Below are positions 1 to 46,170 of a stretch of DNA of 46,170 nucleotides, in pieces. Both the position numbers and the translations under genes were made by a program. The notes below the pieces were generated by a model that was given only the letters and a program-made list of their open reading frames with translations, had not been told where the DNA came from and ran no database searches. The stretch covers positions 101,964 through 148,133 of the forward strand of contig JAHYIW010000002.1 in assembly GCA_019429445.1 (NCBI GenBank), read 5' to 3'. Positions within the stretch are counted from its first letter, which is position 1; each line of letters opens with the position of its first letter. Source of the stretch: Desulfuromonadaceae bacterium. GTDB taxonomy: Bacteria > Desulfobacterota > Desulfuromonadia > Desulfuromonadales > JAHYIW01.

Positions 1-453
1 GATGTTGCCCAGCGCAAATTTCGCCAGCACGATGCGATGATGCGCAGGGTGCTGTCCGATACCATTTTTTCGTTTAAAACCAATAAACATTTATTCAACT
101 CGTTGTTGTTGCTCAATCGTCTCCATCAGTGGCAACAGGTGTTGCGCGCGATGGAAGGCTCCTCGCGTTGGCGAATTGCAGATGTCGATCGTGAAGAATA
201 TCTGACCCATTCGGTGCAGGCAATTTTCAGTATTTTAAACGAGGGGGATGATAGCCCTTTTTTCAGGGCTGATCCGACCGGAGAACGGGCTTTGACCGCT
301 GCCGCCATCCTGCGTAAAAACCTCCATCATCTGTGGCTCGAAGGGAAACTCTCCACTGAAGACGCAGCACTGATTCTCGACGGGCTGAAAATCCGTTTTC
401 GCGACGGGGTGCTGAATCCAGACGAGATTCTTGATCTGATTGCCGTTACCTGA
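1..453 (+). CDS. C-terminal part of an unrecognised protein (cut by window edge)
   Basis: The reading frame is open from the first base of the window to a TGA at 451-453, so this is the last ~150 residues of a longer protein. In-frame ATGs at 37 and 40 have no Shine-Dalgarno sequence, so I do not treat them as starts. The fragment is soluble, with no membrane segment, and looks mostly helical; its last ~50 residues (around LWLEGKLSTEDAALILDG) are charged and leucine-rich. I do not recognise a family. It converges on coaBC, with only 32 bases between the two stop codons. Confidence 0.6.
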   Translation, partial: DVAQRKFRQHDAMMRRVLSDTIFSFKTNKHLFNSLLLLNRLHQWQQVLRAMEGSSRWRIADVDREEYLTHSVQAIFSILNEGDDSPFFRADPTGERALTAAAILRKNLHHLWLEGKLSTEDAALILDGLKIRFRDGVLNPDEILDLIAVT

Positions 454-485
454 TCGTCGTTAGCTGTCCGCATCAACCCCACGCA

Positions 486-1679
486 TCACAGAGTCAAACC
501 CAGGATTCGGTCGAGAAGCTGGTTCGCGACGGCCTCTTTCGTCATCAGAGGCAGCTCCTCAATCCGCCCGCCACGGTAAAGCAGTCGCACGATGTTGGTG
601 TCACCATCGAAACCGGCCCCTTCCTGGCTGATGTCATTGGCGACAATCAGGTCAAGATTCTTCTGCTCCAGCTTCGCGGCAGCGTTGTCGAGCAAATTTT
701 CCGTTTCTGCGGCAAAACCGACCAGAATGGCTCGCCCTTTATCCTCGCCGATCTCTGCCAGGATGTCGGGGGTTTTCTCCAGCGCCAGAATCATGTCGAA
801 AGCGTCGCTCTTTTTGATCTTTTTATCGGCCCGCGTTGCCGGTCGGTAATCGGCCACCGCCGCAGCCTTGATAATGATGTCCGCCTGAGGCGCGTGGTTT
901 AGCATCGCCGTGCGCATCTGTTGTGCCGAGGTGACGTCAATGCGCTCCACTCCATGCGGCTGCGGCAAACAGGTCGGGCCGGAGACAAGAATGGTGCGGG
1001 CACCTCGCTGGCGGGCAGCGGCGGCGATAGCATAGCCCATTTTGCCGGAGGAATAATTGCTGATGAAGCGCACTGGATCAATTTCCTCGCGGGTCGGTCC
1101 CGCGCTGATCAGCACCGTTCGCCCGGCCAGATCATTGGGCGTCAGCAACTCCAGTGTCTTTGCGAAGATTGCTGCCGGTTCGGGAAGCTTGCCTTTCCCT
1201 TCCCAACCGCAGGCAAGCATTCCGCTGATCGGGTCAAGGATGCGGTAGCCGTTGTTCTGCAGCCGCTGACGATTGTCGGTACAGATGGAATTTTCCCACA
1301 TATTGACGTTCATGGCCGGGGCAAGGAGAATCGGTGCCCTGGTTGCCATCAGGGTTGTGGTCAGCAGGTCGTCCGCAATGCCGCCCGCCAGTTTGCCGAT
1401 GACGTTGGCGGTCGCGGGGGCAACGACGCAAATGTCGGCACGCTCGGCAAGCGCAATATGGCTGATCTCACTCTCCTGATAAAGATTGAACAGATTCGTA
1501 TGAACGGGGTTGCCACTGAGGGTCTGGAACGTCAGCGGAGTGATAAACTCTTGCGCCGCCCTGGTCATCACCACATGGACATTCGCGTTGGCCTTGATAT
1601 AGAGGCGGGTCAGTTCTGCCGCTTTGTAAGCGGCAATCCCGCCGCAGACACCGAGAATGATTTCTTTGCCTTGCAGCAT
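486..1679 (-). CDS. coaBC: Bifunctional phosphopantothenoylcysteine decarboxylase / phosphopantothenate-cysteine ligase
   Basis: This cytosolic enzyme makes 4'-phosphopantetheine for coenzyme A: CoaB joins cysteine to 4'-phosphopantothenate using CTP, and CoaC decarboxylates the product with FMN. At 397 residues it has the usual length of the fused form. The N-terminal flavoprotein domain starts GVCGGIAAYKA and carries the catalytic His74 (EISHIAL), the PAMN motif (Asn124) and the active-site Cys157 in ACGWEGKGKL. The CoaB half begins near residue 185 with SAGPTREEIDPVR and SNYSSGKMG. The start is an ATG with AGGAGC upstream. It is the last gene of a leftward run, 9 bases after the metallo-hydrolase gene. 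Confidence 0.96.
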   Translation of the reverse strand: MLQGKEIILGVCGGIAAYKAAELTRLYIKANANVHVVMTRAAQEFITPLTFQTLSGNPVHTNLFNLYQESEISHIALAERADICVVAPATANVIGKLAGGIADDLLTTTLMATRAPILLAPAMNVNMWENSICTDNRQRLQNNGYRILDPISGMLACGWEGKGKLPEPAAIFAKTLELLTPNDLAGRTVLISAGPTREEIDPVRFISNYSSGKMGYAIAAAARQRGARTILVSGPTCLPQPHGVERIDVTSAQQMRTAMLNHAPQADIIIKAAAVADYRPATRADKKIKKSDAFDMILALEKTPDILAEIGEDKGRAILVGFAAETENLLDNAAAKLEQKNLDLIVANDISQEGAGFDGDTNIVRLLYRGGRIEELPLMTKEAVANQLLDRILGLTL

Positions 1680-1688
1680 GGCGTGCTC

Positions 1689-2312
1689 CTATGGGTGTAA
1701 AAACGGATTATGTTTCCGTTCCGCGCCGATGGTGGTGTCCGGACCATGTCCCGGATGGACGATAGTGTTATCGGAAAAGGGTAACAGGCGGTGTTGAATA
1801 CTGTCGATCAGGGTCTGATGATCGCCTCCCGGCAGGTCGGTACGACCGACGGATCCGGCAAACAAGGTGTCTCCGACAAAGAGGTGTCCGTGCCCGGCGA
1901 GGCAGATCCCCCCCGGGGAGTGCCCCGGGGTGTGAAGGACTGTAAACGAAAGGGTGCCAACATCAATGATATCACCATCCTTGAGCAGCCGGTTCGGTTG
2001 GGGTGACGGGTCGGTGCTCAGGCCGAAGGCGGCGGCATGTTGCGTTACGCGTTCGAGCAGGGGGCGGTCGAGCTGGTGAATCAACAGCTCAGCGCCGGTG
2101 GCTTCAGTCAGCCGCAGGTTGCCGCCAACGTGATCGAAGTGACCATGGGTATTGACGATCAGCGTCGGCTGCCAGTCGTCTTCTGCCAGCACGCGCAAAA
2201 TATCTTCGCTGTCGCTGCCGGGATCGATCACCAGTGCGGTGCGGGTTGCCGGGCAGGCAACCAGGTAGCAATTGACTTGCAGCGGACCAACCGGCAGGGT
2301 TTTAAGTAACAT
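1689..2312 (-). CDS. Metallo-beta-lactamase-fold hydrolase (glyoxalase II-like)
   Basis: A 207-residue soluble hydrolase of the glyoxalase II-like group of the metallo-beta-lactamase superfamily. The metal-binding motif THGHFDHVGG is at about residues 55-64, a second His is in HTPGHSPGG, the bridging Asp is in VGDTLFAGSVGR, and the last His is in VHPGHGPDT. Two metal ions, usually zinc or iron, would be bound at the active site. Proteins of this size are often labelled hydroxyacylglutathione hydrolase, but they lack the C-terminal substrate domain of true GloB, so the substrate is open. The start is an ATG with AAGGAG upstream. It sits between coaBC and the HD/OB gene on the same strand and is probably co-transcribed with both. 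Confidence 0.88.
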   Translation of the reverse strand: MLLKTLPVGPLQVNCYLVACPATRTALVIDPGSDSEDILRVLAEDDWQPTLIVNTHGHFDHVGGNLRLTEATGAELLIHQLDRPLLERVTQHAAAFGLSTDPSPQPNRLLKDGDIIDVGTLSFTVLHTPGHSPGGICLAGHGHLFVGDTLFAGSVGRTDLPGGDHQTLIDSIQHRLLPFSDNTIVHPGHGPDTTIGAERKHNPFLHP

Positions 2313-2330
2313 TCAGCACTCCTTGGAAAT

Positions 2331-3467
2331 TTATTCGTCGGTATCGAACAGACTGAGATTTTTATCCTTCAGTTGCTCGCCGAGGCTGTAGCCAAATTTT
2401 TTTTCGGGGCGACGATTTTCACGCGGGCGTTCTTCTCTTTTGCGCTCCTGCGGCAACGACGCGGTGTTTGGCGGCGATGCGAGGATGACCGGCGGCTCAT
2501 CCCGGGGGGGCTGCTGCGCCGGAAAGCCTTTAAAGAAGTAACGATCGTAGAGGCGGTGATAGGCTGTCCATGATTTTTCGCTGTCCGGCTCTTTGGCGAT
2601 ATGGGTGCGAATGCCGTTGATCTTTGAATCGAGATCATCAAGGTAGTTCAGGATGATCGCTTCAATCGTTTTCGGGCGTTTCGGTGAACCATATTCATAC
2701 TGACCGTGGTGTGACAGGATCAGATGCTTGAGCAGCAACGCGACATCCGGCTGAAAGTCGGGCAAGGTGCGGATGCGGGCTTCAATCAGTTCAACCCCGA
2801 GAACGATATGGCCGAGAAGCTTTCCCGCGTCGGTGTAATCGAAGCTGCGATTGTAATCGAGTTCGACGATTTTGCCCACATCGTGCAGCAGCGCCCCGAC
2901 AACCAGCAGATCGCGATCAAGCTCCGGGTAGCGTTTGCTGATATCCGTTGTCAAGGCCACAATCGCCAGTGAATGTTCGAGTAATCCGCCGAGATAGACA
3001 TGATGCATGGCTTTGGCCGCCGGTGCCTTGCAATAGCTGGCCATAAATACTTCATCGGCGAGCAGGGCTTTCATCAAGGCACGTAATGATTTGTTGGTCA
3101 ACCTGTCGACCACACAGTGCAGTTCGGTGATCATCTCGGCGACCGGACGCGGGGATGTCGGCAGAAAATCAGCCAGATCGACATCCCTTTCGTTGACCGG
3201 AAAAATTTCCTGCACAACCAGCTGCATCTTACCGAGATAGACACTGGCTTGTCCGGTGACTCGAATAAAATCGTCGCGTTCAAAAAGGGCGGCGAATTGC
3301 TCCACCCGATCCCATACGCGCCCTTCGATTTCACCACTATTATCCATTAACTTCAAAGTCAGGTAAGGTTTGCCATTCTTGGCCATGGCGGTGATTTTTT
3401 CACGCACCAGAAAGATAGTGTCAACCCAGTCGCGTTCGCGAATGCGGGCCGCAAAAATAGATTTCAT
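2331..3467 (-). CDS. OB-fold and HD-domain protein, YhaM-like 3'-5' exoribonuclease
   Basis: The N-terminal ~100 residues form an OB-fold nucleic-acid-binding domain (LTLKLMDNSGEIEGRVW). An HD phosphohydrolase domain follows at about 160-285, with HHVYLGGLLEHSLA, the HD pair in ALLHDVGKI, and HLILSHHGQYEYGSP. This order is that of the YhaM/CBF1 family, which degrades RNA or single-stranded DNA 3' to 5' with Mn or Co. The protein has 378 residues against about 314 in Bacillus YhaM; the excess is a low-complexity, proline-rich then basic tail from about residue 316 (QERKREERPRENRRPEKK). The start codon overlaps the stop of the FAD dehydrogenase gene by 4 bases. Family is confident; exact substrate is inferred. 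Confidence 0.87.
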   Translation of the reverse strand: MKSIFAARIRERDWVDTIFLVREKITAMAKNGKPYLTLKLMDNSGEIEGRVWDRVEQFAALFERDDFIRVTGQASVYLGKMQLVVQEIFPVNERDVDLADFLPTSPRPVAEMITELHCVVDRLTNKSLRALMKALLADEVFMASYCKAPAAKAMHHVYLGGLLEHSLAIVALTTDISKRYPELDRDLLVVGALLHDVGKIVELDYNRSFDYTDAGKLLGHIVLGVELIEARIRTLPDFQPDVALLLKHLILSHHGQYEYGSPKRPKTIEAIILNYLDDLDSKINGIRTHIAKEPDSEKSWTAYHRLYDRYFFKGFPAQQPPRDEPPVILASPPNTASLPQERKREERPRENRRPEKKFGYSLGEQLKDKNLSLFDTDE

Positions 3468-5059
3468 TCAGTGGTACTCCCGTGGTTAAAACGTGCTGCA
3501 AGTCGATCAACGACGCGCAGACCGTCAAGGGCGGCACTCATGATCCCGCCAGCATATCCGGCCCCTTCGCCGACCGGGTAAAGACCGGGATGACTGACCG
3601 ATTCGCCGTGTTCATCGCGCAAGATCCGCAGCGGCGCCGAGGTTCGGGTTTCGACCCCGGTCAGGGTTGCTTCGCGGCTAATAAAGCCACGCATCCGCCG
3701 CTCAAAACAGGGCAGGGCGGTGCGCAGGCCGTGGGTGATAAATGCGGGCAGCAGCGCCGCCAGATCAGCTTCGCGGATGCCTGGACGACAACTGGAATGC
3801 AATGGCCCGGTGCCGGATTCGAGAAAAGCAAGCAGATTTTGCGCCGGGGCGTGGTAGTTTCCGCCCCCCGCGATAAATGCACTCTGTTCCAGACGCCGTT
3901 GCCAATAGATCCCCGCCAGCGGGCCGGGGGGGATATCTTGCGTGACACAATCGTGCGGGAGAACGCTGACGACCAGTGCGCTGTTGGAAAAAGGTGCCGC
4001 CCGGCGAAGTTTACTCATGCCATTGACAACGACGCCGCCGGTTTCGGAACTGGCGACAACCACTTCACCGCCGGGACACATGCAGAAGGAATAACAGCCG
4101 CGTCCGGTCGCCGGGTCGTTCCAGCTCAGTGCATAGTCAGCGGCAGGCAGTTTATCGGTATTGCTGCCGAATTGAATGCGGTTGATCAGCTCAACCGGAT
4201 GTTCAATACGCAAACCGGCGGCAAAGGCTTTCGCCGCAAGTGCAACTCCCTTGGCGTGGAGCATTTCGTAGGTGTCGCGAGCACTGTGGCCGGGGGCCAG
4301 CAGCAGCGCAGCACAGGGAACCTCCCCGCAATCGTTTACGATCCCCGCAGTGACCCGACCTTGGTTGACAACGAGCCCGGTCAGGGTCGCATCATAACGG
4401 ATATCGACCCCTTTTTCCAGCAGCTTTCGCCGGAAATTAATCAGCACCAGACGCAAGCGATCAGTTCCGATGTGCGGTTTGGCATCGATCAGAATATCCG
4501 GCGGCGCACCGCAGTCAACCAGGGTGCGCAGAATCAGGGCGATTCCGGGATGGCGCAGGCGGGTCGTCAGTTTCCCGTCGGAAAAAGTACCGGCCCCCCC
4601 CTCGCCAAACTGGATATTGCTGCGCGGGTCGAAGTGACCCTTCTGCCAGAAAGCCTGCACGTTGCGTACGCGTTGTTCCACCGGTCGCCCCCGTTCCAGC
4701 AGCGTCACCTTGAAGCCGCTGTGCGCGGCGCGCCAGGCGGCAAAAAGTCCGGCTGGACCCATGCCGACGACAAGCAACTGGCGGGGCGCTAACAGGTGCA
4801 GCTGCGAAAGTGGCTGGGCAGGTACAACCTGCTCCAGGCGCGGATGCGATGGTGCGGGAAGATCATCGGCAAGGTCGAACTCAACGGAGTAAATGAAGTT
4901 AATCCGTGGTTTTTTTCGTGCGTCGAGACCGCGGCGGATGATCCGTACATTGGTGACGCAAGAAGCGCAGAGCGACAGCTCGGCAGCGATTTTCAGAGGT
5001 AAAAGTTCAACTGGTTCATCCGGCAGGAGCCGCAGCTCACGAAGACAATATCTCATCAT
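3464..5059 (-). CDS. FAD-dependent dehydrogenase of the COG2509 type
   Basis: A 531-residue flavoprotein. An N-terminal ~80-residue domain precedes the dinucleotide-binding motif VVGMGPAGLFAAWRAA (about residues 97-112) and LLERGRPVEQR. Further on are FGEGGAGTFSDGKLTTR, RHPGIALILRTLV and, near the C-terminus, the FAD-binding YPVGEGAGYAGGI. These match the uncharacterised FAD-dependent dehydrogenases widespread in bacteria; no physiological substrate is established for them. There is no signal peptide, so it is cytosolic. The gene overlaps the HD/OB gene by 4 bases (ATGA) and lies 33 bases after the REC-histidine kinase gene, so it is in the middle of the leftward operon. Family assignment is strong, function unknown. 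Confidence 0.85.
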   Translation of the reverse strand: MMRYCLRELRLLPDEPVELLPLKIAAELSLCASCVTNVRIIRRGLDARKKPRINFIYSVEFDLADDLPAPSHPRLEQVVPAQPLSQLHLLAPRQLLVVGMGPAGLFAAWRAAHSGFKVTLLERGRPVEQRVRNVQAFWQKGHFDPRSNIQFGEGGAGTFSDGKLTTRLRHPGIALILRTLVDCGAPPDILIDAKPHIGTDRLRLVLINFRRKLLEKGVDIRYDATLTGLVVNQGRVTAGIVNDCGEVPCAALLLAPGHSARDTYEMLHAKGVALAAKAFAAGLRIEHPVELINRIQFGSNTDKLPAADYALSWNDPATGRGCYSFCMCPGGEVVVASSETGGVVVNGMSKLRRAAPFSNSALVVSVLPHDCVTQDIPPGPLAGIYWQRRLEQSAFIAGGGNYHAPAQNLLAFLESGTGPLHSSCRPGIREADLAALLPAFITHGLRTALPCFERRMRGFISREATLTGVETRTSAPLRILRDEHGESVSHPGLYPVGEGAGYAGGIMSAALDGLRVVDRLAARFNHGSTTE

Positions 5060-5092
5060 TATTGGCCAGGTCGATTCATGGTCGAAACGGAT

Positions 5093-6280
5093 TCAGGCTT
5101 GCCGGTCGTTATCGGAAAGATAAAAAGGAAACTCAAGATGAAAGGTTGTGCCGCTGCCGACCTCGCTTTGGACGGTAATGCGTCCACCGTGGTCACGGAC
5201 AGAACGGTGGACAATCGATAAACCGATCCCCGTCCCTTTTTGACGCGTACTGAAAAAGGGGTCAAAGATCCGGTTCAGGTTTTTTTCCGGGATGCCACAG
5301 CCATCGTCGCGGATCGATACGAACATCCGGGTATCATCGTGGTCAAGCTCGGCGACAATTGTGCCACCGGGGTCTGTTGCATGGAGTGCATTGTTGATCA
5401 GGTTGGAAAAGACAACGGTAATTTCATTTTTCGCCGCCTGTAATGGCGGCGGCAGACGGAGGAATCGGGTGCTGACGTTGATATTCCTGGCAGCAATGCG
5501 TGCCTGATTGTCGGCAATGACCTGTTCGATGATTTCGTTGATCATGACCGGGGTGCGTTCATTGTCGGTCGGTCGTTGTAACGCCAGGAGGTTGATCAGC
5601 GTTTCATCGATACGATCGACTTCGCGCATGATATTTTCGAGATATTCACTTTTTTCGCTGTCGTTGGCGAGTTCGGTCTGTAGTAATTGGGTAAACAGTC
5701 CGATAGCGTTCAGGGGGTTGCGAATTTCATGAGCCATGCCGGCGGAGAGATGACCGAGGGACGCAAGTTTTTCAATCTGGAGAATTTCGGCATGGGCTTT
5801 TTCGAGTTCTCGTGATTTTTCCTCAATACGTCGTTCAAGCTCGCTGTTCCAGTTCGCAATTCTGGCAATCAGTTTTTCGCGTTCCTGGCGGAGTTCGATG
5901 TTATGGAGTTCGGCCTCGCGTAAGCGCAGGACGGCTTCAATCCGATCGATCAGATCCTGATTGGAAAATGGCTTGAGAATGTAATCGGAAGCTCCCGCTT
6001 TCATCAGTTCAACGGCAACTTTTTCACTTCCCTTGCCGGTGAACATGACGACGTAAGTACGCGGGAACTGCTCACGGATTGTGCGTAAGGCGGTGAGGCC
6101 GTCCATTGCTGGCAACATGTAGTCAAGCACAACCAGGGCCGGGTGCTCACGGGCAACGATGGCCAGTCCTTCCATCGCGTTGCCAGCAGTAAAAACCACA
6201 TGTCCCCGATCGTTGAGGATCATGTGAGTGAGATTAAGAATAACCCGCTCATCATCGATAATGAGTATGCGCTCGCCCAT
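5093..6280 (-). CDS. Hybrid two-component protein: REC receiver followed by histidine kinase
   Basis: A 395-residue cytosolic signalling protein without membrane segments. Residues 1-120 are a receiver domain: acidic pocket IIDDE, phospho-acceptor Asp53 in LVVLDYML, Lys103 in YILKPF. A charged coiled coil (about 120-170) leads to a HisKA domain with His184 in AGMAHEIRNPLN. A HATPase domain follows, with N box FSNLINNALHA, G1 box RDDGCGIPEKN and G2 box GTGIGLSIV. With the receiver at the N-terminus, the kinase is probably gated by phosphorylation from an upstream partner. Candidates are the two response regulators and the universal stress protein encoded just upstream. Target unknown. Confidence 0.92.
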   Translation of the reverse strand: MGERILIIDDERVILNLTHMILNDRGHVVFTAGNAMEGLAIVAREHPALVVLDYMLPAMDGLTALRTIREQFPRTYVVMFTGKGSEKVAVELMKAGASDYILKPFSNQDLIDRIEAVLRLREAELHNIELRQEREKLIARIANWNSELERRIEEKSRELEKAHAEILQIEKLASLGHLSAGMAHEIRNPLNAIGLFTQLLQTELANDSEKSEYLENIMREVDRIDETLINLLALQRPTDNERTPVMINEIIEQVIADNQARIAARNINVSTRFLRLPPPLQAAKNEITVVFSNLINNALHATDPGGTIVAELDHDDTRMFVSIRDDGCGIPEKNLNRIFDPFFSTRQKGTGIGLSIVHRSVRDHGGRITVQSEVGSGTTFHLEFPFYLSDNDRQA

Positions 6281-6403
6281 ATTTGCCCCTGGTTGATGAA
6301 TGACTAAAACCGTTTATCGGTCAGCATAGCCGGAGGCGGTCTGTTTGACAAGAGGGTATTCCCCCTGTGAAAGATAACGGAAAGAGAGTAGTTTTTTACA
6401 GCA

Positions 6404-6850
6404 TCAGTCACCGGCACGAATGGTCAATACCGGGATCGTTGATTTACGGACCACCTTTTCAGCCGTGCTGCCGAAGAGCATGTGGTCTATGCCAGTACGA
6501 CCGTGGGTGCCGATGACAATCAAATCGCTGTCTGTCTCGATAGCTTTACGAATAATTTCATCATAAGGGATGCCGGGGACGATAAAGGTTTCAACGTTGG
6601 CATAATCTTTAATATGTGTTGCACAAAAGTGTTCCATCATTTTGTGCGCCCCCGCTTCGATTTCCTCTTCAAGTTTGTCAAATGAGATATGCGGGACGTA
6701 AAAGCCGCGCAGATCGACAGGCTCGTTAATAACATGAAGCATCAGCAGGCGTGCCGAAAATTTCTTGGTCAACGCAAAAGCATGTTCAAATGCATAATCA
6801 GAACTTTCGGAAAAATCGGTTGCAAAGAGAATCGTACGATAATCGCTCAT
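6404..6850 (-). CDS. Universal stress protein (UspA family)
   Basis: A single-domain UspA-type protein of 148 residues, the usual length. The N-terminus TILFATDFSESSDYA and the ATP-binding pattern IGTHGRTGIDHMLFGST (G-2x-G-9x-G-S/T) are both present, so it probably binds ATP and forms dimers in the cytosol. Members of the family are induced by starvation and stress; what this one does cannot be read from sequence. It starts 2 bases after the stop of the single-domain response regulator, so the two are almost certainly co-transcribed. That pairing suggests this USP works within the same stress-signalling block as the neighbouring kinase. Confidence 0.95.
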   Translation of the reverse strand: MSDYRTILFATDFSESSDYAFEHAFALTKKFSARLLMLHVINEPVDLRGFYVPHISFDKLEEEIEAGAHKMMEHFCATHIKDYANVETFIVPGIPYDEIIRKAIETDSDLIVIGTHGRTGIDHMLFGSTAEKVVRKSTIPVLTIRAGD

Positions 6851-6852
6851 GG

Positions 6853-7263
6853 TTAAGCCTCCCGTGTCTCTCCACCGGATAGAGTGGTGGAACAGTGAGT
6901 GAGTTTATGCATGACGGATTTAAGTTCTTTAATCCTCACCGGTTTGTTCAGGTATTCTGATGCTCCGAAGTTCATGGCTTCGAGGTATGAACTGATATCG
7001 CCGTAGGCGGTGACCATGATAATTTTTATTTCCGGTCGAAGTTTTTGTGCTCTTTTAAGAAAATCGAGGCCGTTCATTCCCGGCATGTTGATATCACTGA
7101 TAACCAGTTGATAGTTTGTCGTATGTAACATGTCCAGAGCTTCATCGCCGTTGCCGGCACTGCTGACGTTATACCCTTCGTTCTGCAATAATTTGCACAG
7201 GACAACACGGGAATTTTTCTCATCGTCGAGAACGAGTATGTTGTGGAATTGTAATTGCGCCAT
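6853..7263 (-). CDS. Single-domain response regulator (CheY-like)
   Basis: A receiver-only protein of 136 residues: acidic pair VLDDE, phospho-acceptor Asp57 in LVISDINMPGMNG, switch Thr in MVTAYG and Lys in YLNKPVRIKEL. It has no output domain, so it would act by protein contact or as a phosphorelay intermediate. I place the start at the ATG ending at 7263, which has AAAGGGAC upstream, rather than at an upstream in-frame codon at 7311 that lacks one and would add 16 residues not typical of receivers. It is followed at once by the universal stress protein gene, with the REC-histidine kinase gene next on the same strand. Confidence 0.92.
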   Translation of the reverse strand: MAQLQFHNILVLDDEKNSRVVLCKLLQNEGYNVSSAGNGDEALDMLHTTNYQLVISDINMPGMNGLDFLKRAQKLRPEIKIIMVTAYGDISSYLEAMNFGASEYLNKPVRIKELKSVMHKLTHCSTTLSGGETREA

Positions 7264-7402
7264 GATGTCCCTTTCATGAGTGAAGGGTAGCATGGCGTTG
7301 CTGTCTGTCAAGCTGATATATCTAAATAAATAACGCTATTACAACGGGTTGGTAGAAGTCTGTGGGGCATGATCACGGCCGATTTACGGGCGGGATCTGG
7401 TA

Positions 7403-7936
7403 TCATGTCTGAAGCAGGGCCGCGACGCGTTCCCGCAGTTGCTCAGGTTTGAATGATTTTGAAGAAAAGGCGTCGGCACCGCAATCAGCGAGTTCAGGAG
7501 TCGGAGTGCCGTTCACGATTGTGTCGCTGAGAATAAAAAAACGGGTTGCACTCAAGGATCTGAACGATTTTATTTTTTGAACGATTGCGGCGCCACTGAT
7601 GTCGGGCAGGACGTGATCCAGAATTACCAGTTGAGGATGTTCCTGGGCAATCATTTGTAAAGCGTCGTTGCCGTTGGCTGCGGTTAAAATATTCACCTTT
7701 GGTGAACGTAAAATATCTGCCAGGATATTGCGAAATGCATTTGAATCGTCGACGATGAGGATCTTCGGGAGAGCGGTGTTTTTTTCTTCTTCGTTGATGA
7801 TGATGGCTCCGTCGGCCAGTGAAATCGAAAAAATATGCTCACAGGCAGGGCATTTGATACTGGTTGTCTGTTTCCGGGTTTTTCCCGGTTTGACCTTGTA
7901 GCGTGCTGCGCAGGCGGGACATTCAATCAGCAGCAT
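7403..7936 (-). CDS. Response regulator with N-terminal zinc ribbon (MJ0042-type)
   Basis: A 177-residue protein joining two modules. Residues 1-40 are a zinc ribbon with two CXXC pairs (Cys6/Cys9 and Cys29/Cys32), of the MJ0042 finger type (MLLIECPACAARYKV). From about residue 57 a receiver domain follows, with IVDDS, phospho-acceptor Asp107 in LVILDHVLPD and Lys in FSSKSFKPEQL. The start is the ATG ending at 7936, preceded by GGAGGGAGGA; an upstream extension to 8065 has no ribosome site and overlaps the RodZ-like gene. The zinc ribbon may mediate protein or nucleic-acid contact. It lies directly after the RodZ-like gene and ahead of the other signalling genes. Confidence 0.88.
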   Translation of the reverse strand: MLLIECPACAARYKVKPGKTRKQTTSIKCPACEHIFSISLADGAIIINEEEKNTALPKILIVDDSNAFRNILADILRSPKVNILTAANGNDALQMIAQEHPQLVILDHVLPDISGAAIVQKIKSFRSLSATRFFILSDTIVNGTPTPELADCGADAFSSKSFKPEQLRERVAALLQT

Positions 7937-7955
7937 GCGCTCCTCCCTCCGTGAA

Positions 7956-8702
7956 TCAGTTCGCCGGGCGAAAAAAGATGATATCGTGGTTGCCTTGTAA
8001 CAGGATGGGCTCTTGATTAAGTTGCAGTTTAACCTGAGCAGGATCGGTAATGTGGACCGTGGCATGAGTGTTGATTTCCCAGCTCAAACGTGAACCCTGA
8101 CTCAGATTATAGCGTTGCTGAGGGCGATTGTCGATGGTGAGAACGATCTGTGTCGCTCCCGCTGCGTTCAATTGCAACACCCCCCGGCGAGCTAACGATA
8201 TTTTTATGGGGAGCGGTTGCTCCGGCTTTGCAACGTTCATCGGTAGTGCAGCGGGAGCTACCGGTGGGGACAATTCCGGCACCGGTAGAGTGTCTGCTGG
8301 CGGTTGTGCCGTCGGTATCTGCAACGGAGCGATTTGCTCTGATGAAAAAAACCAGTAGCCGACCAACAGCAGTGCTGATAATGCGACAACGACAAAATGG
8401 ATTCTCCAGCGCGGCAGAACTTCTTGCCGTGGCGGGGGCGCGCTGTCGGTTGCTGAGGCGTCGCGTTGGGAAATATATGCAGCCACCATCCGGTCGGCGT
8501 CAAGCCCGAGGAAATCTGCGTAATTGCGCAGAAATCCGGTGACAAATGTTGTGCCCGGAAGTTTGGTGTAGTCCTCAGCTTCAAGGGCGGCGAGATATTC
8601 CCGGCGGATGCGTGTTTTGGCAGCAATCTCGTCAAGAGACAAGCCAAGCGTTGTGCGCCGCTCTTCCAGAGTGCTTCCGATAGCGAGGTCTGTTGTCATC
8701 AT
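7956..8702 (-). CDS. RodZ-like membrane protein: N-terminal HTH, one transmembrane helix, C-terminal DUF4115
   Basis: Residues ~10-75 form a Cro/C1-type helix-turn-helix (LEERRTTLGLSLDEIAAKT, IRREYLAALEAEDY). A basic stretch and a single membrane helix follow at about 105-122 (VVVALSALLLVGYWFF), then a proline-rich linker and a C-terminal beta domain of the DUF4115 type (about 165-248, IKISLARRGVLQLNA). This is the domain order of RodZ, which anchors MreB at the inner membrane and supports rod shape. Whether it acts in cell shape here is inferred; mreB is not in the window. The start lies one base after the stop of the TPR lipoprotein gene, so translation is likely coupled. Confidence 0.85.
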   Translation of the reverse strand: MMTTDLAIGSTLEERRTTLGLSLDEIAAKTRIRREYLAALEAEDYTKLPGTTFVTGFLRNYADFLGLDADRMVAAYISQRDASATDSAPPPRQEVLPRWRIHFVVVALSALLLVGYWFFSSEQIAPLQIPTAQPPADTLPVPELSPPVAPAALPMNVAKPEQPLPIKISLARRGVLQLNAAGATQIVLTIDNRPQQRYNLSQGSRLSWEINTHATVHITDPAQVKLQLNQEPILLQGNHDIIFFRPAN

Positions 8703-8703
8703 G

Positions 8704-9450
8704 TTACTTCAGCAGCCGCAGATAATCTTTGCTCAGACGTCCGATTTCATTGTCAGGCACAAGCGCCAGAACACGCATGAAATCAGTTTTGGCCGCTACG
8801 TTATTTTTCAGCTTCAGATAGGTCAGTGCCCGTTTGTAATATGCTGCTGCATAAGCGGGAGAAAGATCGATGGCGTGATTTAACTGGAGCAAGGCAAGAT
8901 CAGGTTTGTCGAGCGCAAAATAAGTTTCACCGAGATGGTAGTAAGTTTGTGCAAAGCGCGGTGCCAGATTGATCGATTTTTCAAACTGGATAATCGCTTG
9001 AGGATATTCGCCTTTTTGGTAATAGGCGACGCCCAGCCCGGTCAGGGCTATTTCCGGGGTAGTAAAAAGCAGATTGTCAGCAGCCTGATTGAAATATTTG
9101 ATCGCGGCATCCCAACGGCCCATATCGAGATAAAGTGCGGCCAGGTTGTTGGCAAATTGCGGGTTGTTCTCATCCCTTCGCAAAGCAGTTTTGTAATGCT
9201 CTTCAGCTTCCTTGAACGCGCGCTTCAGCTGGTATGCCTGGCCGAGTCCGGAATGAACTCGACCACTGTTTTCTGAATCGTAGGCGATCAGAAATTCCTT
9301 CAGGGCTAACGTCGGATTGTTCTCGCGCAAGTACGATACGCCGAGAATATAGTGGACTTCCCCTGCGTCAACTTTTTCCTTTGTGGCGCTGCAGGAAATC
9401 AGCAGCAGAGTGCAAAGAACGATAGTCAATATACCTTTGACACGGGTCAC
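8704..9450 (-). CDS. PilF/PilW-like TPR lipoprotein
   Basis: A 248-residue secreted lipoprotein. The signal peptide ends in a lipobox (LLLISC, Cys at about residue 20) with Ser at +2, so outer-membrane sorting is expected. The rest is a run of about six tetratricopeptide repeats (for example NPQFANNLAALYLDMGRWDAA and GEYPQAIIQFEKSINLAPR). Length and layout match PilF/PilW, the pilotin that helps assemble the type IV pilus secretin, although other TPR lipoproteins look alike and no pilus genes are in the window. The start is a GTG at 9450 with AGGAG seven bases upstream. It is followed one base later by the RodZ-like gene. Confidence 0.8.
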   Translation of the reverse strand: MTRVKGILTIVLCTLLLISCSATKEKVDAGEVHYILGVSYLRENNPTLALKEFLIAYDSENSGRVHSGLGQAYQLKRAFKEAEEHYKTALRRDENNPQFANNLAALYLDMGRWDAAIKYFNQAADNLLFTTPEIALTGLGVAYYQKGEYPQAIIQFEKSINLAPRFAQTYYHLGETYFALDKPDLALLQLNHAIDLSPAYAAAYYKRALTYLKLKNNVAAKTDFMRVLALVPDNEIGRLSKDYLRLLK

Positions 9451-9458
9451 ATGGGCTC

Positions 9459-10139
9459 CTAAAACGAGGCGAGTAAACGCCCGAGGTTTTCTTTCAATGT
9501 GTTATCCGGGGAACGGGGTGTTTCTGCAGAGAGCTCATTTGCGGTCGATTCCAACGCTGCGGGTTCCGTGCTTTCCGGCGCAGATTCCTGCTCATCGTTG
9601 AGGTCGCTCTCAATGTCTTCAACCTCAACAACCTCTTCAACTTCCTCTGTTAAAGTTTCAGGCGGGAGCTCAATGACTGCAGCAGGCGGTTCATCAGGGG
9701 GTTCATCCGCCACGTCCTGAATGTCATCAATTTCTTCAAGGTTTTCGATTGCCCCCTCCGGGGGGAAACCTTTACTTAGCGGGCACTCGGTCCATAATTT
9801 TTCCTGCAGTGATGCCGATGCGAGATGATAATCGGTGTCTGATAGCGAGAAGCCCATCGATTCTGCGTAGTCAAGGGCGTCCTGCACGAGTTCTTTGGCC
9901 GAGCGACCGGCGATGTTATGGCGATGGAAAAAAAAAGCAATCTTATTGCTGCTCTTCAGGTGCAGAGCGATCGTTACCTTGAGTCCTGACTTGGCACTGA
10001 AAGCGCAGACGTAAGCTTTTGCTTCCTGCGAAGGAACGCCGGGGAGTGCGACCTGCACCTGGTTTTGTGACTGATGCAGTCGTAAGACCCGGTGTGCCGG
10101 CAGGTCAAGATGATCGATAGCCTCTTGCCATTTGAACAC
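9459..10139 (-). CDS. Unrecognised protein with highly acidic C-terminal tail
   Basis: I do not recognise this 226-residue protein. The first ~120 residues look like a compact alpha/beta domain (KVTIALHLKSSNKIAFFFHR, VQDALDYAESMGFSL). From about residue 128 the chain becomes low-complexity and strongly acidic, rich in Glu, Asp and Pro (EEVEEVVEVEDIESDLNDEQ), and ends in a short amphipathic stretch (LKENLGRLLASF). There is no signal peptide or membrane helix. The start is a GTG with AAAGGA eight bases upstream. It sits 12 bases after the PfkB kinase and 8 bases before the PilF-like lipoprotein, so it is part of the operon. A partner-binding role for the tail is only a guess. Confidence 0.75.
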   Translation of the reverse strand: MFKWQEAIDHLDLPAHRVLRLHQSQNQVQVALPGVPSQEAKAYVCAFSAKSGLKVTIALHLKSSNKIAFFFHRHNIAGRSAKELVQDALDYAESMGFSLSDTDYHLASASLQEKLWTECPLSKGFPPEGAIENLEEIDDIQDVADEPPDEPPAAVIELPPETLTEEVEEVVEVEDIESDLNDEQESAPESTEPAALESTANELSAETPRSPDNTLKENLGRLLASF

Positions 10140-10151
10140 GAAGCAATTCCT

Positions 10152-11060
10152 TTACAGGTCGTCGAAGTGGGTCAGAAGTTTAAAGGTACGAAAGCGTTCT
10201 TTAATTTCCGATGAATTGAGAATCCGGAGGCGGTTAAGGCTGAAGTCTTCGACGGTGAATGAGGCCATCACACTGCCGAATACGATTGCCTGGCGCAGAC
10301 AGGCTTCTGACTGATTGCGGGTTGATGCCAGGTAGCCGATGAACCCGCCAGCAAACGTGTCACCGGCTCCGGTCGGGTCAAAAACTGATTCGAGAGGGTA
10401 GGCCGGCGCGGAAAATACAGCGTGCTCCGACACCATCAGTGCACCGTATTCACCTTGCTTGACGACCAATGTTTTCGGCCCGAAGGTGAGGATTTTACGT
10501 GCCGCCTTGATCACATTCGGTTCGTCAGCGAGCTGCCGGGCTTCAGCATCATTGATGATCAGAATGTCAACATGAGGCAACGTTTTCAGCAGGGCATCGC
10601 GCTTTCCCTCAATCCAGAAGTTCATTGTATCGCAGGCGACCAGTTGCGGGTTTTTGACCTGCTTCAGGACTTCGAGTTGCAACTCCGGATCGATGTTGGC
10701 CAGAAAAACGTATTCCGCGTCCCGATAGTTTTCCGGCAGTTCAGGACGAAATGACTCGAAGACATTGAGATGCGTTTCCAGCGTCTGCGCCTCGTTCAAA
10801 TCGTAACCGTAACGACCCTTCCAACGAAATGTTTCCCCTGGCATCGTTTGCAGACCGGAAAGATCGATATTGCGTGAACGAAGAAAATCCAGATGATCGT
10901 CCGGAAAATCTTCACCGACGACCGCCACCAGATTGACATCGGTGAAAAAGCTGGCGGAGGTCGAAAAATAGGTGGCAGAACCACCAAGAATATCTTCGAC
11001 TTTTCCAAAAGGTGTTTCGACCGAATCGAAAGCAACCGACCCAACAACCAGAATACTCAT
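10152..11060 (-). CDS. PfkB-family (ribokinase-like) sugar or nucleoside kinase
   Basis: A cytosolic kinase of 302 residues with the PfkB fold. The N-terminal VVGSVAFDSVETPFG and GGSATYFS provide the substrate lid region. The C-terminal signature DPTGAGDTFAGGFIGY contains the anion hole and the catalytic Asp, and LVVKQGEYGALM is the adenine-side strand. Substrate cannot be fixed from sequence. The gene lies shortly after mtnP on the same strand, so a role in purine-nucleoside or ribose salvage is plausible. The start is an ATG with GGAG eight bases upstream. Residues are complete and the length is normal for the family. Confidence 0.9.
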   Translation of the reverse strand: MSILVVGSVAFDSVETPFGKVEDILGGSATYFSTSASFFTDVNLVAVVGEDFPDDHLDFLRSRNIDLSGLQTMPGETFRWKGRYGYDLNEAQTLETHLNVFESFRPELPENYRDAEYVFLANIDPELQLEVLKQVKNPQLVACDTMNFWIEGKRDALLKTLPHVDILIINDAEARQLADEPNVIKAARKILTFGPKTLVVKQGEYGALMVSEHAVFSAPAYPLESVFDPTGAGDTFAGGFIGYLASTRNQSEACLRQAIVFGSVMASFTVEDFSLNRLRILNSSEIKERFRTFKLLTHFDDL

Positions 11061-11154
11061 CCAATTCTCCAGACTGTTGCAAATATTTTATGCAGCGCTT
11101 TGAATTTAACCAAATAGATCCGAAAAACGCAATAACTAAACCAGAATTACACGG

Positions 11155-12021
11155 TTATTTCAAGTATTTGCCGATGATTGGTTGCAGGTTTTTCCGGGTT
11201 GATTCGGGGATCAGATCTTTTTGGGTCATAATCGCATATTCGAGCGCGCCGCCGCAGGGACAGCCGGGTTGCTTGTCAAGGCGCCGCGCGGCGGTCTTGA
11301 TTATGGTGCGGGCCGTGGCGACATTTTGCTCGATAATTGCAATCACCGCTTCAACGGAAACATCATCGTGCGTCTCGTGCCAGCAGTCATAATCGGTCGC
11401 CAGGGCGATCGTTCCGTAACAGATTTCAGCTTCCCTTGCCAGTCGGGCTTCCGGGATGTTGGTCATACCGATGATATCAACCCCCCAGCTGCGGTAGATG
11501 TTGGATTCGGCACGGGTTGAGAAATTTGGACCTTCAATGCAGATGTAGGTTCCCCCCCGGTGCGTTATCGCCCCGCTTGCAACCGAAGAGGTATAGAGGA
11601 CTTCGGCCAGATCACTGCAAACCGGATCGGCAAACTGGACATGACCGACGATCCCGTCGCCAAAGAAGGTTGCCGCGCGTTTTCCCTGGGTCCGGTCAAA
11701 AAACTGGTCTGGTATAACGATATGCCCCGGCATGATCTCTTCCCGCATGCTGCCAACGGCAGAAACCGAAATGATTCGCTGCACGCCGAGCTTTTTCATG
11801 CCGAAAATGTTGGCGCGGTAGTTGACTTCCGAGGGGAGCAAGCGGTGCCCGCGCCCGTGGCGGGGCAAAAAAACCAGTTTGATGTTGTCCAGGGTGCCGG
11901 TAATATAGCGATCGGAAGGATCTCCGAACGGAGTTTCAACCCGGATTTCCTGTACGTTCGTCAGTTCGTCCATCGCGTAAAGTCCGCTGCCGCCAATGAC
12001 TCCAATCATTGTTTCTTCCAT
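11155..12021 (-). CDS. mtnP: S-methyl-5'-thioadenosine phosphorylase
   Basis: This 288-residue enzyme of the purine nucleoside phosphorylase family splits 5'-methylthioadenosine with phosphate to adenine and methylthioribose-1-phosphate, recycling the by-product of polyamine and related pathways. Recognisable blocks are GVIGGSGLYAM at the N-terminus, LPRHGRGHRLLPSEVNYRAN (phosphate site), SAVGSMREEI, the purine-site segment YICIEGPNFSTRAESN, and MTNIPEARLAREAE. The C-terminus carries a CPC pair (PGCPCGGAL). A close relative would be a phosphorylase for inosine or guanosine, so the exact substrate is probable, not proven. ATG start with AAGGAG seven bases upstream, 21 bases after rlmN. Confidence 0.9.
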   Translation of the reverse strand: MEETMIGVIGGSGLYAMDELTNVQEIRVETPFGDPSDRYITGTLDNIKLVFLPRHGRGHRLLPSEVNYRANIFGMKKLGVQRIISVSAVGSMREEIMPGHIVIPDQFFDRTQGKRAATFFGDGIVGHVQFADPVCSDLAEVLYTSSVASGAITHRGGTYICIEGPNFSTRAESNIYRSWGVDIIGMTNIPEARLAREAEICYGTIALATDYDCWHETHDDVSVEAVIAIIEQNVATARTIIKTAARRLDKQPGCPCGGALEYAIMTQKDLIPESTRKNLQPIIGKYLK

Positions 12022-12042
12022 GGCAAATCTCCTTATTATTGA

Positions 12043-13113
12043 TCAATCCAGTTGATTTACAGGTTTTGCTGCCAACGGCTGGCGAAGTTCCAGGCGGCCC
12101 TTCAGTTGACCACAGGCGGCGGAAATATCCAGCCCCTTGCCAGCGCGCCGAATAGCGACAATATCCCGGTCGAGTAAATAGCTTTGAAACGTACCGATGG
12201 TGCTTTCATCGGGGGTTCGATAGGGCGATTCCGGATGTTCGTTAAAAGGGATCAGATTGACCTTGGCACGCATGCCGTGCAGCAACTTGACCAGTCGTTT
12301 GGCATCGGCAGGGGTGTCGTTGAGGTCCCTGATTAAAATGTACTCGAAGGTAATCCGGCGACTCGGTTTCAATGGAAAATCACGACAAGCTCTCATCAAC
12401 TGATCCAGTGGATAACGCCGGTTGATCGGCATGAGGCGGTTGCGGAGTTCGTCGGTGGTGGCGTTGAGAGAAATCGCCAGATTTACTTCGATGCGACGCC
12501 CCAGCTCAGCCAGTTCCGGGACAAGCCCGGAGGTTGAAAGTGTTACCCGGCGCGGGCCGTAATCAAGCCCGATCGGGAGATAGATGATATTTAATGCCTT
12601 AATGACATTGTCGAGGTTATGCAGGGGCTCACCCATTCCCATCAGGACGATGTTGTTGATCGGGCCGTCTTTACGGGCGGCGCAAACCTGATTGACAATC
12701 TCTGCCGGGAGCAGATTGCGGGTCAACCCAAAAGTGCCGGTGAGACAGAAATCACACTGCATGGCGCAACCGACCTGGGTTGAGATGCAGAGGGTGGCCC
12801 GGCCCTCATCCATCGGGATGCGAACCGCTTCGATCGCTTCACCGTCCGCCAGTCTGAAAAGATACTTGCGGGTGCCGTCGATCGAGGCCTCAACGGTCTC
12901 CGGAATCCAGTCAGAAATAACGAAGCGGCGCTGTAATTCGGTGCGAAATGCCTTCGACAGGTCGGTCATGGCCGTAAAGTCTGTAACCGCGCGCGCATAA
13001 ATCCACTGCATGATCTGCCTGGCACGAAATTTCTCCTTGCCGAGCCCGGTGAGTAATTGCGTCAACTCGGGCAAGGAGAGGTTCTTGATATCAATAAGCG
13101 GCGTTTCAGTCAT
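12043..13113 (-). CDS. rlmN: Dual-specificity 23S rRNA A2503 / tRNA A37 C2-methyltransferase
   Basis: A radical-SAM methyltransferase that methylates C2 of A2503 in 23S rRNA and, in many bacteria, A37 of some tRNAs. The [4Fe-4S]-binding motif CAMQCDFC places cysteines at 116, 120 and 123; the methyl-carrying partner cysteine is Cys334 in [10 protein letters not shown], and [13 protein letters not shown] is the SAM-binding GEP segment. Its 356 residues and the N-terminal HhH-like domain ([15 protein letters not shown]) are normal for RlmN. This is the first gene of the leftward run that continues with mtnP; the next gene upstream starts a separate unit. Confidence 0.97.
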
Positions 13114-13176
13114 GTTGTCTTTGTGGTCCGTGGCAGGCCAGGTAAGTAGTTCATAGCTTGCGGTAAGGTGTAGAAT

Positions 13177-14292
13177 TTATTTCTCAAAGCGAAACTGTTC
13201 AAAGATTGCCCTGGAAGCCTTCCAGCTCCAGTGGGTGTCGTCGATCCAATAGAGGTCTTTGACGCCGGTTTTCAGTTCCTGCCCCAGAATCGCATCGGTG
13301 TCGATGAGTTGATATACTTTCGGTTGCCAACGCAGGTGTTCAAAAAAAGCACTGCGGGAATAATGTTTTTCGCGTAAATAGGGGCGGTAGAGTGAGTATT
13401 TGTCGGGCACCGGCATAAATACCAGGCGGATATTGGTTTCTGCGAGGAGTGAAGCCAGACGGTTCAGATTTTCATTGATCCGGCGCACCGCGCGTTCGTC
13501 CAGGGCTTTTTGCTTGTCACGGTGTTTATCCAGGGCCTTGTCCAGAAACAGGAGCGCATCTCCATGGGCACCGCTGAAAAGAGAATGATCAAGCTCTTCC
13601 CGGTAAACATGTGAGATAAAGGCATTGCGAGAAAAGAAGTAACCGATTTTATACCAGAGCCACTTCAGATTGGCCGGGTTCAAAAAGTGGTTGCCCGGCA
13701 GGTCGAATGTGCCGGGGTCGGTATCGCTGCCAGCGGGCAGGGTGGTGCTGGCGAGCATATTGTTCAATTGCTCAGGGGGCAAACTTTTTCCCAGATCAGT
13801 GGTTGCGGCGAATTCATAAATATTTTGCTCGCTGCGTTGCAGGAGGATGTAACGGGGGTTGATGCGTTCAATAAAACCGCTGTTGACGAGGATCGCAATG
13901 CTTTCGAGTAAATTGTTGGCGCTATCAATTTTTAGCGGAAGGTTGAGCACGGCGAGGTTTTGCAAAGAGGCGATGTAGTCCTGGTAAAATCGGTTGGGGC
14001 CGTTACCGCCGCCCTGGGAAAACGAATCACCGATGGTCAGCACGTCAATTTTCTGCCCCGCATATTCGGCATAACGCAGATGTCTGCGCGGCAGGTCGAT
14101 GGTATTGCGACGTGGTGCGGTGTGGTCATACAGATAGCCTGTTTGCGCCAGTTCTCCGATATAAACGCCCTCTTCGGGAGTCAGTAACTGACGGTTGAGC
14201 AGTCGCCACACAAGCAGATTGAACAGCAGTGCTCCGACAATAATCAGGATGGTGATCAGGCAAAAACGCTGATAAGAGAAATTACACGTCAT
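13177..14292 (-). CDS. AlgJ/AlgX-like SGNH O-acetyltransferase partner
   Basis: A membrane-anchored periplasmic protein of about 371 residues. After one N-terminal membrane helix (LITILIIVGALLFNLLVW) comes an SGNH-type catalytic domain with the nucleophile block TIGDSFSQGGG and the Asp-His block IDDTHWSWKA. This is the arrangement in AlgJ/AlgX, which move acetyl groups onto exported polysaccharide. The gene follows the MBOAT acyltransferase gene directly; the two would act together, MBOAT passing acetyl across the membrane and this protein placing it on the polymer. I use the ATG at 14292; a TTG at 14301 overlapping the previous stop by 4 bases is possible. The acceptor polymer is unknown, as no polymer synthase is nearby. 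Confidence 0.82.
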   Translation of the reverse strand: MTCNFSYQRFCLITILIIVGALLFNLLVWRLLNRQLLTPEEGVYIGELAQTGYLYDHTAPRRNTIDLPRRHLRYAEYAGQKIDVLTIGDSFSQGGGNGPNRFYQDYIASLQNLAVLNLPLKIDSANNLLESIAILVNSGFIERINPRYILLQRSEQNIYEFAATTDLGKSLPPEQLNNMLASTTLPAGSDTDPGTFDLPGNHFLNPANLKWLWYKIGYFFSRNAFISHVYREELDHSLFSGAHGDALLFLDKALDKHRDKQKALDERAVRRINENLNRLASLLAETNIRLVFMPVPDKYSLYRPYLREKHYSRSAFFEHLRWQPKVYQLIDTDAILGQELKTGVKDLYWIDDTHWSWKASRAIFEQFRFEK

Positions 14293-14297
14293 TATCG

Positions 14298-15728
14298 TCA
14301 AAACCGCAGATAGAGGAATTCAGTCACGCGACTCAAATGGGCCAGACTGACAGTAATGACTGCCGCAATAAATAAAGTCCAGGCTAAATTCGGTCGCAAG
14401 CGTTCTTTGAGTTCCATGGAATTCGGGGCAAACAGCACAATCAAAAGGACGCAAAAGACCAGCGTTAAGGAGATTGGCGGAAAGGCATCCGGCATTCCGA
14501 AACCACTGGCTCCGATCATTCCGCGATACACCTTTAACGCATCATCCAGCGATAATGCCCGGAACAAGACCCAGGCGGCGTTCACAAAACCAAACGTCAG
14601 CAGCCATGCTGACCAGCGCGGCAACGGCGTTTTGCGCTTTTGCCAGAATCTGTGAACAATCGAGGCTGCCCCGTGGAGCATGCCCCAGATCATAAAAGTC
14701 CATCCCGCGCCGTGCCACACCCCGTAGAGGACAAACACCATGAAGATGGCCTGCACCGCACGGTAGTTTGTCCGCTGGTTGGGGTGCGGGATATTTTCTC
14801 GCAGCCTTGCGGATTCAGACCGACAACTGAGCGGGACGTACAGATAATCATACAACCAGCGTGACAGAGTTATGTGCCAGCGCCGCCAGAATTCCTGGAT
14901 ATTAAGCGCCTTGTAGGGGGAATTGAAGTTTTGCGGCAAGTTGATATTGAACATGCAGGCAGCACCGATAGCCATATCTGTGTAGCCGCTGAAATCAAAG
15001 TAGAGCTGAAGTGAATAACTGAGCGAGGTTACCCAGGCGTTGCCAAAATTGAGGACCGTCATCTGATCAAAGCCCTGGGTTGCCCAGACCCCGAAAGGAT
15101 CGGCAATAACAACTTTTTTGAACAGTCCGATGAAGAAAATCAGTAGCCCGAGAGCAAGGTTGCGATAGTTGGGCAACACTGTCCGCAAACGTGCAAACTG
15201 CGGCATCATCTCGCCATGACGGACAATCGGCCCGGCAATCAACTGCGGAAAAAAGGTAACAAACAGACTGTAGTTGAGGAAGTTGCTTTCGCACGTTTGT
15301 TGATAATAGCGGTCAACCAGGTAGGCAATCTGCTGCAATGTAAAAAAACTGATCGCCAATGGCAGCGCCAGATGCAGCAGATCACAGGGGCTGACTGAAT
15401 GTGCAGTGATCGGCGTGAGAAAAAAATTTGCGTACTTGAAATAGCCGAGGAGCAGAATATTTAACCCAATGCCGACACCTAACAGCGTGCGCCGGACTCT
15501 GCTTTGCTGTGCAGAACGGCCCAGCAGGATACCGCAAGTGAAGTTGACGCCGATTGACCCGGCCAGCAAGGGGACGTAGAACGGATTCCAGAAACCGTAG
15601 AAAAAGAGCGATGCCGTCAGTAACCAGTATTTCCCCAGTTTAACCAGATGCCTCTGGTTAAAGAAGAAATAAACCAGAAGCACGGTGGGCAAAAAGAAAA
15701 ATATGTAAAGCGGCGAATTGAAAAGCAT
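14298..15728 (-). CDS. MBOAT-family membrane O-acyltransferase (AlgI-like)
   Basis: A polytopic inner-membrane protein of 476 residues with roughly ten hydrophobic segments. The AlgI family core is clear: FVTFFPQLIAGPIVRHGEM, FDFSGYTDMAIGAACMF, the segment FWRRWHITLSRWLYDYLYV and the catalytic His in VLYGVWHGAGWTF. It would transfer acetyl groups from a cytosolic donor across the membrane. I place the start at MLFNSPLYIFF (15728), the typical AlgI N-terminus; an upstream extension to 15758 would read through the T-tract and stem of the ndk terminator. It is followed by the AlgJ-like partner on the same strand. Confidence 0.9.
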   Translation of the reverse strand: MLFNSPLYIFFFLPTVLLVYFFFNQRHLVKLGKYWLLTASLFFYGFWNPFYVPLLAGSIGVNFTCGILLGRSAQQSRVRRTLLGVGIGLNILLLGYFKYANFFLTPITAHSVSPCDLLHLALPLAISFFTLQQIAYLVDRYYQQTCESNFLNYSLFVTFFPQLIAGPIVRHGEMMPQFARLRTVLPNYRNLALGLLIFFIGLFKKVVIADPFGVWATQGFDQMTVLNFGNAWVTSLSYSLQLYFDFSGYTDMAIGAACMFNINLPQNFNSPYKALNIQEFWRRWHITLSRWLYDYLYVPLSCRSESARLRENIPHPNQRTNYRAVQAIFMVFVLYGVWHGAGWTFMIWGMLHGAASIVHRFWQKRKTPLPRWSAWLLTFGFVNAAWVLFRALSLDDALKVYRGMIGASGFGMPDAFPPISLTLVFCVLLIVLFAPNSMELKERLRPNLAWTLFIAAVITVSLAHLSRVTEFLYLRF

Positions 15729-15740
15729 AAGGTCTCGTTT

Positions 15741-15776
15741 GAAAAAGAAAAATCCCATCGATAGTAACCGATGGGA
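15741..15776 (-). terminator. Rho-independent terminator downstream of ndk
   Basis: On the minus strand a perfect 8-bp stem (TCCCATCG with CGATGGGA, 8-base loop) is followed by TTTTTCTTTTTC. It lies 30 bases past the ndk stop codon and immediately before the AlgI-like gene, so ndk is its own transcription unit and the acyltransferase pair needs its own promoter or read-through. Confidence 0.85.
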
Positions 15777-15806
15777 CTTGTTCCGGCAACAGTTTTTCGC
15801 GTCAGA

Positions 15807-16220
15807 TCAGAGCAGTTCAAGTCCGTTGAAAAAATATCCCAATTCAAACGCGGCGGTTTCCGGCGCATCGGAACCGTGGGTCGCATTTTCACCGATCGAC
15901 GTGCCGAATTCTTTACGCAACGTTCCGGTTGCTGCTTCGGCCGGGTTGGTGGCGCCCATCAGATCACGCCACTTGCGGATGGCATCCTTGGCTTCAAGTG
16001 CCATGACGATGCAAGGGCCACTGCTCATGAACTCGGTCAACTCGCCGAAGAACGGCCGCTCTTTATGGACGTAGTAGAACCCTTCGGCTTCCACCTTGCT
16101 CATATAGAGTTTTTTGAGTCCGACGACAGTGAATCCTTCGGCGTAGATGCGGGCGAGAATTTTCCCGGCATTACCCGCGGCGAATGCATCAGGTTTGATA
16201 ATTGCGAATGTTCTTTCCAT
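15807..16220 (-). CDS. ndk: Nucleoside diphosphate kinase
   Basis: This 137-residue cytosolic enzyme transfers the gamma-phosphate of ATP to other nucleoside diphosphates through a phospho-histidine. The catalytic His115 lies in the family signature [12 protein letters not shown]; the N-terminal [11 protein letters not shown] and [12 protein letters not shown] are also typical. Length is that of bacterial Ndk. The start has a strong GGAGGT ribosome site seven bases upstream. It is followed by its own terminator. Confidence 0.98.
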
Positions 16221-16370
16221 TGTTTATACCTCCAGTTAATAGTGTCGGTCTGTATGCCGCGTTCTTGTAGCACCGGGATCGATAAAAGTCAAGCGGTTGG
16301 CGACGCGTTTATCTCTGTGCCGGGCACGAAAAAATATCCATAATTTAAACAAATTTGTTATGCTACGCGC

Positions 16371-17333
16371 ATGACAACACGGCATAAACTGTTTGTATTA
16401 ATTCCCCTCCTCTTTAGTCTGTCGACCTCCAGCTTTGCTGCCGACCCGCGAACCCCGGAGAATGGATATCTGGTTAACGCTGCTCGCCTGCCGGAAATGA
16501 TCGCGATTCACCGGGAACATCGGGTCATGAAGGATGAAACACTGATCGAGGTTGCACGGGTGGCGCGGATCGGTTTTGAGGCGATAAAGAACGCCAATCC
16601 CGATCTTGATGTCTGGCTTCCACCGACCGATAGCCCGGTCTTGCTGCCGTACGCGACCCTTTTACCAGGAGCTCCGGAAGCGGGGATTGTGGTGAATCTG
16701 GCGGAGTTCAAACTTTATTATTTGTGGACTGAAAATGAACGTTTGCGCGTCAAGTATTATCCTGTCGGCATCGGCATTGACGGTGCCGACAGCCCGGAGG
16801 GCCGTTATCAGGTCGATAAAAAAATACGTGATCCGCACTGGGCGGTACCGCCATCGATTCGTAAGGAACGCCCTGAGCTGGGGCGTGTTGTTACCCCCGG
16901 GCCGGATAATCCTTTGGGAAACTATTGGCTCGGTTTGACCAAAAAAGGATACGGCATCCATGGGACCAACGAGCCGTACGGGGTAGGTCGTCGGGTCAGT
17001 CATGGTTGTTTGCGTATGTACCCCGAGGACATTGAAGATTTATTCGGTCGGGTTGCGCTCGGCACACCGGTGCGAATAATCTACCAGCCAATCAAGGTTG
17101 GTGTTCGCAAAAGCGCTCTGTTTGTCGAAGCTCACCCGGATTTTCTCCAGCGGTTTGACGATCCCGCAGCTGAAGCACGACGGTTGATTGGCGACCTTGG
17201 CTGGCAAGAACCATTAAATGAAACAGCGTTGATCGAAACGATCTCCGCGGCGCGTGGGTTGCCCTATATGGTCGGACGACCATCCGACAATAGCCGGTGG
17301 ACATTGCGATCGGCGTCCACCGCCAAGCACTAG
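16371..17333 (+). CDS. L,D-transpeptidase (ErfK/YbiS/YkuD family) with LysM-like region
   Basis: A secreted cell-wall enzyme of 320 residues. The signal peptide (residues 1-23, ending SFA-AD) leads to the periplasm; a LysM-like peptidoglycan-binding stretch follows at about 46-95 (HREHRVMKDETLIEVARVAR). The YkuD catalytic domain spans about 104-245 with His197 in YGIHGTNEPYGVG and the nucleophile Cys213 in SHGCLRMYP. Such enzymes form 3-3 cross-links or attach lipoproteins to the peptidoglycan; a small Lpp-like lipoprotein gene lies just downstream on the opposite strand, which would fit the second role. I see no ribosome site before the ATG, so the start is less certain than the family. Confidence 0.93.
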   Translation: MTTRHKLFVLIPLLFSLSTSSFAADPRTPENGYLVNAARLPEMIAIHREHRVMKDETLIEVARVARIGFEAIKNANPDLDVWLPPTDSPVLLPYATLLPGAPEAGIVVNLAEFKLYYLWTENERLRVKYYPVGIGIDGADSPEGRYQVDKKIRDPHWAVPPSIRKERPELGRVVTPGPDNPLGNYWLGLTKKGYGIHGTNEPYGVGRRVSHGCLRMYPEDIEDLFGRVALGTPVRIIYQPIKVGVRKSALFVEAHPDFLQRFDDPAAEARRLIGDLGWQEPLNETALIETISAARGLPYMVGRPSDNSRWTLRSASTAKH

Positions 17334-17347
17334 CAAAAAGGTTGACG

Positions 17348-17389
17348 ATGCAATAAAAAACCCGGCGATCGCCGGGTTTTTTATTGCAT
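17348..17389. terminator. Bidirectional rho-independent terminator
   Basis: A perfect 42-base palindrome: an A-rich arm, the stem core CCCGGCGA/TCGCCGGG and a T-rich arm. It would terminate the L,D-transpeptidase gene on the plus strand and the small lipoprotein gene on the minus strand, which converge here. Confidence 0.93.
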
Positions 17390-17416
17390 GATAAAGCGGA
17401 AGATTGTGGTAACCGG

Positions 17417-17761
17417 TTATTTGCGCAGCCCCATTTCAAAGACTTTTTCTGCCTTGACAGCGCTTTCCTGAGCCATTGTCGCGGTCGATGATGCCTGCAT
17501 GGCGGCCTCTTCGGCACGTTGCGCGGCACTTGCGGCGCGGTCGGCAGCGGCTTGAGCGCGTGATGCCGCAACGTCGGTGCGGTTTGAGGTCGCTTGCGCC
17601 TCAGCAACGGCTGCTTGCGCCTGTGCGGACGCTGCTTGCGCCTGCTGCGCTGCTTCAATGGCCTGATTCATCAGTTCTCGATCAGTTGATTGAAGTTGTC
17701 CTGCACAACCGGCTATCAACAGTCCGGCTGCAAGCAGAAACAGAAAACTACGTAGTTTCAT
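17417..17761 (-). CDS. Small alanine-rich coiled-coil lipoprotein (Lpp/OprI-like)
   Basis: A 114-residue lipoprotein. The signal peptide ends with the lipobox LIAGC (Cys19). The mature chain is almost one long alpha-helix of Ala/Gln/Glu heptads (QAIEAAQQAQAASAQAQAA) ending in Lys (MGLRK). Murein lipoproteins of the Lpp/OprI kind share this build and are linked to peptidoglycan through a C-terminal lysine, a reaction done by L,D-transpeptidases; one is encoded next door. The start has AGGAGG upstream. The coiled-coil repeat hides detailed homology, so Lpp-like is a structural description, not a proven orthology. Confidence 0.8.
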   Translation of the reverse strand: MKLRSFLFLLAAGLLIAGCAGQLQSTDRELMNQAIEAAQQAQAASAQAQAAVAEAQATSNRTDVAASRAQAAADRAASAAQRAEEAAMQASSTATMAQESAVKAEKVFEMGLRK

Positions 17762-17864
17762 GTATCGTCCTCCTGAAAAAGGTTAGCGCCGCAAGGCGAC
17801 AGACAACGTGCCCTATTCTACACTTGGCGGCCCGTTCTGACCAAGAAAAAAATATGATAAAACC

Positions 17865-18260
17865 CCTTGTTGCGAGTGCATCAATCGTGACGTGTTAAAA
17901 AACTGATTACCTGACGTAGCGCTGCACCCCGGTGGCTGATGCGATTTTTCGTTGCTAACGACAGCTCGGCCATCGTCTTGCTGTAGGCGGGGACAAAGTA
18001 TAATGGATCGTAACCGAAACCACCGTCCCCCCGGGCATCATTCTGGATCCGCCCGGTGACCAGCCCGGAAAAGATTCGGCAGCTGTTGTCGGCCGGATCG
18101 AACAGGGCCATTCGGCACACAAAAGCGGCACTGCGTTGCTCAACCGGGACTGCCGCCAGTTCGGCAAGCAATTTGGCGTTATTGGCAGCGTCATCCGCAG
18201 CGGGACCGGCATAACGAGCGGAGTGAACTCCCGGACGGCCATCAAGGGCCGAACCGTCAG
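17865..18260. repeat. Copy A of a ~396-bp duplicated rdgB 3' tract
   Basis: Direct repeat of 19812-20208. By hand alignment the two differ by about 15 substitutions and one single-base gap (near 96 percent identity). Homology begins 16 bases beyond the rdgB stop codon and ends exactly where a palindromic AGTAGTAGG repeat begins at 18261. Confidence 0.93.
17881..18260 (-). pseudogene. Truncated rdgB copy (C-terminal two thirds)
   Basis: This encodes RdgB residues ~72-197 but lacks the N-terminus, including the substrate-binding TRNQGK block and the catalytic ADDSG motif, which ends at residue 71, just before the break. The remaining frame has no stop codon and about six amino-acid changes against the intact copy, so it has not decayed much. 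A one-base deletion near the break (18250) shifts the frame at the junction. It cannot be active on its own. It lies about 1.6 kb downstream of intact rdgB, with the toxin-antitoxin module between the two. Confidence 0.9.
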
Positions 18261-18306
18261 AGTAGTAGGTTGGGTTGAATGAAATGAAACCCAACATTTC
18301 CTGCTG
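18261..18306. repeat. Palindromic repeat, copy 1
   Basis: Starts AGTAGTAGGTTGGGTT, has a short GAATGAAATGA-type centre and the returning arm AACCCAAC, then CATTTCCTGCTG. It directly abuts the broken end of the rdgB fragment. The sequence after it (CCCCGG, CCTTG) resembles what follows copy 3. Confidence 0.85.
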
Positions 18307-18337
18307 TCCCCGGAACCCCTTGAGAAACGCATAATTT

Positions 18338-18350
18338 CATGGACGTCCCC
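18338..18350. repeat. Left copy of a 13-base inverted motif
   Basis: CATGGACGTCCCC; its reverse complement matches 12 of 13 bases at 19762-19774. The pair brackets the toxin-antitoxin module. Directly inward is a perfect palindrome CCCAGGCGCCTGGG (18353-18366). Confidence 0.5.
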
Positions 18351-18362
18351 CCCCCAGGCGCC

Positions 18363-18398
18363 TGGGTTGAATGAAATGAAACCCAACATTTCCTGCTG
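18363..18398. repeat. Palindromic repeat, copy 2
   Basis: Identical over 36 bases to 18271-18306 (from TGGGTTGAATG to CCTGCTG). Its last base is immediately followed by the complement of the antitoxin stop codon (18399-18401). Confidence 0.9.
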
Positions 18399-18692
18399 CT
18401 AACGGCGCGAATCCGCCAGTTCAATTTTCAGGCTTTTTCCTAAGGCTAGAGCCGCTTTTTCAAGGGTCTGGAGTGTGACGGAAACGTTGGTGGGATCAAG
18501 AAGTCTATCGAGGGCGGGCCGGCTCGTACGCATCTTTTCAGCCATTGCCGTCTTCGACAACTTTGCCTGCTTCATTTCTATTTCAATCTGATAGGCAATG
18601 ACCCTTTTGATGGCCGCTGCTTCAGCGTCGGCCCTAAGTCCTTCTTCATCCAGGAAGTCATCGAAGCTGCTGCCAATGTGCTTGTTTTTCAT
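18399..18692 (-). CDS. HigA-like XRE-family antitoxin
   Basis: A 97-residue protein. The N-terminal ~30 residues (SSFDDFLDEEGLRADAEAA) are acidic and probably wrap the toxin; a helix-turn-helix follows at about 45-90 (LSKTAMAEKMRTSRPALDRLL). Such antitoxins neutralise their toxin and repress the shared promoter. The gene overlaps the end of the toxin gene by 4 bases (ATGA), giving the toxin-first order typical of higBA. Its TAG stop directly adjoins repeat copy 2. Family assignment rests on domain type and pairing; the subfamily is not certain. Confidence 0.87.
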   Translation of the reverse strand: MKNKHIGSSFDDFLDEEGLRADAEAAAIKRVIAYQIEIEMKQAKLSKTAMAEKMRTSRPALDRLLDPTNVSVTLQTLEKAALALGKSLKIELADSRR

Positions 18693-19045
18693 TTTGAACC
18701 TCTCTTGTAAACACCAAGCCGCGTCCTCGCGGTCTTGAGCTCGTTTTGCGGGATTTCCTGGGACTTCTTGATGAAGCCGTGCAACAAAATCATGTGGTCG
18801 CCGTCAACGGTAAACAGTACCCTTGCGATCCGATCGGCCAGCCTGGTTCTGACTTCCCAGAGATCCCGCTCGATTTTCCTGATAAGCGGCATGCCCAGCG
18901 GCCAGCCGAGCTGTGCGGTTTTGATGTCCTCGCCAATTTGCCGCTTATCCTCGCGAGGCAATTCCTTCAGCCATTCCCTCACCGGCTCATGGCCGGCCTC
19001 CGAACGATAAAAAACGACTTTCAGGACAAAAGAAATATCAGTCAT
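18689..19045 (-). CDS. HigB/RelE-type toxin (phage Gp49-like)
   Basis: A 118-residue basic protein of the RelE/HigB mRNA-interferase group, Gp49-like subgroup. Typical blocks are VVFYRSEAGHEPVREWLKEL at the N-terminus, PLIRKIERDLWEVRTRLADR in the middle and the C-terminal strand ILLHGFIKKSQEIPQNE. Toxins of this group cleave mRNA at the ribosome. It is followed with a 4-base overlap by the HTH antitoxin. No ribosome site precedes the ATG, and a possible promoter ends only ~10 bases upstream, so the mRNA may be nearly leaderless. The module is bracketed by palindromic repeats and by two copies of the rdgB 3' end, which points to acquisition. Confidence 0.88.
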   Translation of the reverse strand: MTDISFVLKVVFYRSEAGHEPVREWLKELPREDKRQIGEDIKTAQLGWPLGMPLIRKIERDLWEVRTRLADRIARVLFTVDGDHMILLHGFIKKSQEIPQNELKTARTRLGVYKRGSK

Positions 19046-19054
19046 TTGAGTATA

Positions 19055-19082
19055 AATGTATCATTTTTGGTGCGAATGTCAA
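19055..19082 (-). promoter_or_regulatory. Candidate promoter of the higBA-like module
   Basis: On the minus strand a perfect -35 TTGACA (19077-19082), a 16-base spacer and a moderate -10 TACATT (19055-19060), ten bases before the toxin ATG. The implied leader is only a few bases. The region is a plausible site for antitoxin autorepression. Confidence 0.4.
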
Positions 19083-19181
19083 TTGCTGTTTCATTGGGGC
19101 ATAACGACTGAGCTGTGCGGCACGCGAAGCGTTTCCGCTCGGGCGATTGGTTCGACGAGAAAACATCTTCCAATCCAATGA

Positions 19182-19220
19182 AGTAGTAGGTTGGGTTGAA
19201 TGAAATGAAACCCAACCTAC
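19182..19220. repeat. Palindromic repeat, copy 3 (most complete)
   Basis: Here both arms are intact: GTAGGTTGGGTT and AACCCAACCTAC around a GAATGAAATGA-type centre, i.e. a 12-bp inverted repeat. It starts with the same AGTAGTAGG as copy 1, which supports a true element boundary there. Confidence 0.88.
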
Positions 19221-19761
19221 GGGTCTGCTGCCCCGGTCCTTGGCGAATTTCAGGAAAAATTCTTTCTTGTGGCAGCGATGTGTGATGTGCCACACCTGCC
19301 CGGAATGTGATGACGATTTGCACGTGCCATTTAAAGGTTCATTTTTGACGACGAAAATGCGCGTCTAAGGGCGAAAATGCGGGAGTTCTTATCGATTAAC
19401 CTTTGCATTTCAGATAATTGACTTGGTCCGACCCCAGGCGCCAGGCGGAATAAGCAATATGGAAACACGAAAAATGCGCACAAAAACCTCCCTTGGCGAT
19501 TGAATGTCACAGAATGGGGGGATTGTGCTCGGTCGGGAAGGCTGAAAAACAAAACAACCGGCGGATGTCAGTGTTGTTGCCGATCGTTACAGTTTATGGC
19601 TGGTGTGGCGCGACCCGTTTCCTCCATCTCGTCCCCGCAGGTGCGCCCGAGGCGCTTGTCACTTTGGTCTTTCGATTTTGTCAGCGCGTTTCATTGCAAT
19701 CTTTTGCTCTGCGGTCAATCGATTTTTGAGCTTTAGCGCGTGTACCAAATAAAAAAACTCC

Positions 19762-19774
19762 GGGGACATCCATG
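19762..19774. repeat. Right copy of the 13-base inverted motif
   Basis: GGGGACATCCATG, inverted relative to 18338-18350 with one mismatch. It lies 37 bases before the rdgB duplicated tract begins. Confidence 0.5.
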
Positions 19775-19811
19775 TTTATCTAGAAAAAACAAGATGGAAC
19801 ACCACCAAAGA

Positions 19812-20208
19812 CCTTGTTGCGAGGGCATCAATCGTGATGTGTTAAAAAACTGATTACCTGACGTAGTGCTGCACCCCGGTGGCTGATGCGATTTTTCGTT
19901 GCTAACGACAGCTCGGCCATCGTCTTGCCGTATGCGGGGACGAAGAATAATGGATCGTAACCGAAACCACCGTCCCCCCGGGCATCATTCTGGATTCGCC
20001 CGGAGACCAGCCCGGAAAAGATTCGGCAGCTGTTGTCGTCTGGATCGAACAGGGCCATGCAGCACACAAAAGCGGCACTGCGTTGCTCAACCGGGACTGC
20101 CGCCAGTTCGGCAAGCAATTTGGCGTTATTGGCAGCGTCATCCGCAGCGGGTCCGGCATAACGAGCGGAGTGAACTCCCGGGCGGCCATCAAGGGCCGCA
20201 ACCGTCAG
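19812..20208. repeat. Copy B of the duplicated rdgB 3' tract (inside intact rdgB)
   Basis: The 397-bp counterpart of 17865-18260. It covers the last ~126 codons of intact rdgB and 16 bases past its stop. Confidence 0.93.
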
Positions 20209-20421
20209 TCCCGAGTCGTCAGCCAGGGTGAGCAAACCGGTAAGGCGGGCAACGGTTTCGGCTTTCAGCCGCGCATTATCCTCAAACGTCGCGCCGGTTT
20301 CTTCAATCTCACCAATCTGTGGAAAGCGGTCAAGTCCGACGACCTCAATTCCAAAGGGGGCCAACAGGCTGTAAATTTCCTTGAGCTTTCCTTGATTGCG
20401 CGTTGCTACGACCAACTTCAT
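19828..20421 (-). CDS. rdgB: RdgB/HAM1 non-canonical purine NTP pyrophosphatase
   Basis: This 197-residue cytosolic enzyme hydrolyses dITP, XTP and similar triphosphates to monophosphates, keeping deaminated purines out of DNA and RNA. The substrate loop TRNQGKLKEI is at the N-terminus, ETGATFEDNARLKA and the catalytic ADDSGLTV (Asp69) follow, and GGFGYDPLFF and SHRGAALRQ close the pocket. I place the start at the ATG ending at 20421, four bases after the rph stop; a longer frame to 20574 runs inside rph and is spurious. Genes rph-rdgB are a common bacterial pair. Its 3' two thirds are duplicated downstream as a fragment. Confidence 0.96.
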   Translation of the reverse strand: MKLVVATRNQGKLKEIYSLLAPFGIEVVGLDRFPQIGEIEETGATFEDNARLKAETVARLTGLLTLADDSGLTVAALDGRPGVHSARYAGPAADDAANNAKLLAELAAVPVEQRSAAFVCCMALFDPDDNSCRIFSGLVSGRIQNDARGDGGFGYDPLFFVPAYGKTMAELSLATKNRISHRGAALRQVISFLTHHD

Positions 20422-20425
20422 GGCA

Positions 20426-21157
20426 CTATTCCAAGGCTTCTTGCTGCAGGATTGCCAACGTTTGACAGCCGCGCATGGCAAGCTCGCGCATTTTTTCGAG
20501 ATCTGCTGCCGTGAACGGCTTTTCTTCGGCGGTGCCTTGTATCTCAACAAAATTTCCGGCGCCAGTAATGACAAAATTCATATCAACATCAGCGGTAGAA
20601 TCCTCGGTGTAGTTCAGGTCCAGCAACGGAACCCCCTTGACCATACCGACACTGATTGCGGCGACACTGTCAAGTAATGGCGATTTGATCAGCTCACCAC
20701 GACGCATCAGCGTACCAATGGCATCACACAGCGCGATGTAGGCACCGCTAATCGATGCTGTCCGGGTGCCGCCGTCAGCTTGCAGAACATCGCAATCGAT
20801 CTGAATCGTCCGCTCCCCCAGTGCGTCAAGATCGGTAATCGCGCGCAGCGAGCGACCGATCAGGCGTTGAATCTCATGCGTCCGTCCGCCAATCTTGCCC
20901 CGCGTCGCTTCCCGTGGTGAGCGGCTGTGAGTCGCACGGGGAAGCATCGAATATTCGGCCGTCACCCAGCCACGCCCGGAACCGCGCATAAATGGCGGGA
21001 CGTGATCTTCGACCGAAGCAGTGCAGAGCACTTTTGTGCCGCCGCAGGTGATGAGAACCGAGCCTTCTGCATAACAGGTAAAGTTGCGGTTAAAGGTGAT
21101 CGGACGCAGGGCGTCGGGGGGGCGTTGGTCGATGCGGGTCGGGATCTGTGTCATCAA
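20426..21157 (-). CDS. rph: Ribonuclease PH
   Basis: A phosphate-dependent 3'-5' exoribonuclease that trims the 3' ends of tRNA precursors and other RNAs. At 243 residues it is of normal length and looks intact, including the C-terminal part. Signature stretches are [36 protein letters not shown] (catalytic core), [20 protein letters not shown] and [18 protein letters not shown]. The start ATG overlaps the stop of the amidase gene by 4 bases, and rdgB begins four bases after its stop, so the three genes form one translationally coupled series. Confidence 0.97.
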
Positions 21158-22233
21158 GGGGACTCCGAGGTGGTATGGATATAAGTGTCGAGACCGGAAT
21201 AGAGTGCGGCAACCATTTTGTCGCGTTCCTCCGGCGTGGTCAGCGTGGTTGCGTCTTTCGGGTTGGTAAGATAGCCGAGTTCAATGAGGACTGTCGGCAG
21301 GTCGCCGCGACCGAGCGGCACAAGCGGTGCGGAATGCACCTCATTGACATCAAATCCGGCGCGAAGCAAGGCACTCCTTAGCTCCCGCGCCAGTCTCAAG
21401 CTCTCGCTGAGGTCATCCCCCCCCATCTTTTCGGAACGTTCATCCGGGCGGACAAAGAGGTCAATGCCGTGCGTGCGTGCGTCAAATGCTGCCTGGGCGT
21501 GGAAGATCAGAAAGACGTCAACATCGGTGCGTTGGGCCGGTTTGGCGCGCTCTTCCGCAGCGGGGGCGTAATCATCATCGCGGCTTAAATAGACCGGGAT
21601 GCCGAGTTTCATTTTTGTCAGTCGGGCAAGACGAGCTGCCATCGCCAGGGTCATGTCTTTTTCTTTGACCCCGGCGGCGTTGAGCGTGCCGGGATCGTTC
21701 CCGCCATGACCGGGATCAATCGCCAGCGCGCGCATCCGGGGCCGATCCGGGGAAGAATCCTTACGCGACAAAAACGAAAAAAAACCTTCCAGCGTTGCTT
21801 CTTTCGAGGTTGCGTCAGCTGTGTGCGGATTGAGATTGCGATAGTAGAGGGGATAACCGAGTAGCAGTGGCAGCTGGGTAGTGACGAACTCCTCAGACAC
21901 ACGGAGCTTGCCGTCGATAAAGCGTGGCTTGTGCTCCAGTGGAATGAAGCGCTCGCCGAAGCGCACATAGTTGCTGCCGGGGGAAATGGTAGCCTTACCG
22001 TCGCGCAGAGTCAGTCGGTAGACATGCTCCGTTGAATCCCATTTGCCACTGAGTCCCAGAATCTTTTCCACCTCGTCGATCGGCAGATAAGAAATCCCCT
22101 GCTGCTGGTAGACTTCCTCGATCACTACCGGGGGTTCTCCCGGTGGAGCCAACTCAACAACGGCCACAACCCCGGTGGGGGTCGATGCCAAAAAGAGCAG
22201 TGTAAATAAAAAGTTTTGCAGCGCATGGTACAT
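21154..22233 (-). CDS. N-acetylmuramoyl-L-alanine amidase (Amidase_3)
   Basis: A secreted zinc enzyme of about 359 residues that cuts the amide bond between muramic acid and the stem peptide. After a signal peptide ([17 protein letters not shown]...) comes a beta-rich region resembling copper-amine-oxidase-type N-terminal domains. The Amidase_3 domain begins near [12 protein letters not shown]: zinc ligands are the His in DPGHGG, the Glu in VKEKDM and the His in FHAQAA, and the catalytic Glu is in [15 protein letters not shown] choose the ATG at 22233 (AAGGAT upstream) because it gives a clean signal peptide; a GTG at 22290 would bury it behind 19 polar residues. Confidence 0.92.
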
Positions 22234-22286
22234 CGCATTTATCCTTCTACCGCTTCGACCGGTTGTCAGTGCTCCGGTTTTATACG

Positions 22287-23357
22287 TCACTCTTCGCTAT
22301 CTGTCAACGCGTCAGCTCCGTGGTCATCCGCGAGCAAGCGCACCGCCACGACGACGGGGCGTTCAAGGATTTCCAGCAGCCGCTTCGCAAAAAGTTCGAG
22401 TAGCTCATCCAGGTTCACATCATCGGCAAGATGTTTGATCTGCCCGCCGGCAGTCATACCATGACCGCCGCCACTGCCGTAACCGTCGATCGTACGACGC
22501 ATCAGACGCCCGGCGTAAAGATCGTAACTGGCGACCCGCAGTGACAAAATTCCTTCATGCTGGTAACGACCCATGGCAAGAACACTATCCACGCCCTCTA
22601 CACGCAACAGAAAATCAGCCATTTCCGCGACAATGTCGGGGTTGTTGATCTGGCCGAGGTTGCAGGTCAATAATGAATTGTACAGCTGCGCCTTGTCCAG
22701 CGCCCGGTGAAAAAGATGAAAATACGAGCGCGGCAGTGACGGGTGGGTAATCCGGTAGAGGATCTGGTTGTTGGCCAGGTGGAGCAGATTCAGGTAGGCC
22801 GCTCGATCTGATGGCGACCATTCGCGACCGAGATCCTGGGTTTCCGTTTTGATGGCGTAAAAAAGGATTGTCGCCAGTTTGGTGCCGATGTAAACCTTGC
22901 TGGCGAGCAGATATTCATAAAGGATCGTTGCACAGGCACCGTAATCTTCGCGAATATCCTGCCAGCGGCAAAGATCGACGGACGGCTGCCGGGGATGATG
23001 GTCGATAACAATATCGACCTTGCGGTCGGCGGGGAAAGAGTTATTGCCAGCCCCCGGCTGAGTATCGACCAGGCAGGTAATCGCATAATCGTCAAAATTG
23101 ATTCGATCTATCGGGACAGTACAGATTTCCAGTTCCCGAACCATGGTGCGGTTCTCGCCGCGACCGATAATGCCGCCAAAAGTGATGGTTGCTTCCTGCC
23201 TGGTTTCGCAGCTGAATATCTGCTGCAGAGCGTACGCCGAAGCCAACGCGTCAGGATCGGGATTATCATGCGTCACGATCAAAATTCGCCCTTTGCCGCG
23301 CACCCAATCGATGATGGCCGTCGCTGTTGCGCTGGAACTGGCCGAGTCAATAGGCAT
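22287..23357 (-). CDS. DHH-family phosphoesterase (NrnA-like)
   Basis: A 356-residue DHH/DHHA1 protein, the family of NrnA-type oligoribonucleases and pAp phosphatases. Manganese-binding motifs are THDNPDPDALASAYAL (about residues 29-44), CLVDTQPGAG, and DHHPRQP; the C-terminal DHHA1 domain ends in the glycine-rich GSGGGHGMTAGG that binds substrate. It is soluble, and would degrade short RNA oligonucleotides or pAp in the cytosol. It overlaps the LOG-type gene by one base and precedes the amidase gene; together with rph it puts two RNA-degrading enzymes in one operon. Exact substrate is inferred from family. Confidence 0.9.
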   Translation of the reverse strand: MPIDSASSSATATAIIDWVRGKGRILIVTHDNPDPDALASAYALQQIFSCETRQEATITFGGIIGRGENRTMVRELEICTVPIDRINFDDYAITCLVDTQPGAGNNSFPADRKVDIVIDHHPRQPSVDLCRWQDIREDYGACATILYEYLLASKVYIGTKLATILFYAIKTETQDLGREWSPSDRAAYLNLLHLANNQILYRITHPSLPRSYFHLFHRALDKAQLYNSLLTCNLGQINNPDIVAEMADFLLRVEGVDSVLAMGRYQHEGILSLRVASYDLYAGRLMRRTIDGYGSGGGHGMTAGGQIKHLADDVNLDELLELFAKRLLEILERPVVVAVRLLADDHGADALTDSEE

Positions 23358-23821
23358 CAGAAGTCTTTCGCAACAGCGGTGAGAACAGCAGTGACAGCCT
23401 CCGCCGGAGAGGCGACGGTCAACAGACCGGCAACGTGATGTTGACAGTTGAGCGCGAAGACCGGCTTGTTGAGTTTCAAGCCGATGGCAATTTCGGAGAG
23501 GGTGCCGAGTTCACCCTCAATGGCGATGAGTGCCTGGGCGCTGTGGGCGATAATGATATTGCGTGCGTGCCCCATGTTGGTTGCTATCGGGTAGGTGATA
23601 AAGGGATTGGCGGCGGCAACGTCAGCTCCGGGAAGGATGCCGAGAACCGTTCCGCCCGCCTGCGTACAGCCGCGCGCAGCAGCGGTCATGATGCCACCGA
23701 GACCGCCGCAGACAATTGCACAATTATGTTCGGCGAGCAGAGCCCCGACCTGCTCGGCAAGTTCACACCCCTTAAGCGACGCATGCGCCGCGCCGATGAT
23801 GCCGATAATCGGTTGTCGCAT
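23357..23821 (-). CDS. LOG-like Rossmann-fold nucleotide-binding protein (TIGR00725 type)
   Basis: A 154-residue protein with the Rossmann-like fold shared by LOG/lysine decarboxylase-like and DprA proteins. It has GIIGAAHASLKG at the N-terminus and the family's CGGLGGIMTAAARGCTQAGG loop, then TVLGILPG and ALIAIEGELGTLSEIAIGLK near the ligand site. The GTLSE block takes the place of the PGGxGTxxE motif of true LOG cytokinin-activating enzymes, so that activity should not be assumed. The start has AGGAGG upstream. It is the first gene of the operon leading to rdgB. Function unknown. Confidence 0.83.
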   Translation of the reverse strand: MRQPIIGIIGAAHASLKGCELAEQVGALLAEHNCAIVCGGLGGIMTAAARGCTQAGGTVLGILPGADVAAANPFITYPIATNMGHARNIIIAHSAQALIAIEGELGTLSEIAIGLKLNKPVFALNCQHHVAGLLTVASPAEAVTAVLTAVAKDF

Positions 23822-23944
23822 TAAACCTCCTCGTATCCGAATACGTTAATCTAGTCTGTCGATGGCCGGATATCAAGAGGTTTTGTCACCAGGTTGTTTC
23901 ACCAGAGAAGGCTGCGTTGCCCCGCATGTCGAGGTTTGCAAAAG

Positions 23945-24163
23945 CTATTTGGGGGAAACGCCTGAATCCCCCCTGGCCCGCAACGTAGCAACCGGAAGAC
24001 CGCGAATGCCCCAGTTTTCAGGGGGAATTTCTTCAATAACGACATGTGTCGAAGCGGGGTTCTTTTTTAAAATTTTGGTGAGCAGATCAGTAATTCCTTC
24101 GATTAATTGCGCTTTCTGCTCGGCACTGGCACCGGGGGTGATTTTGACGTTAACGAACGGCAT
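23945..24163 (-). CDS. 4-oxalocrotonate tautomerase-family protein
   Basis: A 72-residue member of the tautomerase superfamily; after removal of the initiator Met the catalytic Pro1 is exposed (M-PFVNVKITPG). LIEGITDLLTKIL and HVVIEEIPPENWGI are typical. Such enzymes ketonise enol acids as small hexamers; the substrate here is unknown, and no aromatic-degradation genes are in the window. The start has AAAGGAAA eight bases upstream. It stands alone between two non-coding stretches. Confidence 0.9.
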   Translation of the reverse strand: MPFVNVKITPGASAEQKAQLIEGITDLLTKILKKNPASTHVVIEEIPPENWGIRGLPVATLRARGDSGVSPK

Positions 24164-24511
24164 GAGAGTTTCCTTTCCAGAGGGTTGAGTTTAGGGTCTG
24201 TAAAAAAATAACATGACCATCTTGCATCTCATCTTCCGGCCATCTTTGGTCGCAGCTCAATCACAAAATCCTCGATTTAGCCCTGCCAGGCCTGCGGTTT
24301 TGTTCAATCGCTGCAACCAAATCTGACCCAAATCTGAGCGCAATATTGGCCACTTTATTTTCCTACAGGCCCTGAGCAGTTTAACGCAATTTCTTCCCGG
24401 CCACAATTACCGACGCATATTCTGCCTCAGCAAATCGTTGCACTCAATGAATATTCCGCATACAATGCCGATTCAATTTCGTTGACTGGACGTAACATTC
24501 TGGAGGTTCCC
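24164..24511. other. Non-coding stretch, 348 bp
   Basis: Lies between the divergently oriented tautomerase and DUF4019-like genes, so it should carry both promoters. I see no reading frame with family resemblance and no strong hairpin; short AT-rich runs alternate with a GC-rich block near 24270-24300. Confidence 0.5.
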
Positions 24512-24955
24512 TTGATTCCCAAGCAATTTCGTATTCATGCCGTTCTCGCTCTTGCCGTTCTGGTGATGATTCTTTTCCCGTTGTTGAGCAATAAACCTGA
24601 AGGGTATAAAGCTGAAGGAGCTACCGCTGCCGCAAGCGAGTTCCTTGCCCTGATCGATGCGGGTAAATTTGATCAAAGCTGGCAGGTATCTGCACAAGTG
24701 ATGAAGGAGAAAATCACCCAGGCCGACTGGAACAAACATCTGGCCGCTTCGCGTCAGCGTACCGGGGCCATTGTTGCGCGGCAGGAACCGGATCTCAGCT
24801 ATGCGACGATGGCCGCGGACAGCACCGCCAAGGGGGAGTATATCGTGCTCCTTTACTCCGCTGCCTTCGAGCGGGTAAAAGATCTTTCGGAGACGATCAC
24901 AGTAATGCTTGAGGAGGATAAGGTCTGGCGCGTCGCCGGGTACTTCATCCAATAA
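24512..24955 (+). CDS. DUF4019-like membrane-anchored or secreted protein
   Basis: About 147 residues. A hydrophobic N-terminus (FRIHAVLALAVLVMILFPLL) acts as signal peptide or anchor. The rest is a small domain resembling DUF4019: AASEFLALIDAGKFDQSW, then WNKHLAASRQRTGAI and the C-terminal VWRVAGYFI. DUF4019 has no known activity. I prefer the TTG start at 24512 because GGAGG lies eight bases upstream; an ATG at 24482 has no ribosome site. It is a single-gene unit. Confidence 0.72.
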   Translation: MIPKQFRIHAVLALAVLVMILFPLLSNKPEGYKAEGATAAASEFLALIDAGKFDQSWQVSAQVMKEKITQADWNKHLAASRQRTGAIVARQEPDLSYATMAADSTAKGEYIVLLYSAAFERVKDLSETITVMLEEDKVWRVAGYFIQ

Positions 24956-25148
24956 ATAGTCGTCCGCTGCAATCACATCAGGCCTGAACTTTCACCGGAA
25001 ATTGTGCGGATTGCGCCTTTGGCGGGGGGCTTATTCCAGCAATTCCGCCATGATCGCCAACGCCGGCCAGCTGCTTACCATCGGCCACCATCTTAAACTC
25101 GATGGATTATTGTCTTGACCAAGGGGTCCACTAAATTTCGCCAACGCA

Positions 25149-25937
25149 TTACTTTTTCCCTGGGCGGGTCGCGTAGATTAACAGTTTGCGATCGGTATAA
25201 CTTTCAACTTCACCGGCAAATGTCTCAATTTGAAAGAAATCCTGAATTTTTATCGGTGCCTCAGCGAAGAACCGGTTAAGTTGCTGCGTCGCTTCACGCT
25301 TCATTCCCGCGCGTGCCGCCCATTCGGGAAAATCATGGGTTTTGGGAATGATCCGCGTTTCGTGCAGGATCAACCCCGAGTCATCGATCATTTTAATCCA
25401 CTCATCTCGGGTGTAAGCGCGGATATGCGTCGGATCGCGCATCTTCTCCATCGTTTGATAGAACTCGACAATCTCGGGGTCCTCCGGCATCAGGGTGTCG
25501 ATGATCACCATGCGTCCGTCACGTCGCAGTACGCGATGAAATTCTTTCAACGCGCGCGGCACATCGGGGAAGTGGTGCGGGGCAATGCGGCAGGTCAGTA
25601 ATGTAAAAGCTCCGGCGGGGAAGGGCAGATCCTCGGCATCGGCCTCGCGAAAGGTAACGTTGTCGACGCCACCTTCCTCGGCAACATATTCCTGGGCTTT
25701 CTTGAGCATTTGCATGGTCAGGTCGGAGGCCACGACGTTGCGTACCAGTGGTGCGAAGAAGAGGGCCGTGTGTCCGCCACCGCAGGCGATGTCAAGGAGG
25801 TTGTCGTCCAACATCGGCTGCAACAGTTCGCGAGCGGCAAGCAAGTCATCACCGGTGGCAAAACCTTTATTGTGGATATAACTGTCAGCGGACTTACCGA
25901 ACTGTTCACGGACTTTATCTTTAAAGCGCTCACCCAT
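25149..25937 (-). CDS. Class I SAM-dependent methyltransferase (UbiE-like)
   Basis: A 262-residue cytosolic methyltransferase. The SAM-binding motif I is LLDIACGGGHTALFF, the acidic end of strand 2 is VASDLTMQML, and later motifs are EADAEDLPFPAGAFTLLTCR and LKEFHRVLRRDGRMVIIDT. This is the UbiE/Methyltransf_11 group; quinone, lipid or small-molecule substrates are all possible. I place the start at 25937, where GGGAG lies six bases upstream and the family's N-terminus begins; the frame is open to 26144 but that extension is cysteine- and aromatic-rich noise. Single gene, upstream neighbour divergent. Confidence 0.88.
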   Translation of the reverse strand: MGERFKDKVREQFGKSADSYIHNKGFATGDDLLAARELLQPMLDDNLLDIACGGGHTALFFAPLVRNVVASDLTMQMLKKAQEYVAEEGGVDNVTFREADAEDLPFPAGAFTLLTCRIAPHHFPDVPRALKEFHRVLRRDGRMVIIDTLMPEDPEIVEFYQTMEKMRDPTHIRAYTRDEWIKMIDDSGLILHETRIIPKTHDFPEWAARAGMKREATQQLNRFFAEAPIKIQDFFQIETFAGEVESYTDRKLLIYATRPGKK

Positions 25938-26359
25938 CAGTTGCTCCCTGGTTGTTTGATCAACACTCAATAAGCGATAAAAAGTTTTTTTGTTCAGGCA
26001 GTTGCTTTGCCTGACGAGGTGCGTCAGTAATTCAGAACAGTATAGCAACCAAATAGAAAAATGTTTGTCAAAGTATGATGCCCTCGCAAAAAAGAATCCG
26101 CTGGCGACACCGTCAAGTATGGCCCTTTTATTTTGAAAGGGCAAGAAAGATGGCGTCGCAAAAAGTCCGCCCTACTACGTTTCGCTGGTTTTTCAAGACC
26201 TCGACCTGCCTGATGTCGACATGGTATAGCCCTTGCTAATTTGCGACCAGTCGGCCAGCGTGTTGAATAAATGACGCTGTTTTGTTGATCGGTTGGGCGA
26301 AAAATTGTCTGGCAGATGCTTCGCACGACAAATATTAATCACATGAGGTCTCATATTTC
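25938..26359. other. Non-coding stretch between divergent genes, 422 bp
   Basis: Holds the upstream regions of the methyltransferase (left) and the permease (right). A 7-bp hairpin GCCCTTT/AAAGGGC is at 26122-26142, and a short palindrome ATGAGGTCTCAT at 26343-26354 covers the permease ribosome-binding region. No gene seen. Confidence 0.5.
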
Positions 26360-27352
26360 ATGGAATCTGTACTCAGCATGTTGACTGAACTTGGCGCGGA
26401 ACTGCTACGCGAGTTTTTGTATATCCTCCCTTATCTGGCGTTTGGCGTGTTTCTCGAAGCCATCATCCGGACACTCAAATGGCATGTCAAGATTCGCACA
26501 GCGTTAACCCGCTACGGGATGCTGGCGATACCCTTGGCGGCATTGCTCGGGGTGGCCAGCCCGCTCTGTGCGTGTGCGACCCTGCCGCTGGTCATCTCGC
26601 TCCTGGTGGGGGGCTTGCCCCTCGCTCCAGCCATGGCGTTGCTGGTGACGTCACCGCTGATGAGTCCGGCATCGTTTACGATGCTCTCCGGCATGCTCGG
26701 GGGGGAGTGGGCGGTAACCGTGGCCGTTTGCGCGGTAACTCTTGGCCTTTTCGCCGGTTATGTCACGCACTTTCTCGGTCGCTACGGGTTCTCCACCGAA
26801 GTTGTTTTTCGTCAGGAACTCCCCAAGGGGAACTTTCATGATCCCGCCTATCCGGTGGAAGAGCTGCGCTGTGATTGTGGACAGCAACTCTCGCATCGCG
26901 TCGATCGCTGCACCCATAACAAGTTTTTGGTCTTTGGCGCGCGGTTCTGGGAAGGCAGCCTCAAAATCGGCAAGTTTGTACTGATCGGTCTGGTGATTGA
27001 GGTGGTGGCGATGAAGTTTATCCCCAATGGCTGGATTACCGGGCTGCTTGAGGGGGAGGGGATTGCACCGATTTTTACCCTGACGTTGGCAGCGATACCG
27101 CTGCATCTGCCGCAGGTCACCGCCGCTTCCATGTTATACGGTTTCTACCTCCCCGATCCGGGGCAAACAATCCCTCTTGCGGTCGGGCCGGGAATTGCGA
27201 TGCTGGTCGGTGGCCCGGTGACGGCGTTGCCGGTGATGGCGGTCTTTATCTCGATGTTCAAACCACGGGTTCTGGCTTTGTATATCACCCTCTGTGTCGG
27301 GGGAACGATTTCACTGGCGTTGTTATGGCGTCTGGTGTCGCCACTGGTGTGA
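26360..27352 (+). CDS. Permease of the DUF318/ArsP type (possible metal or metalloid efflux)
   Basis: A polytopic membrane protein of 330 residues with about eight to ten hydrophobic helices. The family mark is the Cys-x-Cys in the first repeat (SPLCACATLPLVISLL, Cys70/Cys72) followed by LAPAMALLVTSPLMSPASF. A loop between the two halves (about residues 160-190) is rich in potential ligands: Cys171, Cys173, His179, Cys184, His186. Relatives include ArsP (methylarsenite efflux) and the SO_0444-type Cu/Zn exporter. Substrate not determinable. A GAGG about 11 bases upstream could serve as ribosome site. It converges on selD across a repeat-filled gap. Confidence 0.8.
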   Translation: MESVLSMLTELGAELLREFLYILPYLAFGVFLEAIIRTLKWHVKIRTALTRYGMLAIPLAALLGVASPLCACATLPLVISLLVGGLPLAPAMALLVTSPLMSPASFTMLSGMLGGEWAVTVAVCAVTLGLFAGYVTHFLGRYGFSTEVVFRQELPKGNFHDPAYPVEELRCDCGQQLSHRVDRCTHNKFLVFGARFWEGSLKIGKFVLIGLVIEVVAMKFIPNGWITGLLEGEGIAPIFTLTLAAIPLHLPQVTAASMLYGFYLPDPGQTIPLAVGPGIAMLVGGPVTALPVMAVFISMFKPRVLALYITLCVGGTISLALLWRLVSPLV

Positions 27353-27370
27353 TGACGTAGTCCTGAATTG

Positions 27371-27758
27371 ATGATTTTTTCACCACGAAGTACACGAAGC
27401 TCACGAAGAAAAAACCTCTCTTAACAGGGATGAACAGGATGGAAGGGATAACGGCAATAATCAAAGCGACTATTTTTTGTTTTATCCCCCTTATCCCCTG
27501 AATCCCTGTTAAGTTGCATTGTAACTATTCACCTACCCGTCCAAGGGTCGTCATCCCCGAAGGATCCTGTCGGGGATCCAGACTTTCAACCCTGAAAAAT
27601 CTGGATTCCGGCTAAAATCATGCCGGAATGACGCTGTAGGAGTCGCCTTCAGGCGCGATGATTCGCGGCTAAAGCCGCTCCTACAGAAGAGCTGAACAGT
27701 TAAGTTGCATTTAGCTCTGCTTTTCTTCGTGGTCTTCGTGTCCTGGTGAAAAAATCAT
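27371..27758. repeat. Nest of four different palindromic repeats between convergent genes
   Basis: Outer inverted repeat: 27371-27411 and 27720-27758, sharing TGATTTTTTCACCA, ACACGAAG and CACGAAGAAAA; the right arm begins with the TGA stop codon of selD. Inside it: (1) 27420-27451 with 27481-27513, arms CTTAACAGGGAT; (2) 27549-27633, arms GTCATCCC and GGAATGAC with two GATCCAGA-type inner arms; (3) 27634-27686, arms CTGTAGGAG and CTCCTACAG enclosing GCGGCT-AAAGCCGC. A 12-mer TTAAGTTGCATT occurs at 27509 and 27700. No gene; the unit resembles a cluster of REP/BIME-type elements. Confidence 0.85.
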
Positions 27759-28798
27759 CCCATCGAGATTTTCAACCGCCCCGGTGCCGCGTTCGTAACT
27801 GCGCCGATGCTCCAGCAGCCGGTCTCTCTCGCCGTCAACTCAGCACATAATGCCGCGACGTTCTCCGGCGCAACCGCGATCAGCAAGCCGCCGGAGGTTT
27901 GCGGGTCGCTGATGATGTCGAGGATATCGGGCGCGATGCGGTCGGCATCGATCACTTTCCCCAGATAGTAATCACGATTGTTGTAGCCACCCACCGGGAT
28001 CATGCCGATCGCCGCCATCTCGCGGACCTGCGGATAGACCGGCAGCGCGGCACCGTTAAGCGTCAGGCCGACATTGCTGGCCAGAGCAAGTTCCAGTGCG
28101 TGGCCGAGGAGGCCGAAGCCGGTGATGTCGGTGCAGGCATGAACCCCGATTGTCAGCATCGCCTCGGCGGCGGCGCGGTTGAGGGTATTCATCCCGGCAA
28201 TCGCGGCGCTGATGTCGGTTGCGGTGAGAATCTCCCCCTTGAGGGCTGTGGCGAGGATGCCGGTGCCGAGCGGCTTGGTGAGAATCAGCTGGTCTCCCGG
28301 TTGCGCCCCGATCGTTGAAATCAGCTGGGCCGGGTTGACCAGTCCGGTCACCGCCAGCCCGTACTTCGGTTCGTCATCCTCGACCGTATGCCCACCGACG
28401 ATGGTGGCCCCGGCCTCATGGCAGGCATCCGCCCCGCCGCGCAGAATCTCGACCAGAAGCGATCGGTCGAGGCACTTGGGAAAGCCGATCAGGTTGAGTG
28501 CGGTCAAGGGACGCGCGCCCATGGCGTAGAGGTCAGAAAGCGCATTGGCGGCGGCGATGCGCCCGAACAGATAAGGGTCATCGACAATCGGCGTGAAAAA
28601 ATCGACCGATTGCACCAGCGCGAGGTCGGCGGCAATACGATAGACCCCGGCATCGGCGAAAGGGATCGCGGCACTGAGGAAATTTTCATCCGGATAATTC
28701 GGTAATTGACGCAGCACCTGCGCCAACGGCTCAGGCGCCAGTTTGGCGGCTCAACCGCTGGAGCGGGACAGGCTGGTCAGCTTGATATGATCTGCCAC
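27755..28798 (-). CDS. selD: Selenophosphate synthase, selenocysteine-containing (in-frame UGA)
   Basis: SelD makes selenophosphate from selenide and ATP, the selenium donor for Sec-tRNA. The frame from GTG at 28798 (AAGGAAG upstream) reads IKLTSLSRSSG, then UGA at codon 16 (28751-28753), then AAKLAPEPLAQ and on without a break to 27755. UGA16 aligns with the catalytic Cys17 of the E. coli enzyme, and Lys19 with its essential Lys20. So this is a 347-residue protein with Sec16, the usual length. Later blocks: LVQSVDFFTPIVDDPYLFG, GHTVEDDEPKYGLAVTG, ACTDITGFGLLGH and SDPQTSGGLL. A caller treating UGA as stop would begin at a TTG at 28726 and lose the active site. It follows selB by 33 bases. 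Confidence 0.93.
28720..28738 (-). promoter_or_regulatory. Candidate bacterial SECIS hairpin of selD
   Basis: Thirteen bases... counted on the minus strand, 12 bases separate the UGA from a G-rich 5-bp stem GCGCC/GGCGC with a 9-base loop TGAGCCGTT that includes a GT as in SelB-bound loops. Position and size fit a bacterial SECIS; SelB binding is inferred. Confidence 0.5.
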
Positions 28799-28831
28799 AG
28801 ACTTCCTTTCATAAAAGTGTCGCTTGATGTA

Positions 28832-30736
28832 TTAGTTCAACTGCCACGCTACGCGGACATCGTCTTGGCGCAAAGTGTACTTTAATTCATCGAAATGTTC
28901 CAGTAATGCCTGGGTCTGTTTGCGGGCGCTGCCGATCAGGTCGCGAAACTCTGCCAGGGTCAGGGTTTCATGCTGTGAAAAGTGCGCTCGCAGCTGGTTG
29001 AGCGCCTGCGCGTAGCTGTCACGATGGAGAAAACTTTCGGCGTTGAGCCGCACCAGCTCTCCCTGGGCAAAGAGGTAGCCGAACAGAGCGTCGCACCCGG
29101 CCAGCTCCAGTCCCAGACGTTCGAGCATCTCCTGACGATTCTTTGCCTGCATGCCGTCCTCCCGGTAAAGCTGTTCAATCCGGTCGATCTGTACCTGCTG
29201 GGCAGGCGTCGGTCGGGGCGTGAAGTCTGGAAGGGCAATAGTGCCGTTGACTTCACATAATCTGCCGCTTGCGGTCAGGTCATTGAGCAGTTGATCGAAA
29301 CTTTTCGGCGCCAGCTGCCTGGGCAGCGAACTTTTCAAAGTTGCGCGGGGAATGCCAGTCAGGAGCGGTTGCTGGTGGTGAAATGCGGCGGTCACGTCAT
29401 GCAGGCGGCGTTGCCAGGCGCGGTGCGTGGCAACGGTCAGCCATTGCTCACCGAGCTGGACGATGCGCTCCTGAGCGGCGAGCGCTTGCAGGTTTTCCTG
29501 AATGCGCTCCCGTCCCAGACCTGCGAGCTGTTCCAGTTCCTTGAGCTTGCAGCAGGTCGCCTGCTCGATTTTCTGGAGTAGAAAGGCTTTCTCGCCAGAT
29601 TCCAGCTCCTGCAACGCGTGCAGGACGTCGGCACGGAAGCGGCGATGTTTGACCGGTCGCGAGTCGAGGATTTTACCCCCGCCGATAGTTGTCATCGGTG
29701 AGTAAGAACGGATGATGAAACGATCTTCGCGATGGGCGACCAGCGGTCGGTCCAGATGGATCTGCACAACGGCACTCTCCCCCGGTTGCAACTCATCACA
29801 ATCGAGGAGGGCGACCAGTCCGACCACGTGGGCGGTGCCGAGATAAAAGTGCACCGGGTCGCGAAACTTCAGTGGCCGTGGCGCGTTGGCGAGCAAGGTC
29901 AGGCGGACATCGATGCGTTCGGTCTGTTCAAAAATACCGGGGGTGGCGGCGACCGCGCCGCGCTGCAACAGGGCGCGTTCAACGCCGGTCAGATTCAGGG
30001 CGGCGCGCTGTCCGGCGCGGGCGGCAGGAACTTTTTTGCCGTGGACCTGAACTTCCCTGACGCGGGTTTCGATCCCGCGGGGCAATAATTCCAGCGTGTC
30101 GCCAACCTGAACGGTACCGGCGAGCAGCGTTCCGGTAACGACAGTGCCGAAACCGGGGACGCTGAAATGGCGGTCAATCGGCAGCCGCAACGGCCCCTGA
30201 TGATCTTTGATTGCCAGCGCCGCCGCTTCGGTTGCGATCTGAGTCTTGAGTTCCGCGATGCCGTCCCCCGTAATCGCCGAGACCCGCAGCAGTGGGGCGC
30301 CTTTCAAAAAGGTGGCAGCGACTTCTTCGCGCACTTCCTCTTCGACAATATCGATCCAGTCCTCTTCGGCGAGATCACATTTGGTCAGTACGATAATGCC
30401 GCGTTCGATGTCGAGCAGGTTGAGGATCTGCAGGTGTTCGCGGGTCTGCGGCATCACCCCTTCATTGACGTCGATCACCAGCAGCACCAGATCGATCCCG
30501 CCGATCCCGGCGAGCATGGTGCTGATGAAACGCTCATGACCAGGGACATCGACCACCCCGGCGAGGCTGCCATCCGGCAGGCGAAAGAGGGCGAATCCGA
30601 GTTCAATCGAAATGCCGCGTTCTTTTTCTTCGCGCAGGCGGTCAGTTTCAATCCCGGTCAGAGCGCGGATCAGCTCGGTCTTGCCGTGATCAACATGCCC
30701 GGCGGTACCGATGATCAGATGATTAACGGGACTCAT
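28832..30736 (-). CDS. selB: Selenocysteine-specific elongation factor
   Basis: SelB carries Sec-tRNA(Sec) to the ribosome at UGA codons marked by a SECIS hairpin. The 634-residue protein starts [20 protein letters not shown], with the P-loop GHVDHGKTE, switch [10 protein letters not shown] and guanine-binding TKCD. Domains II and III follow, then a C-terminal half (about 375-634) of winged-helix repeats that bind the SECIS RNA. I use the ATG at 30736, which overlaps the selA stop by 4 bases; a longer frame to 30901 lies inside selA and is spurious. It is placed between selA and selD in one operon. Confidence 0.96.
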
Positions 30737-32148
30737 TGCGCCGGGGACGGCAGCAATGCTGCGGCGAGAGATGTGACGAGGGCAGGTTCTTCGTCGGGGT
30801 GCAGGGTGCGCAGGTGGAGCAATAAGCGCTCGTCGCGGATACAGCCGATGACCGGGGGGGCGGTGTGGCGCAGACGTTTGGCGAGGGTGTCGACCGAGCA
30901 ATCGGTCGGTGCCACGGCGACGGCGTAGCCGGGGAGTTCGGTCAGGGGCAGGGCGCCGCCACCGATGGCGGCGCTGGCGGCGATCGTATCGATTCGGGCA
31001 GTGGCACCAAGCGCTGCGGCCAGCTTGCCGGTGAGGATTGTGGCACGCCGGTGTAATTCCTCCTCCGGCGCGGTGAGCATCCGCAACGTCGGGATTTCGC
31101 GTGCGGCGCGGTCACGGTCGAGGTAAAGCGCCAACGTCGCTTCGAGTGCCGCCAGCGTCATTTTGTCGATGCGCAGGGCGCGCGCCAGCGGGTGCTGACG
31201 GATCTTGTCGAGCGCCCATTTCTGGCCGACGATAATCCCCGCCTGCGGGCCGCCGAAGAGTTTGTCGCCGCTACAGGTGACGACATCGAGTCCCGTCCTG
31301 ACGGTGTCCGCGACCGTCGGTTCAGCGGGTAATCCGTAAGCACTGAGGTCAAAGAGCAGCCCGCTCCCCAGATCTTCCATCACCGGAACTTTGGCTTCGG
31401 CGCCGAGCTTGACCAGCTCTGCGCCGCTGACGGTGGCGGTGAAGCCGACGATGCGGTAGTTGCTGGTGTGAATCTTGAGCAGCAGTCCGGTTTCGGCGTT
31501 GAGGGCGTCCTGATAATCTTGCAGATGGGTTTTGTTGGTGGTGCCGATTTCACGCAAACGCACGCCGCTGGCGGCCATGACATCGGGAACCCGGAAGGAA
31601 CCGCCGATCTCAATCAGTTCGCCGCGCGAGACCGGCGCTTCTTTCCCGTGTGCCAGCGCCGCCAGCGCCAGCAGCACGGCACCGGCGTTGTTGTTGACGA
31701 CCGTCGCGGCTTCAGCCCCGGTGAGGCGACAGAGCAACGCCTCCACATGGCTGTAGCGGTGCCCACGATGGCCGCTGACCAGATCATATTCCAGATTTGA
31801 ATAACTGCGCGAGATCGCGGTTGCCGCGTTGAGGGCGGCTTCGCACAGTGGTGCGCGACCGAGATTGGTATGGAGCAGGGTGCCGGTGGCGTTGATCAGC
31901 GGGCGCAACGAGGGGCGCATCTTCTGTTGCGCCAGTTGCGCCGCGCGGTGGGCGACGGCGGCAAAAGAAAGGTCGAGCGTCGCCGTCGGCGCGTCAAGGA
32001 GTTCGCGGCGCAGTTGCGCCACCGTTTCGCGGGCCGCCTCGGTCAGCAAGAGCGCCGGGCAGTCCTTTGCCAACTCGGTCAGAGGCGAGGTGGCGAGGAG
32101 CCGGTCGATGGCGGGAAGATCTTTTAACCGCTGCTGGGTCTGATTCAT
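30733..32148 (-). CDS. selA: L-seryl-tRNA(Sec) selenium transferase
   Basis: SelA is a PLP enzyme that converts Ser-tRNA(Sec) to Sec-tRNA(Sec) using selenophosphate. The 471-residue protein has the N-terminal LPAIDRLLATSPL, the core NATGTLLHTNLGRAPL, VNNNAGAVLLALAALAHGKE, SRGELIEIGGSFRVPDVM and the PLP lysine Lys296 in CSGDKLFGGPQAGIIVG. I use the ATG at 32148 rather than a TTG at 32184, since it gives the usual N-terminus. selB starts within its stop codon. Upstream is a 289-base gap, in which I see no tRNA(Sec) gene, and then the ArsR-type gene on the same strand. Confidence 0.97.
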   Translation of the reverse strand: MNQTQQRLKDLPAIDRLLATSPLTELAKDCPALLLTEAARETVAQLRRELLDAPTATLDLSFAAVAHRAAQLAQQKMRPSLRPLINATGTLLHTNLGRAPLCEAALNAATAISRSYSNLEYDLVSGHRGHRYSHVEALLCRLTGAEAATVVNNNAGAVLLALAALAHGKEAPVSRGELIEIGGSFRVPDVMAASGVRLREIGTTNKTHLQDYQDALNAETGLLLKIHTSNYRIVGFTATVSGAELVKLGAEAKVPVMEDLGSGLLFDLSAYGLPAEPTVADTVRTGLDVVTCSGDKLFGGPQAGIIVGQKWALDKIRQHPLARALRIDKMTLAALEATLALYLDRDRAAREIPTLRMLTAPEEELHRRATILTGKLAAALGATARIDTIAASAAIGGGALPLTELPGYAVAVAPTDCSVDTLAKRLRHTAPPVIGCIRDERLLLHLRTLHPDEEPALVTSLAAALLPSPAQ

Positions 32149-32437
32149 CGGTCGGGGCTTTCCGGGCTGGCAGGTTAAAGGCAACGCAATGACGGCGTGA
32201 AAGTATTCAGGAATTTACATGAAATGGTCGTGTTTTTCAAGCGCCGGTTCAGTGCTGGTTCAGTGTATGAATGTTTTTGATTTTTCCGGTTTCAGGAGAG
32301 CAGCTATGCGCGGGATTTATATCGAGGGAGATTTTTTGGCAGTTGACGACGCGGCAAGGCCATAGTTCGGCGATGCCGCTGAATGGGCGATCACCTGGAC
32401 GGGATTCGATCCGCTCCTGTCGAGGGCTGTTGTTGAA

Positions 32438-32740
32438 TCAGCACACGTTTTTAAGCGTGAACAGGGTACCGATAATGTCGCGTGTCTGATCACAGGTGAC
32501 ACGATAAAACACTTCGACGCCGTCGCGGTGTCCTTCAATGATACCTTTGTTTTTAAGTAGTGCCAGGTGCTGCGAAACCGTTGCCTGAGGGAGTTCCAGA
32601 CATTCCCATATTTTTTTGACGTTGCAACTTTGTGACATCAACCCGGCCACAATTTTCAGCCTTACCGGATGACCGAGTACCTTGAGGATTTCCGCCTCGC
32701 GATCCAGATTGATTGTCTTGTCAAATTCGACTTCTGCCAT
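32438..32740 (-). CDS. ArsR/SmtB-family transcriptional regulator
   Basis: A 100-residue winged-helix repressor. REAEILKVLGHPVRLKIVAGL and the recognition helix QATVSQHLALLKNKGII are typical; DGVEVFYRV forms the wing. Cysteines at about 39 and 46 (SQSCNVKKIWECLELPQ) flank the region before the recognition helix, where ArsR-type sensors hold thiol ligands, and two more are near the C-terminus; metal, metalloid or redox sensing is therefore plausible. I place the start at the ATG ending at 32740 with GAGGT upstream. It stands between the PAS kinase gene and selA, and may act on itself and on either neighbour. Confidence 0.88.
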   Translation of the reverse strand: MAEVEFDKTINLDREAEILKVLGHPVRLKIVAGLMSQSCNVKKIWECLELPQATVSQHLALLKNKGIIEGHRDGVEVFYRVTCDQTRDIIGTLFTLKNVC

Positions 32741-32768
32741 GACATACCTCAATGATTATGATTATTCA

Positions 32769-32796
32769 TATATAGCTAAAAGTTGATTATTGTCGA
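32769..32796 (-). promoter_or_regulatory. Candidate promoter of the ArsR-type gene with AT-rich operator-like sequence
   Basis: On the minus strand TCGACA (32791-32796), 16 bases, TATATA (32769-32774). Just downstream (32749-32768) lies the imperfect palindrome TGAATAATCATAATCA, a plausible autorepression site for an ArsR-type protein. Confidence 0.45.
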
Positions 32797-32839
32797 AAGA
32801 CTAATTCCTGCCGGAAGGGGTTGTCAAGTGCAAATTATT

Positions 32840-34495
32840 TCAACAGGAAGTTTCCTTGGTAACCGGCAAGGTGAAGCAAACACAGGTGCCGATGCCAGGT
32901 TTGCTGGAGATGTTGATCGCTCCGCCATGTTCTTCGATAAAGTGTTTGACAATAGTCATCCCCAGTCCGGTGCCGCCGATTGAGGTGTGCAGTGCGCTGC
33001 CACGATAGAATTTATCAAAAACGCGCGCAACTTGCTCCTCCGTCATGCCGATCCCCTGGTCGTGGACGGCGATCTGGCATTGATCTTTGTCACCGGTGCA
33101 GACAATGCGAATCGTGCCGCCTGCGGGGGAATATTTTACCGCGTTGCCAAGGATATTTTCCAAAACCTGAATGATCGCTTCGGCGTCGACATCAAGGATC
33201 GGGTCGTCAGCAAGCTCGGTTACAAACTGATGCTGTGTGCTGTTTTTGGCAAAGCCGGGAATGGTGCGATCAAGCAGAAACTGCAACGGGGTGGGGGTTT
33301 TTTTCAGGGACAATTTCTCTCCCGCTTCGATGCGGCTGATATCGAGCAGGTTGTCGACCAGATGTGACAGGCTGTGTGCCTTGTCGTTGATCATGGTGAG
33401 AAATTCGCGTTGCTCGTCGCGGGAAAATTCATCATTGAGCATGAGTTCGGAAAAACCGATGATTGCCGTTAGCGGGGTGCGAAACTCATGTGCTGCGGTT
33501 GAAACGAATTCACTTTTCATACGCTCGATGGTCCGCTCCCGCGTGACATCGCGCAGGGCAATCACCGTCCCGCCCGATTGGGGGGTAGACCTTGGCAGCA
33601 GGGATATTTTTGTTGCCAGGACAGTTTCGTCCTTATCCGTACCGATGGAAATATCAACAGACCCCAAAGTTTTTCCTGAGTCAATCAGTTCAAGACAAGC
33701 AGGCCAGAGACGATTGTGGTCATCAAACAGCTGGTCCAGCGTTTTTCCCTGACTGCTAAGGGGGATGCGGAGGAGCTCGGCCGCCGCGTGATTCATCAAC
33801 GCGATCCGACCGTCAAGGTCGGTCACCAGCAGACCATCACCCGACGCGGAAAAGATGGCCTTGATGCGTTCCTTGGTTTCACTGGTCGTTTCGAGCGCCT
33901 GGCGCAGTGCCTGCTCATTGCTGATGCGGGCGGTGATATCACTGTAAAGGATAATGACATGGGTTAATTGTTTATTTTGATGGTCGTGAATGGCTGTGCC
34001 AATGACTTCGTAGCAGCGCCCGTGCAAGGTGACTTCGTTGCGCTGTTCAACCTGGTCGTTGGCGAGGACGTTTTGCAGGACGCAGATTGGCGGGGGATCT
34101 TTTTCATCACAGACGATCTCATGACAAAAGGAGCCGATCAGGGGGAGACCGCCGGGGTTGAAAAATTCATTGACTTTATGGTTGCCGGCGACAATCCGGC
34201 CGCTCGGATCAACGACCATGATGGCTGCGCCGACCGCATTGAGAATCGCGTGGATCTCATCATGGGCCAGTATCAGTCGCTGATTTGTCTCTTCCAGGTG
34301 GGCGAGAATATGCTTGAACGATTCGCTGACGATGCCGATCGGGTCGAGTGATATCAGCGCTTCGTTATCAAGCTCGCCTGGATTAAGGGGCAAGGTGCCG
34401 ATGGTGTCGAGCAGTTGATCAACTTTTGACCGGATATAGTGATAAGCCCGTTCTTCGGCAGGAGAGGGCTGCTGCGGTATAACAGGATTAGCCAT
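32840..34495 (-). CDS. PAS-domain sensor histidine kinase
   Basis: A 551-residue kinase without membrane helices, so a cytosolic sensor. A helical N-terminus leads to PAS 1 (about 78-193) with a cysteine cluster (SFCHEIVCDEKDPPPICVL, Cys124, 129, 138), PAS 2 (about 208-320), HisKA with His336 in AAHEFRTPLTAIIGF and a HATPase domain with N box ILGNAVKYSP, G1 DQGIGM and G2 GGTGLGMTIV. The start ATG (34495, GAGGG upstream) overlaps the TusA-like gene by 8 bases, so the kinase is tied to the YeeE-TusA pair. No response regulator is adjacent. The PAS 1 cysteines might bind metal, haem or respond to thiol chemistry; that is inference. Confidence 0.92.
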   Translation of the reverse strand: MANPVIPQQPSPAEERAYHYIRSKVDQLLDTIGTLPLNPGELDNEALISLDPIGIVSESFKHILAHLEETNQRLILAHDEIHAILNAVGAAIMVVDPSGRIVAGNHKVNEFFNPGGLPLIGSFCHEIVCDEKDPPPICVLQNVLANDQVEQRNEVTLHGRCYEVIGTAIHDHQNKQLTHVIILYSDITARISNEQALRQALETTSETKERIKAIFSASGDGLLVTDLDGRIALMNHAAAELLRIPLSSQGKTLDQLFDDHNRLWPACLELIDSGKTLGSVDISIGTDKDETVLATKISLLPRSTPQSGGTVIALRDVTRERTIERMKSEFVSTAAHEFRTPLTAIIGFSELMLNDEFSRDEQREFLTMINDKAHSLSHLVDNLLDISRIEAGEKLSLKKTPTPLQFLLDRTIPGFAKNSTQHQFVTELADDPILDVDAEAIIQVLENILGNAVKYSPAGGTIRIVCTGDKDQCQIAVHDQGIGMTEEQVARVFDKFYRGSALHTSIGGTGLGMTIVKHFIEEHGGAINISSKPGIGTCVCFTLPVTKETSC

Positions 34496-34736
34496 TGTTG
34501 CCCTCGACCGTAATTTGATACGTATTGTCCATTTTGACCACTTCACAGTGCAAACCCATGTTGATCACCGCCTGCGGAACCGTGACCGTTGCGTGACGAT
34601 TATCGGTAAGAAAAACAAGCACAACGCGGCGTTCCTTGAGTTCATTCTGGCGGAGGTTGATCTCCCGTAGTGCGGTCAGCAGTGTCGATGGGCAGACCTG
34701 CCCGCGTAAATCGAACTCACAGGTTGGAGTGTTCAT
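34488..34736 (-). CDS. TusA/SirA-like sulfur-carrier protein
   Basis: An 82-residue protein of the TusA fold. The persulfide-carrying cysteine is in LRGQVCPSTLLTAL; the family's CPxP is CPST here. TusA-type proteins pass sulfane sulfur, and some paralogues near YedE-type transporters are linked to selenium. The start is the ATG ending at 34736 with GGGAG upstream; it overlaps the transporter gene by 20 bases and the kinase gene by 8. The tight packing suggests the three products are made together, the transporter and carrier forming a TsuA-TsuB-like uptake pair. Confidence 0.85.
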   Translation of the reverse strand: MNTPTCEFDLRGQVCPSTLLTALREINLRQNELKERRVVLVFLTDNRHATVTVPQAVINMGLHCEVVKMDNTYQITVEGNNG

Positions 34737-35862
34737 GGGCAACTCCCTTCATGGGGACAGTGGCAGGCAGTACGAAGCGCGTCAGCAGCAGCCCGCCCAG
34801 CCAGGCACCAGGCAGCAGGCCGCCAAGGAAGAGCAGGCTTTGCAGCGCGAAGATCGGCAGCCCTCCCCACAGATGCCAGACATTGCAACCGGGAGTGATG
34901 CGCGAACCGAGGGCCATGATGATCCCGCCGCTAAAGGCTCCGAGCAATTGGCGTCGCGGCGGCCATGGCGTCAGCCGCCATTCGTTGAGGAGCAAGGCCG
35001 AAAACGCCGCCCCCCCGGTAATCCCGATCAGCAGCGGATATTGGATGGCGGCGATACCGTCGAACGCCGGGCCCGCTCCGCCGCGCAGATGAACCTTGCC
35101 GAGTGGCGCGATATAATCCAGCGGCAGTGCCTGGAAAAATGCCGTGGTTTCAACATGGGCGGGCCACAATAAATATTCCACCTGGGCGGCGACCTTGGCG
35201 TAGGCGGTGGTAATTCCTAACGGCATACCGGTCGCCATGACCGATACGATGCCGATCAGCGCCAGCAGCAACGCTGCCCGATACGGTGTCATATGTCCTG
35301 CGGGCAAGAGTGTTGGTGCTGTGGAGGAGGGTTGTTTGCGGCGATAAATAATGGTGAATGTTGCTGCTGTCAGTAGACCCAGGAAGATTTCTTCTGGCAG
35401 ATGGAGTGCCTGCGGCAAGGTGATAATATCCGCTCGCCATGGTTGTGTCACCACCAGGCTTTTCCACCAGGGATGAATTTCTGCGTACAGGGCGCTGCCG
35501 CAAATCAGCCCGACCAGCGCCACGGCGGCCAGCTTGCTCCCCGCTCCAAGGCGGTAAAGGGTGCCAACGACACAGCTCCCGCACAAGACCATCCCGATGC
35601 CAAAGAGAATTCCGCCGATAACGTTTGCCGGGGCGGCAGCACCGAACAATGGATAAGGAACATCCGCGATCAAACCGCTGAGTCGACCCAGGTAGCTGGC
35701 CAGCGCAGTAACGGTGACCAGCAACAGCAGAGCTTGAAGCATCTTCACATGACGAAACAAAAAGAGATCACGAAATGCGCCGGTCATGCAAAAGTCGGCG
35801 CGGTGCATGACAAATCCGGACAAAATGCCCAAAATCAGCGTGATCAAAACGACGGGCCACAT
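34717..35862 (-). CDS. YeeE/YedE (TsuA-like) membrane transporter
   Basis: A 381-residue inner-membrane protein with about ten hydrophobic segments. The two inverted halves carry the conserved cysteines that pass thiosulfate in TsuA: Cys25 in MHRADFCMTGAFRD, Cys94/Cys97 in LCGSCVVGTLYRLGAGS, and Cys326 in RITPGCNVWHLWGG. Members import thiosulfate or related sulfur compounds; a branch (YedE/FdhT) is tied to selenium metabolism. With a TusA-like protein directly downstream and selABD on the same strand 2.3 kb further on, a selenium role is possible but not shown. It is the first gene of the run. Confidence 0.88.
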   Translation of the reverse strand: MWPVVLITLILGILSGFVMHRADFCMTGAFRDLFLFRHVKMLQALLLLVTVTALASYLGRLSGLIADVPYPLFGAAAPANVIGGILFGIGMVLCGSCVVGTLYRLGAGSKLAAVALVGLICGSALYAEIHPWWKSLVVTQPWRADIITLPQALHLPEEIFLGLLTAATFTIIYRRKQPSSTAPTLLPAGHMTPYRAALLLALIGIVSVMATGMPLGITTAYAKVAAQVEYLLWPAHVETTAFFQALPLDYIAPLGKVHLRGGAGPAFDGIAAIQYPLLIGITGGAAFSALLLNEWRLTPWPPRRQLLGAFSGGIIMALGSRITPGCNVWHLWGGLPIFALQSLLFLGGLLPGAWLGGLLLTRFVLPATVPMKGVAHEHSNL

Positions 35863-36151
35863 AAGATTAATCCCTCAGCCTTCGAATGATGAACATTCTC
35901 CAGTGCTTTGTAGCTTAAATTGAGTAAACTTGCAACTATTCTAACTTTGGCTACTCTCGCCTTGCGGCAGTGGAAAGAGCTCGACATTCATTGGCGCAGT
36001 GACTAGAATCGCCCAGGATTTTCTGATCAGGAGATCGCCGTCTGTCCCGTTAAGTCATTCCCGTGCTGGTGGTGATCACGAAACAATCCGCTCTCACTAA
36101 AGATCGGAATATCAATTTTTTTGGCAACGATAACTTTCACAAGAGGCGTCA

Positions 36152-37093
36152 ATGACACTGAATATTATTCTTTTTTTCGCAGGGTTGTTATTGCTCTACT
36201 ATGGAGCTGAATATCTGGTTACCGGAAGCACCCACCTGGCATTATCCTATGGAGTCAGACCCTTGGTGATCGGACTGACGGTCGTCTCTTTCGCCACCAG
36301 TATGCCGGAGTTGATGGTGTCGCTCTTTGCCTCGGTCAAGGGGGTATCGGCGATCGCCGCAGGAAACATTATTGGTTCAAACGTTGCCAACATCGGTTTG
36401 ATCCTGGGGAGTGCGGCTCTGTTTTTCCCGATCCGGAGCGGGCGGGGGATCTTGTTTCGCGAACTACCTTACATGGTGTTAGCCTCCATGGTTGTTTACG
36501 GCTTTTCCTGGGATGGTCAACTGACCGCCGGTGAAGGCGTTGTGCTGCTGTTTATGCTGGTGGCTTTTCTTTATTACTGTATCCGTACCGCCCGTGAGGG
36601 GGAGGTGGACACATCTTTTGTTGACGATACCAGGGAGATCGTTGTGCCGACGCGGGGGCGTTGGGTTGTTTATGTGGTTCTCGGTATCGTCGGTCTCGGT
36701 ATCGGCGCGGAGCTGATGGTGCGCTCAGCAGTAGCGATTGCCCTCACTTTCGGTGTCTCCGAGGCGGTGATCGGCATGAGTGTCGTCGCCGTTGGGACCA
36801 GTCTGCCAGAACTGGCGGCGTCGGTGGTGAGTGCCTGGAAGGGTGAAATGGAATTGAGTATCGGCAATGCAATCGGCAGCAACATCTTTAATCTGCTCTT
36901 TGTCTTTGGTTCGTGTGCACTGATTCGCCCCATCGAGATCGAACCATCCTTGCTTTTTCGTGAATTGCCGGTGATGCTGCTCTTCAGTGTTGCCCTCTGG
37001 CCGTTGATGTACTTTGGTCATGCTCTTGATCGTAAAAAAGGATTTGGACTGCTGGTGGCCTACGCCGGATTTATGGTAATGATCTTTCAATGA
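36152..37093 (+). CDS. Ca2+/Na+ (cation) antiporter of the YrbG/CaCA family
   Basis: A 313-residue exchanger with about ten membrane helices. The two alpha repeats are clear: VVSFATSMPELMVSL with GNIIGSNVANIGLILG, and VVAVGTSLPELAASVV with GNAIGSNIFNLLFVFG; Glu and Asn in these segments bind the cation. CaCA proteins of this build export calcium, usually against sodium or protons. Its stop overlaps the start of the DUF3108-like gene (ATGA), so the two are coupled. An EF-hand-like protein encoded 1.6 kb downstream raises the possibility of a calcium theme in this region. Confidence 0.92.
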   Translation: MTLNIILFFAGLLLLYYGAEYLVTGSTHLALSYGVRPLVIGLTVVSFATSMPELMVSLFASVKGVSAIAAGNIIGSNVANIGLILGSAALFFPIRSGRGILFRELPYMVLASMVVYGFSWDGQLTAGEGVVLLFMLVAFLYYCIRTAREGEVDTSFVDDTREIVVPTRGRWVVYVVLGIVGLGIGAELMVRSAVAIALTFGVSEAVIGMSVVAVGTSLPELAASVVSAWKGEMELSIGNAIGSNIFNLLFVFGSCALIRPIEIEPSLLFRELPVMLLFSVALWPLMYFGHALDRKKGFGLLVAYAGFMVMIFQ

Positions 37094-37917
37094 AAACTTT
37101 CACGAAAATTGTTATCGCCCTGATAATGCTGTGCGTCCCGACGCTGGTCGCGGCCAACGCGCCAGACCGTCCACCGTCGTTCCTTATCGGGAGTCATTAC
37201 CGCTACGATATTTCCTTTCTTTGGTTTGATCGTCTGGCGTCAGGGGAGTTGAGTCTTGCCGCCACCGCGATCCCCGGGCAATATCAGGCGACGCTCGAAG
37301 CGCGCACCCTGGGTGTTGCCGCATGGTTGACCGGAAATCGCGTGCATCGTTACGTTGCGTTGATGGAAGCAACCGCTGATGATGGCAGACTGCGGACGCT
37401 GCGTTTTGAATCACACGTGATCAAGGGGCAAGGTAAAAAACTGAAAGATCGTGCCAAGGAGTACGTTTTCAACTACGAAAAAAAGCGGGTCGATTTTCGT
37501 CGCGCAAGTAACGATCAGTTCAGTCCGATCGAGGTGCTGCCGATGGGGGATCCCCCGTTGAACGATTTTCTGACTGTTTTTACAAATTTCAGGATGGGAT
37601 TTTTCGGTTCCCCCGCGCCGGGAGAAACTCTCGAACTGGACACCTTTGAGCGTGGTCATCCTGCCACAATAATCGTCACGGCAATGCCCCCGTCCCCTGC
37701 TGAGCACCAAACGTTTTTTCCGCCAGGGGGGAAACTTTTTCAGATCAGCATGGGGGATGATATTCTTGATACTGGTGGCGGAAAAGTTTTTCTCTGGTTT
37801 GACTCGCTGGAACGACCAGCGCGCGCGGTGGTGGAAAACGTGATCGGGATAGGGGACGTCAAGGGGACGTTGCGTGAAGAACAGGCAGCCGGGGAGGGTG
37901 GACAGATAAAAAAATGA
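37090..37917 (+). CDS. DUF3108-like periplasmic protein
   Basis: A 275-residue exported protein. A signal peptide (FTKIVIALIMLCVPTLVAANA) precedes a beta-rich domain resembling DUF3108 (YDISFLWFDRLASGELSL, FESHVIKGQGKKLKDR, VFLWFDSLERPARAVVEN). DUF3108 proteins are periplasmic or outer-membrane associated with no established role. It begins within the exchanger's stop codon, and its own stop overlaps the stem of a minus-strand terminator. Function unknown. Confidence 0.78.
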   Translation: MKTFTKIVIALIMLCVPTLVAANAPDRPPSFLIGSHYRYDISFLWFDRLASGELSLAATAIPGQYQATLEARTLGVAAWLTGNRVHRYVALMEATADDGRLRTLRFESHVIKGQGKKLKDRAKEYVFNYEKKRVDFRRASNDQFSPIEVLPMGDPPLNDFLTVFTNFRMGFFGSPAPGETLELDTFERGHPATIIVTAMPPSPAEHQTFFPPGGKLFQISMGDDILDTGGGKVFLWFDSLERPARAVVENVIGIGDVKGTLREEQAAGEGGQIKK

Positions 37918-37948
37918 CCCCATGCACGGAGGGGGGGCGCATGGGGTC
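37907..37948 (-). terminator. Minus-strand rho-independent terminator
   Basis: A perfect 10-bp stem (GACCCCATGC/GCATGGGGTC, 13-base loop) followed on the minus strand by ATTTTTTTAT. It would back up the cytochrome c3 terminator; the plus-strand side has no T run. Confidence 0.75.
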
Positions 37949-38051
37949 GCCTCTTGCGTTATAAAAACGTTCGAGACAGTGTCACTATACAAAAATAAAA
38001 TGGTGATTGCAAGAAATTTTTTCAGAATTTTTTGAGACCAGGCGCTTGCGG

Positions 38052-38096
38052 ATAAAAACCGGGGGAAACCGATGGACGGCTTCCCCCGGTTTTTAT
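38052..38096. terminator. Terminator of the cytochrome c3 gene (symmetrical)
   Basis: A perfect 16-bp stem: ATAAAAACCGGGGGAA at 38052-38067 and its complement at 38081-38096, 13-base loop. T-rich on the minus strand, it lies 18 bases past the cytochrome stop. Confidence 0.92.
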
Positions 38097-38113
38097 TTAC
38101 AGACCAAAGTGTT

Positions 38114-38428
38114 TTACTTGACGTGGCAATCTTTACAGCCGGTCGGGCCGTTGCCTTTTTGGTGGCAGTCTTTGCACAATTTGTGGAACGCGTCTTTAGC
38201 TTTTGGCGCTTTTTTGCCGTCGTGGCAGCTGGCGCAGGTTCCGGCTTCAACGCCTTTGTGGTGGCAGGTGGTGCAGTCGCCAACTGAAGCCTGGTGAGCC
38301 TGGTGCGGGAAAGTAACCGTACCCATTTTGGCTTCGAGGGTGATTTTTTCCGGGCCATTGTTGGCGATGGCGATCGCGGCGACGCTCAAAAAGCAGACAG
38401 CGACCAGAGTGATGATAATGCGTTTCAT
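38114..38428 (-). CDS. Tetraheme cytochrome c3-family protein, periplasmic
   Basis: A 104-residue precursor; the signal peptide (MKRIIITLVAVCFLSVAAIAIA) sends it to the periplasm. The mature chain has four CXXCH motifs (CTTCH, CASCH, CKDCH twice) and exactly eight histidines, enough for four bis-His hemes: FPHQAHQ supplies two axial ligands, the second His in CHHK one and FHKLC one. This is the class III (c3) pattern; Geobacter PpcA relatives have three hemes. It would shuttle electrons between the inner membrane and outer-membrane conduits. ATG at 38428 with GGAGGTAA upstream. Divergent from the membrane-anchored HTH gene, with 236 bases between. Confidence 0.93.
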   Translation of the reverse strand: MKRIIITLVAVCFLSVAAIAIANNGPEKITLEAKMGTVTFPHQAHQASVGDCTTCHHKGVEAGTCASCHDGKKAPKAKDAFHKLCKDCHQKGNGPTGCKDCHVK

Positions 38429-38664
38429 ACCTGTTACCTCCATTGAATGTTCGTGAAAGCATTTTCACGTTGTCGCAACTATAGTCAGATTTGTCATTTG
38501 TGTATAGCCGACATCAGGCTGAGCGTCGCTAGATGTCTATCGACATTGTAAAAATATCAGCATGTTACACGTTGTAATGTCGGGTTATTTACGCCATGGT
38601 TTTTGTTGTTTGCGCTTTTTTGGCGTCTTTGTTATAGTCCCTCCGATCAAGTGGAGAGATACGT

Positions 38665-39594
38665 ATGCCCCCAATTTTCAACCCGACAGTTGAGCTGGAT
38701 GGTGCCGCTGTGCGTCGTATTCGTGAGACGAAGCGTTTGACGCAACTGTATGTTGCCAAAGTTGTCGGGGTGACGACCGACACAATCTCACGTTGGGAAA
38801 ACAACCGTTATCCATCGATCAAGCGGGAGAATCTTCTCGGGTTGGCCCAGGCGCTGGAAGTTGCTCCCCAATCTCTGCTTCATGCCCCTGATGCTGAAAC
38901 CGAAATTCCCCCTGCACCGGCATCTCTGCGCCCCTCTCTGCTGCGCCGGAAGCGCGGGTGGTTGTGGTCAGTGTCAATATTTTTTCTCGTTCTTTTGGTT
39001 GTTTATTATTTTTTTCAGGAACCTGTAATCACGTTCGTCACTGAAATCAATGCCCGACGCATATTGCCGACGTATGCTGCTCCGGGAGCTGTTGTTCCGG
39101 TGCGGATTACGCTGGCGATTGATGCCCCGACCGGCGGTTTTATCGTGCGGGAACATTTTCCGGTCGGCTGGAAGTTGATCGAAGCAAGCCCGCCGGCATC
39201 AAGTCTGGATAATGTTGAAGGGATGGCTCGCTGGATTGTCAAGGCAGGGGACGTGCCGCCGGTGATCTCCTACTTAATCAGGGTGAACAGTGTTGCTGCA
39301 AGCGGCAACAAGGGGATATTTAAAGGGGATGTTGTCTTGCGCCAGAATAAAAATAATACCCCTGCGGTGATTCATGGTGATGACGAGGTGTATATTCAGC
39401 CCTATCATTGGGCCGATGTTGATGGCAATTCAGTGATCGATGATCGTGAAGTCCTGGAAGCTTTTGACGCTGTCGAAGCGATGAAGGATGTCCATCTGGA
39501 CTGGGACGGTCTGAGTGCCCTGTGGGATGAGGGCACCTATCGTTGGGATCAAAAGAAGGGAAAGTTTGTTTCAACCCGTTCAACGGCGCAGTAA
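38665..39594 (+). CDS. Membrane-anchored HTH protein with periplasmic domain and EF-hand-like loop
   Basis: A 309-residue protein of unusual build. Residues 13-72 are a Cro/C1-type HTH (AAVRRIRETKRLTQLYVAKV, TTDTISRWENNRYPSIK). After a basic stretch (LLRRKRG) a single membrane helix follows at 99-117. Outside is a beta-sandwich-like domain (about 135-245, PVRITLAIDAPTGGFIVREH) and a 12-residue EF-hand/dockerin-type loop DVDGNSVIDDRE with ligands Asp251, Asp253, Asn255, Asp259 and Glu262. The layout suggests a one-component transmembrane regulator. It lies upstream of the porin-cytochrome operon and divergent from cytochrome c3, so those are its likely targets. Ribosome site GGAGAG. Function inferred. 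Confidence 0.85.
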   Translation: MPPIFNPTVELDGAAVRRIRETKRLTQLYVAKVVGVTTDTISRWENNRYPSIKRENLLGLAQALEVAPQSLLHAPDAETEIPPAPASLRPSLLRRKRGWLWSVSIFFLVLLVVYYFFQEPVITFVTEINARRILPTYAAPGAVVPVRITLAIDAPTGGFIVREHFPVGWKLIEASPPASSLDNVEGMARWIVKAGDVPPVISYLIRVNSVAASGNKGIFKGDVVLRQNKNNTPAVIHGDDEVYIQPYHWADVDGNSVIDDREVLEAFDAVEAMKDVHLDWDGLSALWDEGTYRWDQKKGKFVSTRSTAQ

Positions 39595-40061
39595 ATTACT
39601 TTTTTCTTATATTAATTTTTTCATCTCTTGTTCGTTTTGCCAAGCTGGCCGTCGCTTTTCCAACGGTTATCTGTTTTTGGCAGATTTATTTCGTTTAGTT
39701 GTTGCGCAAACTGATTTAAATCAAAAGACCACATTTTTATTTTCTCACTTTTTTTTTCGAATATATCCTGCTATAGCTTGTCTGGGTACTTTTTTGCTCT
39801 TCCCGCTCAGAGGTCCCTCTTTATGATCCTGAAATTGTGATTTATTATTGTGGTCTTGTGGGTGTGGTTAAATTTTTGTGAATAGTTGCAATGTCAGCAA
39901 TTTCTGCTAGCGTTGAGCGATAGTTTGGGTATTCATCTGGTGGCTGTCGGTTCTCTTGGAATTTTTTAGCGCCTTCTGGTTTTATTTACTTTGATCAGGT
40001 TTGAATGTTTCCCGGTGTTTAAACAGCACACGGTGTTTCCGTCGATGCAAAGGGAGGTCAT
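39595..40061 (+). promoter_or_regulatory. 467-bp AT-rich leader of the porin-cytochrome operon
   Basis: No gene is seen. The plus strand is rich in T runs, unlike the flanking genes. The only ordered signal I can support is a direct repeat CGGTGTTT at 40013-40020 and 40031-40038 (18 bases start to start), 24 bases ahead of the porin ATG. No sigma-54 GG-N10-GC box was found. Confidence 0.5.
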
Positions 40062-41276
40062 ATGAGATCTTGGTGCAGGTTGGTTTGGTTGAGCGCGTTT
40101 GCCTTGCTGGTATTGTGGCCAGCGACGAACGCGTTTGCCGTCTCTGTCTCGGGACGTTCAAGTACAGAGATTGAGTGGTTTGACAGCGCGGACGAAAAGA
40201 CCGTGCTGCCTTTCTACCAGTATCTGCGGTTGAACGTTCGCGATATCGACGACAACGGTTTGGATTTCAGAGGCTATGGTCGGCTGGCAGACGACCTGGC
40301 AAATGAAGAAGATGTTGACAGTCAGCTCTACTACGCATACCTGGAAAAGAACAATTTGTTTAAAGATGTTGGTTTAAAATTGGGTCGGCAGTTTATTACC
40401 ACCACTGCCGGGGCGTCGATGATGGATGGATTGCAGGTGAAATATGACGGCTGGAAGAATTTCGGCGTCAAGTTGTTTGCCGGTGGTGATGTCTCCTACT
40501 ATTCCGGATACGAAAGTGGCGACATGATCGGCGGGCTGGCTTTTACGGCGAAGTTTTTCGACGATCTGAATCTGGAGTTGTCTTACCTGCAAAAGTGGGA
40601 CGATGGTGATTTGAGCCACGAACTGTTTGGCTTTGCCGCCGACTACACGTATCGTAACCTGATCAATCTTTTTGCCGATGTGCAGTATGATTACCTCAGC
40701 GATTCGATCAGTTATTTTTCGGGTGGGTTCAATTATTATCGCAGCGATTTCTGGAAATTGCGCTGCGAGTATCTCTACTCCTTGCCAGTTTTCTCATCAA
40801 CGTCAATCTATTCCGTCTTTGCAGTCAGCGAATATGAAGAGCTTTCCGCTCAGCTTGACTTCAGCCATGGCAATGGTATTCGCTCTTTTGTGCGCACGAC
40901 ACTGGAAATGTACGAAGAAGTTGATAATGCCCTGGTCTATGAACTCGGTGTAGAAAAAATCCGTACCGATCGTTTCTCCGGCTATCTGACTCTGGTTTTA
41001 CGTGATGATGAAGAAGGGCAGGAGGACAAAGGGATCAAGGCTCGTGTCGCCTACCGGTTTAATTCCACCATTCAGGCCGGGGTTGGAGCACACTATAATT
41101 CCTTTGAACGCCGTATCGAAGCGGATTCCGATACCACCTCCAGCAGCCGTTTCTGGGTTGATTGCGTCGGTACAATCACCGACACGATAAACGTGGAAGC
41201 CAAACTGGAACGGGCGGAAAGCGACCTGTGGGACGAGTATTACCGGGGCCGCGTTCGTCTGAACATCCTCTTCTGA
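40062..41276 (+). CDS. Outer-membrane beta-barrel of a porin-cytochrome conduit (OmbB-like)
   Basis: A 404-residue exported protein: signal peptide to about residue 28 (WLSAFALLVLWPATNAFA), then alternating polar/aromatic strands throughout (DLNLELSYLQKWDDG, SYFSGGFNYYRSDFWKLR) and a C-terminal strand ending RGRVRLNILF, as in outer-membrane barrels. About 20 strands could fit. In porin-cytochrome complexes such a barrel holds the periplasmic cytochrome and connects it to the surface cytochrome. The next two genes encode exactly these partners. GGGAGGT ribosome site. Sequence alone supports barrel and context; similarity to OmbB is inferred from gene order and size. Confidence 0.85.
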   Translation: MRSWCRLVWLSAFALLVLWPATNAFAVSVSGRSSTEIEWFDSADEKTVLPFYQYLRLNVRDIDDNGLDFRGYGRLADDLANEEDVDSQLYYAYLEKNNLFKDVGLKLGRQFITTTAGASMMDGLQVKYDGWKNFGVKLFAGGDVSYYSGYESGDMIGGLAFTAKFFDDLNLELSYLQKWDDGDLSHELFGFAADYTYRNLINLFADVQYDYLSDSISYFSGGFNYYRSDFWKLRCEYLYSLPVFSSTSIYSVFAVSEYEELSAQLDFSHGNGIRSFVRTTLEMYEEVDNALVYELGVEKIRTDRFSGYLTLVLRDDEEGQEDKGIKARVAYRFNSTIQAGVGAHYNSFERRIEADSDTTSSSRFWVDCVGTITDTINVEAKLERAESDLWDEYYRGRVRLNILF

Positions 41277-41289
41277 AAGGAGTGCCGAT

Positions 41290-42105
41290 ATGATTCGCAT
41301 ATTGCAACTGTTCACCGTCGGCTTGCTCCTCGGGGCATCGACACTCTGGGCCGCCGATTTCAAACATGATGTCCATCTCGACATGGCCGGCGATCCTCCC
41401 TGTATCACCTGCCATACGGCTGATGCTCAAGGTATCCAGCCGGATAAAAAAGTGTGTCTCGAGTGTCACGATCAGGCCTTTGTCAATACCGTTAAACTGC
41501 CGGGATTATTGACCCACGGTGTGACCTGGGCGCTGAATCATCGTGGACCTGCGGTCAGCAAGAGAATTGATTGCTCTGCTTGTCACGAGCAGGCTTTTTG
41601 TCTGGAGTGTCACAAGGCGGGAAGAGCCGATGAAATGGGCGCGCTGGGGAACAACATGATCAATGTCCACACCTCGGAATTCAACGTCACCCACCCGTTG
41701 GCCGCGCGGACCGATCAGCGGCTGTGTCTCAACTGTCACGAGAACAGCTATTGTGCCGATTGTCACAACAAATTTGCGCCAGAAGATCTGGCGATCGCAT
41801 CGCATCGCCGTGGATTTACCGACGGCACGCTCGGTGGTGCACATGCGACGATAAACGAAGGGCAGTGCCAAACCTGCCATCCGGGTTCCGTACTGCCGAC
41901 CCACGAGTGGTCATCCAGTCACGCCCGGGAGGCGCGTAAAAATCTGGCCACCTGCCAGGCGTGTCACCCCGAGGGGAATGTTTGTCTCAAGTGTCACAGT
42001 GCGCGCAGCGGGCTGATGGCCAACCCTCATCCCGATGATTGGAGCAGTGTCAAAAATCGTCTCGATCGTGCCAGTGACGGACGCAGTTGCCGTAAATGCC
42101 ACTAA
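41290..42105 (+). CDS. Periplasmic decaheme c-type cytochrome of a porin-cytochrome conduit (OmaB-like)
   Basis: A 271-residue precursor with a cleavable signal peptide (LLLGASTLWA-A) and no lipobox. It has ten CXXCH motifs: CITCH, CLECH, CSACH, CLECH, CLNCH, CADCH, CQTCH, CQACH, CLKCH, CRKCH, the last at the very C-terminus. One heme per ~25 residues gives a compact wire. Geobacter OmaB-type partners have eight hemes and about 230 residues; MtrA has ten and about 330. This one has MtrA's heme number in an OmaB-like size. It follows the barrel gene by 13 bases and would sit in the barrel from the periplasmic side. Confidence 0.93.
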   Translation: MIRILQLFTVGLLLGASTLWAADFKHDVHLDMAGDPPCITCHTADAQGIQPDKKVCLECHDQAFVNTVKLPGLLTHGVTWALNHRGPAVSKRIDCSACHEQAFCLECHKAGRADEMGALGNNMINVHTSEFNVTHPLAARTDQRLCLNCHENSYCADCHNKFAPEDLAIASHRRGFTDGTLGGAHATINEGQCQTCHPGSVLPTHEWSSSHAREARKNLATCQACHPEGNVCLKCHSARSGLMANPHPDDWSSVKNRLDRASDGRSCRKCH

Positions 42106-42138
42106 ATTTTATCAACAATAGAACAGGAGGTAATCTCA

Positions 42139-44514
42139 ATGCGCAAACAATGGTTAGTCTTTATCGTCGTGCTGCTGACAGGCTTTACTCTGTGGGGTTG
42201 TGGCAGCGATCGTGGAAGTGATTCATCATCCGTGACACCAATTGCCCCGGTTGCCGATGCAGCTAAATCCGGAAACTGTAAACTGTGTCACACGCTGGAT
42301 GTTCATACAGCATTCAGCGCGCTGGTAGGTCAAAACCCGGACACAACTTTGGGGTTGGGATCTGCAATAAAACATGACTGTGAAGATTGTCATGGTGGCG
42401 GTCAATATCACCGCGGTGTGGGGCCGATCCCGTATCCGGCACCAGAGATAACCCGTTGTGAAACTTGCCACACTCAAGCGACCAAGGTGATCGCTTCCAA
42501 ACACACTAATGGTCGCGGCCATGATACAGAAGCCGTCTGCCAGCGCTGCCATACGGCTGAAGGTGCTTTCGAATTTGCCAACTACACGGGCGACAAAGAT
42601 GTCAACCTGTTAAATACCGGCACGGCACTCGTCAGTGTCAATGGTAACACCTGTGGCGCTTGTCATGATCCGCTGAACGGAACGATGCGTGAAGTAGCAG
42701 GTTGGGATCCCAACGCTAATGGCACCGCTGACCAGTTCGACCTCTGTACCAGCTGTCACACCTACTACAACAAGGACGGGCTTCTGGTCGGTTCCGGTTC
42801 GCTCGCTTCGAGAACCGCACCCTACTACCACAACACCTCCTGGTACCGGACCATTACTACCACTCACTTCGACGATCCGGCAACCAGCTACGAGGTGGCA
42901 GATGCCGCAGCTGTATGTGATGATGCTGACCCAACCTATGATGCAGCAGCATGTTCTGCATTGAACGCCATCGAGGGTTATGTCCTGCGTGAAACCGGTG
43001 ACAACCCCTGCTTCGATTGTCACGGACACGAACTGCGCACGAACACCCGGCGGCACCTCGACGCCCCGACGGACGCCGACCGTGGTCCGACCATTCACAC
43101 CGACTGGGCCAATTCCCGCCATGGTGGCGAGCTGCTCAAAGCTAAGGTTGCGGCAGCTGTTGCCAACCCCCAAACTGGAACTCGAGGCTCAGACGAATAC
43201 ACGACTAGCGGTATAACCCAGGTTGATGCCGTCATGGCGGCCGGTCGCGAAGACGGTGTTGGCCACGGCTGGAGCTGGACGCACTACCCTTGGGATAAGA
43301 CCAACGACACTGTCGCCGGTGACCGCACAGGCCGCGCTGATTGTCAGAGATGTCATACCTCCACCGGCGTCTCAAATTTCCTGACCGCTCCGGACACTTA
43401 CGATCCAGCCAATAACGATTTCAGCCACCTCGTCAATTGGAATGCCACAGACGGTTCGCCGCAGAGCGAAATGCTCTACTGCTGGGGCTGTCACGTTAGC
43501 GTTGACACCGGTGAACTCCGTGATCCGGGCGCGCTGACCATCGACTACTCCAATAACGCCAGCGTCACCTTCCCCGATTCGGCGGCTTCTAACGTCTGTA
43601 TTGCCTGCCACAGTGGTCGCGAAAACGGCGACAGCATCAAGAAAGATACGAGTACAACAGGCGTTCGTAGCTTCCTCAATTCCCACTACCTGAACGCAGG
43701 TGGTATTCTGTTCGCCAAGGGTGGGTATGAGTATGACAGTATGAATTATGACTTCGCCGCAGGCGACCGCCATCAGAACATCGGCTACGGTTCTGCGACG
43801 CCGACCGGCGATGCTAATTTTGATGCTGTCAGCGATGATTATACCAGCGGGCCCTGCGTCACCTGCCACTTTGACAGTTCCGACGTCAATGGTCTCGATC
43901 GTTCGCATACGCTCAGTCCATTCACTGAAACAGTTGCTGATGGCACCGTGCTCAATTCGGTCTGTGTTAAGTGTCACACCGCTCGTGGCGTTGGCGACTC
44001 TGCTAATAAATGGTTCGGTAAGGACTTCGTCGAAGCCGACTTTGTTGCTGCACGAGAAACCTGGGATCTTGATAATACTAAACAGCCCCCTCATAAAGGC
44101 CGTCTGTTAGCGGCGCAACTGACCTTGCAGAACGTACTTGCAAGCAAAGGGATCCTCACCGACTTCTCGGCGTATCCGTACTTCTTCGCGGATAGCGGTT
44201 ACGGCGAAGGAATCGCCGACAACGGTATTCTCGAGGCAGGCGAAGTTAACCGCCTCAATGGTTTCACCAACTGGGCCAGCATCTATGGCCTTGATCAATG
44301 GAAAAACGTCATGGGCGCTGCTTTCAATCTCAACCTGATCGCCCACGATCCGGGCGCCACGGCCCACAACCGCCGCTATGCCCGGCGCTTGATCTATGAT
44401 TCCATCGATTTCATGGATGATGGCATCATGAACGATTCGACCAAAGCTACGGTAACCGCACAGGCGCAGCTCTATGAGCCATTTGCACTCAATTATATCG
44501 GCAGCCGCCCGTAA
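42139..44514 (+). CDS. Outer-surface dodecaheme c-type cytochrome lipoprotein (OmcB-like)
   Basis: A 791-residue lipoprotein; the lipobox LWGC puts the lipid on Cys21. Twelve CXXCH motifs run through the chain: CKLCH, CEDCH, CETCH, CQRCH, CGACH, CTSCH, CFDCH, CQRCH, CWGCH, CIACH, CVTCH, CVKCH. Heme number, size and stretches such as YCWGCHVSVDTGELRDPGAL resemble Geobacter OmcB. The last ~180 residues have no heme and include an Asp/Glu-rich IADNGILEAGEVN that might bind calcium. Exposed on the cell surface, it would pass electrons to metals or other acceptors. AGGAGG eight bases upstream; a strong terminator follows, so this ends the operon. Confidence 0.92.
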   Translation: MRKQWLVFIVVLLTGFTLWGCGSDRGSDSSSVTPIAPVADAAKSGNCKLCHTLDVHTAFSALVGQNPDTTLGLGSAIKHDCEDCHGGGQYHRGVGPIPYPAPEITRCETCHTQATKVIASKHTNGRGHDTEAVCQRCHTAEGAFEFANYTGDKDVNLLNTGTALVSVNGNTCGACHDPLNGTMREVAGWDPNANGTADQFDLCTSCHTYYNKDGLLVGSGSLASRTAPYYHNTSWYRTITTTHFDDPATSYEVADAAAVCDDADPTYDAAACSALNAIEGYVLRETGDNPCFDCHGHELRTNTRRHLDAPTDADRGPTIHTDWANSRHGGELLKAKVAAAVANPQTGTRGSDEYTTSGITQVDAVMAAGREDGVGHGWSWTHYPWDKTNDTVAGDRTGRADCQRCHTSTGVSNFLTAPDTYDPANNDFSHLVNWNATDGSPQSEMLYCWGCHVSVDTGELRDPGALTIDYSNNASVTFPDSAASNVCIACHSGRENGDSIKKDTSTTGVRSFLNSHYLNAGGILFAKGGYEYDSMNYDFAAGDRHQNIGYGSATPTGDANFDAVSDDYTSGPCVTCHFDSSDVNGLDRSHTLSPFTETVADGTVLNSVCVKCHTARGVGDSANKWFGKDFVEADFVAARETWDLDNTKQPPHKGRLLAAQLTLQNVLASKGILTDFSAYPYFFADSGYGEGIADNGILEAGEVNRLNGFTNWASIYGLDQWKNVMGAAFNLNLIAHDPGATAHNRRYARRLIYDSIDFMDDGIMNDSTKATVTAQAQLYEPFALNYIGSRP

Positions 44515-44556
44515 TCATCTAACCAAGGCTGCATGTTGCGCAGTCTGAAAGACTAA

Positions 44557-44596
44557 ACACAAAAAAGCTCCCGCTTCGGCGGGGGCTTTTTTGTGT
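44557..44596 (+). terminator. Rho-independent terminator of the porin-cytochrome operon
   Basis: An 18-bp stem with TTCG loop: ACACAAAAAAGCTCCCGC pairs with its complement (one G-T pair), and the right arm carries TTTTTT. It lies 42 bases past the dodecaheme stop. Confidence 0.93.
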
Positions 44597-44727
44597 GCCC
44601 GGACGGCAATCAGGGACATTCTAATTAGTTGACTAGCGCCCCACGCTTGTTATGGTTGCCCCATGCTCCGTGCTGAACAGTTATTTCCTTCTTTGTAATC
44701 GGTGTCAAAAATGCTACCATTAACTAT

Positions 44728-45198
44728 ATGTTGATAATTGTTGATACGAATATATTTGTCGGCGCTTGTCTTGGCATGGGAGCCTCCTGCGAGGTTGTCG
44801 CTACTTGTATCAGGCAGGGAAATACCGCCTTGATGGGGACGGCTCTTTATTCAGAATATGAGGATGTTCTGTCGCGTGCTTCACTCTTTAAAAAATCACG
44901 TCTCTCGAATGATGAACGTGACGAGTTACTGAATATTTTTCTTTCTGAATGTCGTTGGACACGTATTTACTTTGGTTGGAGCCCAAATTTGCAGGATGAG
45001 GGAGATAATCATCTTGTTGAACTTGCTGTAGCCGGTGGCGCTTCGCACATTGTCACCAGAAATATTCGTGATTTGAAGTCAACGGAATTGATTTTTCCAG
45101 AAATTTCTGTGGTGACACCCGAGAAATTTCTTGAGGAGATGAGACATGGGAACAGCAATGACAGTACGTCTGCCCGAAGAAAAACACAGACGTCTTAA
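44728..45198 (+). CDS. PIN-domain toxin (PF13470-like)
   Basis: A 156-residue PIN-type ribonuclease. Acidic residues expected for the Mg site are the Asp in IIVDTNIFVGA (Asp6), the Glu in YSEYEDVLSR, the Asp in QDEGDNHLVELAV and the Asp of TRNIRDLK. The three-residue SHIVTRN segment is typical of the toxin family. PIN toxins cut tRNA or mRNA. It overlaps the ribbon-helix-helix gene by 53 bases, in toxin-first order. The C-terminal ~15 residues (SNDSTSARRKTQTS) are polar and lie in the overlap. No ribosome site is seen before the ATG. Confidence 0.88.
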   Translation: MLIIVDTNIFVGACLGMGASCEVVATCIRQGNTALMGTALYSEYEDVLSRASLFKKSRLSNDERDELLNIFLSECRWTRIYFGWSPNLQDEGDNHLVELAVAGGASHIVTRNIRDLKSTELIFPEISVVTPEKFLEEMRHGNSNDSTSARRKTQTS

Positions 45199-45370
45199 AG
45201 AGCTTGCTATCCGTCGTCATACAACTCTTAATCGTTTGATTGATGAGATGGCAACGATGCTGTTGGCCGAGAATGATGCCGAGACCAGATTTCTGTTGCG
45301 GGTTCAATCTGGGAAAGGTAAGCGGGAGAGAGGACTGGAGTTGCTTGCTAAGGCGAAACGCGGAGAGTGA
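45146..45370 (+). CDS. Ribbon-helix-helix antitoxin
   Basis: A 74-residue protein with an N-terminal ribbon-helix-helix (MTVRLPEEKHRRLKELAIRR, TTLNRLIDEMATMLL) and a basic C-terminal helix. It would neutralise the PIN toxin and repress the pair. The start ATG lies 53 bases inside the toxin gene with GAGGAGATG upstream; an internal ATG four codons later is an alternative. Family is inferred from pattern and pairing. Confidence 0.82.
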   Translation: MGTAMTVRLPEEKHRRLKELAIRRHTTLNRLIDEMATMLLAENDAETRFLLRVQSGKGKRERGLELLAKAKRGE

Positions 45371-45512
45371 AGGCGGGCCTAGGGGAAAGGGGGACGCTCG
45401 GATAATGTCGATCTGAGTTCGAGTCTGATTTTATGATTGAAAAGTTAACGCAAAATTTATGTAGTATTACTTTTTAATTTGCATTTTGCATAAAATCTAT
45501 TAAGCTTTCACT

Positions 45513-46170
45513 ATGATCAAACGAACTCTCGAACCTGTCCTCAAGGAGCTAGCGCTCCAATATCCGGTGGTCACCATCACTGGTCCCCGTCAGAGCGGCA
45601 AGACAACCTTGTGCCGCAAGGTTTTTCCTCATCTCCACTATGTGAATCTCGAAGCTCCTGATGTTCGCCTTTTTGCCGTGGATGATCCTCGTGGTTTTTT
45701 GGCGTCTTATGGTGATGGTGCCATTCTCGATGAGATTCAACGGGCGCCTGGGCTGTTATCCTACATCCAGACCATTGTCGATGAACAGCACCGCCCCGGG
45801 CGATTTATTCTGACCGGCAGTCAACAATTTGAAGTCATGAATACTGTCAGCCAATCACTGGCTGGGCGGACGGCTCTTCTGAAACTCCTCCCATTTTCCC
45901 TTGAGGAGATGGGATGTGTTCATTGGGAGGGCTCTGTGGATCGCATGTTGTTGTCGGGCTTCTATCCCCGCATCCATGATCAAGGATTAAATCCAACTCG
46001 GGCCATGGGGGACTATTTTGAAACTTATGTTGAACGAGATTTGCGTCAACTCGGGGCGATCAAGGATCTTAGCCAGTTCGAACGCTTTGTGCGGCTTTGT
46101 GCCGGTCGAACCGGACAGCTGCTCAATCTGCAAAGCCTTGGCAATGATGTCGGGGTGTCACACTCGACGG
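45513..46170 (+). CDS. AAA ATPase with DUF4143-type C-terminus (cut by window edge)
   Basis: The frame from ATG at 45513 stays open to the last base (219 codons seen). It has Walker A GPRQSGKTT at about residue 26, Walker B AILDEIQRAP, sensor RFILTGSQQF, then LLPFSLEEM and DYFETYVERDLRQL, the pattern of the AAA_14/DUF4143 ATPases. These are frequent in genomic islands and near toxin-antitoxin genes, and their role is not established. The missing 3' part should contain the rest of DUF4143. A GAGCTAGCG-like run inside the gene is coincidental; no strong ribosome site precedes the ATG. Confidence 0.88.
   Translation, partial: MIKRTLEPVLKELALQYPVVTITGPRQSGKTTLCRKVFPHLHYVNLEAPDVRLFAVDDPRGFLASYGDGAILDEIQRAPGLLSYIQTIVDEQHRPGRFILTGSQQFEVMNTVSQSLAGRTALLKLLPFSLEEMGCVHWEGSVDRMLLSGFYPRIHDQGLNPTRAMGDYFETYVERDLRQLGAIKDLSQFERFVRLCAGRTGQLLNLQSLGNDVGVSHST

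Follow-up and report, generated by a model that had tools for sequence, protein, structure and literature searches.

Does an operon that pairs an outer-membrane barrel with a ten-heme periplasmic cytochrome encode a separate type of porin-cytochrome (Pcc) conduit, a relative of Shewanella MtrCAB, or a member of the OmbB-OmaB-OmcB family? The question is raised by three genes on the forward strand of the window – the whole 46,170-nucleotide stretch of Desulfuromonadaceae DNA analysed here – which encode a 404-aa OmbB-type porin lacking heme motifs (the barrel; 40062..41276), a 271-aa secreted 10-heme cytochrome of the OmaB family that is the presumed transmembrane wire (41290..42105), and a 791-aa 12-heme outer-membrane lipoprotein of the OmcB type (the surface cytochrome; 42139..44514). 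The genes are separated by 13 and 33 bases, each ATG follows a Shine-Dalgarno-like stretch (by eye), and directly 3′ of the 791-aa gene lies a GC-rich hairpin with A and T runs on both sides (44561..44592), a strong bidirectional intrinsic terminator that ends the operon. An earlier note on this DNA had described just such an operon, with 10 and 12 CXXCH motifs in its two cytochromes, and the open reading frames, motif counts and hairpin confirm it to the base.

The ten CXXCH motifs of the wire lie at residues 38, 56, 95, 104, 146, 155, 193, 222, 232 and 267, behind a signal peptide-like N-terminus (LWA/ADF), and the 12 of the surface cytochrome follow a lipobox-like LWGC. A barrel, a multiheme wire and a surface multiheme lipoprotein – the set by which a Pcc is recognised – thus occur in a single cluster, with the localisation signals read by eye. 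AlphaFold2 models the 404-aa protein as a 22-strand barrel (pLDDT 89; strands counted from the DSSP line); the model of the wire is poor (pLDDT 62, pTM 0.33), too poor to decide the placement of the extra hemes or the fit in the pore. Ten motifs and 22 modelled strands fit the ranges given by Shi et al. 2014, namely 5 to 14 heme motifs in Pcc periplasmic cytochromes and 18-22 predicted strands in Pcc barrels (PMC4245776); among the Ext proteins, ExtA and ExtG are listed with 12 hemes and ExtK with 5 (PMC6148476).

The product of the operon is very probably an electron conduit across the outer membrane, belonging to the OmbB-OmaB-OmcB (Pcc) family, and gene anatomy together with homology argues well for the conduit function that the earlier note had suggested. 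The barrel would insulate a 10-heme, putatively bis-histidine-ligated wire seated within it; the wire would receive electrons from periplasmic cytochromes and hand them on to the 12-heme surface lipoprotein, which in turn may reduce an extracellular acceptor such as Fe(III)/Mn(IV) oxides, elemental sulfur or an electrode. An isolated Pcc complex of Geobacter sulfurreducens is reported to transfer electrons across proteoliposomes (PMC4245776, PMC4589669), and complete ombB-omaB-omcB clusters are reported in Desulfuromonas strains AOP6, DDH964 and TF (PMC8235581). For Desulfurivibrio alkaliphilus grown on ferrihydrite, 13 multiheme cytochromes are described as up-regulated, some of them marked as belonging to a PCC cluster (PMC12545173), and an earlier report, cited in PMC4245776, describes this species as unable to grow with Fe(III) or Mn(IV) oxides.

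Outside the operon, a small 4-CXXCH periplasmic-type cytochrome (Cytochrom_CIII; 38114..38443, minus strand) is a possible electron donor to the conduit. This gene, an upstream HTH protein and the 37090-37917 open reading frame gave no BLAST match (1e-5) in the flanks of loci L031-L065 and L074-L153, in a database that returned matches for other queries.

Conduits of the Pcc design can be reversible, and the operon might instead work mainly inwards, taking up electrons from an outside source, for instance a partner cell, sulfide minerals or Fe(II). The Desulfuromonadales are known mainly for Fe(III) and sulfur reducers, which speaks against this. Uptake would suit the presence of 9-heme relatives in Nitrospirota and other MAGs, and porin-cytochrome genes and OmaB come up in a survey of Fe(II)-oxidising organisms (PMC5566968); against it, to the knowledge of Shi et al. 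at the time of their 2014 paper, no Fe(II) oxidiser carried a pcc cluster (PMC4245776). We regard a mainly inward role as improbable, and return to the outward conduit of the OmbB-OmaB-OmcB family.

The family assignment is carried by profile comparison of wire and barrel. The 10-heme wire set aligns with the 8-heme OmaB-like set from class-level relatives with an hhalign probability of 100 (E 1.3e-54, 173 columns), covering residues 74-271 and leaving the first heme region of the wire outside the match, and aligns with the 9-heme set at E 6.1e-87; pairwise BLAST identity of the wire to class-level relatives is 30-36%. Calling the 8-heme group OmaB relies on the order of the genes, the number of hemes and the class to which these genomes belong. 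The barrels of 10-heme systems are likewise homologous to their counterparts in 8- and 9-heme systems (hhalign E 2.6e-71, 398 columns), and the barrel of this operon is 23-29% identical by BLAST to those of class-level relatives, one of which is incomplete. The surface cytochrome is 31-37% identical to four class-level 12-heme Omc proteins, and all 12 of its heme columns are shared with each of seven Omc proteins (four class-level, three order-level) that were picked for having 12 hemes. The wire is therefore an Oma-family member, and with ten CXXCH motifs, versus eight in OmaB, it falls outside OmaB in the narrow sense.

These results also bear on the proposal that the operon is a separate Pcc type of independent origin that converged on OmaB. 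In the midpoint-rooted wire tree, 67 of the 71 10-heme rows form one clade with a support of 99 (64 for all 71 together), and the 10-heme systems have a barrel branch of their own; of the 59 barrels whose locus also contains a wire, 58 are of the type matching that wire's heme count, and the two barrel branches have median lengths of 411 and 408 aa. Such separateness would be expected of an independent lineage. Against convergence stand the profile-level homology of both proteins with their 8- and 9-heme counterparts, the existence of 9-heme intermediates, and the surface cytochrome, the same 12-heme type accompanying 8-heme and 10-heme wires in some members. An independent origin is, in our estimate, slightly less credible even than inward transfer; as read from the trees, the 10-heme wires instead form a distinct branch within the Oma family, paired with a barrel branch of their own. 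Shi et al. 2014 similarly describe barrels and wires that sort into matching groups (PMC4245776).

Within this family heme number appears to vary by whole units. Dropped before counting were fragments, locus L059, open reading frames shorter than 215 or longer than 345 aa and rows sharing an identical C-terminus; L139, in which masked residues reduce the count to eight motifs, was left out of the tree and the 8-heme profile, and the deep 10-heme rows L142, L143, L145 and L147 out of the 10-heme profile and histidine counts. At 95% conservation, the number of non-motif histidines equals the number of CXXCH motifs in the wire sets with 8, 9 and 10 motifs (at an 85% threshold the 10-heme set has 11, not 10), a rise in step which suggests that each extra heme brings its own ligand. 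The family thus seems to vary by heme-plus-histidine units, and this graded series of 8, 9 and 10 appears to be a new point. One unit surrounds heme 7 (41821..41910, plus strand; residues about 178-207, with His185 and CQTCH at 193), as placed by alignments and conserved histidine counts, and is present in 9- and 10-heme forms and missing from all 12 true 8-heme forms. The other is an N-terminal segment (approximately 41437..41520, plus strand; residues about 50-77, with CLECH at 56) that alignments find missing in 8- and 9-heme relatives, the added heme being heme 1 in one alignment and heme 2 in another. A quick tree had hinted at a repeated origin of the 8-heme form, and this was dropped because a single 8-heme clade is not rejected by the AU test (p 0.588) on a tree that is midpoint-rooted only; we accordingly make no claim on the direction or number of heme-count changes. 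A still longer, 14-motif wire at L059 is most likely a scaffolding artefact, since its sequence repeats on either side of N bases and the barrel beside it is scattered over several frames.

The earlier note had credited the wire with MtrA's heme count in an OmaB-like size, a compact combination that might define a separate Pcc type. Homology to the 8-heme OmaB-like wires stands, and the description of its size calls for qualification, as median open reading frame length increases with heme count (232 aa with eight hemes, 257.5 with nine and 278 with ten). Nor is the wire unusually compact: from first to last motif the medians are 23.5, 24.1 and 23.7 residues per heme, and MtrA has 25.1 (PMC7399161), although its counting basis may differ from ours, so that the 10-heme form is no denser than usual. 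With wire and barrel both homologous to their 8-heme counterparts in a single family with 8, 9 or 10 hemes, the idea of a separate type finds no support.

Of the characterised systems, OmbB-OmaB-OmcB and OmbC-OmaC-OmcC of G. sulfurreducens (Pcc Group I) share the order of barrel, wire and surface cytochrome, the 12-heme surface cytochrome, and homologous barrel and wire families as judged through class-level relatives rather than the G. sulfurreducens sequences; OmaB has 8 hemes (PMC4589669), whereas the wire described here has two more heme-plus-histidine units. PccF of Geobacter metallireducens (OmbF-OmaF-OmcF, Gmet_0908-0910) also has a wire longer than OmaB, but with 9 hemes versus 10 by published counts (PMC10989804, PMC11389400), which give Gmet_0909 nine motifs and Gmet_0912 eight; the extra heme at the N-terminus is absent from the 9-heme proteins analysed here. 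The 10-heme branch probably corresponds to Pcc Group II of Shi et al. 2014, a match drawn from taxa rather than Group II heme counts: Group II is given with Desulfuromonas acetoxidans, Desulfurivibrio alkaliphilus and Desulfurispirillum indicum (PMC4245776), and the 10-heme form occurs in Desulfuromonadales and in Desulfurivibrio sp. AMeS2 (L117).

Shewanella MtrCAB shares a design principle and a 10-heme wire with the operon, and a conduit of this type, with the 10-heme protein as MtrA, would also account for a weak profile likeness of the wire to TIGR03508 proteins (hhalign probability 96, E 1.3e-9, 118 columns) and for weak matches of three of 50 barrel-family members to Pfam MtrB_PioB (best E 0.0013). 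However, an Omc set representing the multiheme background scores about equally against the wire (E 3.7e-9, only 47 columns), and the MtrA-family set (20 sequences, 15 with 9 CXXCH and five with 10) lies nearer to Omc, at 7.4e-20, than it does to the wire; the comparison thus places the wire close to the 8-heme OmaB-like wires, and MtrA no nearer than Omc. Searched against PDB chains to E 10, the wire-family profile brings up no MtrA, whereas a TIGR03508 protein used as control finds 6r2q_A at 4.3e-44. The wire itself (P0002) has no TIGR03508 match, the barrel (P0001) matches no Pfam or NCBIfam family, MtrB_PioB included, and PF11854 (MtrB/PioB) has no match anywhere in the genome; the barrel has 22 predicted strands versus 26 in MtrB, whose partner MtrC has 10 hemes (PMC7198977). 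Kinship with MtrA is rejected on the background comparison and the PDB control, leaving an MtrCAB-type conduit highly improbable; with no family-level kinship found, the equal heme number is, on these profiles, coincidence.

The operon is not peculiar to its genome. Culturable carriers include Desulfuromusa kysingii and Pelovirga terrestris. Wire matches at E 1e-60 or better occur in 51 of 147 genomes, this one included; the sole other genome of the genus examined (G001) has none, so the trait is patchy, and tblastn (1e-10) with the wire found no match in a plasmid collection. Ten hemes are found in 27 of 28 wires from order-level relatives and in 50 of 78 from named loci (the best 80 of 134), shares that are biased because order-level loci were picked from the strongest wire matches and named loci were the best 80; the 10-heme form is the usual one among the order-level relatives read. 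The barrel-wire-multiheme order recurs in relatives, at 26 order-level loci whose wires have 10 hemes and at eight class-level loci whose wires have 8 (a few end at a contig edge), and at 64 of the 80 named loci a barrel lies beside the wire with a multiheme gene next downstream, some of the others ending at a contig edge; the L141 wire enters this count and, through an overlap rule, is missing from the heme count. This recurrence excludes a chance arrangement. That an ordinary porin is merely co-transcribed beside periplasmic and surface cytochromes, for example for detoxification, is as improbable as the MtrA reading: 10 of 50 barrel-family members match the general Pfam Porin_4 (best E 5e-8), the barrel profile found no PDB sequence, and the best structural matches of the barrel are general barrels, with ushers and OprD-type porins also among the matches listed (first 50), but barrel and wire adjoin across phyla and barrel type tracks heme count.

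The operon is the respiratory conduit expected for this bacterial order. A search with OmaB that requires 40% identity, the threshold of one survey (PMC6148476), would probably fail to find the 10-heme branch. Liu et al. 2015 suggested that OmaB, with 8 hemes, may fall short of the required length and may depend on hemes of OmcB (PMC4589669). We advance, tentatively and as an unlikely generalisation, that outer-membrane wires lengthen and shorten by heme-plus-distal-histidine units inside barrels of similar size and that the 10-heme form alone spans the membrane; barrel and wire could then conduct without Omc, like MtrAB, and one locus (L109) has a barrel and 10-heme pair with no further CXXCH-bearing open reading frame on either strand of the surrounding stretch examined. 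The family offers three wire lengths, one heme unit apart, each with a barrel branch or sub-branch of similar length and some with the same type of 12-heme cytochrome, a series in which gene exchange could probe the minimum number of hemes for crossing the outer membrane and the need for an outer cytochrome.

The probable electron conduit is encoded by three forward-strand genes: a barrel of 404 aa (40062-41276), a 271-aa cytochrome with 10 CXXCH motifs (41290-42105; the periplasmic 'wire') and a 791-aa lipoprotein with 12 CXXCH motifs (42139-44514; the Omc-type surface cytochrome). Gaps of 13 and 33 bases separate the genes, which are followed at 44561-44592 by a terminator with a strong hairpin; the reading frames, lengths, motif counts, positions and closing terminator described in the earlier note were all confirmed in the sequence. 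Pfam finds only general multiheme models in both cytochromes and nothing in the barrel, NCBIfam gives the two cytochromes weak matches below its cut-offs, and single-sequence PDB searches with them return nothing below E 0.4. AlphaFold2 models the barrel with 22 strands, counted from the DSSP line (50 family members, mean pLDDT 89); its model of the wire is poor (65 family members, pLDDT 62).

Profile comparison of the wire with OmaB-like wires and the MtrA family, along the lines proposed in the earlier note, places it with the former. The 10-heme wires match the 8-heme, OmaB-like set at E 1.3e-54 (173 columns, 41% identity, spanning residues 74-271 of the 271-aa protein, with the first heme region outside the alignment) and the 9-heme set at E 6.1e-87, in contrast to E 1.3e-9 against 20 proteins of the MtrA/DmsE family TIGR03508. 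The two barrel branches likewise match at E 2.6e-71 over 398 columns. Against the Omc family the 10-heme profile scores E 3.7e-9, a level taken as background for any two multiheme proteins, and the TIGR03508 set itself matches Omc (E 7.4e-20) better than it matches the wire. When PDB chains were searched with a profile built from 12 ten-heme and 7 eight-heme wires, MtrA did not appear at E up to 10 and the best matches were 6btm_A (7.9e-7) and MtrF (3pmq_A, 2.6e-4), whereas a TIGR03508 protein used as a control retrieved 6r2q_A at 4.3e-44. We take 6r2q to be the MtrCAB entry; the search tool prints a different molecule name. We therefore reject the wire as a relative of MtrA, because its TIGR03508 match is at the Omc background and MtrA is missing from its PDB matches, and the likeness to MtrA is in heme number only. 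Elsewhere in the same genome, L066 (G000:C2:33549-34358) encodes a TIGR03508 protein over the cut-off, which begins with a lipobox-like stretch and has 9 CXXCH motifs and a single CX3CH; despite it, a match to MtrB/PioB (PF11854) is absent from this genome.

The wire is the only match to itself at E 0.001 or better in its own 2.9 Mb genome. Some wire match is present in 80 of the 147 genomes searched and a match at E 1e-60 or better in 51 (own genome included in both, the latter counted from the table), and the only further congeneric genome examined has none. Thirty-five loci with stronger matches were read, 27 of them from the order Desulfuromonadales and eight from the class Desulfuromonadia. 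There are 10 CXXCH motifs in 27 of 28 order-level wires (ORFs of 271-306 aa) and eight in all nine class-level wires (223-283 aa); the remaining order-level wire, at L059, most likely reflects an artefact of scaffolding. Named genome records were also scanned and yielded 134 relatives; among the best 80 of these loci, 78 wires have 8-10 motifs: 50 with 10, 24 with nine, and four with eight, one of which counts eight through masked residues. In 64 of these 80 a barrel adjoins the wire and a multiheme gene is next downstream. The 10-heme carriers include Desulfuromonadales records, Geothermobacter hydrogeniphilus, Pelovirga terrestris, Desulfuromusa kysingii and Desulfurivibrio sp. AMeS2; the 9-heme carriers are mainly Nitrospirota MAGs, Deltaproteobacteria-labelled records and Geobacteraceae, including Geotalea toluenoxydans. 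Several loci depart from the simple arrangement. L036 has a second 10-heme wire and Omc after the first operon, with no second barrel between; L109 has a barrel and 10-heme wire and, across both strands of its 10.6 kb, no further ORF with a CXXCH motif; and L078 and L086 carry a gene of ~440 aa with 20 CXXCH motifs and a 12-CXXCH gene upstream of the barrel. A Nitrospirota MAG (L123) has neighbouring conduit operons whose wires carry eight hemes in one and nine in the other, and in G. toluenoxydans (L146) a truncated copy adjoins a 9-heme wire, both recalling PccF/PccG of G. metallireducens.

The three forms of the wire make up a series. The eight hemes of the class-level wires align to eight of the ten in the 10-heme wire; heme 7 (residue 193) and its segment are shared by the 9- and 10-heme forms but missing from the 12 true 8-heme forms, and one of hemes 1 and 2, which one differing between two alignments, is restricted to the 10-heme form. 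Residues per heme are unchanged across the sets. Histidines outside CXXCH motifs conserved at 95% number 10, nine and eight in the 10-heme (67 rows), 9-heme (24) and 8-heme (12) sets, and 11, nine and eight at an 85% threshold. The counts at 95% equal the requirement of bis-histidine hemes, and these alignments thus suggest that each extra heme was gained, or lost, together with its own ligand. All 33 barrels nearest that of the window adjoin 10-heme wires, and among barrels of the other type that share a locus with a wire, 25 of 26 adjoin 8- or 9-heme wires; the 10-heme wire of L147 is the exception. In a quick tree of wires with variable columns left out, a clade supported at 99 unites 67 of the 10-heme rows, and all 71 lie on one side of a branch with support of only 64; a single 8-heme clade is not rejected by the AU test (p 0.588). 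L147 and three others (L142, L143 and L145) are deep, long-branched 10-heme wires from poorly classified MAGs, outside the main 10-heme clade.

The 791-aa protein has all 12 of its heme columns in common with each of seven proteins that were selected because they, too, carry 12 hemes (four class-level and three order-level), so an OmcB-type partner accompanies both 8- and 10-heme wires. Third genes elsewhere in the order have 6 to 16 motifs, and some order-level ones have no match to the 791-aa protein, in agreement with the replacement of surface components among conduits described in PMC6148476.

By analogy with published conduits, periplasmic cytochromes would reduce the wire, electrons would hop over its ten bis-histidine hemes within the insulating barrel, and the 12-heme lipoprotein would pass them to an outside acceptor. 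A small secreted-looking 4-CXXCH protein (Pfam Cytochrom_CIII, E 8e-11) is encoded near the conduit on the reverse strand (38114-38443); as a guess only, it is a candidate periplasmic donor and first link. Directly upstream of the operon is a forward-strand HTH_3 protein (38665-39594), possibly a membrane-bound regulator, whose middle part looks like a membrane segment and which ends in a long tail; BLAST finds no counterpart of it in the regions flanking related loci. Just downstream, at 44728-45370 on the forward strand, a PIN-domain ORF overlaps a 74-aa ORF (45146-45370) resembling a small DNA-binding antitoxin, and the two are likely a toxin-antitoxin pair. SelB, the selenocysteine-specific elongation factor, is encoded at 28832-30901 on the reverse strand, and this genome therefore probably uses selenocysteine.

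Functional support for this conduit comes through its family: the isolated Pcc complex transfers electrons across liposomes, and Fe(III) reduction involves the genes that encode it (PMC4245776, PMC4589669). Thirteen multiheme cytochromes are up in D. alkaliphilus on ferrihydrite, some marked PCC in the legend (PMC12545173), and from its congener L117 (Desulfurivibrio sp. AMeS2) we infer that the D. alkaliphilus complex belongs to the 10-heme branch. An earlier report, as cited in PMC4245776, that D. alkaliphilus fails to grow with oxides of Fe(III) or Mn(IV) counts against a simple metal role.

Shi et al. 2014 (PMC4245776) described Pcc wires with 5 to 14 motifs, and barrels and wires sorting into matching groups, with D. 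acetoxidans and D. alkaliphilus placed in Group II, to which the 10-heme branch probably corresponds. Complete ombB-omaB-omcB clusters are also already reported in Desulfuromonas strains (PMC8235581). In the portions of the literature searched, an 8-9-10 series with histidines to match is nowhere stated, which indicates only weakly that it is undescribed. At the level of the family, the 8-9-10 heme series is a useful pattern.
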